64,000 nt of DNA. Source: Alteromonas abrolhosensis. GTDB taxonomy: Bacteria; Pseudomonadota; Gammaproteobacteria; Enterobacterales; Alteromonadaceae. The first letter of the stretch is position 1, and every line of letters starts with the position of its first letter. The position numbers and the translations under genes are program-made. Under the pieces are notes generated by a model. The model saw nothing but the letters and a program-made list of their open reading frames with translations, searched no databases and was not told where the DNA came from. Positions 1-64,000 of the stretch are shown one piece after another. The stretch lies in contig NZ_MEJH01000009.1 of NCBI RefSeq assembly GCF_001953635.1, positions 1-64,000 on the forward strand. Direction: 5' to 3'.

Positions 1-212
1 AGTGCTCAATGACAGATGGCTACGACTGCTATCAAAACGCCCTTGCAGAGCGGATAAACGGTATTCTTAAAAATGAATACTTACTCCATAAGCCAAGAGA
101 TTTAGAAGAAGCGAGAAAGATGGTTGCAGAGTCAGTAGCTATCTATAATGGTAGGAGGCCACATCTGGCCCTTAAATACAAAACGCCCGATGAAATACAT
201 CGGGCGTTTTAA
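1..212 (+). CDS. IS3-family transposase (OrfB), C-terminal part, cut by window edge
   Basis: Reading continues in frame from the first bases, so the ATG at 9 is internal and the start is off-window. The visible residues include SMTDGYDCYQNALAERINGI, the DDE (rve) integrase region with the last catalytic Glu in NALAER, and the typical ending with NGRRPHLAL and TPDE. This matches IS3-family OrfB, which is normally made by -1 frameshifting from orfA. The final nine codons lie inside a perfect hairpin (180-210). No damage is seen in the visible part, so the element could be active. Confidence 0.85.
   Translation, partial: CSMTDGYDCYQNALAERINGILKNEYLLHKPRDLEEARKMVAESVAIYNGRRPHLALKYKTPDEIHRAF
180..210. 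terminator. perfect hairpin inside the end of the transposase gene, likely bidirectional terminator
   Basis: A 13-bp perfect inverted repeat (AAAACGCCCGATG, loop AAATA, then its complement ending TTTT) covers the last codons of the transposase and ends next to its TAA. Read on the plus strand it ends in four T; read on the minus strand it ends in TTTT followed by GT. It could stop transcription leaving the element and transcription arriving from the TonB2-type operon, which has no other obvious terminator before the insertion sequence. Confidence 0.7.
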
Positions 213-256
213 CCGAAATAAGTGTCAACCTATTTCAGGACTAGTCAAACCGCATA

Positions 257-1522
257 TTAAATACTAATACCACGGTTTTTCGCTTTTTCCTTGATATAAG
301 GTTCCCACGCTGCAGCGTTGCGGCGTAGTGAGCGATCTTTCTTAGCTTCTAGTACATGTTTGTAAGCAGACTTAAAGTTACCTGCGTAGAAGTTCGCTTC
401 CATTAACGTGAAGTGAATCTTCTCAGGGTCTTCAGCGCCACGCTCTAGAGCATTCTCTAGTGCTTTGATAGCGCCTTTATAGTCTTCAGCTACAAGTAGA
501 AGTGTACCTTGCTTACGATAGTGCTCAGGATCTGAACTCTTTGCGGCAGCCTGAGCGTACAGGTTTGCTGCAGTTTTGAAGTTCTTCGCCTGGTGATACG
601 CGTTAGCAATGTTAGCTAGCATATCGGCATCATTCTTCAACAAGCCTTCTTTCATGTGCTTCTCAAGTAACTTAGCAGCCTTGTAAGGCATACCGTTACT
701 TTGATAAAGCTGAGCAAGCGTTTTGATTTCTGAATCTTTTTCTAGATAGCCCTGCATATAAGCAAGTTCTAGTGTTGAAAGACCTTTTTTGTAGTCTTCA
801 ACTAAGATATAGAAAAAGCCAAGACGCGACCACCAGGTTTTCTCTTGAGGAAAAGTCTTAACTAACTCTTCTGCAACAGCAACCGTTTCTGGGTACATCT
901 TACGCTCGTAGTAAGAAGTCAATTTAAGTACGTAAGGGTTTTTGTTTGGCTCTTCATACAAAGCAATTGCTTTGTCTGCTGGCTCAACCATCTTAGCAAG
1001 TTGCTTAGATTCAAAGTAAGCCTGCGCCAAACGCGTGTACACGTCAGCATCTTCTTTACAGGTAAATTCCATCCACTTGTTATACCATTTGATGGCATCA
1101 GTGTATTTCTCTTCCTGCATGCTCAAATCACCTATCAATTTAAGTGTTTGAGAGTGCTCTGTGTCGTTAAGAACTTTTGGTTGAACAGAGTCGACCAAAT
1201 AGTTTAACGCCTTACCGCCCTGACCTTCTTGTGAAGCCAATAAGTTACCGATGAAACGCTTAACGTATGCCTTGTCGAAATCGTCAGAAGGATCGATTTC
1301 ATAAAGAACGTTTAACGCTTCAGTAAGCTGGTCTTCATTATAGAATTCAAAAGCTTTTTGAACTTTCTTACCGGTACGCTCACCTACTAGCGTTGTTTTT
1401 CCCTTCTCATATCCAGGACAAACAACAGGTGCTGACTGCGCCAGGGCAGCGGGTGCTGAAAGCACCGCACCTGCACCTAGCACTAAAGCAACGGCTGACA
1501 TTTTGAATGAACGTTTCATCAT
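257..1522 (-). CDS. secreted TPR-repeat protein of the TonB2-type operon
   Basis: About 421 residues with a clear signal peptide (a basic start MMKRSFK, a hydrophobic stretch, then APAALAQ), followed by many tetratricopeptide-like helices. It is last in the DUF3450-ttpC-exbB-exbD-tonB operon, where a periplasmic TPR protein is the usual final gene in Alteromonas and Shewanella relatives. The role is not established; support of the energy-transduction complex is inferred from position. The ATG at 1528 overlaps the tonB stop as ATGA, but GGAG lies only two bases before it, so the ATG at 1522 is preferred. Its 3' end faces the IS3 element. Confidence 0.8.
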   Translation of the reverse strand: MMKRSFKMSAVALVLGAGAVLSAPAALAQSAPVVCPGYEKGKTTLVGERTGKKVQKAFEFYNEDQLTEALNVLYEIDPSDDFDKAYVKRFIGNLLASQEGQGGKALNYLVDSVQPKVLNDTEHSQTLKLIGDLSMQEEKYTDAIKWYNKWMEFTCKEDADVYTRLAQAYFESKQLAKMVEPADKAIALYEEPNKNPYVLKLTSYYERKMYPETVAVAEELVKTFPQEKTWWSRLGFFYILVEDYKKGLSTLELAYMQGYLEKDSEIKTLAQLYQSNGMPYKAAKLLEKHMKEGLLKNDADMLANIANAYHQAKNFKTAANLYAQAAAKSSDPEHYRKQGTLLLVAEDYKGAIKALENALERGAEDPEKIHFTLMEANFYAGNFKSAYKHVLEAKKDRSLRRNAAAWEPYIKEKAKNRGISI

Positions 1523-1524
1523 GA

Positions 1525-2136
1525 TCATTGCTCCAGTTTAAAGTCTAGCTGGACGAACATGCCAGGTTGTTTAACCGGCTTGCCATCTACGATCTTAGGC
1601 TTGTATTTCCACTTACGTAGAGCACGACGTGCTTCACGGTCGAATACGCGCTTAGGTTCAGCTTCGATAACTTCGATATCTTCAACACCACCAACTTCGT
1701 TGATAGTGAAAGATAGTCTTACCCAACCTTCACGGCCATCACGAGCTGCATCAGGTGGATATTTCGGGTCGATACGAACGATAGGTGTTGCTTCACCATC
1801 GCGTTGCATTGCACCAACACCACCAATGTTTACACCAACACCACCTGTGTCGATAGCTGGAATAGCTAAGCTAAAGCCATCTGCATCAGGTTCCGCAGTT
1901 TCCGGCTCAACTTGCTCCATTTTAGGAGGCTATGGCGGCGGAGGCGGCGGTGGTGGTGGAACACGAGTACGCGTTTGCGTTTGGTCGTCTGGTTCCTGCA
2001 TTACAATATCGATAACCGGTGCAGGCGGTACTTCGTCTGCTGGTCTAGATGAATTTTCAATCAACTTGGCCATTAGAACGAAAAGGGCAAATGCAACACC
2101 AGCACCTAAAAGTATAGATACAATTATACGTAACAT
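1525..2136 (-). pseudogene. tonB: TonB-family energy transducer split by an in-frame TAG codon
   Basis: The N-terminal half (2136-1930) has a short cytoplasmic start, one membrane anchor (residues 3-25 or so) and a linker ending in nine consecutive prolines, then TAG at 1932-1930. Three codons later, in the same frame, an ATG at 1920 opens the C-terminal half (1920-1525). That half carries the TonB C-terminal domain with [14 protein letters not shown] and the [12 protein letters not shown] region. Together they make one normal TonB of about 202 residues. A single substitution, for example CAG to TAG, would explain the break. No ribosome site precedes the ATG at 1920. The C-terminal half alone lacks an anchor, so without readthrough the gene should be non-functional. 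Sequencing error is the main alternative. Confidence 0.75.
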
Positions 2137-2137
2137 C

Positions 2138-2536
2138 TTATCCCCTTGCCGCTACCGAGACTCGGTTAACGCCAGCGGCTTTAACCTGATCCATAATCTC
2201 AACTACTAAACCATGCTTCGCTTTAACGTCAGCTTGGATGATTACGTAGTCTGTAGGCTGCTCGGTAAGCAGTCTTTCAATATTCGCTCTTACGCTGTCC
2301 GGCGCTACTTCACGCTTGTCTAGCCAAACATTTCCGTCTTCAGTTACGGCGATGAAAATGTTTGCATTTTTGTGAAGAATCGCCTGGCTCGCATCTGGCT
2401 TGTTGACTTCGATCCCTGCTTCTTTAACGAAAACAGTGGTAACGATAAAGAAGATCAGCATGATAAACACGATATCCAACATGGGAGTCATGTCGATCTG
2501 TGCATCTTCTTCCTCGGTTCTGACTTTTCGAGCCAT
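2138..2536 (-). CDS. exbD: ExbD-type biopolymer transporter
   Basis: A 132-residue inner-membrane protein with one N-terminal membrane helix and a periplasmic domain. The helix holds MTPMLDIVFIMLIFF; Asp21 corresponds to the conserved protonatable aspartate of ExbD/TolR. With ExbB and TtpC it would use the proton gradient to drive TonB. It starts 11 bases after exbB and its stop lies one base before tonB, so translation is probably coupled. The neighbouring TonB, TtpC and DUF3450 genes identify it as the TonB2-type ExbD rather than TolR. Confidence 0.9.
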   Translation of the reverse strand: MARKVRTEEEDAQIDMTPMLDIVFIMLIFFIVTTVFVKEAGIEVNKPDASQAILHKNANIFIAVTEDGNVWLDKREVAPDSVRANIERLLTEQPTDYVIIQADVKAKHGLVVEIMDQVKAAGVNRVSVAARG

Positions 2537-2547
2537 AATCTCTCTCT

Positions 2548-3072
2548 CTAATGATGTGGCAGGCTATCAACTAGCCCTTCTCTTGCCAGCTTCACTTTCG
2601 CTTCAAGACGTGAACTGATGAACAGTCCAGATAGCGCAGCTACCATTCCCGCCATTGTCGGGATAGTTGCCATAGAGATACCAGCAGCCATTAGACGAGC
2701 GTTGCTGGTGCCCTGCGTTGCCATTGTCTCGAAAACACTGATCATACCGGTTACTGTTCCAAGTAGACCGATTAGTGGACACATTGCAATAATGGTTCTG
2801 ATAATCAGCATTCTAGCGTTTAGGTCGTCTGACGCTTGAGAAATCCACGCGTCACGGATTCTATGCGCATACCATGATGTAGTATCTGCTCGGGCATCCC
2901 AATTTGCGATGATGTTTTTCTTCACCTTTGGAAAGACCGAGGTTAAATACCAGTAACGCTCAATCATTAAAACCCACATGAGAAAGAGCGCGGCAGCAAC
3001 GAAATAAAGTACGTCACCGCCGGTAGCGATAAAGTCCCTGACCGATTCGAATAATCCAATCAGGTAATTCAT
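2548..3072 (-). CDS. exbB: ExbB/MotA/TolQ-family proton channel protein
   Basis: 174 residues with three predicted membrane helices (about residues 20-40, 90-115 and 130-150) and the family motif PLIGLLGTVTGMISVFE. It forms the channel with ExbD that powers TonB. It lies one base after the TtpC gene, whose C-terminal half belongs to the same family, so the operon encodes two ExbB-like proteins. This pairing is the hallmark of the Vibrio-type TonB2 system. Confidence 0.9.
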   Translation of the reverse strand: MNYLIGLFESVRDFIATGGDVLYFVAAALFLMWVLMIERYWYLTSVFPKVKKNIIANWDARADTTSWYAHRIRDAWISQASDDLNARMLIIRTIIAMCPLIGLLGTVTGMISVFETMATQGTSNARLMAAGISMATIPTMAGMVAALSGLFISSRLEAKVKLAREGLVDSLPHH

Positions 3073-3073
3073 A

Positions 3074-4432
3074 TTACGCTTTCTCCGACTCTGAGTGAGC
3101 AGCTACGATACCCGCAGTTTGCTCATCAAGAATGTGGATGATTGATTTGCTACGAGAAGCTACGATGCTGTGAGTAAGAATTAGAGGCAGAGCCGCGATA
3201 ATACCCTGAGCAGTAGTTACAAGAGCCATTGAGATACTTCCTGCCATCATACGTGGGTCACCTGTACCGAATAGAGTGATGGTTTGGAATGTCTCGATCA
3301 TACCTAGTACTGTACCTAGTAGACCTAGTAGAGGAGCAATCGCTGCGAAAATCTTGATAACGTTGATGCCGCTTTCAATTTTTGGAAGCTCGCGAAGAAT
3401 CGCTTCATCTAGTTTAAGCTCAAGGTTTTCTGCATCAGCAGTCTTGTTCTCTTGGTAAACTTTAAGAATACGACCTAGTGGGTTACCTTCAGAAGGATTG
3501 TTTACGTTCTTAAGCTGCGAACGCATTTTGCCACCAGTGATCGTAAGCGTGATCATTTTGTAAATACCAATTAGTAGGCCAATCGCAAGCATAACTGTGA
3601 TTGTGTAACCAACTGGACCACCCGCGTGATAACGCTCAGCCATTGTCGCTTTCTGCTTCAATAGACCAAGGATTGCACCTTGAGAAGGGTCAGCATAGAA
3701 AGGAACAAAGCCAGAAGTTGCGTCAATTAGTTCGTCAGCAGAAGCTACGAAGTGACCGTCTGGTTGGCGACCTAGAGGCTGAACAACTTCAGCTTCAGCG
3801 TCATACGCTAGGTAACCAGCTTCACCAACAAGGTTGAAAGTACCAACACGAACAACTTCTTGCTGTGAAGAACCACCGTCAAGGTTAACTACTTCTGTAG
3901 TGAACTTAACTACTTCACCGCCTTCAGTCATTTCTTTTTGAAGAGCAAACCATAGGTCTTCTAGTTCTTTAATATTTGGAAGACCTTTAGAGTCTTCTGA
4001 CATTTCAGCTAGGAACTGGCCACGACCAGGGAATTGTGCACTTACGATAGACGTAGAGATACGGCCATAAGCTTCAGAAGATGCTTGACGTACCACACCG
4101 AACATTTCACCAAGTGTACCTGTAGCTTGGTCAAGTTCAGCAGCCTTTTCATTTAGCGTAACTTCATTGTCTGAGAATTGCTTCTGTAGACGGTCGCCAC
4201 GTGCTTGTTCAGCTTTAAGGTCTGCTTGTGCCTTGCGAAGAAGTGCTTGTTTGTCAGCACGTGCTGATTGGAACTCAGCTTCGCGTTGCTTGTCTAGGCG
4301 AGCTTCAGAAACACGGTTCTGTTGAACCTGGTCTAGAAGATCTTTCAGGCTCTTTGCTTCCTGAGCCTGCGCTCCGGTTGCTGCAACTGCAACTGTCGCA
4401 GCGGCTAAAAGAGATTTGAATACTGGTTTCAT
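3074..4432 (-). CDS. TtpC-like protein: coiled-coil extension plus ExbB/TolQ channel domain
   Basis: About 452 residues. It has a signal peptide (ending ATGAQAQ) and a long charged coiled-coil region from roughly residue 30 to 125. A periplasmic middle part follows, then a C-terminal MotA/TolQ/ExbB domain with APLLGLLGTVLGMIETFQ near residue 370. This layout matches TtpC, the fourth component needed for TonB2 function in Vibrio. The ATG at 4432 is preferred to the TTG at 4438 because GGAG lies nine bases upstream of the ATG. The start almost touches the stop of the DUF3450 gene, so the two are probably translationally coupled. Confidence 0.85.
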   Translation of the reverse strand: MKPVFKSLLAAATVAVAATGAQAQEAKSLKDLLDQVQQNRVSEARLDKQREAEFQSARADKQALLRKAQADLKAEQARGDRLQKQFSDNEVTLNEKAAELDQATGTLGEMFGVVRQASSEAYGRISTSIVSAQFPGRGQFLAEMSEDSKGLPNIKELEDLWFALQKEMTEGGEVVKFTTEVVNLDGGSSQQEVVRVGTFNLVGEAGYLAYDAEAEVVQPLGRQPDGHFVASADELIDATSGFVPFYADPSQGAILGLLKQKATMAERYHAGGPVGYTITVMLAIGLLIGIYKMITLTITGGKMRSQLKNVNNPSEGNPLGRILKVYQENKTADAENLELKLDEAILRELPKIESGINVIKIFAAIAPLLGLLGTVLGMIETFQTITLFGTGDPRMMAGSISMALVTTAQGIIAALPLILTHSIVASRSKSIIHILDEQTAGIVAAHSESEKA

Positions 4433-4438
4433 TAACAA

Positions 4439-5209
4439 TTACTCCGCTGCGCTAATTGGTAGTTTAATCAGATCCGCAGGAATGACGTTGTTAGCCATCT
4501 TAACTGCGTCAACAACTGAAGACAGATACTCGTCACCCAGTTTTTCCCAAGCGCGGCTCTCGTTGTTCCATACCCACGCGTGAGTCTGGTCAAGAGAAAG
4601 TGCAACTAGCGCCGTACGACCAAGGTTAAAGAAGTCAACAGTAACTTCAGTACCCGCGTCGTCGATAGTACCTTGGTAAGAATTGATCTTAGTACCGTAT
4701 TCAACTTCTACTAGGTAAGCTTCTAGTACCTGACGGAACTGCTCAGAAACAGTTACGTTAGAGTTAGCCATAAGGTCGCGAAGACGCTCAACACGCTGAA
4801 GACGCTCGTCTAAGTGAATTGGACGGTCTAGCTTGATGAACTGTTCTAGGCTGTCGATCATGCGGAACATAAGAGGAACGATGCCCTGCTTAGTTTGTTC
4901 GATGCTGTCGATCTGACGTTGCAACGAATCGATACCGCGCTGCTGATCAGCAACTAGGCTAGCGATGTAATCGTTGTAGATTTTAAGGTTTTCTGTCTCA
5001 TCTACTGTTTGACGATACTCAACAAGTAGTTCTTGAGATTGTTCAAACAACGTATTGATTTTTTCTTGAGATTTCGCTGCAGCCGCGTGGATTTTCGCTT
5101 CTTCTTTATGAAGATCTTCAAGCGTATCTGCAGAGACTGCGCTACCTGTTAGTGCGAATGCACCCATAACAGTAGAAGCAATAAGAGTTCTCTTGCTCAT
5201 TTTGGACAT
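4439..5209 (-). CDS. DUF3450 periplasmic coiled-coil protein, first gene of the TonB2-type operon
   Basis: About 256 residues with a signal peptide (basic SKRTLI, hydrophobic core, ending GSAVSA) and a long helical coiled-coil region over residues 30-130. It matches DUF3450, a family found at the head of TonB2-type operons in Alteromonadales. Its biochemical role is unknown; a periplasmic support function is inferred from linkage only. The ATG at 5209 is preferred over an upstream TTG at 5218. The coding sequence runs straight into ttpC. Confidence 0.8.
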   Translation of the reverse strand: MSKMSKRTLIASTVMGAFALTGSAVSADTLEDLHKEEAKIHAAAAKSQEKINTLFEQSQELLVEYRQTVDETENLKIYNDYIASLVADQQRGIDSLQRQIDSIEQTKQGIVPLMFRMIDSLEQFIKLDRPIHLDERLQRVERLRDLMANSNVTVSEQFRQVLEAYLVEVEYGTKINSYQGTIDDAGTEVTVDFFNLGRTALVALSLDQTHAWVWNNESRAWEKLGDEYLSSVVDAVKMANNVIPADLIKLPISAAE

Positions 5210-5218
5210 AGTTCCCAA

Positions 5219-5521
5219 CCAAATTTCTTATTTGAATCCTCGCCGATAGGAAAATATTCGGGCAAGGGGCGTATAAAACTTTCACAATTTTGTTTCAGGA
5301 ATGTAGTAATGATATGAAAATGCACTACTACGAACGTGGTATATTCACATGGATTACTCGGTAGAGTCAAGTTAGCAAAGCACTTGCACCATAGAAGTGG
5401 AGGTTAATTGTTCACTCAGCGCCCAATTAATCACCTTTTATGCAATTTGTTTGTTAATAAATTAACTTGAAGGACACGTTACGCATAAAAATTCACAGTT
5501 AGTGACTACAAACACGTCCGA
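5219..5521. other. intergenic region upstream of the TonB2-type operon
   Basis: This AT-rich stretch of about 300 bases must carry the promoter for the minus-strand TonB2-type operon and the end of the methyltransferase transcript. I found no convincing Fur box, no strong -35/-10 pair and no hairpin with a T run. No open reading frame here looks real. Confidence 0.5.
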
Positions 5522-6436
5522 TTACTTCTTCTTTACGGCACTAATTGTTGTGCCTATTAAACCTTTTTTGTCAACAACGTCTGAAGCGCAAATATCAACA
5601 AAATCGTTACACGCTAATTTACTTTTGAGTAACGTAACTTCTTCGGCATCTCTAGCTGCATTAATTAAATCAGATAGTCTAACACCGTGAGATTCTAGCT
5701 CTTTGTCGTACTCTTTGAAGATAGTTTCTTTTTGTGAAAACGAAATATTCGGATTCAAGACCGTCTTCAAAAGCTTGGGGAAATTTGTATCGTACAATGC
5801 TTGTTTATATTCATCGACGAGTTTTCCGACTTTTTCATTCAGCTCGGTTCGAATGGTTTCTTTTTCCGGGCTTGGCTTAGTCGATTCGTTTAACGCAGCC
5901 ACTAAGCGCTTAAGAGCATCTAAAGGACTCCCCTTTTCTTGAAGCGTTTGTATAACCTTTAGAATTTGAAAATTTGGGGCAACAATTACGCTTTCCTTTC
6001 GGTGGACCACCACTCTAAACTTTCCACCAGGCTGCAAAATCCGACTTACTTCATTCAGTGTAAGATTCAGGACACTATATTCGATACCAAACTGGGAAAC
6101 GACAGCGGTCACTTCATTATCTGCAAATGGTAGCGACTCAATATTCTGTTCTTGCAAAAAGCAGATCTTTGGCTGCCTAAGACTATCGCCTATTTTTAAG
6201 GTCGCGTAGTCGACACCAATATATTCAGGTTCGCAGAAATTACCAACATTTACTGCAAGGTCGATAAGGGCGCCGTTTCCTGTCGCAAGATCAACAACCT
6301 TTCCACCATGAACGTTCGTTTCGTTAAAAAACGCCAACCATTGCTCTGCAAGCTCGCCTTCATAATTACGACTTGTTGAATCGGCAAAAGAGTTAACGTG
6401 GCCCTGCTGCCAGTATTCACTCCAATAACTATTCAT
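5522..6436 (-). CDS. class I SAM-dependent methyltransferase, unknown substrate
   Basis: 304 residues. The N-terminal two thirds form a Rossmann-type methyltransferase: motif I VVDLATGNGALIDLA near residue 48, an acidic loop YIGVDYA, and LPFADNEVTAVVSQFGIEYS before the post-motif ILQPGGKFRVVV. The last 120 residues are helical and show no recognised domain. The ATG at 6436, with AAGAGA upstream, is chosen over a TTG 57 bases earlier. It is a single gene between the TonB receptor terminator and the TonB2-type operon. The substrate cannot be predicted. Confidence 0.75.
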   Translation of the reverse strand: MNSYWSEYWQQGHVNSFADSTSRNYEGELAEQWLAFFNETNVHGGKVVDLATGNGALIDLAVNVGNFCEPEYIGVDYATLKIGDSLRQPKICFLQEQNIESLPFADNEVTAVVSQFGIEYSVLNLTLNEVSRILQPGGKFRVVVHRKESVIVAPNFQILKVIQTLQEKGSPLDALKRLVAALNESTKPSPEKETIRTELNEKVGKLVDEYKQALYDTNFPKLLKTVLNPNISFSQKETIFKEYDKELESHGVRLSDLINAARDAEEVTLLKSKLACNDFVDICASDVVDKKGLIGTTISAVKKK

Positions 6437-6495
6437 GAAAAGTTCTCTTAATTGGTGCTGAGCACTGTAAAAGGTAAATTTATTTGTCCACAAAT

Positions 6496-6524
6496 AAAAA
6501 AAGGCCGATTGCTCGGCCTTTTTT
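6496..6524 (-). terminator. Rho-independent terminator of the TonB receptor gene
   Basis: The inverted repeat GGCCGA / TCGGCC with loop TTGC is flanked by A and T runs on both sides, making a 12-bp stem. It lies 16 bases beyond the receptor stop codon and just ahead of the methyltransferase start. The symmetry would allow it to work in either direction. Confidence 0.9.
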
Positions 6525-6539
6525 ATCTAGATTCTATAA

Positions 6540-9182
6540 TTAGAAGCTAATTTGGTAGTTTAGACGGTAGTCACGACCAAAGTTGTTATATAGGTCTTGG
6601 TTGTCCCACGTACCGTTAGATGAGAATACTGGATCTTCATCTGTTACGTTGTTAACAGCAAGAGTGATTGAACCGTAGTCAGCCATATCAAACGTGTAAG
6701 TTACGTTGTGGATTAACCAGCTATCAAGCTTACCAGCGATGTCGTAAGGACCAACAATAGTGTTGCCATCTGCATCTTTAGGCGCTGTTTCAAACTCAGA
6801 CGTGCTGTCTGTGTAAGTCATGTTCCAAGCAAGAGTATGCTCTTCGAAGCTCCAAACCGCAGTAGCAACTGACTTGAACTCTGGGCTACCAGACCAACCA
6901 GCGATATCCTGAACGATGCCGCCAACTTCAGTGTCGTAAGATAGTACGAATGAGTTAACGTTCTGGAAGCGGAAGTTACCGAATTCAGTTTCAAGGTTCG
7001 CATTAAGAGTAAAGTCGATACCTTCAATTTCAAAACCTGCACCGTTGAAGTAAGACGTACCAGCTTCAACTAGAACACCAGACGCCGCACGCTTAAGGTA
7101 GAAAGTCTCGTCTGAAGTATCAGTATCTACTGAAACCGCAGTGATTAGACCTGCAGCCTCGTCAGAAAGTAGGTTTTGAAGCGTTTTCGCTTGGATTACG
7201 TTATCAATCGATAGGTTGAAGTAATCAAGTTTAACACTTAGGTTGTCGTTTACATCGTAAGCAACACCAAGGTTGATGTAGTCAGAAGTTTCAGCATCTA
7301 ACTCAGAGTTAGCTGTGTAGTACGTGTCATATTGACGTTCAACAGTTGAACCATTGTTGTAGTCAATTGCATCTTCTGCAGAGAAAGTACGTGCAGCGTT
7401 TAGAAGGTCAAGACCTGGCGCACGGAAAGACTCAGAGTAAGAACCACGAAGTACTAGGCCATCTGCAACTTCCCAACGAGCAGATACTGCTGGAGATAAT
7501 TTGCTACCAAAATCAGAGTAATCATCGTAACGTGCTTTGATGTTTAGCTCTACAGTGTCAGATACTGGAAGTACAGATTCGAAGAAGAAAGCTGTTACAT
7601 CACGGTCACCCATAGATGAGTTACCTGCAGAACCACCGATTAGACCAGCTTCAGACTGACCGTCATAGATGTCAGCGTAAGTCTGTTCAAAGAACTCAGC
7701 ACCGAAGTAGTGTGCAACCATACCACCAGGTAGTTCGAACATGTCGAAACCGATACCTGCATAGTACTGGTGGAAGCGTGAGCTAGACTCTTGAAGGGTT
7801 GTTGCTTTCATGTTTGCAACGCCTTCGTCTGAACCTAGGTCGATACCATTTTGCTCGTTGTAAGCAAGACCTGAGTAAGACAGGTAGTACTGACCTACAG
7901 ACTTGTTGTCAGCCATGTTGAAGTGGTAGTAAACTTCCCACTCAGCATTGTTCCAGTCTAGCATACCGCGAAGACCAGTTGTGTAATCTTGGTTGTAGTC
8001 GTCTACGTTACCGTCACGAGTACCGATACCAACCCAACGGAATAAACCGTACGCGCCATCAACACCGTAAGGGTTGTGTGGGTTGTCAGCTGACATGTTT
8101 TCCCATGCCGCAGCAGGTGGAGCGTAACGACCGAATGAAGAGTTTTGAACAACCATTGCTTGACCGAACCACTCAACATCTTCCATTACTTCGTAATCGG
8201 CACTTACATACAGTGTGTTACGGTCAATTGATGCTGTGTTGTAAGACACGTTAGCAAACGCATACATACAGTACTCAGAACCTTCGCCCCAATCTTCGTC
8301 AGCGTCTACGCGACGGAATGTATCTTCGCCGTATTCAGAGATTAGGCTATCACAAAGAAGTGAAGGCTGAGCTTCTGAGAAGTCTGGAGACAATACTGTT
8401 GCACCGAAGTAAGACCAACCTACAGTATCTGCAGTGTAAGCTTGGATATCGCCGTCGCCGTCGAAGTCACCAATTTTTGCTTTAGTGTAATCACGATCTG
8501 CATCAGAAATACCTTCACGACGCTGGTGATCGAATGAGAACGTTACGTTACCTTTGTCGTTAGAAATACCGCCAACAACAGAGAATTCAGAAGAAGTAGT
8601 ACCTTCGTCTTGGTCACGCATACCCGCGCCAATGTTGAAAGTTAGACCTTCGAAGTTGTCTTTAAGGATGATGTTTACAACACCAGCCATCGCGTCAGAA
8701 CCATAGATAGAAGATGCACCTTCAGTCATGATATCGATACGCTCAACCGCAGCCATTGGAATAGCGTTAAGGTTTGCAGAAGCACCACCTAGCGTAGGTG
8801 AGCCAGGGAAACGACGACCGTTTAGAAGTACTAGTGTACGACGAGAACCAGCACCACGAAGGTTGATTGTAGCTTGTGACTGTGCAGAACTACCTGAACG
8901 CTCAGAGAATGAACCGAAAGAGTTTAGTGAGCTTGAACGCAGCGCGTCAGCAACAGTAAAGTCACCTTCTAGTTTAATATCAGCAGCTGTAATTGAAACA
9001 ACTGGAGCAGCGCCTTCTAGGTCAGTACGCTTGATACGTGATCCTGTTACTTCGATTTTTTCAACAGCAACAGCTTCTTGCTCTTCCTGTGCGTGAACTG
9101 CACCAGAAAATGAGAAAGCGGACGCAGCACTAAACGCGCACGCTAGCTTGACTGATTTAGCCAGCTTAGAATTTGTAAACAT
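6540..9182 (-). CDS. TonB-dependent outer-membrane receptor (large, OAR/CirA-like group)
   Basis: 880 residues with a signal peptide ending VHAQ and a TonB-box-like IEVTGSRI near residue 45. The plug domain contains LRGAGSRRTLVLLNGRRFPG and YGSDAMAGVVNIILK. A C-terminal beta-barrel ends in Phe (YQISF), as outer-membrane proteins do. TonB would drive uptake of an unknown substrate, perhaps peptides or an organic compound; no substrate can be read from sequence. The gene stands alone, with its own terminator and a long AT-rich upstream region. It depends on a working TonB, while the linked tonB is broken. Confidence 0.9.
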   Translation of the reverse strand: MFTNSKLAKSVKLACAFSAASAFSFSGAVHAQEEQEAVAVEKIEVTGSRIKRTDLEGAAPVVSITAADIKLEGDFTVADALRSSSLNSFGSFSERSGSSAQSQATINLRGAGSRRTLVLLNGRRFPGSPTLGGASANLNAIPMAAVERIDIMTEGASSIYGSDAMAGVVNIILKDNFEGLTFNIGAGMRDQDEGTTSSEFSVVGGISNDKGNVTFSFDHQRREGISDADRDYTKAKIGDFDGDGDIQAYTADTVGWSYFGATVLSPDFSEAQPSLLCDSLISEYGEDTFRRVDADEDWGEGSEYCMYAFANVSYNTASIDRNTLYVSADYEVMEDVEWFGQAMVVQNSSFGRYAPPAAAWENMSADNPHNPYGVDGAYGLFRWVGIGTRDGNVDDYNQDYTTGLRGMLDWNNAEWEVYYHFNMADNKSVGQYYLSYSGLAYNEQNGIDLGSDEGVANMKATTLQESSSRFHQYYAGIGFDMFELPGGMVAHYFGAEFFEQTYADIYDGQSEAGLIGGSAGNSSMGDRDVTAFFFESVLPVSDTVELNIKARYDDYSDFGSKLSPAVSARWEVADGLVLRGSYSESFRAPGLDLLNAARTFSAEDAIDYNNGSTVERQYDTYYTANSELDAETSDYINLGVAYDVNDNLSVKLDYFNLSIDNVIQAKTLQNLLSDEAAGLITAVSVDTDTSDETFYLKRAASGVLVEAGTSYFNGAGFEIEGIDFTLNANLETEFGNFRFQNVNSFVLSYDTEVGGIVQDIAGWSGSPEFKSVATAVWSFEEHTLAWNMTYTDSTSEFETAPKDADGNTIVGPYDIAGKLDSWLIHNVTYTFDMADYGSITLAVNNVTDEDPVFSSNGTWDNQDLYNNFGRDYRLNYQISF

Positions 9183-9696
9183 GTATTGTCTCCCTGGACT
9201 TGAAAATACGTTTTAGCATTTCGAGCATCGTCTTTATAACGATTTATTATTAGTAAGGCTTTGGACCTCATATTGATAATAAACACAAGCTCAATTCAGG
9301 GTCAATAAGGATCAGATAAACGGTTCGGAAAAGTTCAATTTTTTTTTATTAGGTTTTATGAAACATGTAATTAATTTGCTACAAAATCGCAAATAAACAA
9401 ATAAAAACAACAATTTAGACAACAACAAAAATAGTTAAATTTTTTTTGTTTGTTTTTTGTACCACCCTACTTTACAGGTTATTTATCACTCTTTTTCAGG
9501 TCGTTTTTTGTACCGTGAAATCAAATTATCGGAGTTTGAAATAAGTATTAATTTTTGCTTAATGATATTGACGCTAGTTTTCAGACTCGGGAGTGGAAAA
9601 TTCAACACTCTACCTTAGAATCACAGTCTTCAAGAATACCGGAAATGTAAGTTAAGCATTCCCGGTTTTCACACGGCACATATTCTCGGTCAATAC
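9183..9696. other. long AT-rich intergenic region upstream of the TonB receptor
   Basis: About 510 bases without a gene. It contains several T and A tracts and an exact 12-bp direct repeat, GTTTTTTGTACC, at 9452-9463 and 9503-9514 (51 bases apart). The receptor promoter should be here, on the minus strand. The repeat could be an operator, but no known regulator motif is recognised. Confidence 0.5.
9638..9666 (-). terminator. possible weak terminator after tryptophan dioxygenase
   Basis: Ten-base arms ACCGGAAATG and CATTCCCGGT pair with one G-U wobble and a nine-base loop. The hairpin lies about 30 bases beyond the kynA stop on the minus strand. Only a mixed TATTCTTG follows, so it is a weak intrinsic terminator at best. 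Confidence 0.35.
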
Positions 9697-10785
9697 TTAC
9701 TGCAAATAAAACCCTAGTCGCCTTCTTACAGGTTCAGGCAATTCTGGCAGCGCACTTTTCGGCAATAAGAATGTTGCCATGTTAAAAAAGTCCAAATAGA
9801 TGCGGTTAGACTCAGTGGTCTTCTTTAAATAATGATGTCCCGAAGAACCACCCGTGCCTATTTTAGTACCAAGCATTCGCTGAACCATCATTGCATGGCG
9901 ATAGCGCCAAATAGTCAGTTGTTCATCAATTTCGGTTAACGCAGTAATAAGTTGAAACGGTAGATTGAAAATTGGCTCTTCTGAGTACTGCTTTATAAAT
10001 AGTGCAGAAAGCAATGCTTTATGACTTAGGCGGAATTTGCCCTCCCCCCTCAGCGTTTCAAATTTTGCATCGTCAAATAAAGCATCAAAGTTTTCTATGG
10101 TTGCTTGTAAGTCTTTGAGCTCCTGTCGTCTCTCTGACTCTGACAGCATGTCACTGGTTGAAATGGTGTGATGATCGTCCTTCAACATTTCATCGGCAGC
10201 ATTTTTATAGTATTGCCAAAAATCGAAACCTTCTGTTTTTAAAAGCGGCATTCTAGATAGCCACTTATCGACCAGCTCAAACAAACTAGGTTTGCTTTCA
10301 AGCGTTTCCAATAAAGCTCTGTCTTTATCAGTCAACCGGTTATAGAAGCTTTGTTTATCGAAGTCGATTCTGAAATCACGCTTCAAACCAAGCGATATTT
10401 CAAGGCGTTTAAATTGGATACTTTGAAAGCCAGATGCTGGCACCAGGTAATCTCTGAACGACAAAAACTGCTGTGGTGTCATTGTTTCCATGATCGCAAT
10501 TTGGTCATTCATCAAACTTTGAATTTGTATTACCCGCTGCAAGCGGTGCACAACTAGTGTTAGCTGCTGATCTTTCACCGTTTCCTGATTGAAAGTATCA
10601 ATGACTGCATTGAGTTCATGAAGGACCTGTTTAAACCAGAGTTCGTAAACTTGGTGGACAATAATAAACAGCATTTCTTCATGCGCCGCGTCACCGTATT
10701 TCTCACTCTGTAAATCTTGTGCCCCCAGTATTTTATCAAGCTGTAGGTAATCACCGTAGTAGCAGGGCTCTATATTCTTTTTCAT
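9697..10785 (-). CDS. kynA: tryptophan 2,3-dioxygenase
   Basis: A heme enzyme that opens the indole ring of L-tryptophan with O2 to give N-formylkynurenine, the first step of the kynurenine pathway. Family signatures are HEEMLFIIVHQVYELWFKQ near residues 35-54 and RYRHAMMVQRMLGTKIGTGG near 290-310, including the conserved histidines and the GTGGSSG substrate loop. At 362 residues it is longer than most bacterial enzymes (under 300) and closer in size to animal TDOs. No other kynurenine gene is adjacent. The gene appears monocistronic and is transcribed away from comFB. Confidence 0.93.
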   Translation of the reverse strand: MKKNIEPCYYGDYLQLDKILGAQDLQSEKYGDAAHEEMLFIIVHQVYELWFKQVLHELNAVIDTFNQETVKDQQLTLVVHRLQRVIQIQSLMNDQIAIMETMTPQQFLSFRDYLVPASGFQSIQFKRLEISLGLKRDFRIDFDKQSFYNRLTDKDRALLETLESKPSLFELVDKWLSRMPLLKTEGFDFWQYYKNAADEMLKDDHHTISTSDMLSESERRQELKDLQATIENFDALFDDAKFETLRGEGKFRLSHKALLSALFIKQYSEEPIFNLPFQLITALTEIDEQLTIWRYRHAMMVQRMLGTKIGTGGSSGHHYLKKTTESNRIYLDFFNMATFLLPKSALPELPEPVRRRLGFYLQ

Positions 10786-11022
10786 GTCGTTCTTGCCTTA
10801 TTGCTTTGTTTATCTTTGTAATTCTATCACCGTCACCTCGACATCCACAGAATACAAGCTATACATTATAGGGATATATAGCCATGGCCCGTGTTGTATC
10901 ACTTAACGTGTATAAAAATGTGTCCATCTAGAAAGGTAAACGGCTGCTCTATCTGCGTAGCTACCTCGTACAACACAACAGGTCAACGAACGGCGCTAAC
11001 AAAAATTATAAGGGGAATGAAT

Positions 11023-11304
11023 ATGAAACTTGATGACGATATCCACAACTATTATGAACACCTAGTATTAGAAAGAATTAGCAAGCTTGGGCTTGATACC
11101 ACGAAAAGCCCTGATTACTTAGCTGATTTGTGCTGCCTTGCGTTAAACCAAGTTCCACCACGTTATATTCGGTATGAAGTTGATATGGCTTTTTACTTAC
11201 CGCAAAGCGAGCGTAATCAAATGGAAATGAACGTTGAGCACGCGATCAGTAAAGCACTTAAGTATTTAGATGAAACTGAGAAATCTAAGAAAGATGAGGA
11301 TTAG
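11023..11304 (+). CDS. ComFB-family protein
   Basis: A 93-residue protein whose core DLCCLALNQVPPRYIRYEVD matches the ComFB family (named from a Bacillus competence operon; function unknown, with nucleotide-messenger binding reported for some cyanobacterial members). The ATG at 11023 is chosen because AGGGG lies seven bases upstream; an ATG six bases earlier is too close to it. It converges on the 4.5S RNA gene with a gap of seven bases and has no terminator of its own, so its transcript may run into antisense of ffs. Confidence 0.8.
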   Translation: MKLDDDIHNYYEHLVLERISKLGLDTTKSPDYLADLCCLALNQVPPRYIRYEVDMAFYLPQSERNQMEMNVEHAISKALKYLDETEKSKKDED

Positions 11305-11311
11305 GAGGTTT

Positions 11312-11423
11312 GGGTGGCGGGCCTCCAGCCACATCCCGGCACATGAGTCGTCTGCTGCGGCTGCTCCCTTCCAGGCCTGACCGGGTTCACAGAGTATCAT
11401 TGCGGGAGGACCAAAAGCCCACC
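11312..11423 (-). ncRNA. ffs: 4.5S RNA of the signal recognition particle
   Basis: On the minus strand the sequence closely follows E. coli 4.5S RNA. It has the conserved tip CAGGCCTGGAAGGGAGCAGC with the GGAAG-type tetraloop and Ffh-binding internal loop, flanked by CTCCCGCAATG, GTGCCGGGATGT and the closing arms GGTGGGC / GCCCGCC, with ACCC at the 3' end. Length is about 112 nt, close to the E. coli 114 nt. It binds Ffh for co-translational targeting of membrane proteins. A promoter about 55 bases upstream implies a 5' leader that must be trimmed, probably by RNase P. Confidence 0.95.
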
Positions 11424-11477
11424 ATAGAAAATCGCATTCAAAGCAAAGTCATTTGCCCCTGCTTGACTGCGGGGCGC

Positions 11478-11506
11478 ATTATGACTATTTGGTTCAGAGT
11501 TTTCAA
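11478..11506 (-). promoter_or_regulatory. stable-RNA promoter for ffs
   Basis: On the minus strand: -35 TTGAAA (11506-11501), 17-base spacer, -10 CATAAT (11483-11478), then the GC-rich discriminator GCGCCCCGC. Such discriminators mark stringently controlled rRNA and tRNA promoters. The -35 overlaps the end of the Leu/Phe dehydrogenase gene. The discriminator and start region are nearly identical to the tRNA promoter at 31548. Confidence 0.75.
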
Positions 11507-12561
11507 CCCTTTAAAGAAAATCTCTCTTCAGCAATAAGGTTTGCTACACGGTTAGTGGCCGCCCCTTCTTGCTCTGCACGAGTATAAATTTCTTTAAGTG
11601 TCTCACCGATTTGCTCAATGTGTGCGCGTAATGCTTCGTTAGAACTTGATTCCATGCGCTGATGGAAGATATCAATAACCCCACCGGCGTTAATTACGTA
11701 GTCTGGCGCGTACAAAATACCGCGTTGCTGAAGCAACTCGCCAATATCTTCACGTGCCAGTTGATTATTTGCAGCGCCAGCAATGACCTTAGCTTTAATT
11801 TCAGGCAATGATAGGTCGTTAATGGCCGCACCCAATGCACACGGCGCAAGCACGTCAACGTCTAAACTTAAAATTTCCTCTGGTGCTACCGCTGTTGCGC
11901 CAAATTCAGACACAGCTTTTTCAACGCCTTCAGGATAGATATCCGCAACGTAAAGCTTCGCACCGTGTTCATGTAAATGCTTTGCAAGACGGTAGCCAAC
12001 GTGCCCCATGCCTTGAATAGCAACACTGACGCCATCAAGGCTACGCTTCAAACCGTACTCTACCGTTGCCTTTAATCCCACAAACACACCATATGCTGTA
12101 GACGGTGCTGGGTTTCCATCTGGTACTTCGCCTGCGTAATGATACTTAGCGTGAATGCCGGCTATATAATCAGACTCGGTTGCCATTGTTTGCAAATCCG
12201 TTACTGAGATACCCGAATCTTCCGCGGTAAAATACTTTCCGCCTAATGACTCTACAAATTTGCCCATTGCTTTCATCATTTCTGGTGTTTTGGCTTTTCG
12301 AGGATCACCGATAATGACTGATTTACCACCACCAAGCTCTAAGTTAGCCATAGCAGCTTTATATGTCATACCTTTTGATAATCTCAGTACATCGGTTAGC
12401 GCTTCACTACTATTCACGTAAGGCCACATACGACAACCACCAAGAGCGGGACCCAGGTTGGTGTTGTGTACAGCAATAATGGCACTTAGGCCCGCCTTCT
12501 CGTCATGATAAAACGCAACGTGTTCATGATTATTGAACTCTGGGTGATCAAAAACTGACAT
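11503..12561 (-). CDS. Leu/Phe/Val dehydrogenase (ELFV family)
   Basis: 352 residues. NAD-dependent oxidative deamination of a branched-chain or aromatic amino acid to the 2-oxo acid. The catalytic region GMTYKAAMANLELGGGKSVI holds Lys68 and Lys80, equivalent to the substrate-binding and catalytic lysines of leucine and phenylalanine dehydrogenases. The Rossmann motif GMGHVG follows near residue 184. The N-terminal GGCRMWPY loop is typical of the leucine/phenylalanine group. Divergent from an Lrp-type regulator over a palindrome-rich intergenic region, so it is probably controlled by that protein and amino-acid supply. Leu versus Phe preference cannot be told from sequence. Confidence 0.88.
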   Translation of the reverse strand: MSVFDHPEFNNHEHVAFYHDEKAGLSAIIAVHNTNLGPALGGCRMWPYVNSSEALTDVLRLSKGMTYKAAMANLELGGGKSVIIGDPRKAKTPEMMKAMGKFVESLGGKYFTAEDSGISVTDLQTMATESDYIAGIHAKYHYAGEVPDGNPAPSTAYGVFVGLKATVEYGLKRSLDGVSVAIQGMGHVGYRLAKHLHEHGAKLYVADIYPEGVEKAVSEFGATAVAPEEILSLDVDVLAPCALGAAINDLSLPEIKAKVIAGAANNQLAREDIGELLQQRGILYAPDYVINAGGVIDIFHQRMESSSNEALRAHIEQIGETLKEIYTRAEQEGAATNRVANLIAEERFSLKG

Positions 12562-12869
12562 ATTTTCCCTATTAATACTGTAGTGAGTTAAAGCCTACCC
12601 AAGGTGAAGCTGTCACGAAAACAAAACGCCGCTCATTTGGGATGATGTGAGAGTCTGAAGATGATTTGCGATACACTTATCAGCCTCGCAAAGATCAGCA
12701 ACATTTTGCCAAGTGTATCCGATTGTTTTGAGGACAGGCCTTGCAAAGTTTGTTAATGAAATTTACAAACTGAAATACAATAGATTTGAATACAATTTTT
12801 CTAGGACAGCTATCCTAGAATTTTTTTTGATATATAATAAACATCATAAAAACGACGGAAACAGTGTTA
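12562..12869. promoter_or_regulatory. divergent control region between Leu/Phe dehydrogenase and the Lrp-type gene
   Basis: About 300 bases with three separate dyads. GATACACTT (12670-12678) is matched by AAGTGTATC (12711-12719). GTTTGTTAA pairs with TTTACAAAC (12748-12770). TTCTAGGA pairs with TCCTAGAA (12799-12820). A -10-like TATAAT for the regulator lies at 12833-12838, just beyond the last dyad. The layout suits multi-site binding by an Lrp-family octamer. Confidence 0.55.
12799..12820. promoter_or_regulatory. candidate operator of the Lrp-type regulator (perfect palindrome)
   Basis: TTCTAGGA and TCCTAGAA form perfect 8-bp arms around CAGCTA. The dyad covers the expected -35 position of the regulator's promoter (TATAAT at 12833), so autorepression is likely. 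It does not resemble the E. coli Lrp consensus, so the assignment rests on position and symmetry. Confidence 0.5.
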
Positions 12870-13337
12870 ATGAAATTGGATAAATTTGACCGTGAGATTT
12901 TGCGCGTACTTCAGCAAGACGCCACGGTGTCGATGGCGGATTTGAGCCAGCGTGTAGGATTGTCGCACACCCCGTGCTGGAGACGTGTCAAACGTATGGA
13001 AGCCGATGGCATTATTCTGGGGAAAGTTACATTACTCAACAGTAAGAAACTTAATCTAGGCGTATCAGTCTTTATTTATGTTACGTTAAAAAACCATGAT
13101 GGTGACTCACTTACTGATTTTGAAAATGCGGTTCAAAATATCGATGAAATCGTGGAATGCCATACCACCAGCGGTGAAAAAGACTACCTATTAAAAGTGA
13201 TAGTAGAAAGTATTGAAGAATACGAATTCTTGCTCAAAACGAAATTGACTCACCTACCTCTTGTTGACCACCTAAGCTCAACCTTCGCATTAAAACAGGT
13301 GAAAAACACCACAGAGCTACCTATCAAGCGCCAATAA
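12870..13337 (+). CDS. Lrp/AsnC-family transcriptional regulator
   Basis: 155 residues. N-terminal winged helix with LDKFDREILRVLQQDATVSM and VGLSHTPCWRRVKRMEADGI, then the RAM (ACT-like) ligand domain from about residue 65 with ECHTTSGEKDYLLKV. Such proteins act as octamers that sense amino acids. Divergent orientation from Leu/Phe/Val dehydrogenase suggests that gene is the main target, as with BkdR or AldR types. The ATG at 12870 is preferred to the GTG at 12864 because GGAA is spaced nine bases before the ATG. Confidence 0.88.
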   Translation: MKLDKFDREILRVLQQDATVSMADLSQRVGLSHTPCWRRVKRMEADGIILGKVTLLNSKKLNLGVSVFIYVTLKNHDGDSLTDFENAVQNIDEIVECHTTSGEKDYLLKVIVESIEEYEFLLKTKLTHLPLVDHLSSTFALKQVKNTTELPIKRQ

Positions 13338-13347
13338 CCTGAATAAT

Positions 13348-13376
13348 GGGGTCAGAGTACATTATTACTCTGCCCC
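13348..13376. terminator. hairpin between convergent genes, REP-like or terminator
   Basis: GGGGTCAGAGTA and TACTCTGCCCC form an imperfect 11-bp stem (one bulged T) between the convergent lrp-type and maiA genes, followed by TCTT on the plus strand. It may end both transcripts. The GGGGTCAGAGTA wording also resembles REP-type palindromes mobilised by RAYT transposases, and a related half-site occurs at 15294. Confidence 0.5.
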
Positions 13377-13382
13377 TCTTAC

Positions 13383-14036
13383 TCAAACTGCGTCTATTTG
13401 ATTTTCCGGCTTAGCCAACTCGAATGCGCTTAGCTCGTTACAGTTTTTCGCAATCTTACTAATTAAAGGGTAGCGACTCATATCAACGTTGAAACGCTGC
13501 GCATTGTACACTTGAGGTACTAGGCAAACATCTGCAAGCGTAACATTAAAGTCAAAGCAGTACTTACCCGCTTGAGTCTGAAGGCGCTTTTCAATGCCGT
13601 CAAATCCTAGCGTTATCCAGTGTGCTGCCCACCTGGCCACGTCGTCTTGAGAGGCATCAAAGTTTCCTTTTAGCGCATTCAGCACACGCAGATTACCGAT
13701 AGGCTGAATATCACACGCGATATCTTGTGCTAACGCTCTGACTCGTGCTCGCTCTGTTCGATGTTCAGGAACAAGCTGATGCTCACCATCGTATCTTTCA
13801 TCAAGATACTCAATTATCGCCAAAGACTGATTGAGAATTATATCTTCGTCTTCGTCGACCAGTGTGGGAACAAGGTGCGCTGGGTTTAATCGCGTATAAT
13901 CGCTGCTATGCTGCTCGCCCCCGTTATTTACTAAATGTACAGGTACGTATTCGTACTCAACACCTTTTAAATTTAGCGCTATGCGCACACGATACGAAGC
14001 AGTTGAACGCCAATAGCCGTAAAGTTTTATACTCAT
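13383..14036 (-). CDS. maiA: maleylacetoacetate isomerase (zeta-class glutathione transferase)
   Basis: 217 residues. Isomerises 4-maleylacetoacetate to 4-fumarylacetoacetate in tyrosine/homogentisate breakdown, using glutathione. The zeta-class motif STASYRVRIALNLKG near residues 11-25 contains the active serine and cysteine-equivalent position, and NQSLAIIEYLDERY binds glutathione. The start at 14036 gives the normal family length; an upstream start 51 bases earlier adds residues that do not fit. It lies behind fah in the same direction with a hairpin between, so the two form a likely operon. Confidence 0.93.
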   Translation of the reverse strand: MSIKLYGYWRSTASYRVRIALNLKGVEYEYVPVHLVNNGGEQHSSDYTRLNPAHLVPTLVDEDEDIILNQSLAIIEYLDERYDGEHQLVPEHRTERARVRALAQDIACDIQPIGNLRVLNALKGNFDASQDDVARWAAHWITLGFDGIEKRLQTQAGKYCFDFNVTLADVCLVPQVYNAQRFNVDMSRYPLISKIAKNCNELSAFELAKPENQIDAV

Positions 14037-14115
14037 GGTACTACCACACTTGTCAAACGTTACAATTAGGGCTATCAAACTTTGCAATGGTTTGAAGTTT
14101 AATGGCCCTTAATAA

Positions 14116-14186
14116 GAATAGTGTGTAATACGACATCGTGCTTGCTTAGTAAGCCTATTTACCCAACCACAATGTCGTTACTATTC
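14116..14186 (-). other. hairpin in the fah-maiA gap
   Basis: Two stacked stems face each other. The outer pair is GAATAGT (14116-14122) with ACTATTC (14180-14186). The inner pair is ACGACATCGTG (14130-14140) with CACAATGTCGT (14168-14178), which has one mismatch. A short GCTT-AAGC hairpin lies in the loop. No T run follows. It could attenuate or stabilise the fah-maiA message, or be a relic palindromic element. Confidence 0.55.
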
Positions 14187-14210
14187 ACTCAAATGTTCAC
14201 GTCTAGCGTT

Positions 14211-15221
14211 TTAGCTAAGCGGTTTAACCTGCTGGTCGATAGCGCCAAAAACAGAGTTGCCTTCTTTGTCCAGCATTTCTATGCGAATGCGATCACCAAA
14301 CTGCATAAAGGGTGTAGAAGGTTTGCCGTCACGGATGGTTTCAATCATGCGCACTTCAGCAATACACGAATAACCAACACCACCTTCAGCAATGGCCGAA
14401 CCATGGTCAGTACCTTGTTTATTAGACACAGTGCCTGAGCCTATGATTGCGCCTGCACCTAGATTTCTGCTCTTCGCAGCATGCGCAACTAGCTGACCGA
14501 AATCAAACGTCATGTCTTGGCCCGCTTCAGGCTTACCGAACAATTCACCGTTGTAAGTAGAGCGCAAAGGTAAATGCACTTTACTGTCTTTCCATGCATC
14601 ACCTAGTTCGTCTGGAGTTACAGCAACTGGCGAAAAGCTCGAAGCTGGTTTTGATTGAAAGAAGCCAAACCCTTTTGCCAACTCGCCCGGAATTAGTCCT
14701 CTAAGTGATACATCGTTAACTAACATGATAAGTCGAATGCGCTCAGCAGCTTGCTCTGGCGTGCACGCCATAGGAACATCATCAGTAACAACGGCAACTT
14801 CACCTTCAAAATCAATGCCCCAGTCATCACTTGGAAGTATGATGTCATCTTCAGGTCCAATAAAGTCATCAGAACCACCTTGATACATTAATGGATCGGT
14901 CCAAAAGCTTTCTGGCATTTCAGCATTACGTGCCTTTCTCACCAATTCCACATGATTTACATAAGCGCTTCCATCAGCCCACTGGTACGCTCTAGGCAAA
15001 GGAGACTCACAGCGAGATGCATCAAATGGCACGCTGTCACAGGCATTATCATTTAACGCTTGGTATTTCATCTGCAGTTGAGGAGCAACTTCTTTCCAAT
15101 TATCCAATGCGTCTTGCATGGTTTTGGCAATGTCCTGTGCACTGCACGCTCGAGAAAGATCCTTCGACACTACCATTAGGCAGCCATCTCGGGTTTCATT
15201 CTTATAGGTAGCTAATTTCAT
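14211..15221 (-). CDS. fumarylacetoacetase-family hydrolase
   Basis: 336 residues. Predicted to split 4-fumarylacetoacetate into fumarate and acetoacetate, the last step of tyrosine catabolism. The FAH C-terminal fold is shown by DFEGEVAVVTDDVP with metal-binding acidic residues, LVNDVSLRGLIPGEL, and NLGAGAIIGSGTVSNKQGT. It pairs with maiA downstream and lies under two candidate PhhR boxes. Earlier enzymes (HPPD, homogentisate dioxygenase) are not in the window. Confidence 0.9.
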   Translation of the reverse strand: MKLATYKNETRDGCLMVVSKDLSRACSAQDIAKTMQDALDNWKEVAPQLQMKYQALNDNACDSVPFDASRCESPLPRAYQWADGSAYVNHVELVRKARNAEMPESFWTDPLMYQGGSDDFIGPEDDIILPSDDWGIDFEGEVAVVTDDVPMACTPEQAAERIRLIMLVNDVSLRGLIPGELAKGFGFFQSKPASSFSPVAVTPDELGDAWKDSKVHLPLRSTYNGELFGKPEAGQDMTFDFGQLVAHAAKSRNLGAGAIIGSGTVSNKQGTDHGSAIAEGGVGYSCIAEVRMIETIRDGKPSTPFMQFGDRIRIEMLDKEGNSVFGAIDQQVKPLS

Positions 15222-15402
15222 TGTTCTTTCCTCGAAAAATAATTCATTCGCTTGGCGCCGTTGTCCTCCCTCATTACATTACGCCCTAAATATGGGGTCA
15301 GTGTAAATTTAAGCGACGGCTCCTCGCACAATTACATGAATATAGTTATGCCACTAGTTGGTATACATTGAGAAGTGTTCTGCTAACGAAGTTTTATTTT
15401 GC

Positions 15403-15420
15403 TGTAAGAAAGGATGTACG
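15403..15420. promoter_or_regulatory. weak candidate PhhR/TyrR box upstream of fah
   Basis: TGTAAG-N6-TGTACG compares with the TyrR consensus TGTAAA-N6-TTTACA at 9 of 12 positions. Alone it would not be convincing, but it lies 72 bases (about seven helical turns) from the better box at 15475, ahead of the same gene pair. Confidence 0.35.
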
Positions 15421-15474
15421 CCACAAAACGTTTACTGAGCAGGTATAGCGCTGTGTCGCTCGCTCCGTGGGTAA

Positions 15475-15492
15475 TGTAAATTTTTCGTAACA
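15475..15492. promoter_or_regulatory. candidate PhhR/TyrR box upstream of fah-maiA
   Basis: TGTAAATTTTTCGTAACA matches the TyrR consensus TGTAAA-N6-TTTACA at 10 of 12 conserved positions, with exact spacing. It lies about 250 bases before the fah start, a distance suited to activation. Confidence 0.5.
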
Positions 15493-15642
15493 GAGGCGTG
15501 GCAAGGGTATTGGCAAGCAAAAAGACATCGTGGAGTAACGGTGCGCATTAGTTTTCACCGTTGTTATTTATGCTTAACCCCTCTTGAAAAGGAAACGGCA
15601 TCGACCTTTGCTAAACAGGAAAGGTCGATACATAACCATGTT

Positions 15643-17199
15643 CTAAAGCTTTACCGTTGCCTTATTGATGCCGTACTCGCGCAGCTTATTGGCTATTGCC
15701 GTATGACTTAATCCCAGTTTTTTAGCCAGTTGACGGGTACTTGGATAAGATGGATATAAGCGCTTAAGCAGATCCTTTTCAAATTTCTTCACTTCTTCGT
15801 CCAGTGTTCCATCGAAGTTTTCGTCTATATAAGTGACACTTGGAGCACAACTTGGAAGTTGAATATCTTCTTTGGTAATTTCTTTGCCATCGAGAAGTGA
15901 TAGCGCGCGATACAATGCATTCTGTAACTGTCTTACATTGCCCGGCCAAGGATACTGCTGAAGAAAATCAACACATGATTTACTAAGTTTTGCTGGACGG
16001 CGGCCTAACTTGGTGCTGTGTTGAACAATGAATGACTCGGCAAGTGGAACGATATCTTGCCTTCTGTCTTTTAAAGAAGGCATAACCAAACTCAATACGT
16101 TTAAGCGGTAGTACAATTCTTTCCTGAAACGCCCTTCTTCTACTAGCTGACCGAGATCACGACAGGTGGTGCAAATAAATCGCACGTCTACTTTAACTGG
16201 CTCAGAATCCCCTACTCTTCTAAACTCCCCGTCCTCTAAAACGCGCAGCAACTTAGCCTGAAGCTGAGAAGACATATCTGCTATTTCATCAAGTAGAAGA
16301 GTGCCGCCTTTTGCCTGTTCCAATAAACCCACTTTTGCATTTGGCTGATTAAATGCTCCCGCGGCATAGCCAAACAACTCGGTCTCTGCCACGCTGTCGG
16401 GTAAAGAGGCACAGTTAAGGGCTAAGAATGCACCTTCACTGCGGCGGCTGGACTGGTGACAGGCTCTGGCAATCATCTCTTTACCTGTGCCAGTTTCTCC
16501 AAAGATTAAAATGGGAGCATCGAGGTCAGCTATTCGCTTAGCTTCATGGACAACACGCTTCATGAACGGTGACTGAGTAATAAAACGATCGAAGCTGTCG
16601 GTGGGTGACTGGTGAAACGCTGTAAATTGTTGGCCAAGTCGCATTTCTGATTTCAGTATGACCACAGCGCCTGCCATGATCATATTCTGCTCGCCGTCTG
16701 GCACGGTAATAGGCAGCATGTCCGCAAGATAATCCTGCTGGATAAACTTCACTTTCGAAGACTGTGGGCCGGGTGATTTCCCATCCATCCACTTAGTAAA
16801 GTTGAAGCCTTTTACGACTTCGCTAATTTCAGTTCCTTCAATATCGCTACTCGGAATTTCCAGCCCTGCGCATACCGCTTCATTGCATAGCAAAATATTG
16901 CCTTTGGCATCTATAGAGAACACAGGATCGGGTAAGGTTCTTAAAATAGCAGAAAGCTGATTTTTCTCGCGCTCTCCTGGCATAAATAGGGTCGTTTTCA
17001 CGTCGTCAATACCGTCAATACGACGAATCTGAGGCATCAAGTGCTGAAAATCTGCAAATTCGATATTGGGAAAATTAAGGAAAATTTTCCCTGCCGGATC
17101 AATTTCAATGCCGCGTAAGTCGATTTCTTTAGTAACGAGAATATCTAAAACATCTTGAGTGATTCCAAGACGGTCCTGACAGCTTATTTCTAGACGCAT
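15643..17199 (-). CDS. phhR: TyrR/PhhR aromatic amino-acid regulator
   Basis: 518 residues with the TyrR layout: ACT domain (1-75), PAS domain (about 80-190), AAA+ domain with Walker A GETGTGKE (234-241) and Walker B LLLDE (301-305), and a C-terminal helix-turn-helix (about 487-510, TRQLAKKLGLSHTAIANKLR). The sigma-54-contacting GAFTGA loop is replaced by GAFNQP, as expected of TyrR-type proteins that work with sigma-70. A consensus-like box 19 bases before the start codon suggests autorepression. phhA lies directly upstream on the same strand, separated by a terminator. Targets are probably phhA, itself and fah-maiA. Confidence 0.92.
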   Translation of the reverse strand: MRLEISCQDRLGITQDVLDILVTKEIDLRGIEIDPAGKIFLNFPNIEFADFQHLMPQIRRIDGIDDVKTTLFMPGEREKNQLSAILRTLPDPVFSIDAKGNILLCNEAVCAGLEIPSSDIEGTEISEVVKGFNFTKWMDGKSPGPQSSKVKFIQQDYLADMLPITVPDGEQNMIMAGAVVILKSEMRLGQQFTAFHQSPTDSFDRFITQSPFMKRVVHEAKRIADLDAPILIFGETGTGKEMIARACHQSSRRSEGAFLALNCASLPDSVAETELFGYAAGAFNQPNAKVGLLEQAKGGTLLLDEIADMSSQLQAKLLRVLEDGEFRRVGDSEPVKVDVRFICTTCRDLGQLVEEGRFRKELYYRLNVLSLVMPSLKDRRQDIVPLAESFIVQHSTKLGRRPAKLSKSCVDFLQQYPWPGNVRQLQNALYRALSLLDGKEITKEDIQLPSCAPSVTYIDENFDGTLDEEVKKFEKDLLKRLYPSYPSTRQLAKKLGLSHTAIANKLREYGINKATVKL

Positions 17200-17217
17200 A
17201 GGGTGTTATAGCTATTT

Positions 17218-17235
17218 TGTAAACATATATGTACA
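17218..17235. promoter_or_regulatory. PhhR/TyrR box in the phhR leader
   Basis: TGTAAACATATATGTACA matches TGTAAA-N6-TTTACA at 11 of 12 conserved positions and is itself nearly palindromic. It ends 19 bases before the phhR start codon, over the likely transcription start or leader, which fits autorepression. Confidence 0.65.
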
Positions 17236-17355
17236 GGATATCATACTTTTACAAAAAGATAACAAGATAAATGTTACAGATGATTAAATTTGCGATGAAT
17301 TACAAACTTAACGGTGCGCAAGAGGCGTGACAGCGGCTGTGACAAAGACAGATGT

Positions 17356-17381
17356 AAAAATGCCGCTTCTGTGAGCGGCAT
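17356..17381 (-). terminator. Rho-independent terminator after phhA
   Basis: On the minus strand ATGCCGC, an eight-base loop and GCGGCAT are followed by TTTTAC. It lies 32 bases after the phhA stop and separates phhA from phhR. Confidence 0.85.
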
Positions 17382-17413
17382 CCTATATAAAACACATTTG
17401 ATTAACAATAGTG

Positions 17414-18214
17414 TTAGCTGGCTTTTTTCTCTTTAGGTGGGAAAAGTGGGGAAAATAAGCCCAGAGACTTAGCTTCTTCCACAAGTGCCATAATATCCAT
17501 TTCCGCTAATTCAAACAGGTGGTCGAATTCTGGTAGAATATAGTAAAGAGGCTGCATAATGTCGATGCGATAAGGTGTACGCAATGCGTCAATAGCAGTA
17601 AGCGGATTGCGCAAAGGCGTGTCGCTGTCTAACGCATATATTGTCTCGCCCGGGGAAGATAAGATGCCTCCACCGTATATCTTCAAGTCGCCTTTCGCTC
17701 TTACTAAGCCAAATTCCACGGTAAACCAATAAAGGCGCGCAAGGTAAACCCTATCTTCTTTGCTTGCCGCTAAGCCTAGCTTGCCATAAGTATGGGTAAA
17801 GTGAGCGAACGCAGGATTCGTTAGTAAGGGACAATGGCCAAACACTTCGTGAAAAATATCGGGCTCCTGAAGATAATCGAACTCTTCTCGTGTACGAATA
17901 AAGGTAGCAACAGGGAATTGTTTATTCGCCAGTAGTCGGAAAAATTCGCCAAAGTTAATTAATGCAGGTACTTCGGCAGTTTGCCATCCTGTTTTCTCCA
18001 TCAGCACCTTATTGATGTCGGGTAGTTGAGGGATTTCCTTCTCATTTAACTTCAACAAATCAAGCCCGTCCAAGTATTCTTGGCACGCTCTTTCTTTCAC
18101 CAGCGGAATTTGTCTCGCATAGAGTTCAGACCAAATTTGGTTCTCTTCGTCTGACCAATGGATGATGCCATTTTCGTCAGATTGTCTCGACTGGTATTGG
18201 GTTGATTTTGGCAT
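17414..18214 (-). CDS. phhA: phenylalanine 4-monooxygenase
   Basis: 266 residues. Hydroxylates L-phenylalanine to L-tyrosine with tetrahydropterin and O2 on non-heme iron. Iron ligands are visible as HEVFGH (His122, His127) and the Glu of WFTVEFGL (Glu167). The pterin/substrate region EPDIFHEVFGHCPLL is intact. The ATG at 18214 is preferred to a TTG at 18229. A TyrR box lies about 100 bases upstream. The usual partner phhB (pterin carbinolamine dehydratase) is not adjacent, so it must be elsewhere or replaced. Confidence 0.95.
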   Translation of the reverse strand: MPKSTQYQSRQSDENGIIHWSDEENQIWSELYARQIPLVKERACQEYLDGLDLLKLNEKEIPQLPDINKVLMEKTGWQTAEVPALINFGEFFRLLANKQFPVATFIRTREEFDYLQEPDIFHEVFGHCPLLTNPAFAHFTHTYGKLGLAASKEDRVYLARLYWFTVEFGLVRAKGDLKIYGGGILSSPGETIYALDSDTPLRNPLTAIDALRTPYRIDIMQPLYYILPEFDHLFELAEMDIMALVEEAKSLGLFSPLFPPKEKKAS

Positions 18215-18312
18215 AACTTCTGTAACCAATAGGTGTTAAATAACTTGCCTATCAGTCTAATGAAATTCGCGACGCCGGAAAGTGGATGCCCTTACGAGGG
18301 ACTCCGTTTTGC

Positions 18313-18330
18313 TGTAACAAGAATTTTACA
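18313..18330. promoter_or_regulatory. PhhR/TyrR box upstream of phhA
   Basis: TGTAACAAGAATTTTACA matches TGTAAA-N6-TTTACA at 11 of 12 positions. It lies about 100 bases before the phhA start, suitable for activation by PhhR bound to phenylalanine or tyrosine. Confidence 0.7.
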
Positions 18331-18360
18331 AGACTAGCTAAACACATTGTTTTTTATAAT

Positions 18361-18384
18361 AAAAAACCGCTCTAAGTGAGCGGT
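18361..18384 (-). terminator. Rho-independent terminator of pspABC
   Basis: On the minus strand ACCGCTC, a five-base loop and GAGCGGT are followed by TTTTTATT, 24 bases beyond the pspC stop. Confidence 0.9.
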
Positions 18385-18407
18385 CTTCTTTCGTCTTCAG
18401 GGTGAAA

Positions 18408-18854
18408 TTAGAGACGGCTAATTTCTTTATTAAGTTGATACTCGCGAGACGTTACATAGGTTTCCATTTTACGAAGTCGTACTTCCGCCTTTTCAAAGCG
18501 ATTGCGAATATCATGGAACGCCTGCTTTGGAGGCTCACCCGCTTGCCAAACCTTAGTTTTCACTTCAACTTTAGGGCTTTTTACCTGACCACCGTTAGGG
18601 TTCGTCCAGCCTTTACCTCTTGAAAATACAGGTGGCGTCGGCGAATTCTTTAACCCAACAGGCTTCTTATCAAGAATAAACCACGCAGCGATGTAAGCGA
18701 CAAAGATGAATGGGCCAGCTAGTAGAAAGAAACCAGTCACAACTAAGATTCTTACTAACCAGGTTTCCAAGCCGAAATATTCAGCAATACCCGAGCACAC
18801 ACCTGCGATCCTTGCATTTTCCGGATTTCGATAGAGCTGCTTACCATTTCTCAT
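18408..18854 (-). CDS. pspC: phage shock protein C
   Basis: 148 residues. N-terminal PspC domain RIAGVCSGIAEYFG (about 15-28) followed by a hydrophobic membrane segment (about 35-62), then a charged helical C-terminal tail with coiled-coil character. With PspB it senses inner-membrane stress and draws PspA to the membrane, releasing PspF. The start overlaps the pspB stop by four bases (ATGA). It is somewhat longer than E. coli PspC (119). Confidence 0.93.
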   Translation of the reverse strand: MRNGKQLYRNPENARIAGVCSGIAEYFGLETWLVRILVVTGFFLLAGPFIFVAYIAAWFILDKKPVGLKNSPTPPVFSRGKGWTNPNGGQVKSPKVEVKTKVWQAGEPPKQAFHDIRNRFEKAEVRLRKMETYVTSREYQLNKEISRL

Positions 18855-19090
18855 GCTCTATTCCTCCACTCAGGTGCCTCACTGTCTAAAATGGCCTCAA
18901 GTGTTTCAATGCGCTCGCTCATCTTCTCAGCTTTCTCAGCTAAGTCTTGCAAAGACGCATGCTCTTCCGCACTCAGTCCTTGGTTCACTTGCTTTTTGCT
19001 TCGATAGTGCAAAATTAGCCAAATGGGAGCAACGAATATTGAAAACACCACAAGGGGCATGACCAACATTGCAATCGTACCTTCATCCAT
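18851..19090 (-). CDS. pspB: phage shock protein B
   Basis: 79 residues: one N-terminal membrane helix (about 5-28, LVMPLVVFSIFVAPIWLIL) then a short coiled coil with LQDLAEKAEKMSERIETLE. This is the usual PspB layout. The ATG at 19090 has GGAGAGA five bases upstream, so it is chosen over a start ten codons earlier. It lies between pspA and pspC. Confidence 0.92.
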   Translation of the reverse strand: MDEGTIAMLVMPLVVFSIFVAPIWLILHYRSKKQVNQGLSAEEHASLQDLAEKAEKMSERIETLEAILDSEAPEWRNRA

Positions 19091-19165
19091 CTCAATCTCT
19101 CCTACAAACTCTGATGTCACTACCCTCCTTCCGATTTAACATCAGGAGGGTACACCCTATTCTTA

Positions 19166-19849
19166 TTATTCTGACTTTTCAGTGCTTTGATTTGCACCTT
19201 TAACTTTCGCTTTTAGCGCAGCAAGTTCATCTTCAACTTTGTCACTTGCTTCTAATTCAGCAAATTCGTCTTGCAATGTTTTCTTACCTAAATCGTAGGC
19301 TTCAACCTGAGATTCAAGGTCATCAATTTTACGCTCGTATTGCTCAAAGCGTCCCATTGCATTATCTACTTTAGTGCTATCCAGCGTCTTTTTCACTTCA
19401 AGACGAGAGCTCGCTGTTTTCTGACGCATAATGATCGCTTTTTGGCGACTTTTCGCATCAGCTAGCTTCTCTTGAAGCTGACCAATTTCGTCCTGAAGTT
19501 TACTAATTTGTTCTTCAACGATAGCCAGTTCTTTACTCAACGCTTCAGCAGCTTCAGCAGATTTTTTCTTTTCCTGCAATGCAGCTCGCGCTAAGTCTTC
19601 TCTGTCTTTGCTTAAAGCAAGCTCAGCTTTAGCTTCCCAATCACTTGCATCACTTTCATATTTTGCAATTTGATTGGCGATTTCCTTCTTATTGGCTAAT
19701 GTCTTCGCAGATGCAGAGCGCACCTCAACCAACGTGTCTTCCATTTCCTGAATGATTAATCTAACCATTTTCTCAGGATCTTCCGCTTTATCTAAAAGCG
19801 CATTAATATTCGAATTCACAATATCTGTAAAACGCGAGAAGATACCCAT
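19166..19849 (-). CDS. pspA: phage shock protein A
   Basis: 227 residues, almost entirely coiled coil, with the PspA/IM30 start MGIFSRFTDIVNSNINALLD and DPEKMVRLIIQEMEDTL. PspA binds and inhibits PspF in the resting state and, as an ESCRT-III-like oligomer, stabilises damaged inner membrane. First gene of pspABC, divergent from pspF, with a sigma-54-like promoter upstream. Confidence 0.96.
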   Translation of the reverse strand: MGIFSRFTDIVNSNINALLDKAEDPEKMVRLIIQEMEDTLVEVRSASAKTLANKKEIANQIAKYESDASDWEAKAELALSKDREDLARAALQEKKKSAEAAEALSKELAIVEEQISKLQDEIGQLQEKLADAKSRQKAIIMRQKTASSRLEVKKTLDSTKVDNAMGRFEQYERKIDDLESQVEAYDLGKKTLQDEFAELEASDKVEDELAALKAKVKGANQSTEKSE

Positions 19850-19930
19850 AATAATTACCTCTTGCTAAAAATGGTAAGTGTTAAAAAACACCACACTTGA
19901 TAAATAGGTTACTCTTGGTATGAGTTGTAT

Positions 19931-19945
19931 TCAATATACTTGCCA
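19931..19945 (-). promoter_or_regulatory. sigma-54 promoter of pspABC
   Basis: On the minus strand TGGCAAGTATATTGA fits the sigma-54 pattern TGGCACG-N4-TTGC with correct spacing and the invariant GG at -24. The -12 element is GA instead of GC, so it is a slightly weak match. It lies about 80 bases before the pspA start, and PspF sites are expected between it and pspF. Confidence 0.65.
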
Positions 19946-20070
19946 ACTTTATAACTGCTGTAACCAACTATTTTTTAAGCACTTTTTATAAGTTCAAATA
20001 ATACTCGTTTCTCAATATGTTTTGTTCTACACTATTAATTGGTCGAAATGACTAACTTTTGAGGGATTTA

Positions 20071-21195
20071 ATGAGTAGGTATCGACAGCAAGACAATTTG
20101 CTTGGCCAAGCGAATAGTTTTCTAGAAGTTTTAGAACAAATTTCACAGATAGCTCCCCTAGACAAGCCTGTGCTCGTTATTGGTGAGCGAGGTACGGGTA
20201 AAGAGCTTATTGCCGCGCGTCTTCACTTCTTATCTAAGCGCTGGGATCAGAACTACATCAAGCTTAACTGTGCAGCCTTAAGTGAAAGCCTATTAGAAAG
20301 TGAGCTATTTGGTTATGAAGCAGGTGCGTTCACTGGTGCATCAAAGCGCCGTGAAGGACGTTTCGAAGTGGCTCACAATGGCACCTTGTTTCTTGACGAG
20401 TTGGCAAATACATCGGGCCTTATCCAAGAAAAGCTACTTCGCGTTGTTGAATATGGTGAGTTTGAGCGCGTGGGCGGAAGTAAGTCGGTAAAAACTGACG
20501 TAAGGCTCATTGCGGCTACCAACGAAGACTTACCCGCTCTTGCCGATGCAGGTGAATTTCGGGCAGACCTTCTCGACAGGCTCGCCTTTGACGTTATTAC
20601 CATTCCTCCGCTACGTGAGCGTAGAGAAGATATCATGATGTTGGCCGAGAACTTTGCTATTAATATGGCCCGCGAAATGGAAATGGAATTGTTCAGCGGC
20701 TTCACTGAGAAGGCGAAACGTACCCTGCTAGAATATGATTGGCCTGGCAATATTCGTGAACTTAAAAACGTGGTAGAACGCGCAGTTTACAGAACAAACA
20801 ACCCTCACCTACCGGTACACGAAATTATTCTCGATCCCTTTGAATCTGCCTACCGTCCTAAAGGCAGAGTGAAGACGAATGACAGAGTAAACGCAACAGA
20901 TTCGTCTGTCAGCCATGCAGCACAATCAGATACACCAATCACCAACGAACGCATTGAAAGTGCAGACATTACGCCCCTGGCACCAGTGAAAAAGCCTGAA
21001 ATTGTTGAATATCCCATAGATTTGAAAGAACGTTCTCAACAACATGAGATAGATATGATAAAACAGGCACTTGCTGACAGTCAGTTTAATCAAAAGAAAA
21101 CCGCTGAAAAATTAAGCCTGACATATCATCAGCTACGAGGCTATCTCAAAAAATATAACTTACTAGATTCTTCCGCGGAAAGCGTCGAGGCGTAA
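20071..21195 (+). CDS. pspF: PspF, sigma-54-dependent activator of the psp operon
   Basis: 374 residues. The AAA+ domain begins at the N-terminus with no sensory domain, as in PspF: Walker A GERGTGKE (38-45), the sigma-54 loop GAFTGA, Walker B GTLFLDE and the R-finger region. A Fis-type helix-turn-helix lies at the C-terminus (KKTAEKLSLTYHQLRGYLKKY). The linker between AAA+ and DNA-binding parts is longer than in E. coli (325 residues in total there). The ATG at 20071, with GAGGG upstream, is preferred to a TTG at 20059. sapA begins three bases after the stop, so Sap expression is coupled to pspF. Confidence 0.94.
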   Translation: MSRYRQQDNLLGQANSFLEVLEQISQIAPLDKPVLVIGERGTGKELIAARLHFLSKRWDQNYIKLNCAALSESLLESELFGYEAGAFTGASKRREGRFEVAHNGTLFLDELANTSGLIQEKLLRVVEYGEFERVGGSKSVKTDVRLIAATNEDLPALADAGEFRADLLDRLAFDVITIPPLRERREDIMMLAENFAINMAREMEMELFSGFTEKAKRTLLEYDWPGNIRELKNVVERAVYRTNNPHLPVHEIILDPFESAYRPKGRVKTNDRVNATDSSVSHAAQSDTPITNERIESADITPLAPVKKPEIVEYPIDLKERSQQHEIDMIKQALADSQFNQKKTAEKLSLTYHQLRGYLKKYNLLDSSAESVEA

Positions 21196-21198
21196 AGC

Positions 21199-22959
21199 AT
21201 GTCCCATGGTTTGGTAAAGCGTTTGTCATTATGTATATGTACAGCGCTTCTTGTTGCATCCTGTGCTAAGCAGAACAAACAAGCGTTTTACAATACGGGT
21301 ATTATTTACTGCTCTGAAAGTAATCCCGTCACCTTCAACCCTCAACTTGATACTTCTAGTACGACTTCTGACGCGTCATCTCACCAGTTGTACGATAGAC
21401 TGCTTGATTTCGACCCAGAGTCTGGCCGTATTGTGCCCAGTTTAGCGAGTAGTTGGTTGGTAAGTGACGACGGCCTTACTTATGCTTTTCAGCTTCAAAA
21501 AGACGTATGGTTTCATTCGACACGGTATTTTACGCCAACAAGAAACTTTAACGCCGATGATGTTATCTTTAGCATAAATAGGTGGCGCCTGCGCTCCCAT
21601 CCATACCATTATGTATCAGGCGGACGCTATCCATACTTTGAAAGTATTGGCCTTGCACAAAATATTGCTTCAGTAGAGCGAGTGAATGGCTACCGCGTTG
21701 AAATTACACTTAAACGCAGAGACAGCTCATTTTTATCCAATCTAGCCACTGACTTCGCAGTAATATTGTCAGAGGAATATGCCGAACAACTTACTCAAGC
21801 CGGTACGCCAAGCAAAATTGATGAACTTCCCGTAGGCACTGGACCGTTTAAATTTGATAGCTACCGCAAAGACCACTTTATTAAATATCTGCGTCACGAT
21901 AACTATTGGCGCGACCAGCTGTTAGACGATGATACGGATAGCGAAACCTATACCTTCGTTGACGCTGGTGATAGCGCCAGCCAAGACTCACAAAATAATC
22001 AAAGCAGTGAAGTTGTATCTGAAAACGAGGTGGCGCAAACCAGTGATGTTGAAAAAACCGTTGTAGAACAACTTATATTCGATATAACGCCCCGAAGTTC
22101 ACTAAGGCTGGCTAAATTGATGACTGGCGAATGCGATGCAACAGCGTTTCCTGCGCAAACTGAGCTTGAAGTGATTCGGGCAAAAGAAGATTTAACGCTT
22201 GCTGAAAAACCAGGACTTAACATTGGCTTTTGGGCTTTTAACACACAACGTCCTCCTTTTGATAACCCAGACGTTAGACGCGCGCTAGCAGCGGCTATTG
22301 ATAAGAACACACTATTAGAAGCGGTATACTTTGACAGTGCAACAAGAGCTAAAACGCTGCTCCCAGCAGCAAGTTGGGCATTTCAAAATGATGCAGATGA
22401 TACAGCTTACAACCCTGTCCTAGCCCGTAAATTACTGGCTGACGCTGGTGTAAAACCAGGTTTTTCAATGACAATATGGGCCATGCCCGTTGAACGTTCT
22501 TACAACCCTAATGCAACTAAAATGGCTGAGCTTATTCAGCGCTATCTTCGCGATGTTGGTGTAGAGGCCACTATTGTCAGCTATGATTGGACTACATTTA
22601 GACGCCACCTTCAAGAAGGCCTCCACGATTCTGTGCTAATAGGTTGGTCTGCCGATAACGGTGACCCAGACAACTTTTATCGCCCGCTGTTGAGCTGTGG
22701 AGCGATTCCATCTGGTACTAATCGCGCCATGTGGTGTAGTGAAGATTATGATAAATTACTCAATGATGCGCTTCAGACCGATGATATTGAAGAGCGCACG
22801 GCCATTTATAGACAAGTAAACCGCTTACTATACGAACGCCTTCCTCTCGTTCCCATTGCACATGCCTATCGCTATCAGGCATACAGGAATGAATTAGAGG
22901 GCATGACGATTAATCCTTTCGGCGGTGTACGCTTTGGCGGAGTAGAAAAAGCACTGTGA
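21199..22959 (+). CDS. sapA: SapA-like peptide-binding lipoprotein of an ABC importer
   Basis: 586 residues. Lipoprotein signal with lipobox LVASC near residue 22, then an SBP_bac_5 (oligopeptide-binding) fold with YCSESNPVTFNPQLD near the mature start and IDELPVGTGPFKF. E. coli and Salmonella SapA is linked to antimicrobial-peptide resistance and putrescine/peptide transport; the ligand here is unknown. A Ser/Glu/Asp-rich insertion of roughly 50 residues lies near 245-295. It sits directly after pspF and its stop overlaps the sapB start. Confidence 0.9.
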   Translation: MSHGLVKRLSLCICTALLVASCAKQNKQAFYNTGIIYCSESNPVTFNPQLDTSSTTSDASSHQLYDRLLDFDPESGRIVPSLASSWLVSDDGLTYAFQLQKDVWFHSTRYFTPTRNFNADDVIFSINRWRLRSHPYHYVSGGRYPYFESIGLAQNIASVERVNGYRVEITLKRRDSSFLSNLATDFAVILSEEYAEQLTQAGTPSKIDELPVGTGPFKFDSYRKDHFIKYLRHDNYWRDQLLDDDTDSETYTFVDAGDSASQDSQNNQSSEVVSENEVAQTSDVEKTVVEQLIFDITPRSSLRLAKLMTGECDATAFPAQTELEVIRAKEDLTLAEKPGLNIGFWAFNTQRPPFDNPDVRRALAAAIDKNTLLEAVYFDSATRAKTLLPAASWAFQNDADDTAYNPVLARKLLADAGVKPGFSMTIWAMPVERSYNPNATKMAELIQRYLRDVGVEATIVSYDWTTFRRHLQEGLHDSVLIGWSADNGDPDNFYRPLLSCGAIPSGTNRAMWCSEDYDKLLNDALQTDDIEERTAIYRQVNRLLYERLPLVPIAHAYRYQAYRNELEGMTINPFGGVRFGGVEKAL

Positions 22960-23987
22960 TACAGATCCTCGTAAGATACTGCACTTTATTCGTATTAACG
23001 CTCTTGGTGTTAGCGATTATTTCGTTTTCTCTCGCCTACCTTTTTCCAGGCGATACACTAGAAAACTTAACAGGGCTTGTGCCGCAAAATGAAATTCAGC
23101 GTGCGGCATTAGAGCGACAGTTTAAGCTTGATCAACCATTCATATTCCAGTTTTTCTATTACGTGGGCAATTTGCTAACCGGAGATTGGGGCTACAGCTT
23201 TACTTCAGGCCTGCCGCTGAGAGAAGAAGTAGGTATTGCAATGCCGGCTACAATAGAATTGGCAACCTATGCCATGCTGATGGCTTTATTCATTGGAATA
23301 CCTCTGGGCTACTATGCAGGAATACGTTGTTATTCAACGTCTGATCATTTAATAAATAGCGCCAGCATTACTACGTACTCTTTTCCCGTTTTCTGGTTTG
23401 CACTACTGCTAATTTTAATATTCAGTTTGCAATTAGATGTGGCTCCATTATCAGGACGTATCAGTCTACTGTATGACATAGAGCCCATTTCAGGTTTTAT
23501 TCTTATCGATATTCTTCTGTCTGACATAGAAAACAAAACACTGGCCTTCAAAGATGCGTTATCTCATTTGGCATTGCCAACATTTGCTATTGGTGCCATC
23601 GCCACCGCGTCTATGGTACGAATCACAAGGCGCTCAGTAATTGATGTGAAGCACCGCCCTTATATTGCTGCGGCAATATCTAGAGGCCTTTCGAGTTGGC
23701 AAATATTTTTCCGTCATATTTTACGTAATGCATTGCTGCCCATTTTACCTCTGATGGCAATACAAATAACAACGCTTATAACCAATGCGATGATTGTCGA
23801 AACCTTATTTTCATGGCCAGGAATTGGCAATTGGCTGATTCAAGCTATTTATCAACGAGATTACCCTGCCCTTAGAATTGGGATGATGGCGGTATCAACG
23901 GTGGTAATTACACTCACGATTCTGGTTGATTTGTTTAACCGAATGATTGACCCAAGTAGAGAGAAATACGAACGTGCCACAGTTTAG
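22956..23987 (+). CDS. sapB: SapB-like ABC transporter permease
   Basis: 343 residues. Inner-membrane permease of the DppB/OppB type with an N-terminal helix, several further membrane segments and the EAA-like loop ISRGLSSWQIFFRHILRNALLP. Starts at GTG, overlapping the sapA stop as GTGA. Partner permease is SapC. Confidence 0.92.
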   Translation: MIQILVRYCTLFVLTLLVLAIISFSLAYLFPGDTLENLTGLVPQNEIQRAALERQFKLDQPFIFQFFYYVGNLLTGDWGYSFTSGLPLREEVGIAMPATIELATYAMLMALFIGIPLGYYAGIRCYSTSDHLINSASITTYSFPVFWFALLLILIFSLQLDVAPLSGRISLLYDIEPISGFILIDILLSDIENKTLAFKDALSHLALPTFAIGAIATASMVRITRRSVIDVKHRPYIAAAISRGLSSWQIFFRHILRNALLPILPLMAIQITTLITNAMIVETLFSWPGIGNWLIQAIYQRDYPALRIGMMAVSTVVITLTILVDLFNRMIDPSREKYERATV

Positions 23988-24867
23988 TTTATACGACGAA
24001 GAATTCCATCCGTCGCCGTGGCAGCGGACATGGGCATCATTTAAAGCTAGCCACATTGCTATGCTTGGATTGTCCATACTGGCGCTATTTGTCGTGTGTG
24101 CCTTGTTTGCCCCAATTATTACCCCCTATGATGCGGTAGAACAAAATATCGACGGACTGTTAATACCGCCCAGCTGGTTAGCTAATGGATCGATATCTCA
24201 TCTATTCGGTACCGATGCGTTGGGGCGAGACTTATTTACCCGTATTATTTATGGATGCCGTATCACTTTGGGCTCCGCGTTTATTACCGTTGTGCTCGCT
24301 ATGTTAGTTGGCGTAAGCTTGGGTACTTTTGCGGGAATGTTGCGTGGCGTTCGTTCAAGTATTGCCAACCACTTACTAGATGCACTGATGGCTATTCCCA
24401 CACTGCTTATTGCCATCATCATTGTTGCCATATTAGGTACAGGTCTGGTTAACAGTATGTGGGCGATTACACTCGCGCTCATTCCACAGTTCGTGCACCA
24501 CACAAGAAGCTTTGTGCGCGCAGAAATGAAGAAAGACTATATTGTGGCGTCTAAATTAGACGGCGCTAGCAAATGGCAGCTCTTTGTTCACTCTATTTTA
24601 CCTAACATGACTGAGATGCTCGTTGTACAAGGCACCCTTGCGCTCTCGATTGCCGTTATCGATATCTCTGCGTTGGGCTTTTTAAATTTAGGCGCTCAGT
24701 CAGCACTTCCTGAGCTTGGCGTTATTTTAGCGGATGGCTTAGATGTGGCTTATCTTGCTCCTTGGAACGTAGCCGTCCCCGGTATGGCAATATTCTTCAT
24801 GGTACTCTCGATAAATATCGTAGGTGACGGTTTGCGCTCAGCACTTAGAAAAAGAGTGAGTCATTAA
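23974..24867 (+). CDS. sapC: SapC-like ABC transporter permease
   Basis: 297 residues of the DppC/OppC type: N-terminal cytoplasmic tail, a first membrane segment (MLGLSILALFVVCALFAP), LFGTDALGRDLFTRIIYG, and the EAA loop ASKLDGASKWQLFVHSILPN. The GTG at 23974 gives the E. coli-like start and length (296 there); a TTG 27 bases upstream is less likely. Overlaps the sapB end by 14 bases. Confidence 0.92.
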   Translation: MPQFSLYDEEFHPSPWQRTWASFKASHIAMLGLSILALFVVCALFAPIITPYDAVEQNIDGLLIPPSWLANGSISHLFGTDALGRDLFTRIIYGCRITLGSAFITVVLAMLVGVSLGTFAGMLRGVRSSIANHLLDALMAIPTLLIAIIIVAILGTGLVNSMWAITLALIPQFVHHTRSFVRAEMKKDYIVASKLDGASKWQLFVHSILPNMTEMLVVQGTLALSIAVIDISALGFLNLGAQSALPELGVILADGLDVAYLAPWNVAVPGMAIFFMVLSINIVGDGLRSALRKRVSH

Positions 24868-24868
24868 T

Positions 24869-25864
24869 ATGCCAATGCTTGATATTAAAAACCTCACCTT
24901 AGAAATGCAGAGCAGCGAAGGCGCGATTAAAGCGTTGGACAAGGTTAACTTGTCGGTAAGCAGTGGTGAAATTCGTGCACTGGTAGGTGAATCGGGTTCG
25001 GGTAAAAGTTTGATTGTGTCGGCAATTTGCGGTGCCCTCCCCAATCAGTGGAATTTAACCGCTGACCGCATGAGCTGGAATGGTGAAAACCTGCTGAGTA
25101 TGTCTGTACAGCAGCGTCGTGAAGTTATGCGCCGAGAAATAGCAGTAGTTTTCCAAAACCCACAAGCCAGCTTAGACCCATCAGCAACTTTAGGCGAGCA
25201 GTTAGAAGAGAGTATTCCCGATGAGTTCGTTGAAGGTAGCTGGTTCTGGCAGCGTGCACAACACCGCAAAAAGATCGCAATAAGTACCGTTCACAAAGTA
25301 GGAATAAAGCACCACAAGCATTACTTAAGCGCGTTTCCTCATCAAATTCCTGCTGATATAGGTCAAAAATTCATGATTGCGATGGCCTTGGTTTCACAGC
25401 CTAAATTGCTCATCGCCGATGACCCAACTCGGGGAATGGAGCCTACAACAAAAACACAAATTCTAAAGCTCTTCACGCGTTTGAATCAGACGCGCTCGCT
25501 TTCAATTTTGTTTGTTAGCCACGACCTTCTAGCTATAGCAAGTATGTCGCACTCTATGACGGTACTGTATGCAGGGCAGACCGTGGAATCGGGTAGAATG
25601 AAACATATTAAGAAGCGTCCTCTGCATCCTTATACAAAAGCGTTGTTAGACAGTGCGCCAAGCTTCAGAAAAGATTTACCGCCCAAATCACTGCTACCTA
25701 CGCTTAGCGGCTCTATTCCAACGCTACAACATTTGCCTATTGGTTGCCGATTAGGTCCACGTTGTCCTCGTGCTCAGCGTGCCTGCGTACAGACACCTGC
25801 CGTACGTAAAATTCATGACCACAGCTACAGCTGTCATTTTCCGTTACATATGGAGAAGCTGTAA
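24869..25864 (+). CDS. sapD: SapD-like ABC transporter ATPase with degenerate motifs
   Basis: 331 residues. Walker A GESGSGKS (40-47) and Q-loop FQNPQASLDP are intact. The ABC signature is not LSGGQ: the corresponding region reads PADIGQK (161-167). Walker B reads LLIADDP, with Asp185 where most ABC ATPases have catalytic Glu. E. coli SapD also has a non-standard signature but keeps Glu. The C-terminus has the oligopeptide-transporter domain with Cys pairs (CRLGPRCPRAQRAC). It may be the weaker ATPase of the SapD/SapF pair. One-base overlap with sapF. Confidence 0.9.
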   Translation: MPMLDIKNLTLEMQSSEGAIKALDKVNLSVSSGEIRALVGESGSGKSLIVSAICGALPNQWNLTADRMSWNGENLLSMSVQQRREVMRREIAVVFQNPQASLDPSATLGEQLEESIPDEFVEGSWFWQRAQHRKKIAISTVHKVGIKHHKHYLSAFPHQIPADIGQKFMIAMALVSQPKLLIADDPTRGMEPTTKTQILKLFTRLNQTRSLSILFVSHDLLAIASMSHSMTVLYAGQTVESGRMKHIKKRPLHPYTKALLDSAPSFRKDLPPKSLLPTLSGSIPTLQHLPIGCRLGPRCPRAQRACVQTPAVRKIHDHSYSCHFPLHMEKL

Positions 25865-26670
25865 TGGATATCATGCAGGTTAAAGATCTCACGTTTATTC
25901 ATAACGAAAAAAAACGTTGGCTGAAGCGTCCTGAAGTATTTCAACTTGGCCCGGTGAACTTAAGCGTAAAGCGCGGAGAAACCATCGCTATTATTGGTGA
26001 AAACCGTTCAGGTAAATCCTTGTTGGCGAAGCTTTTGGTAGGTGCACTACCTGCTGATGCAGGTGAAATTGAAATTAACACGCACAAGTACTTAGCCAAA
26101 TACCAATCTAAAGATGGCCAGCAGAAACGTACCCATGATATTCGAATGATTCTTCAACACAGTTCCGAATCTATGAATCCATCGGTTCCTGTTGGCAAAA
26201 TTCTAGATGAGCCTTTACGTTTAAATACGGGCCTTAGTGAAGCAGAACGTAAACCCATCATAGAAGATATGTTAGTAAAGGTAGGCCTGCTGCGCGAACA
26301 CTATTACTTTTACCGTCACATGCTTTCTGATGGGCAACAGCAGCGCGTAGCACTAGCCAGAGCCATTGTGTTAAAACCTAAAGTGCTAGTGGCTGACGAA
26401 CCCTTTGCAGCGTTAGACCCGTCAATTCGTTCGCAGACGGTGAATCTTATATTGAAGCTTCAACAAGAGCTTGGCTTGGCGTTTATCTTTATTAGTCATA
26501 ATTTGGGTATTGTACGCCACATTGCAGATAGAATTATTGTGATGGAAGGCGGCGAAATTGTAGAAGAAGGCAAGACCGAAACTATATTTAGATGGCCGCA
26601 GCATACGCGCACTAAGAAACTCGTGACCGCATACCAATCACTAGTGCCACAAAACACAATTCGAGAATAA
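25864..26670 (+). CDS. sapF: SapF-like ABC transporter ATPase
   Basis: 268 residues with Walker A GENRSGKS, signature LSDGQQQR, Walker B VLVADEP and H-loop ISHN, all compatible with hydrolysis. Pairs with SapD on the SapB/SapC permeases. Last gene of pspF-sapABCDF. A GC-containing hairpin (GTTTAGGTGC / GCACCAAAC, 26681-26724) follows without a T run. Confidence 0.92.
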   Translation: MDIMQVKDLTFIHNEKKRWLKRPEVFQLGPVNLSVKRGETIAIIGENRSGKSLLAKLLVGALPADAGEIEINTHKYLAKYQSKDGQQKRTHDIRMILQHSSESMNPSVPVGKILDEPLRLNTGLSEAERKPIIEDMLVKVGLLREHYYFYRHMLSDGQQQRVALARAIVLKPKVLVADEPFAALDPSIRSQTVNLILKLQQELGLAFIFISHNLGIVRHIADRIIVMEGGEIVEEGKTETIFRWPQHTRTKKLVTAYQSLVPQNTIRE

Positions 26671-26790
26671 CGAGTTTATCGTTTAGGTGCTGTTTTCTTT
26701 GAAAAGCGCACTTACGCACCAAACAGGTACGCTCTACTCGTCACAAAAAGCAAACCCTAGATAACCTTTTTTTGAACGAAAGCCATGCAA

Positions 26791-26818
26791 TAAAAAAGGG
26801 GCAGATAAACTGCCCCTT
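26791..26818 (-). terminator. Rho-independent terminator of oadGAB
   Basis: On the minus strand AAGGGGCAG, a five-base loop and CTGCCCCTT are followed by TTTTATTG. It lies 24 bases beyond the oadB stop and between convergent operons. Confidence 0.9.
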
Positions 26819-26841
26819 GTACAGCAATGCATTCGTGCTTT

Positions 26842-27972
26842 CTAGCCAACCAGAGCCAAAAGAATACCTGCGGCAACCGCACTACCTAGCACGCCAGCCA
26901 CGTTAGGCCCCATTGCATGCATAAGTAAGAAGTTATGGGGATTTGCTTCCAGCCCAACTTTGTTCACCACTCTGGCTGCCATTGGTACAGCAGATACACC
27001 AGCTGCGCCAATCAGTGGATTTATACTGCCACCCGACAGCTTACTCATTAGCTTGGCCATGAGTACGCCCGCGGCAGTACCTATACCAAACGCGATAGCC
27101 CCAAGCCCCAAAATCCCTAAGGTCTCGACCGTAAGAAATGCTTCAGCTGATAACTTTGATCCTACTGCTAAACCAAGGAAAATAGTGACCGTATTGATAA
27201 GTTCGTTTTGAGCAGTTTTGCTCAACCTATCTACCACGCCACACTCTTTCATCAAGTTACCAAAGCAGAACATGCCGACAAGCGGCGTAGCGGCCGGTAA
27301 GAACAAGATAGTCATAAACAGCACAGCAAGCGGGAAAATAATCTTCTCTCGCTTTGACACAGGTCGTAGTTGACCCATTTTTATCTCGCGCTCTTCTTTT
27401 GTGGTCAGCGCTTTCATGATGGGTGGTTGGATAATAGGCACCAACGCCATGTAAGAGTATGCAGCGACTGCAATCGCACCAAGCAAATCAGGTGCAAGCC
27501 GTGAGGCGAGGAAAATAGCCGTCGGCCCATCCGCGCCACCTATAATAGCAATGGCGCTTGCATCCTTTAGCGTAAACTCAAAGCCAGGTATAAGGTTCAG
27601 CGCTATAGCGCCAAATAAGGTAGCAAAAATGCCGAACTGCGCAGCCGCGCCAAGTAACAGCATTTTGGGGTTAGCAATAAGCGCACTGAAATCCGTCATT
27701 GCGCCTACGCCCATAAAGATGAGCAGAGGAAATACCCCTGTATCTATGCCGATTTTATAAATGTAGTGAAGTAAGCCCCCCGCTTCTGAAAAACCAGCGA
27801 TAGGGATATTAGTAAGCAATGCACCAAAGCCAATGGGCAATAAAAGCAGTGGCTCAAACTTCTTAACAATGGCCAAGTACAGCAAGCCGAAACCTACTGC
27901 CATCATTATAAGCTGGCCGGCCTCAAAATGCGCAAGCGCGGTACTATCCCAAAGTACCATTAACTTATCCAT
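26842..27972 (-). CDS. oadB: sodium-pumping oxaloacetate decarboxylase, beta subunit
   Basis: 376 residues, highly hydrophobic. The sodium-translocating subunit that decarboxylates carboxybiotin and exports Na+. The key motif GGADGPT holds Asp148, equivalent to the Na+-binding aspartate of Klebsiella OadB. Ends in TAG. Three bases separate it from oadA. It is shorter than Klebsiella OadB (433), which is common in marine gammaproteobacteria. Confidence 0.94.
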
Positions 27973-27975
27973 GTA

Positions 27976-29796
27976 CTACCCCAATAAGATTAACGGTTGG
28001 CCACTGGTTACGGCATCGCCCTCACCTACGGTAATATCGGTGACCGTACCTGTATATGCACAGCGGATCTCTGTCTCCATTTTCATGGCTTCAAGGATCA
28101 TCACCACATCGCCTTCTGACACGCTGTCGCCGTTTCTCACCAAGATTTTGAACACGTTACCTGCAAGCGGTGCATCAATAGATTGAGAAGCGGTAGAGGC
28201 CGATGGCGCAGCGCTATTGGTTTGAGGCTGTGCTTGTGTCTGAGAGCCACTAGCAGGTGTAACGCTCGTCAGCGTACCTGAGGGTGCCACTTCAACACGA
28301 TACACTTTTCCATCTACATTTACATCGTAAGTTTCACTCGTTGTAGCCCCCTGTGAGTTTGACTTGGCTTCAGCAGGCTTAGGTGCATTCGAACTTTGTG
28401 ATTCTTGCTCGCTAGGTGCAGGTTCAAATGCGTCAGGGTTGCCGCGGTTTTCGATAAATTTAAGGCCTATCTGTGGGAATAAGGCATAAATCAAAACATC
28501 GTCAATTTTATCGTCTGACAGCGAGAGTTGCTTTTTCTCAGCCAGTTCATCAAGTTCTTTACTAAGCGTTTCAAGCTCTGGGGCAATATTGTCAGCAGGG
28601 CGGCAGGTCACGGGCTCTGCACCATCAAGCACACGCGCCTGCAACTCTTTATTTACTGGTGCAGCGGTAGCGCCATATTCACCCTTAAGAACGCCTGCGG
28701 TTTCTTTAGTAATGCTTTTATAACGCTCGCCGGTAAGTACATTGAGTACCGACTGCGTGCCTACAATTTGTGAGGTTGGCGTAACTAGGGGAATAAATCC
28801 AAGATCTTCCCGTACCCGTGGAATTTCTTTTAGTACTTCTTCGAATTTATCTTGAGCGCCCTGCTCTTTAAGCTGGCTTTCCATATTGGTTAGCATCCCA
28901 CCTGGCACTTGAGCCAAAAGAATACGTGCATCTACCCCTTTGAGGCTGCCTTCAAACTTACTGTATTTTTTTCTTACTTCTCTGAAGTAGCTAGCAATGT
29001 CTTCAAGCTCAGGCAGTGAAATGCCCGTATCGCGCTCTGTACCTTCCACAATAGAAACCATGGTTTCAGTCGCACTATGGCCGTAAGTCATGCTCATAGA
29101 GGAGATAGCCGTATCCAGCATATCGATACCGGCATCAATAGCTTTTTGATATGTTGCTGTGCTTAATCCTGTCGTGGCGTGGCACTGCATGGCAATGGGA
29201 ACATTGACGGTTTCTTTCAGCCCCGTGATCAGTGCTTCGCATTCATACGGTTTTAAAAGACCTGCCATATCTTTTACGCAGATAGAATGAACTCCTAAGT
29301 CCTCCAACTGCTTCGCCATTTCAAGCCAAAGCTTAAGGTTGTGCACTGGACTTACCGTGTAAGAGATTGTCCCTTGGGCATGGGCGCCACTGTCGATGGT
29401 CGCTTTTATTGCGGTTTTCAAATTTCTGATGTCGTTCATAGCATCAAAAATTCTAAATACATCGACCCCACTCTCGTGGGCTCGCTCTACAAAACGGGTA
29501 ACAACATCATCAGCATAGTGTCGGTAGCCTAATAAATTTTGACCGCGCAGCAACATTTGCTGTCTCGTGTTAGGCATGGCTGCTTTTAATTTTCGAATGC
29601 GCTCCCATGGGTCTTCCCCCAAATAACGAATACAGGCATCAAATGTAGCACCACCCCATGATTCAACCGACCAAAAGCCAGCTTTATCTAATTTTTCCGC
29701 AATAGGAAGCATATCCTCAACACGCATACGCGTAGCAAGGAGTGATTGATGGGCATCACGCAGGACCAGCTCGGTTAGGGCCAGAGGCTTAGACAT
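27976..29796 (-). CDS. oadA: oxaloacetate decarboxylase, alpha subunit (biotin protein)
   Basis: 606 residues. Carboxyltransferase TIM barrel at the N-terminus with the metal motif LRDAHQSLLATRM (12-24) and MQCHATTG, a PYC_OADA helical domain in the middle, an Ala/Pro/Ser/Gln-rich hinge (about 470-530) and a C-terminal biotinyl domain with EAMKMETE, biotin on Lys572. Transfers CO2 from oxaloacetate to biotin, yielding pyruvate. Middle gene of oadGAB. Confidence 0.96.
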   Translation of the reverse strand: MSKPLALTELVLRDAHQSLLATRMRVEDMLPIAEKLDKAGFWSVESWGGATFDACIRYLGEDPWERIRKLKAAMPNTRQQMLLRGQNLLGYRHYADDVVTRFVERAHESGVDVFRIFDAMNDIRNLKTAIKATIDSGAHAQGTISYTVSPVHNLKLWLEMAKQLEDLGVHSICVKDMAGLLKPYECEALITGLKETVNVPIAMQCHATTGLSTATYQKAIDAGIDMLDTAISSMSMTYGHSATETMVSIVEGTERDTGISLPELEDIASYFREVRKKYSKFEGSLKGVDARILLAQVPGGMLTNMESQLKEQGAQDKFEEVLKEIPRVREDLGFIPLVTPTSQIVGTQSVLNVLTGERYKSITKETAGVLKGEYGATAAPVNKELQARVLDGAEPVTCRPADNIAPELETLSKELDELAEKKQLSLSDDKIDDVLIYALFPQIGLKFIENRGNPDAFEPAPSEQESQSSNAPKPAEAKSNSQGATTSETYDVNVDGKVYRVEVAPSGTLTSVTPASGSQTQAQPQTNSAAPSASTASQSIDAPLAGNVFKILVRNGDSVSEGDVVMILEAMKMETEIRCAYTGTVTDITVGEGDAVTSGQPLILLG

Positions 29797-29815
29797 GGTA
29801 ACTCCTGATTAGACT

Positions 29816-30103
29816 TTATTTTTTAGAATTTTGGCGATGTGTATGAATAGCAGCGGAAATAGCGGCGATAACGTTTCCGTCAATTCCAGGTTGTACCGCT
29901 TGATTATTTAGATCCACGTTAACTGAGGGTCGATTCACATTGGCTAAAGGCTCTTGCTCTTCTCCGGGAAAGGCTTCACAAAACCGTGCAATGAGATGAA
30001 TACCCACAATGAGCAGCCCTAAGAATGAAAAAACAAAAACCATTCCTATGAGCATTAGAGAGCCTGCTTCAAAGAGCAGACTAGCGACCGATCCCGAGTT
30101 CAT
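29816..30103 (-). CDS. oadG: oxaloacetate decarboxylase, gamma subunit
   Basis: 95 residues: one N-terminal membrane helix (about 10-35, GMVFVFSFLGLLIVGIHLI) then a hydrophilic tail with CEAFPGEEQEP. OadG links OadA to OadB. The ATG at 30103 is preferred to an upstream TTG. The tail ends THRQNSKK, without the His-rich zinc site of Klebsiella OadG. Confidence 0.88.
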   Translation of the reverse strand: MNSGSVASLLFEAGSLMLIGMVFVFSFLGLLIVGIHLIARFCEAFPGEEQEPLANVNRPSVNVDLNNQAVQPGIDGNVIAAISAAIHTHRQNSKK

Positions 30104-30395
30104 ATTCAAACCTGTTGTTATTTTGTACCTGAATAAGTATCACGTGGTTTTTCAAAACACAACAAAGCAGCATAAAAAACCACTAAAAATTGAATAAAAC
30201 CCACTAAAAATGAAACTTAATGCATTATTTTTTAATAAATTTGCAACAAAGCGCATCATTAACACTTGTGTTTGAGTTTCTATTTTCACTGCACACTGTA
30301 ATGTTCATTTATGCAGACGCTTTAATGAAAACCTATATTCTCAGTAAAGTCACTGTCTAACTGTTTAGCGAAGTCTTTGGCGTGCATCGCCAACA
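30104..30395. other. AT-rich region upstream of oadGAB
   Basis: About 290 bases between the oadG start and the inverted-repeat element. It must contain the oad promoter on the minus strand. No clear promoter or operator stands out, and no gene is visible. Confidence 0.45.
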
Positions 30396-30660
30396 ATACC
30401 AATCCGCATAGATAATCACCCACTCAGCGAGAGTTAAAATGTTCGTAATCGCGGCGTGTTACCGTAGGTATAGTGGTTCTACATCAAGGTGACACAACAA
30501 AGAGTACGGACATTTTAAACTCGCCCTTCGGGAAGGTCTGGCAAGCTTCCTAGCTTCATTCTGGGAATTTGAAAGGGAACAGCCATTCCTGCGTTCCCAC
30601 GCTTCGCTAGGAAACTTGCCAGCGCCTTCTGAGTGGGTAATTATCTATGCGGATTGGTAT
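30396..30660. mobile_element. MITE-like element with 32-bp terminal inverted repeats and nested hairpins
   Basis: The ends, ATACCAATCCGCATAGATAA onward (30396-30427) and the complement at 30629-30660, match at 31 of 32 positions. Inside are further inverted pairs: 30427-30447 with 30505-30523 (one gap and a few mismatches), and 30538-30554 with 30606-30622 (16 of 17). TGGGAA pairs with TTCCCA at 30562 and 30594. TA dinucleotides stand at both ends (30397-30398 and 30658-30659), as expected for an IS630/Tc1-type target. No protein is encoded. The right end reaches into the thioesterase gene and supplies its stop codon. It may be a miniature transposon or a mobile structured RNA cassette. Confidence 0.8.
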
Positions 30661-31064
30661 AAATCCAGCTGCATATGCCGTTCATCCTCGGGAACGTAAG
30701 CAGGCACATTGACTGGGTTACCCTCGCAGTCCACCGCCATAAAAGTTATAAAACAGCGATTTGCGACCGACGTAGTATTTTCCGTAGCGTCGCCCGATTT
30801 AACCACAACATAGATATGCATACTTGAAGCACCAGTGTGTACCAAGGATGCGGTTATTTCTACGAGTTGACCTACCTTTATTGGCTTTATAAAGCGAATG
30901 CCGTTCGCTGAAACTGTAACGCAATAACATTTCGACCACTGTGCGGCACAAGCATAAGCGGCTTGGTCAATCCATTTCATTACAATTCCCCCGTGTACAT
31001 TGCCACCAAAGTTCACATCAGTGGGCTCTGCTAAAAATCGGAAAGTGGTGGTTGGATGTGCCAT
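30645..31064 (-). CDS. acyl-CoA thioesterase (hotdog fold, YciA-like)
   Basis: 139 residues. Hydrolyses acyl-CoA to free acid and CoA. The hotdog motif NFGGNVHGGIVMKWIDQAAY near residues 18-37 includes the catalytic-type Asn/Gly helix start, and GIRFIKPIKVGQLVEI follows. The last codons (Tyr-Gln-Ser-Ala-TAG) are formed by the terminal repeat of the inverted-repeat element, so the native C-terminus has been replaced by a few residues. The functional core is complete, so the enzyme is probably active. Confidence 0.88.
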   Translation of the reverse strand: MAHPTTTFRFLAEPTDVNFGGNVHGGIVMKWIDQAAYACAAQWSKCYCVTVSANGIRFIKPIKVGQLVEITASLVHTGASSMHIYVVVKSGDATENTTSVANRCFITFMAVDCEGNPVNVPAYVPEDERHMQLDLYQSA

Positions 31065-31162
31065 AGCGTACCTCGCGCTTTACTGCTGTTAGACACATTA
31101 AGCTTAGCTCAAAATTCAAACAGCGCGCTTAGACGAAAGTGGAGTAAAGAAAAGTAGAAATG

Positions 31163-31191
31163 AAAAAGCCCACCTAAAAAGGTGGGCTTTT
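31163..31191 (-). terminator. Rho-independent terminator of the tRNA operon
   Basis: AAAAGCCCACCT and AGGTGGGCTTTT form a 12-bp stem, with a T run on the minus strand, starting six bases after the last tRNA-Arg. Confidence 0.92.
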
Positions 31192-31196
31192 CAATA

Positions 31197-31273
31197 TGGC
31201 GCGTGTGGAAGGATTCGAACCTCCGACCGCCTGGTTCGTAGCCAGGTACTCTATCCAGCTGAGCTACACACGC
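31197..31273 (-). tRNA. tRNA-Arg (anticodon ACG), copy 2
   Basis: 77 nt with encoded CCA. Acceptor GCGTGTG pairs with CACACGC, discriminator G. D-arm AGCTCAGCTGGATAGAGT, anticodon stem CCTGG with loop CTACGAA (ACG, read as inosine at the first position), variable loop, then T-arm GGAGGTTCGAATCCTCC. Identical to the copy at 31327. Confidence 0.97.
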
Positions 31274-31326
31274 GTAAACTTGTGTACTTTTGAATATTAC
31301 CTCAAAAGGTGACGCTTTAAAATAAG

Positions 31327-31403
31327 TGGCGCGTGTGGAAGGATTCGAACCTCCGACCGCCTGGTTCGTAGCCAGGTACTCTATCCAGCTGAGCTACACA
31401 CGC
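31327..31403 (-). tRNA. tRNA-Arg (anticodon ACG), copy 1
   Basis: Identical in all 77 positions to the copy at 31197, including encoded CCA and loop CTACGAA. The spacer of 53 bases between copies is unrelated to the gene, so the pair arose by tandem duplication or is kept identical by gene conversion. Confidence 0.97.
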
Positions 31404-31438
31404 GCAAAACTTGTTGTTGGCCGTCACTGCCAACGAAT

Positions 31439-31532
<94 letters not shown>

Positions 31533-31547
31533 TTGACTGCGGGGTGC

Positions 31548-31575
31548 ATTTTACGGATTCATTGGCCTGAGTCAA
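31548..31575 (-). promoter_or_regulatory. stable-RNA promoter of the tRNA-Ser/Arg/Arg operon
   Basis: Minus strand: -35 TTGACT (31575-31570), 16-base spacer, -10 TAAAAT (31553-31548), then GCACCCCGC, a GC-rich discriminator expected to give stringent control. Transcription should start about 8 bases before the tRNA-Ser 5' end. Confidence 0.8.
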
Positions 31576-32070
31576 ACCTTTTTTATAAAGAAATTGTTCA
31601 CTCGCTGCCATTTTAAACGATTCGAGCAAAAAACCAGTAATTTGTTCGCAATACAAGCAATTAAACCGAATTTTATTTAACGCTATTCGTTAATTCGCAT
31701 TTAAATATATGCAGCTGCTTTGCAGTTTTAACTGACCCTCTTTAATAATTTAGTCAATTTTCCAAAAATAATATCAAAAAGTTTTAAAATTATTTGTATA
31801 TAACCAAGTGCGCTGCTTCGTATTGATTACTTACGTTATACAAAAACGCTTCAAAACCTTAAATAAAGTGGTAAATGTTTCGATTTTAAGATCGTCAATC
31901 TAAAAGGCATAGAGCATTAAAAAGGCTGTGCACGCTCCAATAAATTAACTTGCTCATTACCGGAAGCCATCGGTAAGTACAGCGTCATATTTGACGAAAT
32001 AGAAAAGACACAAAAGGCTTATTCAATGGGTATAAGAATAAAGTCCGATAGAGATTTACTCACCTAAAAC
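31576..32070. other. AT-rich gap between csrA terminator and tRNA promoter
   Basis: About 500 bases rich in A and T, with many Rho-like A/T tracts. I see no open reading frame, tRNA, repeat or strong promoter apart from the tRNA promoter at its left edge. A small RNA cannot be excluded. Confidence 0.4.
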
Positions 32071-32071
32071 A

Positions 32072-32098
32072 AAAAAGGCCAGCATAAGCTGACCTTTT
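32072..32098 (-). terminator. Rho-independent terminator of csrA
   Basis: Minus strand: AAAGGTCAGC, loop TTAT, GCTGGCCTTTTTT (one G-U pair). It begins about 20 bases past the csrA stop. Confidence 0.88.
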
Positions 32099-32119
32099 CC
32101 AATGAAGCGTATAATGCAA

Positions 32120-32311
32120 TTATTCTGCAGAGCCTGGCTGACCGCCTTTCTCTGCTTGAATGCGCATGTATATCTCTTCACGGTGCACAGAAACTTCTTT
32201 TGGTGCATTCACACCGATACGTACCTGATTCCCTTTTACACCTAGTACGGTAACGGTTACATCGTCACCAACCATAAGCGTTTCACCAACTCGACGAGTC
32301 AAAATAAGCAT
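32120..32311 (-). CDS. csrA: carbon storage regulator CsrA
   Basis: 63 residues, [20 protein letters not shown] with the RNA-binding Arg-44 region ([10 protein letters not shown]). A dimeric RNA-binding protein that blocks or stabilises mRNAs at GGA motifs and governs carbon flow, motility and biofilm. Its position between alaS and tRNA-Ser/Arg is the conserved gammaproteobacterial context. Confidence 0.97.
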
Positions 32312-32445
32312 TCGCTTGCTCCTGTTCCTTAATACTGAACATCATCCATTAAGATTTGCTAACCCATCGGCACGACCCGATGGAAGCGACAGTGATTCCA
32401 TGTTTCTGCGTCACTTCAAAAACTCACTGTTATACACAAAAATAA

Positions 32446-35043
32446 TTATAGCTTATCTTGTAACCAAGCGTTAACCGAATCTAACGCTTGGCCTAAGTTT
32501 TCAGGCTGATCACCGCCGGCCTGTGCCATATCTGGACGACCGCCCCCTTTGCCACCTACTTGAGATGCGACAAAGTTAACAAGCTCGCCCGCTTTAACTT
32601 TACTTGTGAGGTTTTTAGTAACGCCAGCAATTAGATTCACTTTCGCGTCATTAGCCACACCTAATACTACGATCCCTTCACCAATTCGGTTTTTAATGTC
32701 GTCCATCATTGAACGCAATGACTTCGCTTCAACACCTTCCAAATTAGCAATAAGAACTTTAACGCCATTTATCTCTAATGCATTACTAAGCATATCAGCA
32801 CCTTGCTGACTCGCCAGTTTTTGTTTCGCAGAATTGAGCGCTTTTTCTAGTTCTTTAGTCTGATTTTGTAGAGAAACTACGCGATCGAGTACATTTTGGC
32901 TGTCTGTTTTTAATAATGCAGACAATGAAGACAGTGTTGCTTGCTGTGTTTGCACAACTTCAAGTGCGTGTTCTCCAGTAACCGCTTCAATACGTCGAAC
33001 GCCCGATGCAATACCCGCTTCACTGGTAATTTTGAACAAACCTATGTCACCAGTACGCGTAACATGAGTACCACCACATAACTCAACAGAGAATGGCCCC
33101 ATGGTTACCACACGAACTTTTTCGTCGTACTTTTCGCCAAACAGCGCCATAGCGCCTGATGCTTTGGCTTCATCTAAATCCATGAGTTCAGTTGCTAACG
33201 TGTGATTTGCACGAATTTCTTGGTTAACTCGTCTTTCAATCTCAGCAAGCTGCTCAGCCGTTACCGCCTCAAAATGCGAGAAGTCAAAACGCATGCGCGG
33301 CGCTTCAACCAATGAACCTTTCTGAGTTACGTGCTCACCTAAAATTTCACGCAGTGCTGCATGAAGTAAATGCGTTGCGCTGTGGTTCTTTTTAATGGCT
33401 TCACGATTTGCTGCATCAATCGCTGCGGTTGCCGTATCACCTTTAGATACCGAACCTTTAGCAATACCTTTGTGTGCAAACGCATTACCCATTTTTTGGG
33501 TGTCGGTAACAATGAATTCACCGTTTGCCACGCGAAGCACACCTTTATCTCCAGCCTGACCACCGCTTTCAGCGTAGAACGGTGTGCTGTCTAATACCAC
33601 AACGCCTTCTTGACCGTCTTCAAGCTTCTCAACAAACGCATTGTCGGCGATAAGTTCAACCACATTCGCCTGGCCTTCTACATCGGTGTACCCGGTAAAT
33701 GAGGTTGTGTGGTCAATGGCGAGTTTACTATTGTAGTCTGCACCAAAGTTGCTAGCCTGCTGTGCACGGGCACGCTGTGCTTGCATAGCGGCTTCAAAAC
33801 CTTCTTCGTCAATCTTAAGGTCGTGCTCACGTGCTACATCATTGGTTAAGTCAGTAGGGAAACCATAGGTGTCGTAAAGCTTGAACACTACGTCACCCGG
33901 CACTGTGTCGCCTTCTAAGGTTTCTAACGTATCGTTTAGAATAGCCATACCACGGGCTAGTGTTTTGCTAAACTGCTCTTCTTCAACACGCAGTACTTTT
34001 TCAATTACCGGTAGCTGGTCTACAAGTTCTGGGTATGCTTCACCCATTTCTTTTGCAAGTGATGCCACAAGCTTGTAGAAGAAGATATCGTTTGCGCCAA
34101 GCTGATAGCCGTGGCGAACAGCTCGACGGATAATGCGGCGTAATACGTATCCGCGCCCTTCATTCGATGGCATAACACCATCGCAAATTAAGAAGCTGCA
34201 CGAGCGAATGTGATCGGCAATAACCCGAAGTGACTTGTTCTCTAAATCTTCGCTACCAACAATTGATGCTGCCGATTTGATCAAGTTTTGGAAAAGGTCG
34301 ATTTCGTAGTTGCTGTGCACGTTTTGCAAAATAGCGGAAATACGCTCAAGACCCATACCGGTATCGATAGAAGGCTTTGGTAGTGGCTCCATAGTACCGT
34401 CAGCTTGTTTATTAAACTGCATGAATACCAGGTTCCAAATTTCGATAAAACGGTCGCCATCTTCTTCCGGTGTTCCCGGAGGACCACCCCAAATGTGAGC
34501 ACCGTGATCGTAAAAGATTTCAGAACAAGGGCCACATGGACCGGTATCGCCCATAGACCAGAAGTTATCTGACGTGCTAATGCGAATAATCTTTTCTTTT
34601 GGCACGCCAATGTGGTTTTCCCAGATGTCGAACGCTTCGTCATCTTCTGAATAAACGGTGACTAAGAGCTTTTCTTTTGGCAAACCAATTTCTTTGGTAA
34701 GGAAATTCCACGCAAACTCTATCGCTTCTTTTTTGAAATAATCGCCAAAGCTGAAGTTACCCAGCATTTCAAAAAAGGTATGGTGACGAGCGGTATAACC
34801 TACATTCTCAAGGTCATTATGCTTACCACCTGCGCGAACGCAGCGCTGCGATGATACCGCACGGGTATAACTGCGCTTTTCCGCACCTAAGAAGCAGTCT
34901 TTAAACTGGTTCATGCCCGCGTTGGTAAAAAGAAGTGTGGGATCATCTGCCGGTACCAGTGACGAGCTCGCCACCGCTTGGTGGCCATGGCTTTTAAAAT
35001 AATCGATAAACTTGTTACGTAAGTCAGCAGTTGATAATGTCAT
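32446..35043 (-). CDS. alaS: alanyl-tRNA synthetase
   Basis: 865 residues with the usual order: class II catalytic domain (about 1-240, RKFIDYF-type start, [14 protein letters not shown], and GAGMNQFKD-like motif [14 protein letters not shown]), tRNA-recognition helices (250-450), editing domain with [11 protein letters not shown] and SVELCGGTH zinc/deacylation residues (about 555-670), and C-terminal DHHA1 domain with [15 protein letters not shown]. Charges tRNA-Ala and hydrolyses Ser- and Gly-tRNA-Ala. It is intact and complete, and csrA follows on the same strand. Confidence 0.97.
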
Positions 35044-35356
35044 TGAAAACCTAACTTCCTTTATTCTATTTTTGAAACGTGCGATTTGCCTGTTCTAATG
35101 AGCCTTATAATCGGGGCGTTTCGCTAATACACAACACGCCAATCTCCGCTATATTTCTCTGGATAATTAAAATGCACACAAATTTGCGCAACGATACCAT
35201 GGATAGCGCAATTTTGTTAAGTGTAACGGGGGTAAGATAGGCTCAAATTTCACTTTAAATCGACGAAAATAGCCAGTATTCACAAAACGAATCGCCGAGA
35301 GCCCATATTTACAAGGCAACATGGGCGATAACCCAGCCATTCGTGCCAGAGCCGTT
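35044..35356. other. intergenic region between recX and alaS
   Basis: About 310 bases holding the alaS promoter region on the minus strand. A short GCCCAT / ATGGGC pair near 35301-35328 lacks a T run. No gene or known motif is seen. Confidence 0.4.
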
Positions 35357-35815
35357 TTAGCTAGATTCGTTTGCGCTTACCGCATATTCAATGTGTTCCT
35401 GATAAAAACCGCGATACTGAAGAAACTGTTTCTGCTTTTGCCTCAACGCGAATTCGGTTTCATAGAATTCACCAAACTTTTTCTCTTTTACTTTCTTAGC
35501 GCTTTCAAACCAGTCAGCGTCAATCTCTTTCATTGCGTATTCTGCGGTACTCTCATCTACACCGGATTGCTGTAAGTCTAATTTTATCGCGCGAGGCCCC
35601 TTCCCTTTCAAGTACAGAGCGCGAGCTCGGCTTTCGGCAAATCGCGCATCGCTTTGAATATCAGCATCTCTGAATTCCTCCAGAATAGGCATGAAAGCAT
35701 CACTCGCTATTCCCTTCTGCTGTAACTTTCCCATGATCTCGTTAAAGCTATGCTCTCGTCGTGCCAGCATGCGAGTAATCGCGTCGGTAATGATTTTTCG
35801 GTCGAACTCTGACAT
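35357..35815 (-). CDS. recX: regulatory protein RecX
   Basis: 152 residues of the RecX family: ITRMLARREHSFNEIMGKLQQKG near the start, DADIQSDARFAESRARAL, and KQKQFLQYRGF at the end. RecX binds inside the RecA filament groove and limits its growth. The family normally sits right behind recA, but here the upstream gene is on the other strand, so recX is separated from recA. A GTG at 35908 with AGAGG upstream would add 31 residues; the shorter start fits the family better. Confidence 0.88.
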   Translation of the reverse strand: MSEFDRKIITDAITRMLARREHSFNEIMGKLQQKGIASDAFMPILEEFRDADIQSDARFAESRARALYLKGKGPRAIKLDLQQSGVDESTAEYAMKEIDADWFESAKKVKEKKFGEFYETEFALRQKQKQFLQYRGFYQEHIEYAVSANESS

Positions 35816-35933
35816 TTTTGTAAGCTTACTCTTCTGTATTAAACGTAGAAACCGCGTTATTTTAGCGTTAAATACTCGTACATTGCGACTATCTAACGTT
35901 TTACGCACTTAACCTCTACATGATGTAAATTGC

Positions 35934-37259
35934 ATGACAGCATCTGACTATCGCATAACAATAATAGATTCGATTGAACAGTTCTCTAAAGAGCGCTGGC
36001 AAAATCTCGCAAAGGAAGCGGGCCCTTTCCTTTCTTATGAATTTTTGCATGCGCTAGAACGCAGCGGTTCGTGTTGCAATGAATCTGGATGGCAACCTTG
36101 TCATATCGCTATAGCGAAAGGTCAGCATGAGGCTGCAAATCTTGTTATTCCTGGCTACCTGAAAACTCACAGCTACGGTGAATACGTTTTTGACCACGCT
36201 TGGGCTAATGCTTATGCACAGCACGGTCTCGATTATTATCCTAAATGGATATCGGCCATCCCCTTCACGCCTGTAACTGGTCCAAGGCTGCTTTGTGATG
36301 GGCACATTGTGCTTACTCCGGCTCTTTTACACGAACTGGAAGATACGGTGGCAACGTACGTAGAATCCGTATTTGGTGAAACCTTATCTTCTTTTCACTG
36401 GTTATTCCCAAATGAAAGCACATCGGCTCAAATCACCAGTAGCGGTACCCACAAGGCAAATGATTTATCCGATGACTTATCCATTGAACGACTTCGAGAT
36501 CAATCCGACACGCTAAACCGCTACCTGACCCGATACGCGGTACAGTTTCAGTGGCATAACTACGGCTATAATGATTTCAATGATTTTCTAAATGCGCTTA
36601 CCTCCCGCAAAAGGAAAGATATCAAGAAAAGTCGACGCAAACTAAACGAGCAAGGCGTCCGCTTCACCCATCATACCGGCAGTGAGATTAGCCCAGAGAC
36701 ATTGCAGTTTTTCACAAAGTGTTACAAAGCAACCTATTTAAAACGAAGCGGTCACGTGGGATATTTAAATGATGCCTTCTTTGAGCAGCTTGTCGAGAGC
36801 ATGAGCGACAACATGCTTATAGTGACGGCAATAGAGAATGAGGTAGCGGTAGCCAGCGCCCTCTTTTTCTACGATGATACAGGACTGTATGGCAGATACT
36901 GGGGAGCGCTGAAAGAAATAGACGGGCTACATTTTGCCTGCTGTTATTTTGAAGGCATTGAATTTGCCATTGCGAAAAAGCTGCCGCTATTTAACCCCGG
37001 CACCCAGGGTGAACATAAAATACTTCGCGGCTTCGAGCCCATTTATTGCCGTTCACATCACAAATTACAACACGGGTCGTTTCACACAGCTGTAGCAGAC
37101 TTTTTACAGCGAGAAACGCCGCACATCACAAGCTATTTTAATCAGGCACGGAATGCTTTACCGTTTAACAAGGAATTTGTGCCTACTTTAAAAACAACGA
37201 GTGTCACTGCACCTAACGACGACACTTATAATCACAACGAGAAAAATGATGAAATATAA
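35934..37259 (+). CDS. COG3146/DUF482 GNAT-fold protein (FemAB-like)
   Basis: 441 residues. Belongs to the family annotated as peptidogalycan biosynthesis/recognition, with the characteristic C-terminal block PLFNPGTQGEHKILRGFEPI and GPFLSYEFLHALERSG near the N-terminus. The fold is two GNAT domains like FemA/B aminoacyltransferases, but the reaction is unproven. Divergent from recX. Its stop overlaps the start of the M13 peptidase lipoprotein, suggesting a functional link at the envelope. Confidence 0.85.
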   Translation: MTASDYRITIIDSIEQFSKERWQNLAKEAGPFLSYEFLHALERSGSCCNESGWQPCHIAIAKGQHEAANLVIPGYLKTHSYGEYVFDHAWANAYAQHGLDYYPKWISAIPFTPVTGPRLLCDGHIVLTPALLHELEDTVATYVESVFGETLSSFHWLFPNESTSAQITSSGTHKANDLSDDLSIERLRDQSDTLNRYLTRYAVQFQWHNYGYNDFNDFLNALTSRKRKDIKKSRRKLNEQGVRFTHHTGSEISPETLQFFTKCYKATYLKRSGHVGYLNDAFFEQLVESMSDNMLIVTAIENEVAVASALFFYDDTGLYGRYWGALKEIDGLHFACCYFEGIEFAIAKKLPLFNPGTQGEHKILRGFEPIYCRSHHKLQHGSFHTAVADFLQRETPHITSYFNQARNALPFNKEFVPTLKTTSVTAPNDDTYNHNEKNDEI

Positions 37260-39324
37260 ACTTCTTGCCGTAGCGATTGCGGCATCTTTAGGCCTTGCAG
37301 GTTGTGGCCAACCTGAACAAACAAAAGACCAAACGAGCAGTGTTGAAGCGCCAGAGATGAAGGGCGAAGCTGAGCTAGGATCTTTTGGCGTAGATTTAAC
37401 CGCTCGCAACGAAGCGGTAAAACCTGGTGACGACTTCTTTATGTACGCTAGCGGTACATGGTACGACAACTACGAGTTACCCGCTGATAAAACTCGCTAC
37501 GGCGCATTTACTGGTCTTGCCGAGCGCAGTGAAGAGCAAGTTAAGAACATCATTGACGGTCTAATGGAAAAGTCTTCGCTGAATGCAGAAGAGAAGCTTG
37601 TTCACGACTTTTTCGTTGCTTACATGGATACCGATACCATCAACGAAAAAGGTATTGAGCCGATTAAAGACGTACTAACCTCTATTGATAGCATTGAGAA
37701 TAGAACTGACCTAACCAAAGCGTTTGGTAATAGCTGGTTGGTAGGTTCAAGCACACCAATTTACGGTGGCATGTGGTACAACCGTCTTGACCCGAACGAA
37801 TACCAGTTAAGTGTTGGCGTAGGTGGCTTAGGTCTTCCTGATCGCGATTACTACCTAAGTGATAGCGAACGTTTTGTTAAGATTCGTGAAGCTTACGTAG
37901 CACACATCGAGCAAATGCTTAATTTTGCAGGCGAAGAAAACGCAGCCGAAAAAGCAGCAAACATTCTTGCTCTTGAAACACAAATTGCAGAAATTCAGTG
38001 GCCTCGCGAAAAACGCCGTGACCGCGACCTTACACTTAATCAAATTGAGCGTAGCAAACTGTCTGACGAATACCCTGGCTTTGATTGGGACACGTACTTT
38101 GCTCAAACTGGTTATAAGGTACCTGAGCTGAATATTACACAGCCTGAGCCAGTAAAAGACGTTATTAAGATTATTAACGAAGCTGATCTAGCTGATTGGA
38201 AGTCGTACTTGAAGTATCACACTATTTCAAATAATGCGGACTTCCTTTCTGAAGATATCTACCTAGCCAACTTTGACTTCTTTGGTCGCACACTAAGCGG
38301 TCAGCAAGAGCCTCGTCCTCGTTGGAAGCGTGCAGTGAGCCAAATGTCTGGTACTGAATCACTTGGTTTTGCTATCGGTAAGATTTACGTGAACGAATAC
38401 TTCCCAGAAAGCTCAAAAGAGCAGATGGCAGAGCTGGTTGAGAACTTGCGTACAGCACTAGGTGAGCGTATTGAGAACCTAGACTGGATGAGCGAAGAAA
38501 CCAAGGTAAATGCCAAAGAAAAGCTTATGGCATTTAACCCTAAAATTGGCTACCCAGACGAATGGCAGTCTTTTGATGGCGTAACAATTAGCGACAAGGA
38601 CTTAGTGGGCAATGTTCGTAACCTACGTACATTCTTCCAAGACCAGTCAGTAGAGCGCGAGCTAGAGAAAACGGATCGCAACCGCTGGGGTATGACACCG
38701 CAGCGCGTTAACGCCTACTACAATAGCTCGTTTAATGAAATTGTATTCCCAGCGGCTATTTTACAACCGCCATTCTTTGATCCAAATGCCGACGCAGCCG
38801 TGAACTACGGTGCAATCGGTGCGGTTATTGGACACGAGATGGGACACGGGTTTGACGACCAAGGCTCGAAGTCAGATGCAAACGGTATTCAGCGTAACTG
38901 GTGGACCGATGCCGACCGCGCAGCGTTTGAAGAAAAAGCAGATATGCTAGCCGAGCAATACAGCCAGTACGAGCCTATCGAAGGCAACTTCGTAAATGGT
39001 CGCAACAGCTTGGGTGAAAATATTGGTGACGTTGGCGGTCTAGCTATGGCTTACCACGCCTACAAACTTAGCCTTAACGGCAAAGAAGCGCCGGTAATTG
39101 ACGGCCTAACAGGCGATCAGCGTTTCTTCCTTGCATGGGCACAAGTGTGGAAAGAAAAACGCACTGAAGAAAGCATGCTGAATCAACTTCGCGCAGGTAC
39201 ACACGCGCCAGGTCGTTATCGTGCACAAGCGCCAAGAAACCATGATGCATGGTATGAAGCGTTTGACGTGAAACCAGGTGATGCACTTTATCTTGCGCCT
39301 GAAGAGCGCGTAAGAATTTGGTAA
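37246..39324 (+). CDS. M13-family zinc metallopeptidase lipoprotein (neprilysin/PepO-like)
   Basis: 692 residues. Lipobox LGLAGC about 20 residues in, then Peptidase_M13_N and the catalytic M13 domain with VIGHEMGHGFDDQGS (HExxH zinc site), NSLGENIGDVGGLAMAYHAY (third zinc ligand Glu) and a C-terminal RVRIW. Likely a membrane-anchored periplasmic or surface endopeptidase. The ATG at 37246 (or 37249) gives a proper signal peptide; it overlaps the upstream gene by 14 bases. Confidence 0.93.
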   Translation: MMKYKLLAVAIAASLGLAGCGQPEQTKDQTSSVEAPEMKGEAELGSFGVDLTARNEAVKPGDDFFMYASGTWYDNYELPADKTRYGAFTGLAERSEEQVKNIIDGLMEKSSLNAEEKLVHDFFVAYMDTDTINEKGIEPIKDVLTSIDSIENRTDLTKAFGNSWLVGSSTPIYGGMWYNRLDPNEYQLSVGVGGLGLPDRDYYLSDSERFVKIREAYVAHIEQMLNFAGEENAAEKAANILALETQIAEIQWPREKRRDRDLTLNQIERSKLSDEYPGFDWDTYFAQTGYKVPELNITQPEPVKDVIKIINEADLADWKSYLKYHTISNNADFLSEDIYLANFDFFGRTLSGQQEPRPRWKRAVSQMSGTESLGFAIGKIYVNEYFPESSKEQMAELVENLRTALGERIENLDWMSEETKVNAKEKLMAFNPKIGYPDEWQSFDGVTISDKDLVGNVRNLRTFFQDQSVERELEKTDRNRWGMTPQRVNAYYNSSFNEIVFPAAILQPPFFDPNADAAVNYGAIGAVIGHEMGHGFDDQGSKSDANGIQRNWWTDADRAAFEEKADMLAEQYSQYEPIEGNFVNGRNSLGENIGDVGGLAMAYHAYKLSLNGKEAPVIDGLTGDQRFFLAWAQVWKEKRTEESMLNQLRAGTHAPGRYRAQAPRNHDAWYEAFDVKPGDALYLAPEERVRIW

Positions 39325-39437
39325 CTTGTTGAGTTAACCACTTAGTGAGCACATGTTAGCTTTTCGCGCCGGATAGCGATTTGTATCTGGCGACAATTAC
39401 GCTAACCATGCAGTCCATTTAAAGAGTGTAGATAATT

Positions 39438-39475
39438 AAAAAGGGCGGTTCGATTTATCTCGAACCGCCCTTTTT
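39438..39475. terminator. strong bidirectional terminator
   Basis: A perfect 16-bp stem (AAAAAGGGCGGTTCGA and its complement, six-base loop) with T runs in both directions, between the M13 peptidase and the convergent BetI-like gene. Confidence 0.93.
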
Positions 39476-39565
39476 ATTTTATTAGTCAGCATTCATTCGG
39501 TGGTTTTTCTAAAGCAGCAAGCGCTTATTTATCTTGCGGTTACTTTTTATCTGCCTTATACCTGT

Positions 39566-40141
39566 CTATCTTCCGTATTGAGCAACTAAATCACGAACGT
39601 ACTGTTTACAGCGGGCTACAGCCTCTGAAAAGTCACCGTTTCCTACGCTGCCCATGGAGTAACGTAACCAATAGCCATCAATCAATGCTGCAGTAGACGA
39701 AGCGGCATTTTTAACTTGCTCGGGCTGAAGTAGCTTGCGGTAGCTAAACGCTAAATTACGTTCTAAACGTTTGTGGTTAATACACTGCAAACGATGCAAA
39801 CCTTCATTGTGAAGTGACAACGCCCAGAAATTAAACCAGGTATTGGTTGCTGAGCTTGCGCCTTGCGTTTGAGAAAAGTTATTTTCAATGATGAAATCAA
39901 TCCGCTCTAGGGGATCGTCAATGCGCTGTGTAATTTTTAGCGCGTCGAGGAGGTGGCGCATCGTTGCTTCAATTAACCCTTGCTTGTCACCAAAATAGTG
40001 ACTGATTATCCCTGAAGAAAGCCCAGCTCTTTTACTTATTAAGCTAATCGTTGTTCCGTGATAGCCAACTTCTGCCATCACTTCTAGCGTTGCTTCTATT
40101 AACTGTCTCTTGCGAACTGGCTCCATTCCCACCTTGGGCAT
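39566..40141 (-). CDS. BetI-like TetR-family repressor
   Basis: 191 residues starting MPKVGMEPVRKRQLIEATLE, very close to the E. coli BetI N-terminus, with ISKRAGLSSGIISHYFGDKQGLIEATMR as recognition helix region and SSATNTWFNFWALSLH in the ligand domain. BetI represses choline-to-betaine genes and responds to choline. No betA or betB is nearby; the adjacent gene is a TonB receptor on the same strand. Either a paralogue with another ligand, or a control point for uptake. A palindrome resembling BetI sites lies upstream of the receptor. Confidence 0.82.
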   Translation of the reverse strand: MPKVGMEPVRKRQLIEATLEVMAEVGYHGTTISLISKRAGLSSGIISHYFGDKQGLIEATMRHLLDALKITQRIDDPLERIDFIIENNFSQTQGASSATNTWFNFWALSLHNEGLHRLQCINHKRLERNLAFSYRKLLQPEQVKNAASSTAALIDGYWLRYSMGSVGNGDFSEAVARCKQYVRDLVAQYGR

Positions 40142-40214
40142 GCTACAACTCCAAACCTTAAATCTAAAAAATAACCTGCGACAGCACGTTGCCGCCGCAG
40201 GCATGATATCACGA

Positions 40215-42638
40215 TTAAAAGGTTAAGCGTGCGTTGACTGCAACAGCGCGAGGTGCGCCAATCCAAAATGCACCTGGTGCGATGGTAGACGCATAGTCTT
40301 CATCAAACACATTGTTCACTGTTAAGCGGACTTCAAGCTCTTCAACACCTGGGCCGATGTTTTCGATAAAGCCACCAATATAGAAGTCACTAACGATATA
40401 GTCATCAACTTGTGCAGCGTTATCAATATCCAAGTAACGACTATCAACGTACTTGGTAGACAAGCCAGCAAAATAATTATCGCGCGCCCAGTCAAGACTG
40501 ACTACCGCCATAGTGTCTGGCGTACCGATAACGGTATTGCCTTCAATCGCTACCAGCGATACCTCAGGGTTTTCAGCGTCTGCAATAGCAGCTTGGGCAT
40601 CGGCAAGGGTATCGTATTTCGTACCTGAACTACCTACTGTTGCAACGTATTCTGATTCGCTTAAGGTAATAGACGTAAACAACGAGAATTCTTCGGTTAG
40701 CATAATGTCTGCTGAAACTTCAAAACCGCTGGACTCAATACCACCTACGTTCTTGTAACCACCCGCGGCTTCTTCAAGAAAGTCTATACCCTCTGACGTC
40801 TCGTTACTGGTAAATTGAATACGGTCGTTAAACTCAATATTGTAGTAAGTTACGCTGGCATTAAAGCCCGGTGATGCGTAGCGCAAACCTAGGTCAATGT
40901 TGTCAGCAGTTTCAGGCTTTATAAAGCGAAGATCAGTGTCGTTTCGTTCTAGCTGCGCATCTTTAATTGCCGCGAAGTTTTCACCGTAACCCGCGAAAAC
41001 TTCGACTCCTTCAATGGGTAAAGGTGCGACGATACCGGCTGAGAACAATGTATCTGAGTCAGTATTCACTGCTAAGTTATTGGCTGAATCAAAGTTGTCC
41101 GTTTTTTCAATATCGACGTTAAACTTCTTGGCACCCGCACGAATTCGGGCAAAGCCTAGATCAAGCTCATCTTCAACATAATACATTAAGGTATCAACTG
41201 GGAAGGTTCTGTCGTACTGCACCCAGTAAGGCACGTTGTCATAATCTACACTGATAGACGAATTAGTAATTTTGTGCCAATCACGAGACTCACCACGTTC
41301 GTAGTCTTCCCACCAAATACCGAATCGTACCGTATTATCGAAATCGCCAATTTTTGTATACCAGATTGCATCAGCGTTTATACCAATGCGCTCTTTATCA
41401 TAATGAGTGTGACGATAAGAGCCCACTGGAATTGCCCCTTGCTCGTGGCAACCTGGGTCATATTCTGGGCCTGCACCACCATAAGGGAAAGTCAGTGAGC
41501 TTTGGCAACCTTCGATTGGACTTAGTTGATTACCTTGCCTGTCTACAAAGTAAATTTGTCCAAGCTGTTGACCACCGTATACGGTATTACCGACTACAAG
41601 CTCTGAATGACCTTCTGCGCCGTCATCAGTGATATCAACAATGTATGGTGGAACCCACTCCCCGCGGCCTTCGTTGTCGTGATAATACACGTTGGTCATA
41701 AAATCGACTTGGCCAATCGTGAATTCTGCCTGTAGATAGGCAAAAAGATTCTCTCGCAAAGTAGACCACCCTCGACGATATGCCTGATCTTGATAAGGCA
41801 CGCCTGTCCACTCGTCGGTTAACTGGTCCCAGTCTGGGTTTTGTTCATATTGTGCCAGCCCATAAATGCGCTGGTAGTTATCTTCGTGGGTATCGTCGTA
41901 AGACAGGTAACCTGTAAGAGACACATCGTTAACAGTAGAGATAAACTTCATGGCTAAATGATCACGCGTATTCTCTGCTGCTTGCTGCATAAAGTCAGAG
42001 CTTTCTTGACTTGAAAGGCTTATCCACGCGTAGGTATCTTTAAAGATCTCGCCCGTTTCATAACGCACATAATATTTTGACGCATCAAATGAACCCGCAG
42101 TCACACTGGTTATTAAGCCCTGCTCCGCAGACGGGTCAATAGTGGTGAAATTCAGTGTGCCGCCCAGGGCTTCGTGTGAACGGGAAGCGATATCCGCCGT
42201 ACCCTGAGAAACTTCAACGCCTTTCACGTTTTCGGTGTCGATATAGCGGTTTGCTTTTGCGCCACCACCGTAGTTTGAATTACCGTTGGCAATACCGTCT
42301 ACCGTCATACCAATTTGCTGCTCGTTTAGGTTTACTTGAAAGCCACGAATAACAATAGACGTTGACCAGTCATCAGCCCCAAAGGTATCACCTTCGTTGA
42401 TAAGTACACCCGGCAGGTTATCGACAGCGGCTAATACGCTGCTAAGGTTAGCCTGTTGCTTAAACATATCGTCACTGGTTGCGTTGTTTGCGTATGAAAC
42501 GCTTCGCCCAACTACAGTGATTTCTTCTATTCGTTCGTCGTCTGCACGTGTGGTTTCTTCTGCTATTGCTACTGAATGAACGGCCATAGAGGACAGCGCT
42601 GAAAGTACTGCAACCGACAATTTGTTATATGTTTTCAT
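40215..42638 (-). CDS. TonB-dependent outer-membrane receptor, linked to BetI-like repressor
   Basis: 807 residues: signal peptide (MKTYNKL..., cleavage after VAIAE or so), TonB-box-like EEITVVGR near residue 37, plug domain with STSIVIRGFQVNLNEQQIGM, and beta-barrel ending in RLTF. The ATG at 42638 with GGGAAA upstream is chosen; an upstream start 114 bases earlier would wipe out the signal peptide. The substrate is unknown. The shared operon with a BetI-like regulator hints at a quaternary amine or related compound, but this is inference. Confidence 0.9.
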   Translation of the reverse strand: MKTYNKLSVAVLSALSSMAVHSVAIAEETTRADDERIEEITVVGRSVSYANNATSDDMFKQQANLSSVLAAVDNLPGVLINEGDTFGADDWSTSIVIRGFQVNLNEQQIGMTVDGIANGNSNYGGGAKANRYIDTENVKGVEVSQGTADIASRSHEALGGTLNFTTIDPSAEQGLITSVTAGSFDASKYYVRYETGEIFKDTYAWISLSSQESSDFMQQAAENTRDHLAMKFISTVNDVSLTGYLSYDDTHEDNYQRIYGLAQYEQNPDWDQLTDEWTGVPYQDQAYRRGWSTLRENLFAYLQAEFTIGQVDFMTNVYYHDNEGRGEWVPPYIVDITDDGAEGHSELVVGNTVYGGQQLGQIYFVDRQGNQLSPIEGCQSSLTFPYGGAGPEYDPGCHEQGAIPVGSYRHTHYDKERIGINADAIWYTKIGDFDNTVRFGIWWEDYERGESRDWHKITNSSISVDYDNVPYWVQYDRTFPVDTLMYYVEDELDLGFARIRAGAKKFNVDIEKTDNFDSANNLAVNTDSDTLFSAGIVAPLPIEGVEVFAGYGENFAAIKDAQLERNDTDLRFIKPETADNIDLGLRYASPGFNASVTYYNIEFNDRIQFTSNETSEGIDFLEEAAGGYKNVGGIESSGFEVSADIMLTEEFSLFTSITLSESEYVATVGSSGTKYDTLADAQAAIADAENPEVSLVAIEGNTVIGTPDTMAVVSLDWARDNYFAGLSTKYVDSRYLDIDNAAQVDDYIVSDFYIGGFIENIGPGVEELEVRLTVNNVFDEDYASTIAPGAFWIGAPRAVAVNARLTF

Positions 42639-42708
42639 GTGTTTCCCGTAGTAGTTGTGTAATGTTTGATCACTACCATAGGGAGTTATTGTTACAGTTG
42701 CGTTAAGT

Positions 42709-42728
42709 TTAATTGAACAATCAATTAA
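42709..42728. promoter_or_regulatory. palindromic operator upstream of TonB receptor/betI-like operon
   Basis: TTAATTGAACAATCAATTAA is a dyad with perfect 8-bp arms and a 4-base centre, 71 bases before the receptor start codon. The inner AATTGA / TCAATT halves resemble known BetI sites (TTGA-TTCAA type). It is likely bound by the linked repressor. Confidence 0.6.
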
Positions 42729-42833
42729 TAAAAAATGACCAACGTTGACCACTAATAAATCTTAATCAATAGTGAAAACAGAGATTCAGAAATTGCTGCT
42801 TTATAGCAGCTGATTTCAAAGGTGAGATGATAC

Positions 42834-42857
42834 AAAAAAGCCCTCGCTAAGGAGGGC
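42834..42857 (-). terminator. Rho-independent terminator of the SulP/carbonic anhydrase operon
   Basis: Minus strand: GCCCTC, short loop, GAGGGC, then TTTTTT, about 35 bases beyond the SulP stop. Confidence 0.88.
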
Positions 42858-42891
42858 CAAAAGGGAAAGGTTATCTTACCTTGATCTTACT

Positions 42892-44529
42892 TTACGACTG
42901 CGTTGCGGCTTGAAAACGGGTATTTTTGCTTTCAGTTCCGGTTACTTGCTTTTCTGCATAAAGCAAGGCGTCATGTAAAGTGTCAAAGTTAGGTATGCCT
43001 GGGTGGGCTTCGTTAACGCCCTCAAGCACCTTATTCACTTCAGCGTTTGCACCACAAATAACTAGCTGCCGCCCGGCTGCTAACGCGTCAGAAGTAACGG
43101 TATCAACAGCCATTGCCGCAGACACATCCATTAACGGTACCCTAGAGAAGTCTAGAATAGTGACTTTAGACCCTGGCTTCACTCGTTCACGTACATGGTG
43201 ACCTAAATCTGCGGCTGCACCAAAGCTTAGTGGACCACCGAAGCTAAAGATTGATACTTTACCTTTCAGTGATTCTAACAACTCATTCTCTTTAGGATCG
43301 TTCAGCGTTTCAGGGATTTTCTTAAGCTCTTCTATTTGCAGTTGCGCGATTTGCTTAACGTACGCTAATGCGGCAAATACTACACCTACACCAACCGCTG
43401 TGATTAGGTCGACAAACACAGTAAGTGCAAGCACCATGATCATAAGGCCAAAGTCCCAACGCGGGCCTTTATGAGCACGCTTCAGGTAGCTCCAGTCGAT
43501 GATGTCCAAACCAACTTTAACCAAGATACCTGCAAGTACGGCGTGAGGAATTTGCGCCGCAAGCGGGCTAAGACCTAACACAATTGCTAGAAGAACTAGT
43601 GCGTGTACCATGCCTGAAATATTGTACTTACCACCGCTGCGAATATTCACAACAGTACGCATTGTTGCACCTGCACCTGCGATACCACCTATAAGGCCGG
43701 CAAATGTGTTACCAATACCTTGTCCAATTAGCTCTTTGTTACTGTCATGACGAGTTCGCGTCATGTTATCAGCAACAAGTGATGTTAGCAGGCTATCGAT
43801 GGCGCCTAGTACAGCAAGAATAAATGCAGCTTCAAGTATTAGCAGTGCTTTACTTTGGTCGAATACTGGAAGGTGAAGGCTAGGTAAGCCTGTAGGAATG
43901 TCACCAAGAATCGGTACTGACAGCGCTAGGCTAACTAGTGTTCCGATAATCAGTGCAGCCAGTGCGCCAGGCACATACTTGCCTAGTTGCGGTGGCCATT
44001 TGTAGGCAATAACCAAGGTACCAAGCCCTAACGCCAAGGTTGCAAAATCAATATCGGCAAGCGCTGTTGGCAAGTATGTCAATGCGCCGATTGTTCCGCC
44101 TGGAGGTTCGTGTCCTAATAAACGGCCGATTTGAAGAATGATGATTATTGCACCGATGCCTGACATAAAGCCCGATATTACCGGGTAAGGCACCAGGCGA
44201 ATGTATTGACCAACGCCAAGGACGCCAAAAACAATCTGGAATATACCGGCCAATATCACAGCTGTGAATATAAGGCTGGCGTCGCCTGACAGACTTGCGA
44301 ACAAGCCTGCAAGCACAACAACCATTGGCCCAGTTGGGCCCGAGATCTGAGCAGGTGTACCACCGAAAAGTGCAGCAAAGAAGCCAACCGCGATGGCACC
44401 ATAAAGGCCCGCCATTGGCCCTAAGCCTGACGCTACGCCAAGTGCAAGCGCCAGTGGTAAGGCTACAATACCGGCCGTTAAACCGCCGGTAAAATCGCCT
44501 CGTAGGTTTGAAAGGTTAATTTTTACCAT
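42892..44529 (-). CDS. SulP-family anion transporter, probable bicarbonate uptake
   Basis: 545 residues: Sulfate_transp membrane domain with about 10-12 helices (residues 1-400), then a cytoplasmic STAS domain (about 430-530, KVTILDFSRVPLMDVSAAMA). Family members carry sulfate, bicarbonate or dicarboxylates. The carbonic anhydrase 11 bases upstream in the same operon points to bicarbonate, as in BicA-type systems. The exact substrate is inferred. Confidence 0.88.
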   Translation of the reverse strand: MVKINLSNLRGDFTGGLTAGIVALPLALALGVASGLGPMAGLYGAIAVGFFAALFGGTPAQISGPTGPMVVVLAGLFASLSGDASLIFTAVILAGIFQIVFGVLGVGQYIRLVPYPVISGFMSGIGAIIIILQIGRLLGHEPPGGTIGALTYLPTALADIDFATLALGLGTLVIAYKWPPQLGKYVPGALAALIIGTLVSLALSVPILGDIPTGLPSLHLPVFDQSKALLILEAAFILAVLGAIDSLLTSLVADNMTRTRHDSNKELIGQGIGNTFAGLIGGIAGAGATMRTVVNIRSGGKYNISGMVHALVLLAIVLGLSPLAAQIPHAVLAGILVKVGLDIIDWSYLKRAHKGPRWDFGLMIMVLALTVFVDLITAVGVGVVFAALAYVKQIAQLQIEELKKIPETLNDPKENELLESLKGKVSIFSFGGPLSFGAAADLGHHVRERVKPGSKVTILDFSRVPLMDVSAAMAVDTVTSDALAAGRQLVICGANAEVNKVLEGVNEAHPGIPNFDTLHDALLYAEKQVTGTESKNTRFQAATQS

Positions 44530-44540
44530 AGTCTTAGACC

Positions 44541-45194
44541 TTATTCGCCGCGTGCTAGCTGTGCTTCAGCGGTAGACTCGTCCATTACATCAAAATCGCC
44601 AGTTTCAGTGTTGTAATAAAGCACTTCGCCCGAGCCGATGTTATAAACCCAGCCATGTAACTTAACCTGACCTGTGGCAATTTTTGCGGCAACCGCAGGA
44701 TGAGTACGAAGGTGCTGAATTTGTTGAACAACGTTTTCTTTGGTTACTGCTTCTAAATCGTCAAGAGATAGCTCTGAGTGACCACAACGCTCTTTAACAA
44801 CTTCTGTCGCAACTCGGCAGTGACCTAACCATTCTTTAACGTGTGGTAATGCGCTTAAACCTTCTGGGTTAATAGCACCTTTCATTGCACCACAGTCGGT
44901 GTGGCCGCAAATTACAATGTGAGAAACACCCAGCGCAGCAACTGCAAATTCAATTGACGCAGTCATGCCGCCAGTTTGATTGCTGTGAGGAGGTACGATG
45001 TTACCTGCATTACGGCAGATAAACAGTTCACCCGGATCAGTTTGCGTTACTAAGTTTGGGTCGATACGTGAGTCAGAGCACGTGATAAAAAGGACTTCAG
45101 GATTTTGCCCAGTCGCTAGCTTTTGAAACTTAGCTTTCTTATTCGGATAAACTTCCTTCTGGAATTTAGCGACACCTGAGATAACGTGATCCAT
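44541..45194 (-). CDS. can: beta-class carbonic anhydrase
   Basis: 217 residues. Interconverts CO2 and bicarbonate. Zinc ligands and the active-site pair are visible: CSDSRIDP (Cys39, Asp41, Arg43) and HTDCGAMKG (His98, Cys101). Co-transcribed with a SulP transporter, so it probably supplies or traps bicarbonate for carboxylases. Divergent from an OxyR-like regulator. Confidence 0.94.
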   Translation of the reverse strand: MDHVISGVAKFQKEVYPNKKAKFQKLATGQNPEVLFITCSDSRIDPNLVTQTDPGELFICRNAGNIVPPHSNQTGGMTASIEFAVAALGVSHIVICGHTDCGAMKGAINPEGLSALPHVKEWLGHCRVATEVVKERCGHSELSLDDLEAVTKENVVQQIQHLRTHPAVAAKIATGQVKLHGWVYNIGSGEVLYYNTETGDFDVMDESTAEAQLARGE

Positions 45195-45283
45195 ATAAAA
45201 CTCCCAATTTTTTAATAATTGTAATGATTATGTAATTACGCCAGTTTCACCTGATAGATTAATAGTTTAATATACTAACTCGC

Positions 45284-45300
45284 GATAGCTAAATACTATC
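45284..45300. promoter_or_regulatory. candidate LysR-type binding site
   Basis: GATAG-N7-CTATC is a dyad of the LysR T-N11-A type between the carbonic anhydrase and the divergent LysR-family gene. ATAG-like half-sites also occur at 45254 and 45263. This is the usual place for a LysR regulator to control itself and its target. Confidence 0.45.
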
Positions 45301-45352
45301 ACCACTCAAACAGTACTACTTGTAAGTTTAGTAAGAGAGGGCAATTTTCACC

Positions 45353-46321
45353 ATGCAATTCAACGGAAAGACCCCGTCAATCAACCAAATCCGCTATTTT
45401 GTGGCCGTGGCTAAATACCTAAGTTTCAGGCAGGCTGCAGGAATACTCGGTATAAGTCAGCCAACTCTGACCAGTCAGATTAGCGCGCTGGAAAACCTGT
45501 TGGGCTTAACGCTTTTTGAGCGCTCGCGCACTGGAACACTTTTATCACCACAGGGTAAAGCGTTGTTAGATGCTGCTGAAGAAGTGCTGCAAGCATCACA
45601 GCGGTTTGGAGAAATTGCACGCGACTTATCGGAAGGTGAAGTGGTTACGTATCGGTTAGGGATACCGCCAACCCTCGGGCCTTATCTTCTTCCCTTTGTA
45701 TTACCTGATCTACACAAGCGGAAGCCGGGGTTGCGCTTTTACGTGCGTGAAGGCGCGCCCAGTGCATTACAACACGGACTATTGCGTGGTGAATATGATC
45801 TAATCCTTTCTCCGCTATCAGGTGAAAATTCCCAGTTAATCACACAGCCGCTTTTCAAGGAGCCGCTAAAATTTGTTACGCCGTCTGACCACAAGCTGGC
45901 GGGAAAAGCGTATGTTAAGCCAGAAGAAATTAGCGGTGAAAAGGTGCTCACACTGGAAGACCGACACCATTTCCACCACCAAGTACAGCGTATTTGCGAT
46001 GAAATTGGTGCTGATTTACAGCGTGACTATGAAGGCACAAGCCTTGATACATTAAGGCAAATGGTAGTTATGGGCATGGGTGTAGCCTTCTTGCCTGGCC
46101 TATATATTCACTCTGAATTACATAAACCCGAAGCGCTACACGTGTGTGAAATAGCTAATATGCCAATTGAGCGCCAGCATTCTTTAGCGTGGCGAAACAC
46201 CGCCCCGGGACGAAAGACCTTCAGGGAAATATCCATTATTATTAAAGAAATAATTGAAACGCATCTGTCAGATGCAGTCACTATTGTCAGCGCTGCCCCA
46301 TCGCACGCTCAAAGACGTTAA
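45353..46321 (+). CDS. OxyR-like LysR regulator lacking the peroxidatic cysteine
   Basis: 322 residues. The LysR helix-turn-helix FRQAAGILGISQPTLTSQIS is followed by a ligand domain that aligns well with OxyR (LGIPPTLGPYLLPFVLPDL, GTSLDTLRQMVVMGMGVAFLPG). At the OxyR redox site E. coli has LEDGHC (Cys199) and Cys208. Here the region reads LEDRHH, so Cys199 is His206, while the second cysteine is kept (Cys215). Peroxide sensing by disulfide is therefore unlikely. Divergence from carbonic anhydrase/SulP suggests a role in CO2 or bicarbonate response. Confidence 0.85.
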   Translation: MQFNGKTPSINQIRYFVAVAKYLSFRQAAGILGISQPTLTSQISALENLLGLTLFERSRTGTLLSPQGKALLDAAEEVLQASQRFGEIARDLSEGEVVTYRLGIPPTLGPYLLPFVLPDLHKRKPGLRFYVREGAPSALQHGLLRGEYDLILSPLSGENSQLITQPLFKEPLKFVTPSDHKLAGKAYVKPEEISGEKVLTLEDRHHFHHQVQRICDEIGADLQRDYEGTSLDTLRQMVVMGMGVAFLPGLYIHSELHKPEALHVCEIANMPIERQHSLAWRNTAPGRKTFREISIIIKEIIETHLSDAVTIVSAAPSHAQRR

Positions 46322-46338
46322 ATTAGCTGTGGTTACTT

Positions 46339-47226
46339 ATGATTGATAGACAACATTTGCGAATTGTTAGAGCAATAGATGCTGAGGGGACTATGACCGA
46401 AGCAGCTAAATCACTTTTTCTAACCCAGTCAGCATTAAGCCACGCGATGAAAAAGCTGGAAGCGCATTTCGACGTTCCGCTTTGGAAAAAAGACGGCAGA
46501 AGACTCACGCTAACTCAGGCGGGCCAGAGTGTATTGGGTTTAGCGCATCGTGTATTACCTCAGTTTGAACACACCGAAGCCCAGTTACGAAGGTTTGCCG
46601 ACGGAAAACAGGGCATATTACGTATCGGCATGGAATGCTACCCTTGCTTTGAGTGGTTGCTAAAAGTGGTAGCGCCTTTTTTAAAAGCATTTCCCGACGT
46701 AGATGTTGATGTACGTAGAGCTTTTTCTTTCGGCGGATTGCAGGCGCTTCATGGCTATGACATTGATATTTTACTCACGCCGGACCCACTTTCACTCGAT
46801 ACTATTACTTACGCGCCGGTATTTGAATACGAACAGGTTTTGGTAATGGATAAGCACCATCCTCTGGCAAAGAAGTCTTTCATAACACCGCAAGATCTAA
46901 GCAGTGAAACCCTGATAACCTATCCGGTAGAACTTAGTCGTCTGGACGTATTTACGCATTTCCTCACTCCTGCCAATTGCACAGTGAAGCAGCATAAAAC
47001 CATTGAAACCACAGAGATCATTTTACAGATGGTGGCAGCCGGGCGCGGTGTTACTGCGCTGCCTAAATGGTTGATTGATGAATCGAAGGAAAGCGATCTT
47101 CTAGCGTGTCGCTCGTTAGGAGAACAAGGCGTATCAAAAACTTTGTATTTGGGCCATAGAAAAGCGCAGGACGTATTGGGGTTTGTGGATGATTTTATTG
47201 CTCTTTCGCAAAGGCATAAGCCTTAA
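46339..47226 (+). CDS. metR: MetR, LysR-type activator of methionine genes
   Basis: 295 residues. LysR fold with FLTQSALSHAMKKLE helix-turn-helix and a ligand domain that closely follows E. coli MetR (LRIGMECYPCFEWL, LITYPVELSRLDVFTHFL, IILQMVAAGRGVTALP). MetR uses homocysteine as coactivator for metE, metH and related genes. It follows the OxyR-like gene by 17 bases in the same direction; the methionine operon lies 3.5 kb away in this window. Confidence 0.9.
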   Translation: MIDRQHLRIVRAIDAEGTMTEAAKSLFLTQSALSHAMKKLEAHFDVPLWKKDGRRLTLTQAGQSVLGLAHRVLPQFEHTEAQLRRFADGKQGILRIGMECYPCFEWLLKVVAPFLKAFPDVDVDVRRAFSFGGLQALHGYDIDILLTPDPLSLDTITYAPVFEYEQVLVMDKHHPLAKKSFITPQDLSSETLITYPVELSRLDVFTHFLTPANCTVKQHKTIETTEIILQMVAAGRGVTALPKWLIDESKESDLLACRSLGEQGVSKTLYLGHRKAQDVLGFVDDFIALSQRHKP

Positions 47227-47277
47227 CCTTATACCCGATATTTTTCTACTAATGGCTTAGCTGTGAACACAAGAATC

Positions 47278-47302
47278 CGCTTGCCATCAACATAGGCAAG
47301 CG
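47278..47302. other. hairpin between convergent metR and chemoreceptor genes
   Basis: CGCTTGCC and GGCAAGCG form a perfect 8-bp stem with a nine-base loop. No T run follows on either strand, so it may act as an RNA-end stabiliser or factor-dependent terminator. Confidence 0.4.
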
Positions 47303-47382
47303 AAATCTCTAAAGGCTGTAGGCAGCCGCTTAATTTAGATTTTAATAGCACATTCAGCTCAGCATTAATGCTGTGCCTGACA

Positions 47383-49404
47383 CTAAATTTTAAACTGTCC
47401 CACCAGCTCTTTTAAGTCACCAGAAACCGCGCTTAGCTGGGTAGCCTCTACCGCCAATTCCTCTGCATGCTGACTGGTTTTATCGCTTAGACTTGTAATC
47501 GCCACAAGCGACTTATTAATGTCTTGTGCAACTTCTGTTTGCTGCTCGGTAGCTAGAGCAATGTGGGTACTTTGCTCATGAACCAGCCCTATAGATTGGG
47601 TAATGTTCACAAGGGTCTCGACCACTTTTTCTGTTTTATCCACGCCAGATTGAGAACGAGTTTGCCCTTCCTGCATAACGCTGTTGGTTTGCTCGGACAT
47701 TGCTTGCAGGCGCTCCACCATTTTACGTATATCAGTCGTCGATTCTTGTGTACGACTTGCTAATGAACGCACTTCATCAGCAACCACGGCAAAGCCACGG
47801 CCCTGCTCTCCGGCCCTCGCCGCTTCAATGGCAGCGTTTAACGCAAGTAAATTAGTTTGTTCAGCGATACTGTTAATTACGTCAACCACAGCGCCAATGC
47901 TATCAGACTCTTTACTTAGTCCGCCTACCACTTCAACGCCCTGGCTTATTTCGTCGGCCAGTGCACGAATCTCCCTCATGGCGTCTTGCACTTGCTCGCT
48001 GCCGGCTTGTACCAATTCGTCGGCTTTCGTAGCAGCATCACTGGATTGCGCAGCATTTTTAGAAATCTCAACAACAGTAGCTGCCATTTGGGTAACCGCT
48101 GTAGACACATTGTCTACTTGGCTGCGTTCTTGGTTGATTTCCTTACTCGTAGCATGACTCACATCGCGAAGGTGATCTGCCGCATCAGACACAGCCTTGG
48201 TACTGGTGGCGGTATCTTGCAACAGCGCCCGCAATTTATCGGTAAACGTATTAAACTCTATGGCGAGAGCGCCAATTTCATCATTACTTTTAACTTCCAA
48301 ACGCTTAGTAAGGTCACCGTCGCCATGCGCTATTTCAGCCATTGCATGACGCATTTCAACCAATGGCTGAGTGACTTTGGCACTTGCAAAATAGGTAATC
48401 AGGGCAATCAGTCCAATGATCACAACAGCGACGATTATCGCCGTGGTTATAGCAGTATTTATCGGGCTATCAATGATGCTGGCGGGAATAAGAATACCCA
48501 ATGACCAGTTCATCTGTGGGTTAGTTAACTTAGCGTGCTCGAATACGGCAACATAATCTTCGCCATTCCAAGTAACATGTTCAATGCCAGACTCGTTAGC
48601 CGCTATGCTTCCTGCTAATTTCCCAAAGCCTTCGGTATTGTCAAATACGTTATTAAAGTTACGAATAGAGGAGCTAAGCGGCAATTCCTTACTCTGCTTT
48701 GGAAAATAAACAATGTTTTGATTTTCATCGAGTAAAAACGCTGTTCCTTGCTTTTCATAACGAATAGCGTCTATTACTTTGCCTACCGTACTAATAAGGA
48801 TATCGACACCGCCGACACCTAACAGTGCACCGTCTCTGTACACAGGTGTTTGAACAACCGCCGACACGCTTCCGTCCTGAGAATCAACTGCAGGAGGCGT
48901 TACATATAGCTTGCCTTGCTCAACGGCAGTAGTAAACCATGGGCGCTTTGTGGCGAAATAACCTGCATTAGGGTTGCCAGCATCAGGACCTGAAGTATCA
49001 ACCCCTACGCGACCTTCTTCGTAAAAGTACTCTCCTGTTTTTGCTGAGCCAAAGAAGGCAGATTTAATGATTGGATCTTGACTGCTAATGTTCTCGAAAG
49101 TGGCATAAATGTCTTTTGCCTCTGGCAATTGACTTTCAGGTGCCCCACGAGAATTATGGCGAGCGAAAAAATCTTGTAGAAAAGGACTGCTTAGGAATGC
49201 TCTTGCCACGCCACCATAGGTAGCGAAGAAGCCTTCAACATCATTTGCTTCTCGAGCGACTAACGACTTAACCTCTTTTTCCACGCGACTACGTGTATTG
49301 TCCGCAACCGTGTTAACTAAGAAGAAGGCCGTGATGAGTAGCATGAAAGCTATGCTACCACCAACGATAAGCATAAACTTTTTTTGGAGTGATATGGATT
49401 TCAT
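47383..49404 (-). CDS. methyl-accepting chemotaxis protein with dCache sensor domain
   Basis: 673 residues. Membrane helix 1 (about 10-32), periplasmic double-Cache domain (about 35-310, with [20 protein letters not shown] and [19 protein letters not shown]), helix 2 (about 315-340), HAMP and the cytoplasmic signalling hairpin with [20 protein letters not shown]. dCache domains often bind amino acids or organic acids. No pentapeptide tether at the C-terminus. It would signal through the polar Che system at 56-63 kb. An inverted-repeat element begins only 58 bases upstream of its start. Confidence 0.93.
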
Positions 49405-49892
49405 TTGTACTTCTCATTGTTTACTAAGCGCCGCAATGTGTGAAAAGTGTGTTCCAACACTAGGGCCTGTTGACCTTTGTTGTACATTTTTGCAGCGGTC
49501 TTTGTGCCATCTAGACAAGGCGGATGTTTGACGGTTTAGTGGTTCTAAGTCGAAAACATTCAACGCAGTATAGATGGCACAAAGGCGCTGCCCGAAGGGG
49601 TCGTTATGGAAGCCTTTTACTCTTTGTCACAGCCCTTTAACTTAGCCCACTAGGCTTGCAGGACTGTTTCGCGATTAAAAGGCTTCAATTTAGACCAAAA
49701 TTCGTACATCAAAGGTCAACAGGCCCTGATAATTCGCACACATTACAGGTTTAGTTTTATTAGTATAAAAGTGCAAGTAGACTGAGTACGCTTGCACTTC
49801 TAATACTTTGAGATATACAGAGAAATTTTACAACCTCTGGAAGTCAATTCTACGAAAGTTTAAATACAGAGTGAATTGAACACTTAAAAGAG
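49405..49892. other. intergenic region carrying the second inverted-repeat element
   Basis: Of about 490 bases, 266 are taken by the element at 49462-49727. The remaining 57 bases on the chemoreceptor side and 165 bases on the ppnP side are AT-rich and hold no recognised motif or gene. Confidence 0.5.
49462..49727. mobile_element. MITE-like element with 24-bp terminal inverted repeats and nested hairpins
   Basis: The ends AGGGCCTGTTGACCTTTG... (49462-49485) and the complement at 49704-49727 match at 23 of 24 positions. Two further perfect inverted pairs lie inside: CTTTGTGCCATCTA (49500-49513) with 49571-49584, and GAAGCCTTTTA (49609-49619) with 49676-49686. No protein is encoded. Size (266 bp) and architecture parallel the element at 30396, but the sequence is different. 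It lies in the promoter region of the chemoreceptor gene. Confidence 0.75.
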
Positions 49893-50177
49893 CTAGCTAT
49901 AAAAGCAAAGATAAGCCGTAGGCGTAAATACTTTTACGTCGAAAGAAGCATCGGCGGGCACATTAAAGCTAGTGCCTGTAGCAAAAGACTGCCACTCATC
50001 ACTATCCGGCAGCTTAACAACTAACTCACCTTCCACAACCTTCATTAGTTCTTTTTGTGACGTTGAAAATGTGTATTCACCTACAGCCATTACGCCAGAT
50101 GTGCAGGGGCCATTTGCAGATTCAAACCCAATAGAACTCACTTTGTTGTCGAAATAATGGTTTACTTTAAAGCTCAT
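49893..50177 (-). CDS. ppnP: pyrimidine/purine nucleoside phosphorylase PpnP
   Basis: 94 residues of the DUF1255/YaiE cupin-like family: [15 protein letters not shown] at the start, [20 protein letters not shown] and [17 protein letters not shown]. coli PpnP phosphorolyses many nucleosides. Single small gene, 34 bases downstream of the DUF938 methyltransferase and on the same strand. Confidence 0.9.
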
Positions 50178-50211
50178 AGCTACTCCTTTAGGTTGTACTA
50201 GTAATGCCGAT

Positions 50212-50802
50212 TTAACCTTTTTGCCAAATAAGCATGTGATTATTAGCGGGCATGTCGATTATTTTTTGCAAGCTTAACTCGCCTGCCCAAGCAGTAAGCT
50301 CATCGATATCGCGGTAACCACCATAGCCGCGTTCTAAAAGCGAAAAATGGAATGTTTGGTTACTTTCAGAGGTAAATTTGCCGCTATGTGTAAAAGGGCC
50401 ATACTGGCAAAAAATGCCGCCCTTAGGTAAGTGCAAAGCCACTGACTCCATCAATAGCTTTGCCTCTTCTTTTTGCATGATATGTGCGGTGTTCGCGGTA
50501 AAAATGCCGTCAATGTCGATATCAGGAAACGCATCTTGTCCAACAGTGAATGCAATGGGTGGCTTCACATTTCTCACGTTTGAATCGGTTAGCCACGCAG
50601 TAATACCCGCGTGATAATGTGGTTGATCGCTGGTGTGCCAAATAAGATGAGGTAAATACTCAGCCAAGAACACGGCATGCTGGCCTGTGCCACTACCAAT
50701 TTCTAACACTTGATGACAATTAGCAAATGCCCGTTCAAGCACGCTCAGAATGGCGCGCTTGTTGTTTTCACAGGCCTGACTAAAAGGCTTTTCGGTTTCC
50801 AT
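50212..50802 (-). CDS. DUF938 SAM-dependent methyltransferase-like protein
   Basis: 196 residues. Starts with [19 protein letters not shown] and has the SAM motif [20 protein letters not shown] plus [14 protein letters not shown], typical of DUF938. The substrate is unknown. The ATG at 50802 is chosen over a GTG three codons earlier by the spacing of the purine-rich GGCGGG upstream. It lies 24 bases after the methionine synthase C-terminal gene and may be the last part of that operon with ppnP. Confidence 0.85.
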
Positions 50803-50826
50803 GCTATTCACCCGCCTCTATCAGCA

Positions 50827-53451
50827 TTAATCGCTCAAGTTGGGGCCGAGCCACTTTTCTGCCTCTTCTATAGTCCAGCCTTTACGCTTGGCGTAATCCT
50901 CTACTTGGTCGGATTGGATTTTAGCAACCGCAAAGTATTTAGCATCAGGGTGAGCGAAATACCACCCCGATACCGAGGCCCCAGGCCACATGGCATAACT
51001 TTCCGTGAGTTTCATGCCCGTATGCTGCTCTGCTGACAACAAATCCCAGATAAGCTGCTTTTCAGTATGTTCTGGGCATGCGGCGTAGCCTGGTGCAGGT
51101 CGAATACCCTGATATTTTTCTCGAATAAGCTCGTCATTGCTTAGCGACTCATCAGAAGCATAGCCCCAGTAGTGCTTACGCACTTGCTCATGAAGGTATT
51201 CAGCGAAAGCTTCGGCAAGCCTGTCTGCTACCGCCTTCACCATGATACTGTTGTAGTCATCACCCGCTTGAATATAGCTATCAGCCAGTTCGTCCTCGCC
51301 TATACCGCCAGTAACGGCAAAAGCGCCTATATAATCATTAATGCCGCTCGACTTTTCAGCTACGAAGTCTGCTAAACAATAGTTAGCGAATTTATCTTTT
51401 AGGGTTTGCTGGCGCAAATGGTGAGCGATGCCTTGCACTTGGCTTCTCGACTCATCGGTATAAATTTCCACGTCGTCATTAACGCGGTTAGCTGGAAATA
51501 ACCCGATGACGCCTTTTGCCTGAAGACTGTTTTCTTCGATAATTTTATCCAGCATGGCGTTGGCATCATTGAATAAAGACTGAGCTTGTTCTCCTACCAC
51601 TTCATCTTCAAGTATACGGGGGTACTTTCCAGCCAAAGACCAAGTTAAGAAAAACGGTGTCCAATCAATGTAGTTGCGCAGTGTAGCCAAATCAGCAGTA
51701 ACTGGTGTCACACCTAAGTTAGCAGGTTTTACCGGCATCACCGAAAAATCAGGCTTGAAGGCGTTTCCTCTGGCCTCTGCCAACGTCACTGGTTTACTGC
51801 GCGGCTTTTTACGGGCGTGCTGTTCGCGTACCGTATCGTATTCTTTCGCGAGCTCTTGCGCGTAAATATCGCGAGACGCTTTGTTTAGAAGGCGCTGACA
51901 TACACCTACAGCCCTACTGGCATTTGGAACATAGGCTACAGGTGCATGATAGTTTTGTTCAATTTTTACTGCCGTATGCGCTTTGGAGGTAGTCGCACCG
52001 CCAATAAGTAGCGGAATGTCAAAGCCCTGACGCTCCATTTCTTTGGCAACGTGTACCATTTCATCAAGTGATGGAGTAATAAGGCCCGACAAGCCAATCA
52101 TATCTACGTTTTCGTCTTTAGCCGTTTGTAGAATGCTGGCTGCTGGTACCATCACGCCTAAATCAATCACTTCAAAGTTATTACACTGAAGCACCACGCC
52201 CACAATGTTTTTACCGATATCGTGAACATCGCCTTTTACCGTGGCCAGAAGAATTTTGCCGTTGCTTTTCGCATCGTCTGATTTTTCTTCTTCAATGAAA
52301 GGCTGTAAGTGAGCAACCGCTTTTTTCATAACGCGGGCTGACTTTACCACTTGAGGAAGGAACATTTTGCCTTCACCGAATAAGTCACCCACTACATTCA
52401 TGCCGTCCATTAACGGCCCTTCAATAACGTGTAGCGGGCGTTCAGCCTGCTGGCGCGCTTCTTCAGTGTCTTCAATGATGTAGTCGGTGATCCCTTTCAC
52501 AAGGGCATGCTCTAAGCGCTTATTAACGTCCTGCTCGCGCCAGGTTAAATCTTCTTTCGCTGCAGCTTTGCCGTCGCCTTGATAGTTTGGGGCAATGTCT
52601 AACAAGCGTTCTGTAGCGTCACTTCTGCGGTTTAAGATAACATCTTCAACTGCATCGCGAAGTTCAGCGGGTATTTCGTCATAAACCTCTAGCTGACCGG
52701 CATTAACAATAGCCATATCCATGCCCGCTCGAATAGCGTGGTATAAAAATACCGAGTGCATAGCCTCGCGTACTGGATTATTCCCTCTGAACGAGAAAGA
52801 TATATTAGAAAGGCCACCGGAAATATGTGAATAGGGGCAGGTTTTACGTATTTCACGGGTAGCTTCAATAAAATCAACCGCGTAGTTATCGTGCTCTTCA
52901 ATACCTGTTGCTACTGCAAAAATATTGGGGTCGAAAATAATATCTTCGGGTGGAAAGCCTATTTCTTCAGTAAGCAGCTTATAACTACGTTGACAGATCT
53001 CTACCTTGCGAGCCTGCGTGTCAGCCTGACCGGTTTCATCAAATGCCATCACCACGGTTGCAGCACCATAGCGCTTTATTTGTTTTGCTTGGTTTAAGAA
53101 GAGCTCTTCCCCTTCCTTTAAGCTGATTGAGTTAACAATCGCTTTGCCCTGAACGCACTTAAGCCCAGCTTCGATAACATCCCATTTAGACGAGTCAATC
53201 ATAATAGGAACTCGACTAATATCAGGCTCGGAGGCGATCAGGTTCAAAAATGTGATCATGGCCTGCTTAGAGTCAAGCATGGCCTCGTCCATATTAATGT
53301 CGATGATCTGCGCGCCGTTCTCTACTTGCTGTCTCGCAACATCTAACGCGGCTTCGTAATCACCATCAAGAATAAGGCGCTTAAAACGAGCAGAGCCCGT
53401 AACGTTAGTACGCTCACCAATATTGATAAATGTGGAAAATTCTGCGCTCAT
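50827..53451 (-). CDS. metH: cobalamin-dependent methionine synthase, C-terminal polypeptide
   Basis: 874 residues equal to E. coli MetH from about residue 355 onward. Pterin-binding domain ([19 protein letters not shown]; about 5-270), cobalamin-binding cap and domain with [16 protein letters not shown] (DxHxxG, lower axial His), and C-terminal AdoMet-reactivation domain ([15 protein letters not shown]). It carries methyl transfer from methyltetrahydrofolate to cobalamin. The homocysteine domain is a separate gene upstream. A strong AGGAGGG lies six bases before its ATG, so it is translated as its own protein. Confidence 0.95.
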
Positions 53452-53460
53452 TATGCCCTC

Positions 53461-54528
53461 CTAGTGTACAAACGGCTCTAGGCCTGACAAACGCATTTTG
53501 GGTTCAAATTGTGGCACTTCTCTTGGCGCAATGCCTTCAACCGCGTTAGCAATATCGCGGATATGCTTAGGAGTGCTACCACAACAGCCGCCTACAATAT
53601 TTACTAGACCTGATTGCGCCCATTCTTTGATGTGCTCGGCCATCTCAGGGCCTTCCATATCGTATTCACCAAATTCGTTAGGTAAACCTGCATTCGGGTG
53701 TGCGGATATTAAGCACTCGCTGACAGCGGCCACTTCGTCTACGTATTGGCGCAACAGGTCAGGCCCAAGAGCGCAATTCAAACCAAAAGAAAACGGGTTG
53801 ATGTGTCTCATTGAGTAGTAGAACGCTTCAGCAGTTTGCCCCGATAGAGTTCGTCCTGAAGCATCGGTAATCGTGCCAGACACCATAACAGGTAGCGACG
53901 TACCCAGCTTTTCAAATACCGACTCGACCGCGTAAGCTGCTGCTTTTGCGTTTAATGTGTCGAAGATGGTTTCTAGCATAATTAAATCTACCCCACCTTC
54001 AATTAAGGCCTCGGTAGACTCACTATAAGCTTCCACTAATTCGTCAAACGTGACATTGCGCTTACCCGGGTCGTTAACGTCAGGCGAAATAGATGCAGTG
54101 CGGTTTGTTGGGCCAAGTACGCCCGCCACGAAGCGGGGTTTATCTGGCGTTTTGGCTGTGAACTCATCAGCCGCTTTTCGCGCTAATTTGGCGGCAGCTA
54201 AATTGATATCGCGAGATTGGGCCTGCATATCATAATCGGCCATAGCGATAGTCGTGGCATTAAACGTATTCGTTTCGATAATGTCCGCGCCAGCTTCAAA
54301 ATAATCGCAGTGAATTTGATAAATAATGTCGGGCTGAGTAAGGACCAACAAATCATTGTTACCCTTAACGTCACAGTGCCAGTCGGCAAACTGCTCTCCG
54401 CGATAATCTTCTTCTTCTAACTTATGACGCTGGATCATTGTGCCCATTGCGCCGTCTAATATAAGAATGCGTTTTTTCGCGGCTTCTGTTAGCGTTGCCT
54501 GCGCGCTTGAATTTGGTCTTTGGCTCAC
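53461..54528 (-). CDS. metH: methionine synthase homocysteine-binding polypeptide (split MetH N-terminus)
   Basis: 355 residues equal to the N-terminal homocysteine S-methyltransferase domain of Met[21 protein letters not shown], zinc ligands in GLNCALGPD and VGGCCGSTP. It ends [10 protein letters not shown], exactly where E. coli MetH passes through the linker to the pterin domain. Its TAG stop is in frame with the next gene, and the stop forms part of that gene's ribosome site. It should work with the 874-residue partner as a two-chain MetH. It starts three bases after metA. Confidence 0.93.
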
Positions 54529-54531
54529 GTG

Positions 54532-55470
54532 CTACCTCTTTGGCTGTGACTTTTCAGCTAGCTGACTTAAATCGTATGGCGTGGTCTGATAGACATAATA
54601 ATTCAGCCAGTTTGTAAACAATAGGCTGCCGTGTGAGCGCCACTGTACAATAGGAGACTGGGCTGGATCATCACCTTCAAAATAGTTTTTTGGAATTGCT
54701 GGAGTTTGACCCGCAGCAAGATCACGCAGATATTCGTCTTTTAGCGTATCTGGATCGTATTCTGGATGACCCGTTACAAACACCATGCGCTTATCATCTG
54801 ATGCAACAATATAGGCACCCACTTCGTCAGATTCAGCCACAACACTCAATCCCTCAACACTGTTGTAGTTCGACGTTTTAATATGGCCATACCGAGAGTG
54901 AGGTGCGTAAAATGTCGGATCAAAACCTCGTAGTAACTCATTGTGCGGGTCGTTTACTTTGTGTTTAAACACGCCTGAGAATTTTTCATCTCTTAGTTCA
55001 CGTGTGATGCCGTAAAAATGATACATAGCGGCGTGAGCAGCCCAGCATAAATAAAGGGTCGAGTTTACATGACGCTGCGCCCATTCCAATATGGTGGTCA
55101 TGGTGTCCCAGTACTTCACTTCTTCATAATCAATAAGCGCAAGGGGCGCGCCGGTAACGATAAGACCATCGTATTTCTTATCCGCTACCGCTGAGAAATC
55201 GTGATAAAAGGCATCCATGTGTGACTGCGGTGTATTTTTAGGCGCTTGATTGTCGATACGGATCAGGTCCACATTGATTTGTAGTGGGGTATTTGACAGT
55301 AGACGAAGTAATTGCACTTCCGTCTCTATTTTATTTGGCATCAAGTTAAGTATGCCGACTTCAAGGGGACGAATATCCTGATTGGCGGCCCTGTCCATGT
55401 CCATGGTAAAAATATTTTCACCTAGTAGTACATTCTGTGCGGGTAACTGCTCAGGAATACGAATTGGCAT
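54532..55470 (-). CDS. metA: homoserine O-acyltransferase MetA
   Basis: 312 residues. Acylates homoserine, the entry step of methionine synthesis. Catalytic Cys142 in LYLCWAAHAA, His/Glu in VTGHPEYDPDTLKDEY, and WRSHGSLLFTNWLNYYVYQ at the end. Residue 111, which separates acetyl-CoA users (Glu) from succinyl-CoA users (Gly), is Ala here (GAPLALIDY), so a small residue fits succinyl-CoA best but this is untested. Under an array of MetJ boxes. Start of metA-metH(N)-metH(C). Confidence 0.94.
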   Translation of the reverse strand: MPIRIPEQLPAQNVLLGENIFTMDMDRAANQDIRPLEVGILNLMPNKIETEVQLLRLLSNTPLQINVDLIRIDNQAPKNTPQSHMDAFYHDFSAVADKKYDGLIVTGAPLALIDYEEVKYWDTMTTILEWAQRHVNSTLYLCWAAHAAMYHFYGITRELRDEKFSGVFKHKVNDPHNELLRGFDPTFYAPHSRYGHIKTSNYNSVEGLSVVAESDEVGAYIVASDDKRMVFVTGHPEYDPDTLKDEYLRDLAAGQTPAIPKNYFEGDDPAQSPIVQWRSHGSLLFTNWLNYYVYQTTPYDLSQLAEKSQPKR

Positions 55471-55524
55471 AGAGGGCTCCAGTGATAAATTACAATATCT
55501 GTATTGTGTCTATAACTGGGAATA

Positions 55525-55530
55525 TGTCAA
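55525..55530 (-). promoter_or_regulatory. -35 element of the metA promoter
   Basis: TTGACA on the minus strand, overlapping the outermost MetJ box. The -10 candidate about 17 bases on (ACAATA) is poor, so only the -35 is well supported. Confidence 0.45.
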
Positions 55531-55559
55531 CATCTTTACGTCTAGACGTCTAAACGTTT
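55528..55559. promoter_or_regulatory. MetJ box array upstream of metA
   Basis: Four contiguous 8-bp met boxes: CAACATCT, TTACGTCT, AGACGTCT (exact consensus) and AAACGTTT, matching AGACGTCT at 5, 6, 8 and 6 positions. MetJ with S-adenosylmethionine binds such tandem boxes cooperatively. The array lies 58-89 bases before the metA start and touches the -35, so it should repress the whole met operon. Confidence 0.88.
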
Positions 55560-55579
55560 TTTTTATGATGTACAACATA

Positions 55580-56014
55580 TTAAGTATTTTGCTTGTGTAC
55601 CATCACTAGCATTTCTGCTTCGGCGCGAGGAATGTCACACGCTTCGATAATTTCATCAATGCTGGCGCCTTGTTTAACAAGGTCAGCAGCACGCTGATAT
55701 AGGCGTAGAGATGGGTCTTGTAGCTTCAGTTCGCGAAGTTGGTTTTCTATTTCAGTTTGCTTTTCATCTAATTCTTGAAGATGGCGAGTAATGACCAAGC
55801 TTCGTGCTTGCGCTTCAGATTGTTGATTGTTTGCGTTCTTGGCTATTGTTTCGGCACGTGCAATAGCTTCAGCGTGGCTATTTTCGCTTTCGCTTAACGC
55901 TTTACGCAACTGATTGATGTGTGAATGTAGCACGCCTACAGCAACGGTAAGCAAAACTACAACAACACACAGTATGAGTTCTAATAAGGTAGGTGCAGCA
56001 AGCTGCCAATCCAT
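55580..56014 (-). CDS. DUF2802 membrane-anchored protein of the polar chemotaxis operon
   Basis: 144 residues: one N-terminal membrane helix (about 10-30), a coiled-coil middle (LQELDEKQTEIENQLRELK) and a small C-terminal DUF2802 domain with LYQRAADLVKQGASIDEIIEACDIPRAEAEML, like a helix-turn-helix. Conserved at the end of the fliA-che-cheW operon in Vibrio, Shewanella and Pseudomonas; function unknown. Confidence 0.85.
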   Translation of the reverse strand: MDWQLAAPTLLELILCVVVVLLTVAVGVLHSHINQLRKALSESENSHAEAIARAETIAKNANNQQSEAQARSLVITRHLQELDEKQTEIENQLRELKLQDPSLRLYQRAADLVKQGASIDEIIEACDIPRAEAEMLVMVHKQNT

Positions 56015-56073
56015 GGACGTAACCCTTGGGGAAATGTGGGCAGCATCGATAGCGACACTGCCTATTCATTTAT

Positions 56074-56565
56074 CTAGATGTTGCTAAGCTCATCCCACTC
56101 TTCGTCGCTTAGCAATTTATTCAGGTCAACAAGAATAAGTAGTTCACCGTCACGGTTGCTCACCCCTTGAATAAACTTGGCGCTTTCTTCAGTACCTACA
56201 TTAGGCGCACTATCAATCTCTGAAGATTTCAAGTAAACCACTTCTGCAACACTGTCCACAAGAATACCGACAACCTGTTCGTCAGATTCAATAATGACGA
56301 TACGTGTATTGTCCGTAATTTCTGTAGGAGGCAAACCAAATCGAGCACGGGTATCAATGACAGTTACCACATTACCACGCAGGTTAATAATACCTAGCAC
56401 GTAATCGGGCGCACCGGGTACAGGGGCTATTTCGGTATAACGCAATACTTCTTGCACTTGCATTACGTTAATACCGTAAGTTTCTTCACCTAAGCGGTAC
56501 GTTACCCATTGAAGGACTTCGTCGTTGCTGTCGGTGGCGTTGTTATTTATTCTTTCGTCGCTCAT
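56074..56565 (-). CDS. cheW: chemotaxis adaptor CheW
   Basis: 163 residues, single CheW (SH3-like) domain with VLQWVTYRLGEETYGINVMQVQEVLR and GIINLRGNVVTVIDTRARFGLP. Couples receptors to CheA. The ATG at 56565 is preferred over a start five codons upstream. It follows parP by 17 bases. Confidence 0.95.
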   Translation of the reverse strand: MSDERINNNATDSNDEVLQWVTYRLGEETYGINVMQVQEVLRYTEIAPVPGAPDYVLGIINLRGNVVTVIDTRARFGLPPTEITDNTRIVIIESDEQVVGILVDSVAEVVYLKSSEIDSAPNVGTEESAKFIQGVSNRDGELLILVDLNKLLSDEEWDELSNI

Positions 56566-56582
56566 GAACCTGGCTCCCAATA

Positions 56583-57389
56583 CTATGGCGTCTGGTCGTT
56601 ACTGCCTAAGCCTTTGTTAAGCATAGATATTAATTCTTCAACGTCAATTAACGCGCACATTTTTTCTTTAACCATCCCCGCTAACCAGGGACGCTTACCT
56701 GTGGACTCGCGCCATTTAACATCATCGGTAGTCAAATTGACCGTATTAACAAGCTTTTCGCTCGCCAATCCCCACGTACTTTCTCCTAACATTATAAGAT
56801 ATCGGTAGTTAAGCGATTGTGCGAGGTTTTCGTCATATTTTTCTGGCATTACCCATTTTGCAGAGTCAACAACACTTAGTTTAGACTCTCTGTGCAACAT
56901 TACACCCATAAACCAATCAGGTTTCCCAAATAAAGGCCCTATTTTCTCAATTTGGTGGATCCCACCTAGCGATGTCAACGGCACCGCAAGGGTCAACCCT
57001 GCAACCTCAAAGAATAGCGCTTGAAAGCGAAAACCGAGAGTATCCTTTAGTGGAATTTTTGTTTTTTCAGAGCGACTTAACGCTGTTTCTTGCTGATTTT
57101 CTACTAAAGTTTCGGTGTGAGCCTCTTGTTTCTCACTCTCAATGGTCTCTGCTTTTTGCGTTTCAATTAACGATGTAACTTTTTCCGCTAACGCTTCTTG
57201 TTCGTTTTTCAACGATTCATTGACGTTTGCGGTAGAGGCAAGTGCTGACTCAGCCATCTGCTGAGAGGCCTGCTCAAGCAATTTTGCCGTGCGCGCAGTC
57301 ACATCTTCCGGTGCTTCTGGCTCTTTGAGAAGGCTATCTAGGTAGGCCTCCATCACTTCTTCACGGGCAAAAGGCGATTGCTTGCTCAT
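56583..57389 (-). CDS. parP: ParP-like CheW-domain protein, partner of ParC
   Basis: 268 residues: a charged, Glu/Gln-rich N-terminal half (about 1-115) and a C-terminal CheW-like domain (FRFQALFFEVAGLTLAVPLTSLGGI, about 120-260). This matches ParP of Vibrio, which ties polar chemoreceptor arrays to ParC and to CheA. Its position between parC and cheW is the same as in Vibrio. The variable N-terminal part should contact ParC. Confidence 0.85.
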   Translation of the reverse strand: MSKQSPFAREEVMEAYLDSLLKEPEAPEDVTARTAKLLEQASQQMAESALASTANVNESLKNEQEALAEKVTSLIETQKAETIESEKQEAHTETLVENQQETALSRSEKTKIPLKDTLGFRFQALFFEVAGLTLAVPLTSLGGIHQIEKIGPLFGKPDWFMGVMLHRESKLSVVDSAKWVMPEKYDENLAQSLNYRYLIMLGESTWGLASEKLVNTVNLTTDDVKWRESTGKRPWLAGMVKEKMCALIDVEELISMLNKGLGSNDQTP

Positions 57390-57396
57390 GTTATTG

Positions 57397-58161
57397 TTAT
57401 TTCTCCAATACCGCTAAAAGTTTCTCATACGCAGACACACCACGTGTTTTTGGGTATGCCGCTGATATAGGAAGCTGCACCAAGCTTGCATCCCTAAAAT
57501 GCGTATCTACAGGAATGACCCCTTCCCATACTCGTTCACCATAGTCATCCATCAAGCGTTTTCGCGATGCTAGCGCCGCATTTGTGCGCTTGTCGAACAT
57601 AGTTGGAATAATTACAGTATCAAAGGATTTATCTAACGAACGTCCCATAATTTCCATGGTACGAATCATTCTGTCTAGCCCTTTTAACGCAAGGTATTCT
57701 GTTTGTGTAGGCACAATAACTTTATCGCACGCAGCTAGTGCATTAACCATCAATACCCCTAACACTGGAGGACAATCAATAATAGCCACATCAAATTCAT
57801 CTGCTATTTTAGCTAAGGCCTTCTTTAAAACCAGCCCCATGCCCTGCTCGCTACCCATTGTTCTATCTAAGGTCGCTAGTGCCATCGTTGCGGGTAACAC
57901 GTACAAGTTATCCAACTTTGTTGGACACAAACAGTCCATTACATTATCGGCAGATATGTCATTAGACTTAATAAAAATATCGTAAACAGAATGACTTGAC
58001 GCTTCTGCGTCAATGCCAAAGTAATAGCTCAACGACGCATGCGGATCAGTATCAATCATTAGTACTCGCTTGCCCTGCTGTGCAAGCAAGCCACCAAGGC
58101 TCACCGTAGTGGTTGTCTTCCCTACGCCACCCTTTTGATTTGCTACTGTCCACACTTTCAT
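57397..58161 (-). CDS. parC: ParC-like ParA-family ATPase for polar placement of chemotaxis arrays
   Basis: 254 residues. Deviant Walker A NQKGGVGKTTTTVSLG (about residues 9-24), Walker A' DTDPHASLSYYFG and Walker B VAIIDCPPVLG. In Vibrio, ParC puts chemotaxis arrays at the flagellated pole. It is not the chromosome-partition ParA, since no ParB or oriC markers are present and the context is che genes. The ATG at 58161 is chosen; the preceding TTG adds eight residues. Confidence 0.85.
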   Translation of the reverse strand: MKVWTVANQKGGVGKTTTTVSLGGLLAQQGKRVLMIDTDPHASLSYYFGIDAEASSHSVYDIFIKSNDISADNVMDCLCPTKLDNLYVLPATMALATLDRTMGSEQGMGLVLKKALAKIADEFDVAIIDCPPVLGVLMVNALAACDKVIVPTQTEYLALKGLDRMIRTMEIMGRSLDKSFDTVIIPTMFDKRTNAALASRKRLMDDYGERVWEGVIPVDTHFRDASLVQLPISAAYPKTRGVSAYEKLLAVLEK

Positions 58162-58189
58162 ATTTGCTGTTCCATTACGGTTCAAACTG

Positions 58190-59320
58190 CTATCGCATTT
58201 CGGTTTGAACGCAACTGCTCATATCATCAATATTTATATTTTTGCTGGATATATTGGCAACGGCCACAGCTTGCGGCATACCATAGACTACGCAAGAGTC
58301 TTGATCCTGCGCCCAAATGGTCGCGCCTTTTTCCTTGAGCATCCGACATCCTTCTCTGCCGTCAGCTCCCATACCCGTTAATATAATTCCCAATACATCC
58401 CCACCATAGGCCTTAGCTAAGGAGCTAAAAGTGAGATCCACACTGGGTTTATAATTCACCTTATCATTGGCATTAGCGTCGACAATAGCGATGCGCTTAT
58501 TTGCACCAACTGACTCAAGCAACATCTGTTTTCCGCCTGGAGCAAGATAAGCATGACCAGGTTTTAAAATGTCACCATGCTCTGCTTCTTTCACTTTAAC
58601 TTTGCAGTTTGTGTCTAGTCGCTGAGCAAATGCCGTGGTGAATGTCCCAGGCATATGTTGTACAAGCAAAATAGGATAAGGAAAATCTGCGGGTAACGGA
58701 GCGAGCACTTTTTGAAGCGCAACAGGCCCGCCCGTGGAAGCCCCAATCGCCAAACACTTATACTGTTTCCCCGTTGCTCTAACAGACGAAACAGTGGGTT
58801 GTTTGGCCGCATCCTTATGCCCCGAAAGCAAGCCCGACGTTTTGAAGAACGCCTGTTTAGGTGCGTTATCGGGTAACTTTCTTGTTTCAACAGAGCGGAA
58901 AGAGGGACGCTTTAGCCCAATTCCTCGGCGCGCAATTAAACGGACTTTCGTACACAACAATCGCGACGCGTCTTTTCTATCTTGTGCTATATCTTCAAAT
59001 TTCTTAGGTAAGAAATCGAGTGCTCCCGCTTCTAGAGCATCTAATGTCGCTTGCGCACCGTGATGCGTAAGCGAGGAAAACATGAGAATTGGCGTTGGCC
59101 GTTTTTCCATTATGGCCTTCACAGCTGAAATACCGTCCATGACAGGCATTTCAACGTCCATTGTAATTACATCAGGCTTGAGCGCTTCTGCTTTTTCAAG
59201 TGCATCACGCCCATTTCTCGCTTCCCCAACAACTTCAAGTTCCCTATCGCCATCGAGTATTTCTCTTACTCGACGACGATAAAAAGTCGAGTCGTCCACG
59301 ACAAGGACTTTAAAGACCAT
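58190..59320 (-). CDS. cheB: chemotaxis methylesterase/deamidase CheB
   Basis: 376 residues: receiver domain (1-120, VDDSTFYRRRVREIL and phospho-Asp in VITMDVEMPVMDG) and C-terminal methylesterase (about 185-370) with GASTGGP (Ser), LVQHMPGTFT (His) and GMGADG (Asp). The linker of about 65 residues is basic. Removes receptor methyl groups once phosphorylated by CheA. Between cheA and parC. Confidence 0.95.
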   Translation of the reverse strand: MVFKVLVVDDSTFYRRRVREILDGDRELEVVGEARNGRDALEKAEALKPDVITMDVEMPVMDGISAVKAIMEKRPTPILMFSSLTHHGAQATLDALEAGALDFLPKKFEDIAQDRKDASRLLCTKVRLIARRGIGLKRPSFRSVETRKLPDNAPKQAFFKTSGLLSGHKDAAKQPTVSSVRATGKQYKCLAIGASTGGPVALQKVLAPLPADFPYPILLVQHMPGTFTTAFAQRLDTNCKVKVKEAEHGDILKPGHAYLAPGGKQMLLESVGANKRIAIVDANANDKVNYKPSVDLTFSSLAKAYGGDVLGIILTGMGADGREGCRMLKEKGATIWAQDQDSCVVYGMPQAVAVANISSKNINIDDMSSCVQTEMR

Positions 59321-59348
59321 GGATTATTATTCCTGTTAATTCATCGCC

Positions 59349-61586
59349 TTACTTAATGGGTTTACGCGCGTACCGTTTTAGCAGGCTCGGAATATCTAAA
59401 ATAAGTGCAATCCCACCGTCTGATGTAATCGTTGCCCCGGCCATACCAGGTGTACCTTGCAACAATGCATCAAGCGGCTTAATAACCACTTCTTCTTGGC
59501 CTATTAGCGCGTCTACAACGAATCCTACCTGCTGTGTACCAATTTGTACTACAACAACGTGTCCCTTTTCTCTATCGATGTTTTTGGGACCTCGAATTAA
59601 CCATTCACCAAGGAAGAACAATGGAATTGCTTTTGAACGAACTATCATTGTTAGCTGGCCATCAACCGTGTTGGTCTTCTTGATGTCCATGTTTATTATT
59701 TCGTTCACCGCACCTAATGGTAACGCAAAGGTTTGTTTTCCTACAACAATCATTAAGGTAGGTAAAATAGCTAGCGTTAGCGGGACTTTAATGTCCAAAC
59801 GCGTGCCTTTCCCTAACTGTGAATCGATATTGACTGTGCCGTTGAGTTGGTTAATTTTGGTTTTAACCACGTCCATACCTACACCGCGACCAGAAATATC
59901 ACTTATTTCTGTTTTGGTGGAGAAGCCGGGTGCAAAAATTAAGTTAAATGCTTCCACATCAGACATACGTGCTGCGGCGTCTGCGTCTAACACCCCACGA
60001 CTAATAGCAATTTCTTTAAGCTTCTCAGGGTCCATTCCTTTACCGTCATCTTCGATGGTAAGTAGAATGTGATCCCCTTCTTGAGACGCCGCTAACTGAA
60101 CGGTACCCATGCGCGGCTTACCTGCAGCAGCGCGGTCATCAGGCATTTCAATCCCGTGGTCGACTGAGTTCCTAACTAAGTGCACTAGCGGGTCGGCCAA
60201 CGCTTCAACCAGGTTTTTATCTAAGTCTGTTTCTTCGCCGACAAGCTCAAGAGTAATTTCTTTCTTCAAGCTTCTTGCTAGGTCTCGGACAACGCGAGGG
60301 AAACGACCAAATACCTTTTTAATTGGCTGCATGCGGGTTTTCATCACCGCACCTTGCAAGTCACCCGTCACCACATCTAAGTTAGCGATGGCTTTTGACA
60401 TGCTTTCGTCGTTACTGTTTATCCCCAAGCTAATTAGCCTGTTTCTCACGAGTACGAGCTCGCCCACCATGTTCATGATTTGATCAAGGCGCTTGGTATC
60501 TACACGTACCGTTGTCTCTGCAGGAGGAGCCGCAGGGGTTCCCTTCTTCTCATCCTTTTTAGGAGCAGGTTTTGCCGCAGCTGGCGCACTTGCTTTCGCA
60601 GGGCTTGCAGCACTCGGCGCTGCAGGAGCTTTAGGAGCCGCCGGGGCAGCTTGTTTAGCTTTTTGCACCGCTTCAGTAGCCGCCTTATCAACAGGAGGCT
60701 CTGGTGCCTTAGAAGCAGCGCCTTGCTTAGTTGGGCCTTGCCCAGAACCATGCAACTGATCAAGCAATGCTTCAAATTCGTCGTCGGTGATCTCTTCGTC
60801 ACCGCTTGCACTTGGGGTTACCGGTGCTGGAGCAGGCGCCTTCGCAGGTACACTCTCCGCTTCACCACTAAATTTACCTTTGCCGTGTAAATCGTCGAGT
60901 AACGCTTCAAATTCCTCATCAGTGATATCATCGCTATCACTGACAGCAGCAGGAGTAGCAGCCTTCGGCGGCTCGCTTTTTGCTGTAGGTGACTGTCCAG
61001 GTGCGCCAGAACCATGAAGTTCATCAAGGAGAGCTTCAAACTCATCTTCGGTGATTTCTTCAATGCTGCCGGCACTATCACTTGTACTAGGGGCTTGAGC
61101 AGTAGGTTCCTCTACCACTAATTCTGGCTCTTCAATGGCGGGCTCTGGCTCTGATGCCGGGGCGCTTTGTTCACCAAAAATATTTTCATCTGGAGATTCC
61201 GGGCGACTTAGTTTGTGTAATAAGTCGACTAGATGTGCATCTGCTGGCTCCAATGGGTCCCGAGCTTTCACTCGTTCAAACATTTCAACCACCACATCTG
61301 TGGCTTGCAGAATAATATCCATCAGTTCAGGGGTTAGTGTGCGTTGACCGTTGCGCATTACGTCGAAAACGTTTTCCGCACCATGGCAAATTTCAACTAA
61401 CTCGGTAAGAGACAGAAAGCCTGCTCCACCTTTAACTGTGTGATATCCACGGAAAATTGCATTTAGCAAATCCGCGTCTTCAGGATTGTTCTCAAGATCA
61501 ACGAGCTGTTCTTGTAATTGTTCAAGTATCTCCCCAGCCTCAACTAGAAAGTCCTGTAATATATCCTCGTCAACATCAAACGACAT
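59349..61586 (-). CDS. cheA: chemotaxis histidine kinase CheA with repeated linker motif
   Basis: 745 residues. P1 phosphotransfer domain with GYHTVKGGAGF (His49), a long linker (130-360), dimerisation P3 (from about 365, RLDQIMNMVGELVLVRNRL), HATPase P4 (VRNSVDHGIEMPDDR, LTIEDDGKGMD, FSTKTEISDISGRGVGMDVV) and CheW-like P5. No normal P2 domain is seen. Instead the linker carries three copies of ITxDEFEALLDxLHG (about 178-192, 221-235, 266-280) followed by an Ala/Pro/Lys-rich stretch. In Vibrio the matching linker region (LID) binds ParC/ParP, so these copies are candidate docking sites. Confidence 0.95.
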   Translation of the reverse strand: MSFDVDEDILQDFLVEAGEILEQLQEQLVDLENNPEDADLLNAIFRGYHTVKGGAGFLSLTELVEICHGAENVFDVMRNGQRTLTPELMDIILQATDVVVEMFERVKARDPLEPADAHLVDLLHKLSRPESPDENIFGEQSAPASEPEPAIEEPELVVEEPTAQAPSTSDSAGSIEEITEDEFEALLDELHGSGAPGQSPTAKSEPPKAATPAAVSDSDDITDEEFEALLDDLHGKGKFSGEAESVPAKAPAPAPVTPSASGDEEITDDEFEALLDQLHGSGQGPTKQGAASKAPEPPVDKAATEAVQKAKQAAPAAPKAPAAPSAASPAKASAPAAAKPAPKKDEKKGTPAAPPAETTVRVDTKRLDQIMNMVGELVLVRNRLISLGINSNDESMSKAIANLDVVTGDLQGAVMKTRMQPIKKVFGRFPRVVRDLARSLKKEITLELVGEETDLDKNLVEALADPLVHLVRNSVDHGIEMPDDRAAAGKPRMGTVQLAASQEGDHILLTIEDDGKGMDPEKLKEIAISRGVLDADAAARMSDVEAFNLIFAPGFSTKTEISDISGRGVGMDVVKTKINQLNGTVNIDSQLGKGTRLDIKVPLTLAILPTLMIVVGKQTFALPLGAVNEIINMDIKKTNTVDGQLTMIVRSKAIPLFFLGEWLIRGPKNIDREKGHVVVVQIGTQQVGFVVDALIGQEEVVIKPLDALLQGTPGMAGATITSDGGIALILDIPSLLKRYARKPIK

Positions 61587-61598
61587 GCGCCCGCTCCC

Positions 61599-62354
61599 CT
61601 AAAAACCTAAGCTAGACAGAAGATCATCTACGTCATCTTGGCCAGACACGACATCGTCGCGCTTATCGGCATCAATGATAGGGCCTTCTGCCTCTACACC
61701 ATCAACCTTATCGGCCTTAACGCTAGATGGTTTAGTTTGTTCTGCACCGTCGCGTTCACCAAACATGGTAAGCATGTTAACTAAGCTGTCTTCAACTTCT
61801 TTAACCAAGTCGATAACGCGGCGAATAACCTGACCAGTCAAGTCTTGATAACCTTGAGCCATCAATACTTCTGTAAGCAACTGTGTAAGTTTAGCTGACT
61901 GAGCCGAACCTTCTTCCAACAATTCGTCTAAGTCTGCACACAAAGCCTTGAACTCACCTAATTCAATTTGGCGATTCATCAGCTTCTTCCACTCAGGCAT
62001 AACCTTATCGATACGCGCCGATAGCATTTCTGCTATAGGCATACTCGCTTCGACGGCATCCATAGTAGTATTAGCAGCTTTTTCAGTTTCTTCAATTACG
62101 TAGGTTAGGCGGGATTGTGCATCGGGAATATCATCAGTCGCGAGATTTTTGATGCGGTCGTCTATTTGGAAATTATTCAGCGCGTCATGGAGCTGACGCG
62201 TCAGTTTCCCTACTTCGGCAAATAACTCAACGTTTTCTTTCATTGAGGCCGCTTCTAATAGGGCATTGGCTGAAGCGTTGTCACCTTCTTCAAGATAGGT
62301 GACAAGCTGTTTTGCTTCTTCCAACGAAATTGGAACGTTTACATTCGTTGACAT
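61599..62354 (-). CDS. cheZ: CheY-P phosphatase CheZ
   Basis: 251 residues, mainly a long helical hairpin, with the catalytic AQGYQDLTGQVIRRV (Asp/Gln equivalent to E. coli Asp143/Gln147) and a C-terminal CheY-binding tail ending DDVDDLLSSLGF. Starts 34 bases after cheY stops. Confidence 0.93.
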   Translation of the reverse strand: MSTNVNVPISLEEAKQLVTYLEEGDNASANALLEAASMKENVELFAEVGKLTRQLHDALNNFQIDDRIKNLATDDIPDAQSRLTYVIEETEKAANTTMDAVEASMPIAEMLSARIDKVMPEWKKLMNRQIELGEFKALCADLDELLEEGSAQSAKLTQLLTEVLMAQGYQDLTGQVIRRVIDLVKEVEDSLVNMLTMFGERDGAEQTKPSSVKADKVDGVEAEGPIIDADKRDDVVSGQDDVDDLLSSLGF

Positions 62355-62388
62355 CCAGTAAACCTCATTTCTCTGGTGAGCGTCTGGA

Positions 62389-62772
62389 TCAACCTAAACG
62401 TTCGAATATTTTATCTAATTTTTCTTTAAGTGTTGCTGCAGTGAACGGCTTAACAACGTAGCCATTAACACCTGCTTGCGCAGCGGCAACAATTTGCTCT
62501 TTCTTCGCTTCAGCAGTAACCATAAGTACTGGCAGGTGCTTTAGTTTGTCATCGGCTCTAATAGCGCGAAGCAAATCAATACCTTGCATACCAGGCATGT
62601 TCCAATCGGTAACTACGAAATCGAAATCACCTTGCTGCAACATAGGCAATGCAGTACTTCCGTCATCCGCTTCCTGGATGTTGGAAAAACCCAAATCTTT
62701 AAGTAGGTTTTTGATGATACGTCTCATGGTTGAAAAATCATCGACCACGAGAATTTTCATGCTTTTGTCCAA
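62389..62772 (-). CDS. cheY: chemotaxis response regulator CheY
   Basis: 127 residues, single receiver domain: acidic pair Asp11-Asp12, phospho-Asp56 in [10 protein letters not shown], Thr86-type TAEAKKEQ and Lys in VVKPF. Binds the flagellar motor switch. The TTG start at 62772 has GGAGG five bases upstream and gives the MDKSMKIL start seen in Shewanella-type CheY (from memory); an ATG at 62760 is the alternative. Confidence 0.95.
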
Positions 62773-62808
62773 AATAGCCTCCAGTGAGGGGTTAATTGTT
62801 ATTAATTT

Positions 62809-63540
62809 CTATTCTTCGTCAGCTTGCCACGACTTCATTCGTGATTTGAGTTTTAACATGGCCTGACTGTGAATTTGACTGACTCTCGACTCACTTACAT
62901 CAAGAACCTCACCAATTTCTCTAAGGTTCAGCTCTTCATCATAATACAGCGAAAGTACAATCGCTTCTCTTTCAGGTAATGTCGTAATTGCATGGGCAAG
63001 CGCCTTTTGGAAAGCGCCTTGCATCAAATCTTCTAGTGGTGCGTCGCTACCTCGATTTTGCTCTGTCGATATAACATCTTCCGACACACCTAAATCTTCA
63101 ATACCTACCAGCTTTCCGGCATTTACTTCATTAAGCATTTGGTGATAGTCCTGCAAGCTAACATTCAGCTTATCAGCAATATCAGAATCTCTCGCATCTC
63201 GCCCAGTTTCGCTCTCTACTTGCGAGATTGCCTCAGTAATGGCTCTACCATTTCTGTGAACTGAACGCGGCGTCCAATCCCCTTTGCGAATTTCGTCTAA
63301 CATAGCACCGCGGATGCGAATACCTGCAAAGGTTTCGAAGCTGGCACCCTTGGAGCCATCAAAGTTTCGAGCTGCTTCTAATAACCCAATCATGCCTGAT
63401 TGAATTAGGTCGTCTACAAGAACACTAGCCGGCAATCGCGCTATCAAGTGATGCGCTATACGCTTAACCAATGGCGCGTGTCGTTCGACTAACTGCGCTT
63501 TATCGGTTTGTTGTTGATAAGCGGCTGCCTTGCTGTTCAA
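62809..63540 (-). CDS. fliA: flagellar sigma factor FliA (sigma-28)
   Basis: 243 residues with sigma-70 regions 2 (DDLIQSGMIGLLEAARNFDGSKGASFETFAGIRIRGAM; about 40-78), 3 and 4 (LPEREAIVLSLYYDEELNLREIGEVLDVSESRVSQIHSQA; about 185-228). Directs late flagellar and chemotaxis genes. The start overlaps the flhG stop as ATGA. Confidence 0.96.
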   Translation of the reverse strand: MNSKAAAYQQQTDKAQLVERHAPLVKRIAHHLIARLPASVLVDDLIQSGMIGLLEAARNFDGSKGASFETFAGIRIRGAMLDEIRKGDWTPRSVHRNGRAITEAISQVESETGRDARDSDIADKLNVSLQDYHQMLNEVNAGKLVGIEDLGVSEDVISTEQNRGSDAPLEDLMQGAFQKALAHAITTLPEREAIVLSLYYDEELNLREIGEVLDVSESRVSQIHSQAMLKLKSRMKSWQADEE

Positions 63541-64000
63541 CGCTGACTTCCTACGGCTTTTTCTGCAACTAACTGTTCAATAAAGAACTCTAAATGGCCA
63601 CCTGGCTGCGCTGGGATAGGCCATGTTAAGGCTTTACTTGCCAGCTGAGTAATTGCAACGGCGGCCGGAGAACCTGGGTATGCATCAACAATAGCAGTTT
63701 GCTTACGTACGGCTTTACGAATATTTTCGTCAAACGGCACCGTCGCCACTAATTCTAGTGCAACATCTAAAAAACGCCCTGTCACTTTGCTTAATTTGCT
63801 AAATAACTCCTGCCCTTCTCGCACGTCACGTACCATATTGGCCACAACCTTGAAGCGAAAAACGCCGTGCTCTCTATTTAGAATCTTTATCAATGCGTAA
63901 GCATCTGTCAATGATGTAGGTTCATCACACACAACAACCATGATGTCTTGTGCCGCTTTTGAGAAGCTCAACACCATGTCTGAAATACCCGCCGCCGTAT
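63537..64000 (-). CDS. flhG: FlhG (FleN/MinD-like) flagellar number regulator, C-terminal part
   Basis: The last 153 or so codons of a MinD/ParA-type ATPase, cut by the window edge; the ATG at 63977 is internal because GISD precedes MVLSFSKAAQDIMVVVCDEP in frame. Includes PTSLTDAYALIKILN and NMVRDVREGQELF. FlhG limits flagella to one per pole, with FlhF expected upstream outside the window. Confidence 0.9.
   Translation of the reverse strand, partial: TAAGISDMVLSFSKAAQDIMVVVCDEPTSLTDAYALIKILNREHGVFRFKVVANMVRDVREGQELFSKLSKVTGRFLDVALELVATVPFDENIRKAVRKQTAIVDAYPGSPAAVAITQLASKALTWPIPAQPGGHLEFFIEQLVAEKAVGSQR

Follow-up and report, generated by a model that had tools for sequence, protein, structure and literature searches.

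A mobile repeat family of Proteobacteria with lineage-specific ends and a hairpin pair apparently conserved at the RNA level

The window, that is, the whole 64,000-nucleotide stretch of Alteromonas abrolhosensis DNA under study, was found to contain two short elements (elements 1 and 2, Table 1) that have the same architecture and different ends. Such an element is probably non-autonomous, moved in trans by IS5-type transposases, and carries an RNA-selected pair of hairpins that is alike when read from either strand. The pairings and the loop motif of the family are conserved while much of the other sequence varies.

The 265-nt sequence at positions 30396-30660 was folded, and the + strand gave a minimum free energy of -135.5 kcal/mol, compared with a mean of -69.9 for shuffled sequences (z -13.5; 0 of 200 shuffles as good). 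In the predicted structure the 32-bp ends are paired and enclose two long internal hairpins (A and B) together with a small CC-UUC-GG hairpin. The preliminary description of a 265-bp sequence with 32-bp terminal inverted repeats, nested internal stems and a multi-branched fold of the full strand was therefore accurate in its outline. Judged from 58 copies and four empty sites, element 1 itself runs TACC...GGTA from 30397 to 30659 and is 263 bp long, the figure of 265 bp being a small overcount. It encodes no protein, as had been stated: there is no open reading frame of at least 60 aa inside it, and the only one touching it is the 3' end of a gene that we take to be acyl-CoA thioesterase-like. 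This gene was clipped by the insertion of element 1; it encodes 139 aa here versus 158 aa in genome G036, and its stop codon and last codons now lie inside the terminal arm. Three minus-strand tRNA genes, two of which score identically, are located nearby (31200-31532 of the window).

Table 1. Positions of the two elements, their parts and the flanking features in the window
Feature	Position	Strand	Comment
Element 1	30397..30659	+	263 bp, excluding duplicated target bases; first described as 265 bp
Left copy of duplicated target, now CAA	30394..30396	.	Empty sites of relatives: CTAA, CTAA, CTAG, CTAA
Right copy of duplicated target, TAA	30660..30662	.	From empty sites and copies
Left terminal arm	30396..30426	+	Partner is 30630-30660
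Right terminal arm	30630..30660	+	Partner is 30396-30426
Hairpin A, 'sense' unit	30427..30524	+	From fold and alignments
Hairpin A internal loop	about 30450-30456 with 30495-30503	+	CGCGGCG / CAACAAAGA at the place of the family's CAAGGC / AACNCAG
Conserved mini-hairpin between hairpins A and B, CC-UUC-GG	30525..30531	+	From fold and covariation alignment
Hairpin B, the hairpin A unit in reverse-complement orientation, sense on minus strand	30532..30629	+	
Presumed acyl-CoA thioesterase-like gene	30645..31064	-	C-terminus cut by element 1 insertion
Element 2	49463..49726	-	264 bp; ends GGGCCTGTTGACC...GGTCAACAGGCCC; architecture of element 1

Element 1 is mobile and multicopy, as had been proposed. 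Its own genome contains three further full copies (95–98% identity) and many partial ones, and a BLAST search matched 33 of 98 genomes (its own included) in two of 31 genera, the second genus being represented by a single match (E 9.7e-4). The same sequence matched one plasmid record, A. macleodii pBGP9 (95.8% identity), and gave no match among phages. A search of ten genomes (its own included) with the flanking sequences located both flanks together in four others (G036, G041, G001 and G008), and the element was absent from all four. These empty sites read CTAATTC, CTAATTC, CTAGCTC and CTAACTC versus CAA-element-TAA here, with a single TAA in three and TAG in one. Among 58 full copies with distinct flanks in the fetched loci, a few of which represent one insertion in sister species, the target duplication was perfect in 32 (TAA/TAA in 19 and TTA/TTA in 13). 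The flanks of the other 26 differ, and element 1, with an imperfect CAA/TAA, belongs to these. In other genera, perfect TAA or TTA was counted by eye on both sides of 12 of 23 elements. From the 3-bp duplication it follows that the element is TACC...GGTA with a TWA target, and not with the TA target of IS630. The IS630/Tc1-type movement originally read from the TA at both ends is thereby ruled out, and the only end class that could be linked to an insertion sequence is of the IS5 family. Of the features of a MITE, the following are present: terminal inverted repeats, flanking target duplication, a length below ~600 bp, no transposase, multiple copies and empty orthologous sites; the mode of movement is MITE-like.

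Derivatives of 64–88 bp, in which the arms are kept and the core is mostly or wholly lost, were observed in G041 and G001 (L111, L113-L117 and L120) and in the genome of element 1 (L075 and L076, in C9 and C25). Several of these have intact TAA or TTA duplications, and they are probably internal deletions at the hairpin bases. Two variants of 291 bp (L109 and L110 in G044) contain extra sequence and, in their folds, an extra small hairpin beside the core.

The conservation of the fold was followed through increasingly distant sequences. Five copies from a subfamily that is only 66–68% identical share one structure with element 1. When 13 sequences representing three subfamilies were aligned, 36 of 102 pairs had changes on both sides, versus 5–10 in slid controls, in which the pairing partners were moved by 1–3 columns. 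Four of five measures in this test exceeded all 500 shuffles, the exception being further pair types, at 69 versus a shuffled mean of 72.1. RNAalifold, run without a given structure, returned 34 double-change pairs among 95. In 61 elements, taken as one strand each, standard pairs occupied 90.8% of pair cells (33.2–43.7% when slid), and 1788 double-change cells (330–484 slid) were distributed over 97 of 102 pairs (68–79 slid); note that this alignment was fitted to the model, which favours these figures, and that all covariation counts are of sequences and not of tree-corrected events. The stems thus covary above the slid controls in both alignments, and this upholds the earlier suggestion of selection on the internal stems beyond the needs of a deletion derivative. 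Neither of the two outcomes named beforehand as refuting, lack of a second copy and lack of covariation, was obtained.

The consensus of hairpin A is CAAGGC - n - GNAGG - nnUAGUGGUUCUAnn - UCAA - n - AACNCAG, and that of hairpin B is its reverse complement. A transcript of either strand would therefore fold alike, with a 'sense' unit first. In our view a two-unit element is a single module present twice, the copies being inverted relative to each other. Shorter elements of 162–178 bp, mostly with one unit, were seen at 18 places fetched, one of which was cut by the boundaries chosen. Across 48 non-redundant units of hairpin A, identity was 0.69 at unpaired versus 0.58 at paired positions, and the loop core, 12 positions picked by the analyst, had a mean identity of 0.86. 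The Alteromonas copies of element 1 are atypical in this loop motif, having UCGCGGCG instead of UCAAGGCG. The CAAGGC / AACNCAG internal loop and the GNAGG...UAGUGGUUCUA...UCAA tip offer a concrete motif for a search for a binding partner.

The 13 aligned sequences were used to build a covariance model, R1, which matches both strands of nearly every element because B is A in reverse complement. Elements were detected across the family Alteromonadaceae, with 164 of 295 genomes and 43 of 52 genera positive, and across the class, with 54 of 369 genomes (three from the same family) and 40 of 271 genera positive; the numbers of elements per genome are lower bounds, as the best six candidates at most (family) or five at most (class) were scored in each. 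The shared architecture of roughly 265 bp comprises paired ends, hairpin A, the mini-hairpin and hairpin B. The match was 258–281 bp long at 111 of 139 places in two alignments of fetched loci, a few places being counted twice with slightly different ends. When 23 elements from other genera were folded singly, the same or nearly the same shape was recognised by eye. One of them, L192, is very like the Alteromonas copies, which could reflect recent transfer or contamination.

A check that is independent of pairing was provided by scanning GTDB contigs with the loop and tip bases alone. At least 120 stretches were found; 80 were listed, and R1 matched 66 of the 68 that were passed on. At one locus (L360) the R1 match and the loop pattern lie at different places, and a few other matches are cut by locus ends. 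The loci come from Novosphingobium, Sphingorhabdus, Ruegeria and Sulfitobacter, which we take to be Alphaproteobacteria, and from Microbulbifer, Endozoicomonas, Vibrio and Pseudoalteromonas, which we take to be Gammaproteobacteria. In the whole viral collection the loop pattern occurred in one contig, and this sole viral locus had no R1 match; together with the result for phages in the BLAST search, the family therefore looks chromosomal and plasmid-borne rather than viral. Another multicopy family (L476-L479 in G571) has part of the hairpin unit, with outer sequences that differ and are not aligned by the model. At L352 (G443:C76) a 5.9-kb stretch of mirror-image open reading frames has an element at each end, and this may be an assembly artefact.

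Element 2 matched R1 with E 2.6e-43 on the - strand and 7.7e-38 on the + strand, and its fold has a minimum free energy of -120.8 (z -11.0). It is intergenic, between minus-strand genes at 49893-50177 and 47383-49404. It was not among the matches listed when its genome was searched by BLAST with element 1. As a BLAST query, element 2 retrieved full-length relatives of 65–70% identity on Pseudoalteromonas and Vibrio replicons.

Several classes of ends can be distinguished, which vary by lineage, and the arms stay complementary. In the family these include TACCA, GGGCCTGTTGACC, GTGCTCTTTCC, ATAGCTAAATC, ATACTCAA and others; in the class GTGTACTGCTTCAC, GTACTCCGTCA, ACTAAGCCGAAC and GGGAAACTCTGCACG; and in Alphaproteobacteria GGGTCAGGACC. 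The targets of IS5-family members are TNA or CTAG, and we assume several further classes of ends to be IS5-like. The ends of the GGGCCTGTTGACC class, that of element 2, correspond to those of an ISSpu10-like insertion sequence of the IS5 family, which is annotated beside the match in Shewanella xiamenensis. TGTTGA-type ends were present on both sides of 16 of 27 measured ISSpu10-like loci. Relatives of the ISSpu10-like transposase were found in 65 of 295 family genomes, and that search detected none in the genome of elements 1 and 2. At L236 (G277:C17) an ISSpu10-like insertion sequence directly adjoins a 264-bp element with like ends. Element 2 thus resembles the ISSpu10-like insertion sequence in having ends of the CTAGGGCCTGTTGAYCTTTG type, and the pair at L236 have one CTAG target in common. 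Unlike the elements, however, 16 of 17 IS5-type insertion sequence loci had no R1 match, the remaining match being an element beside the insertion sequence and outside it, and element 1 differs from the ISSpu10-like type in its ends and its TWA target.

A full-length transposon with the ends of element 1 was sought, as had been proposed, and no TACCA-ended transposase was found in its own genome, related genomes, plasmids or phages. A masked end pattern applied to 59 congeneric genomes revealed no parent, 30 of 32 loci being without an end pair of insertion sequence length, and end-pattern searches of the own and related genomes gave no TACCA-ended autonomous partner among the matches listed. 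Two loci with TACCA ends 1–2.3 kb apart were rejected: L129 contains unrelated genes, and L108 (G041:C1:4033488-4034483) contains, between two inward-facing terminal arms, not a transposase but a gene that we take to be MipA/OmpV-like. This is possibly a captured gene; the same site in the genome of element 1 holds half an element (L072), and the flanking target bases of L108 are mismatched. The PF13586 profile gave matches in 0 of 4 genomes, PF13359, a Harbinger-type domain, was above cut-off in one of 58 congeneric genomes, and the PF13359-type loci and distant IS5 loci had no TACCA ends.

Searching plasmids and phages with the terminal arm likewise identified no insertion sequence with TACCA ends. 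The weak matches were set aside: one covered 22 bases within a gene of the IS110 family (E 0.7), and the others, at E 3, were to four terminase genes of Helicobacter phages. A 97-bp match in L052-L055, considered as a parent, was likewise discarded, being one stretch common to four genomes. End probes of four other end classes had no match in plasmids. The GGGTCAGGACC end probe matched 62 plasmid records, and a model element was present in two of three regions opened; these three regions contained no IS5 gene, and an IS6 gene was nearby in one.

Wobble pairs can tell the two strands apart, since an A.C mismatch on one strand is a G.U on the other. With both strands counted, the G.U:A.C counts were 304:32 in hairpin A and 91:254 in hairpin B, and 115:114 in the terminal arms, where the balance is forced by construction. 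In 48 units of less than 75% identity, counted at cells with Watson-Crick neighbours on both sides and with one conserved G.U excluded, the ratio was 37:7 (binomial p 5e-6), and the rows from the best strand agreed with those from the other strand. A second alignment of 42 units from other loci, treated by the same rules, gave 32:6 (p 2e-5); both p values are guides only, because the cells of related sequences are not independent. Because the sign differs between the two halves of a single strand, a strand-wide mutation bias is excluded as the cause. It could be that the structure acts in DNA, as a cruciform or a single-stranded hairpin recognised by a transposase or host protein, and the strong inverted symmetry, the long stable stems and the R1 matches on both strands would agree with this. 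A cruciform, however, treats the strands alike and should leave G.T equal to A.C, whereas the bias is strong in A, reversed in B and persists once redundant units and the conserved G.U are left out, so that a DNA-level explanation appears unlikely. A variant in which one unit on one strand alone is used as a DNA hairpin at each end is possible. What these sequence comparisons best support would be selection on the sense unit as single-stranded RNA, each direction having its own working hairpin.

An ordinary MITE, by which we mean an internal-deletion derivative of an insertion sequence with incidental stems and with copies alike because they are young, would have the inverted ends, target duplication, lack of an open reading frame, multiple copies and mostly intergenic position that were observed. 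Yet the core is shared by elements with differing ends that BLAST from element 1 does not connect, the IS5-type loci are almost devoid of R1 matches, and the class-wide covariation largely refutes an incidental fold; we consider this very unlikely. An interior derived from an insertion sequence was not found for the end class of element 2, and the TACCA class yielded no parent. Where the preliminary description left a choice between a MITE and a mobile RNA cassette, the cassette was the better guess and the plain MITE failed as far as it was testable. The stems might also have arisen with no selection, by template switching in replication that rewrites one arm from the other; such quasi-palindrome correction is known to perfect inverted repeats, and many terminal arms are near perfect. 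This process would nevertheless erase the internal loops, which are better conserved than the paired positions, and cannot yield opposite G.U/A.C biases in two halves of one strand, and it is extremely unlikely.

By counts that are not tree-corrected, the sense unit has the sequence marks expected of a functional structured RNA, namely covariation above controls and an acceptance of wobble pairs on its sense strand. When 4227 Rfam families were searched at curated cut-offs, none matched the elements tested; the matches at gathering cut-offs were tRNA and SRP RNA genes elsewhere than the elements, and a lax search around the window element returned a chance-level match alone (E 1.2).

Among bacterial palindromic MITEs, NEMIS is presumably to be grouped with Correia. 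ERIC, Correia and QMITE are, in the part of the source available, small, mostly intergenic, multicopy, bounded by terminal inverted repeats and without a transposase; palindromic MITE transcripts fold into stable stems, some of which are cut by RNase III, and the RNase sites of such MITEs as ERIC and Correia influence host mRNAs (PMC10969869). The present elements resemble them in all of the former features. The same portion of that source describes ERIC, Correia and QMITE as families of one or few lineages (PMC10969869), whereas the present fold and internal loop span two classes, the unit is on both strands and the ends vary by lineage. By analogy with ERIC and Correia, an effect on host mRNAs through RNase sites is possible, but it would not on its own account for the conservation of the loop motif in two classes. 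The Tourist / PIF-Harbinger MITEs of plants are non-autonomous, with a 3-bp TWA target duplication and short terminal inverted repeats, as is element 1; unlike the present elements they are eukaryotic, and we know of no conserved RNA core in them. HEARO and IStrons are structured RNAs that travel with IS605/IS200-type elements, and the present elements are similar in that a structured RNA travels with transposon sequence, and different in that those tested match no Rfam family at curated cut-offs. No description of the family was found in the papers searched, a set that excludes subscription journals, most preprints and ISfinder, so that single members may have been mentioned earlier. We know of no earlier RNA family that is packed strand-symmetrically and whose ends are exchangeable.

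The genes beside the elements were compared in a set of 104, of which 22 with short flanks were skipped. The neighbours of 77 classified elements were co-directional in 42 cases, convergent in 19 and divergent in 16, with three more elements inside an open reading frame and two unclassified; these neighbours were called from open reading frames alone, which is crude, most so in GC-rich loci, and 35 of the 77 overlap a called end. There is no orientation preference, and a cis-regulatory role is therefore not supported.

Two short inverted ends flank the structured core of the hairpin unit and its reverse complement, and the element inserts with a 3-bp TWA duplication. The likeliest interpretation of these data is that IS5-family transposases move it in trans. 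The ends of various IS5-type elements would have been acquired in different lineages, and the core kept. The element might be transcribed by read-through, and a host protein or RNA might bind the unit at its internal loop and tip; such binding could make insertions tolerable or useful. The sense unit may thus have a role at the transcript level, via a putative partner, that serves the persistence of the element itself, for example by making insertions in transcribed DNA tolerable. We are evenly divided on the broader proposal that this is an undescribed kind of mobile element, spanning two or more classes of Proteobacteria, in which an RNA unit, selfish or mutualist and carried in both orientations so that either strand would give the working RNA, would swap ends among IS5-type transposases and would itself, rather than the ends, be the heritable entity.

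If this is right, intergenic repeats that resemble inert transposon debris in many proteobacteria would be one old, RNA-selected mobile family, absent from Rfam 15 and invisible to a sequence search that starts from one member. Why small palindromic repeats have such good folds could then be put to the test. The fold would be under selection, apparently at the RNA level and for both directions of transcription, whichever transposase moves the element.
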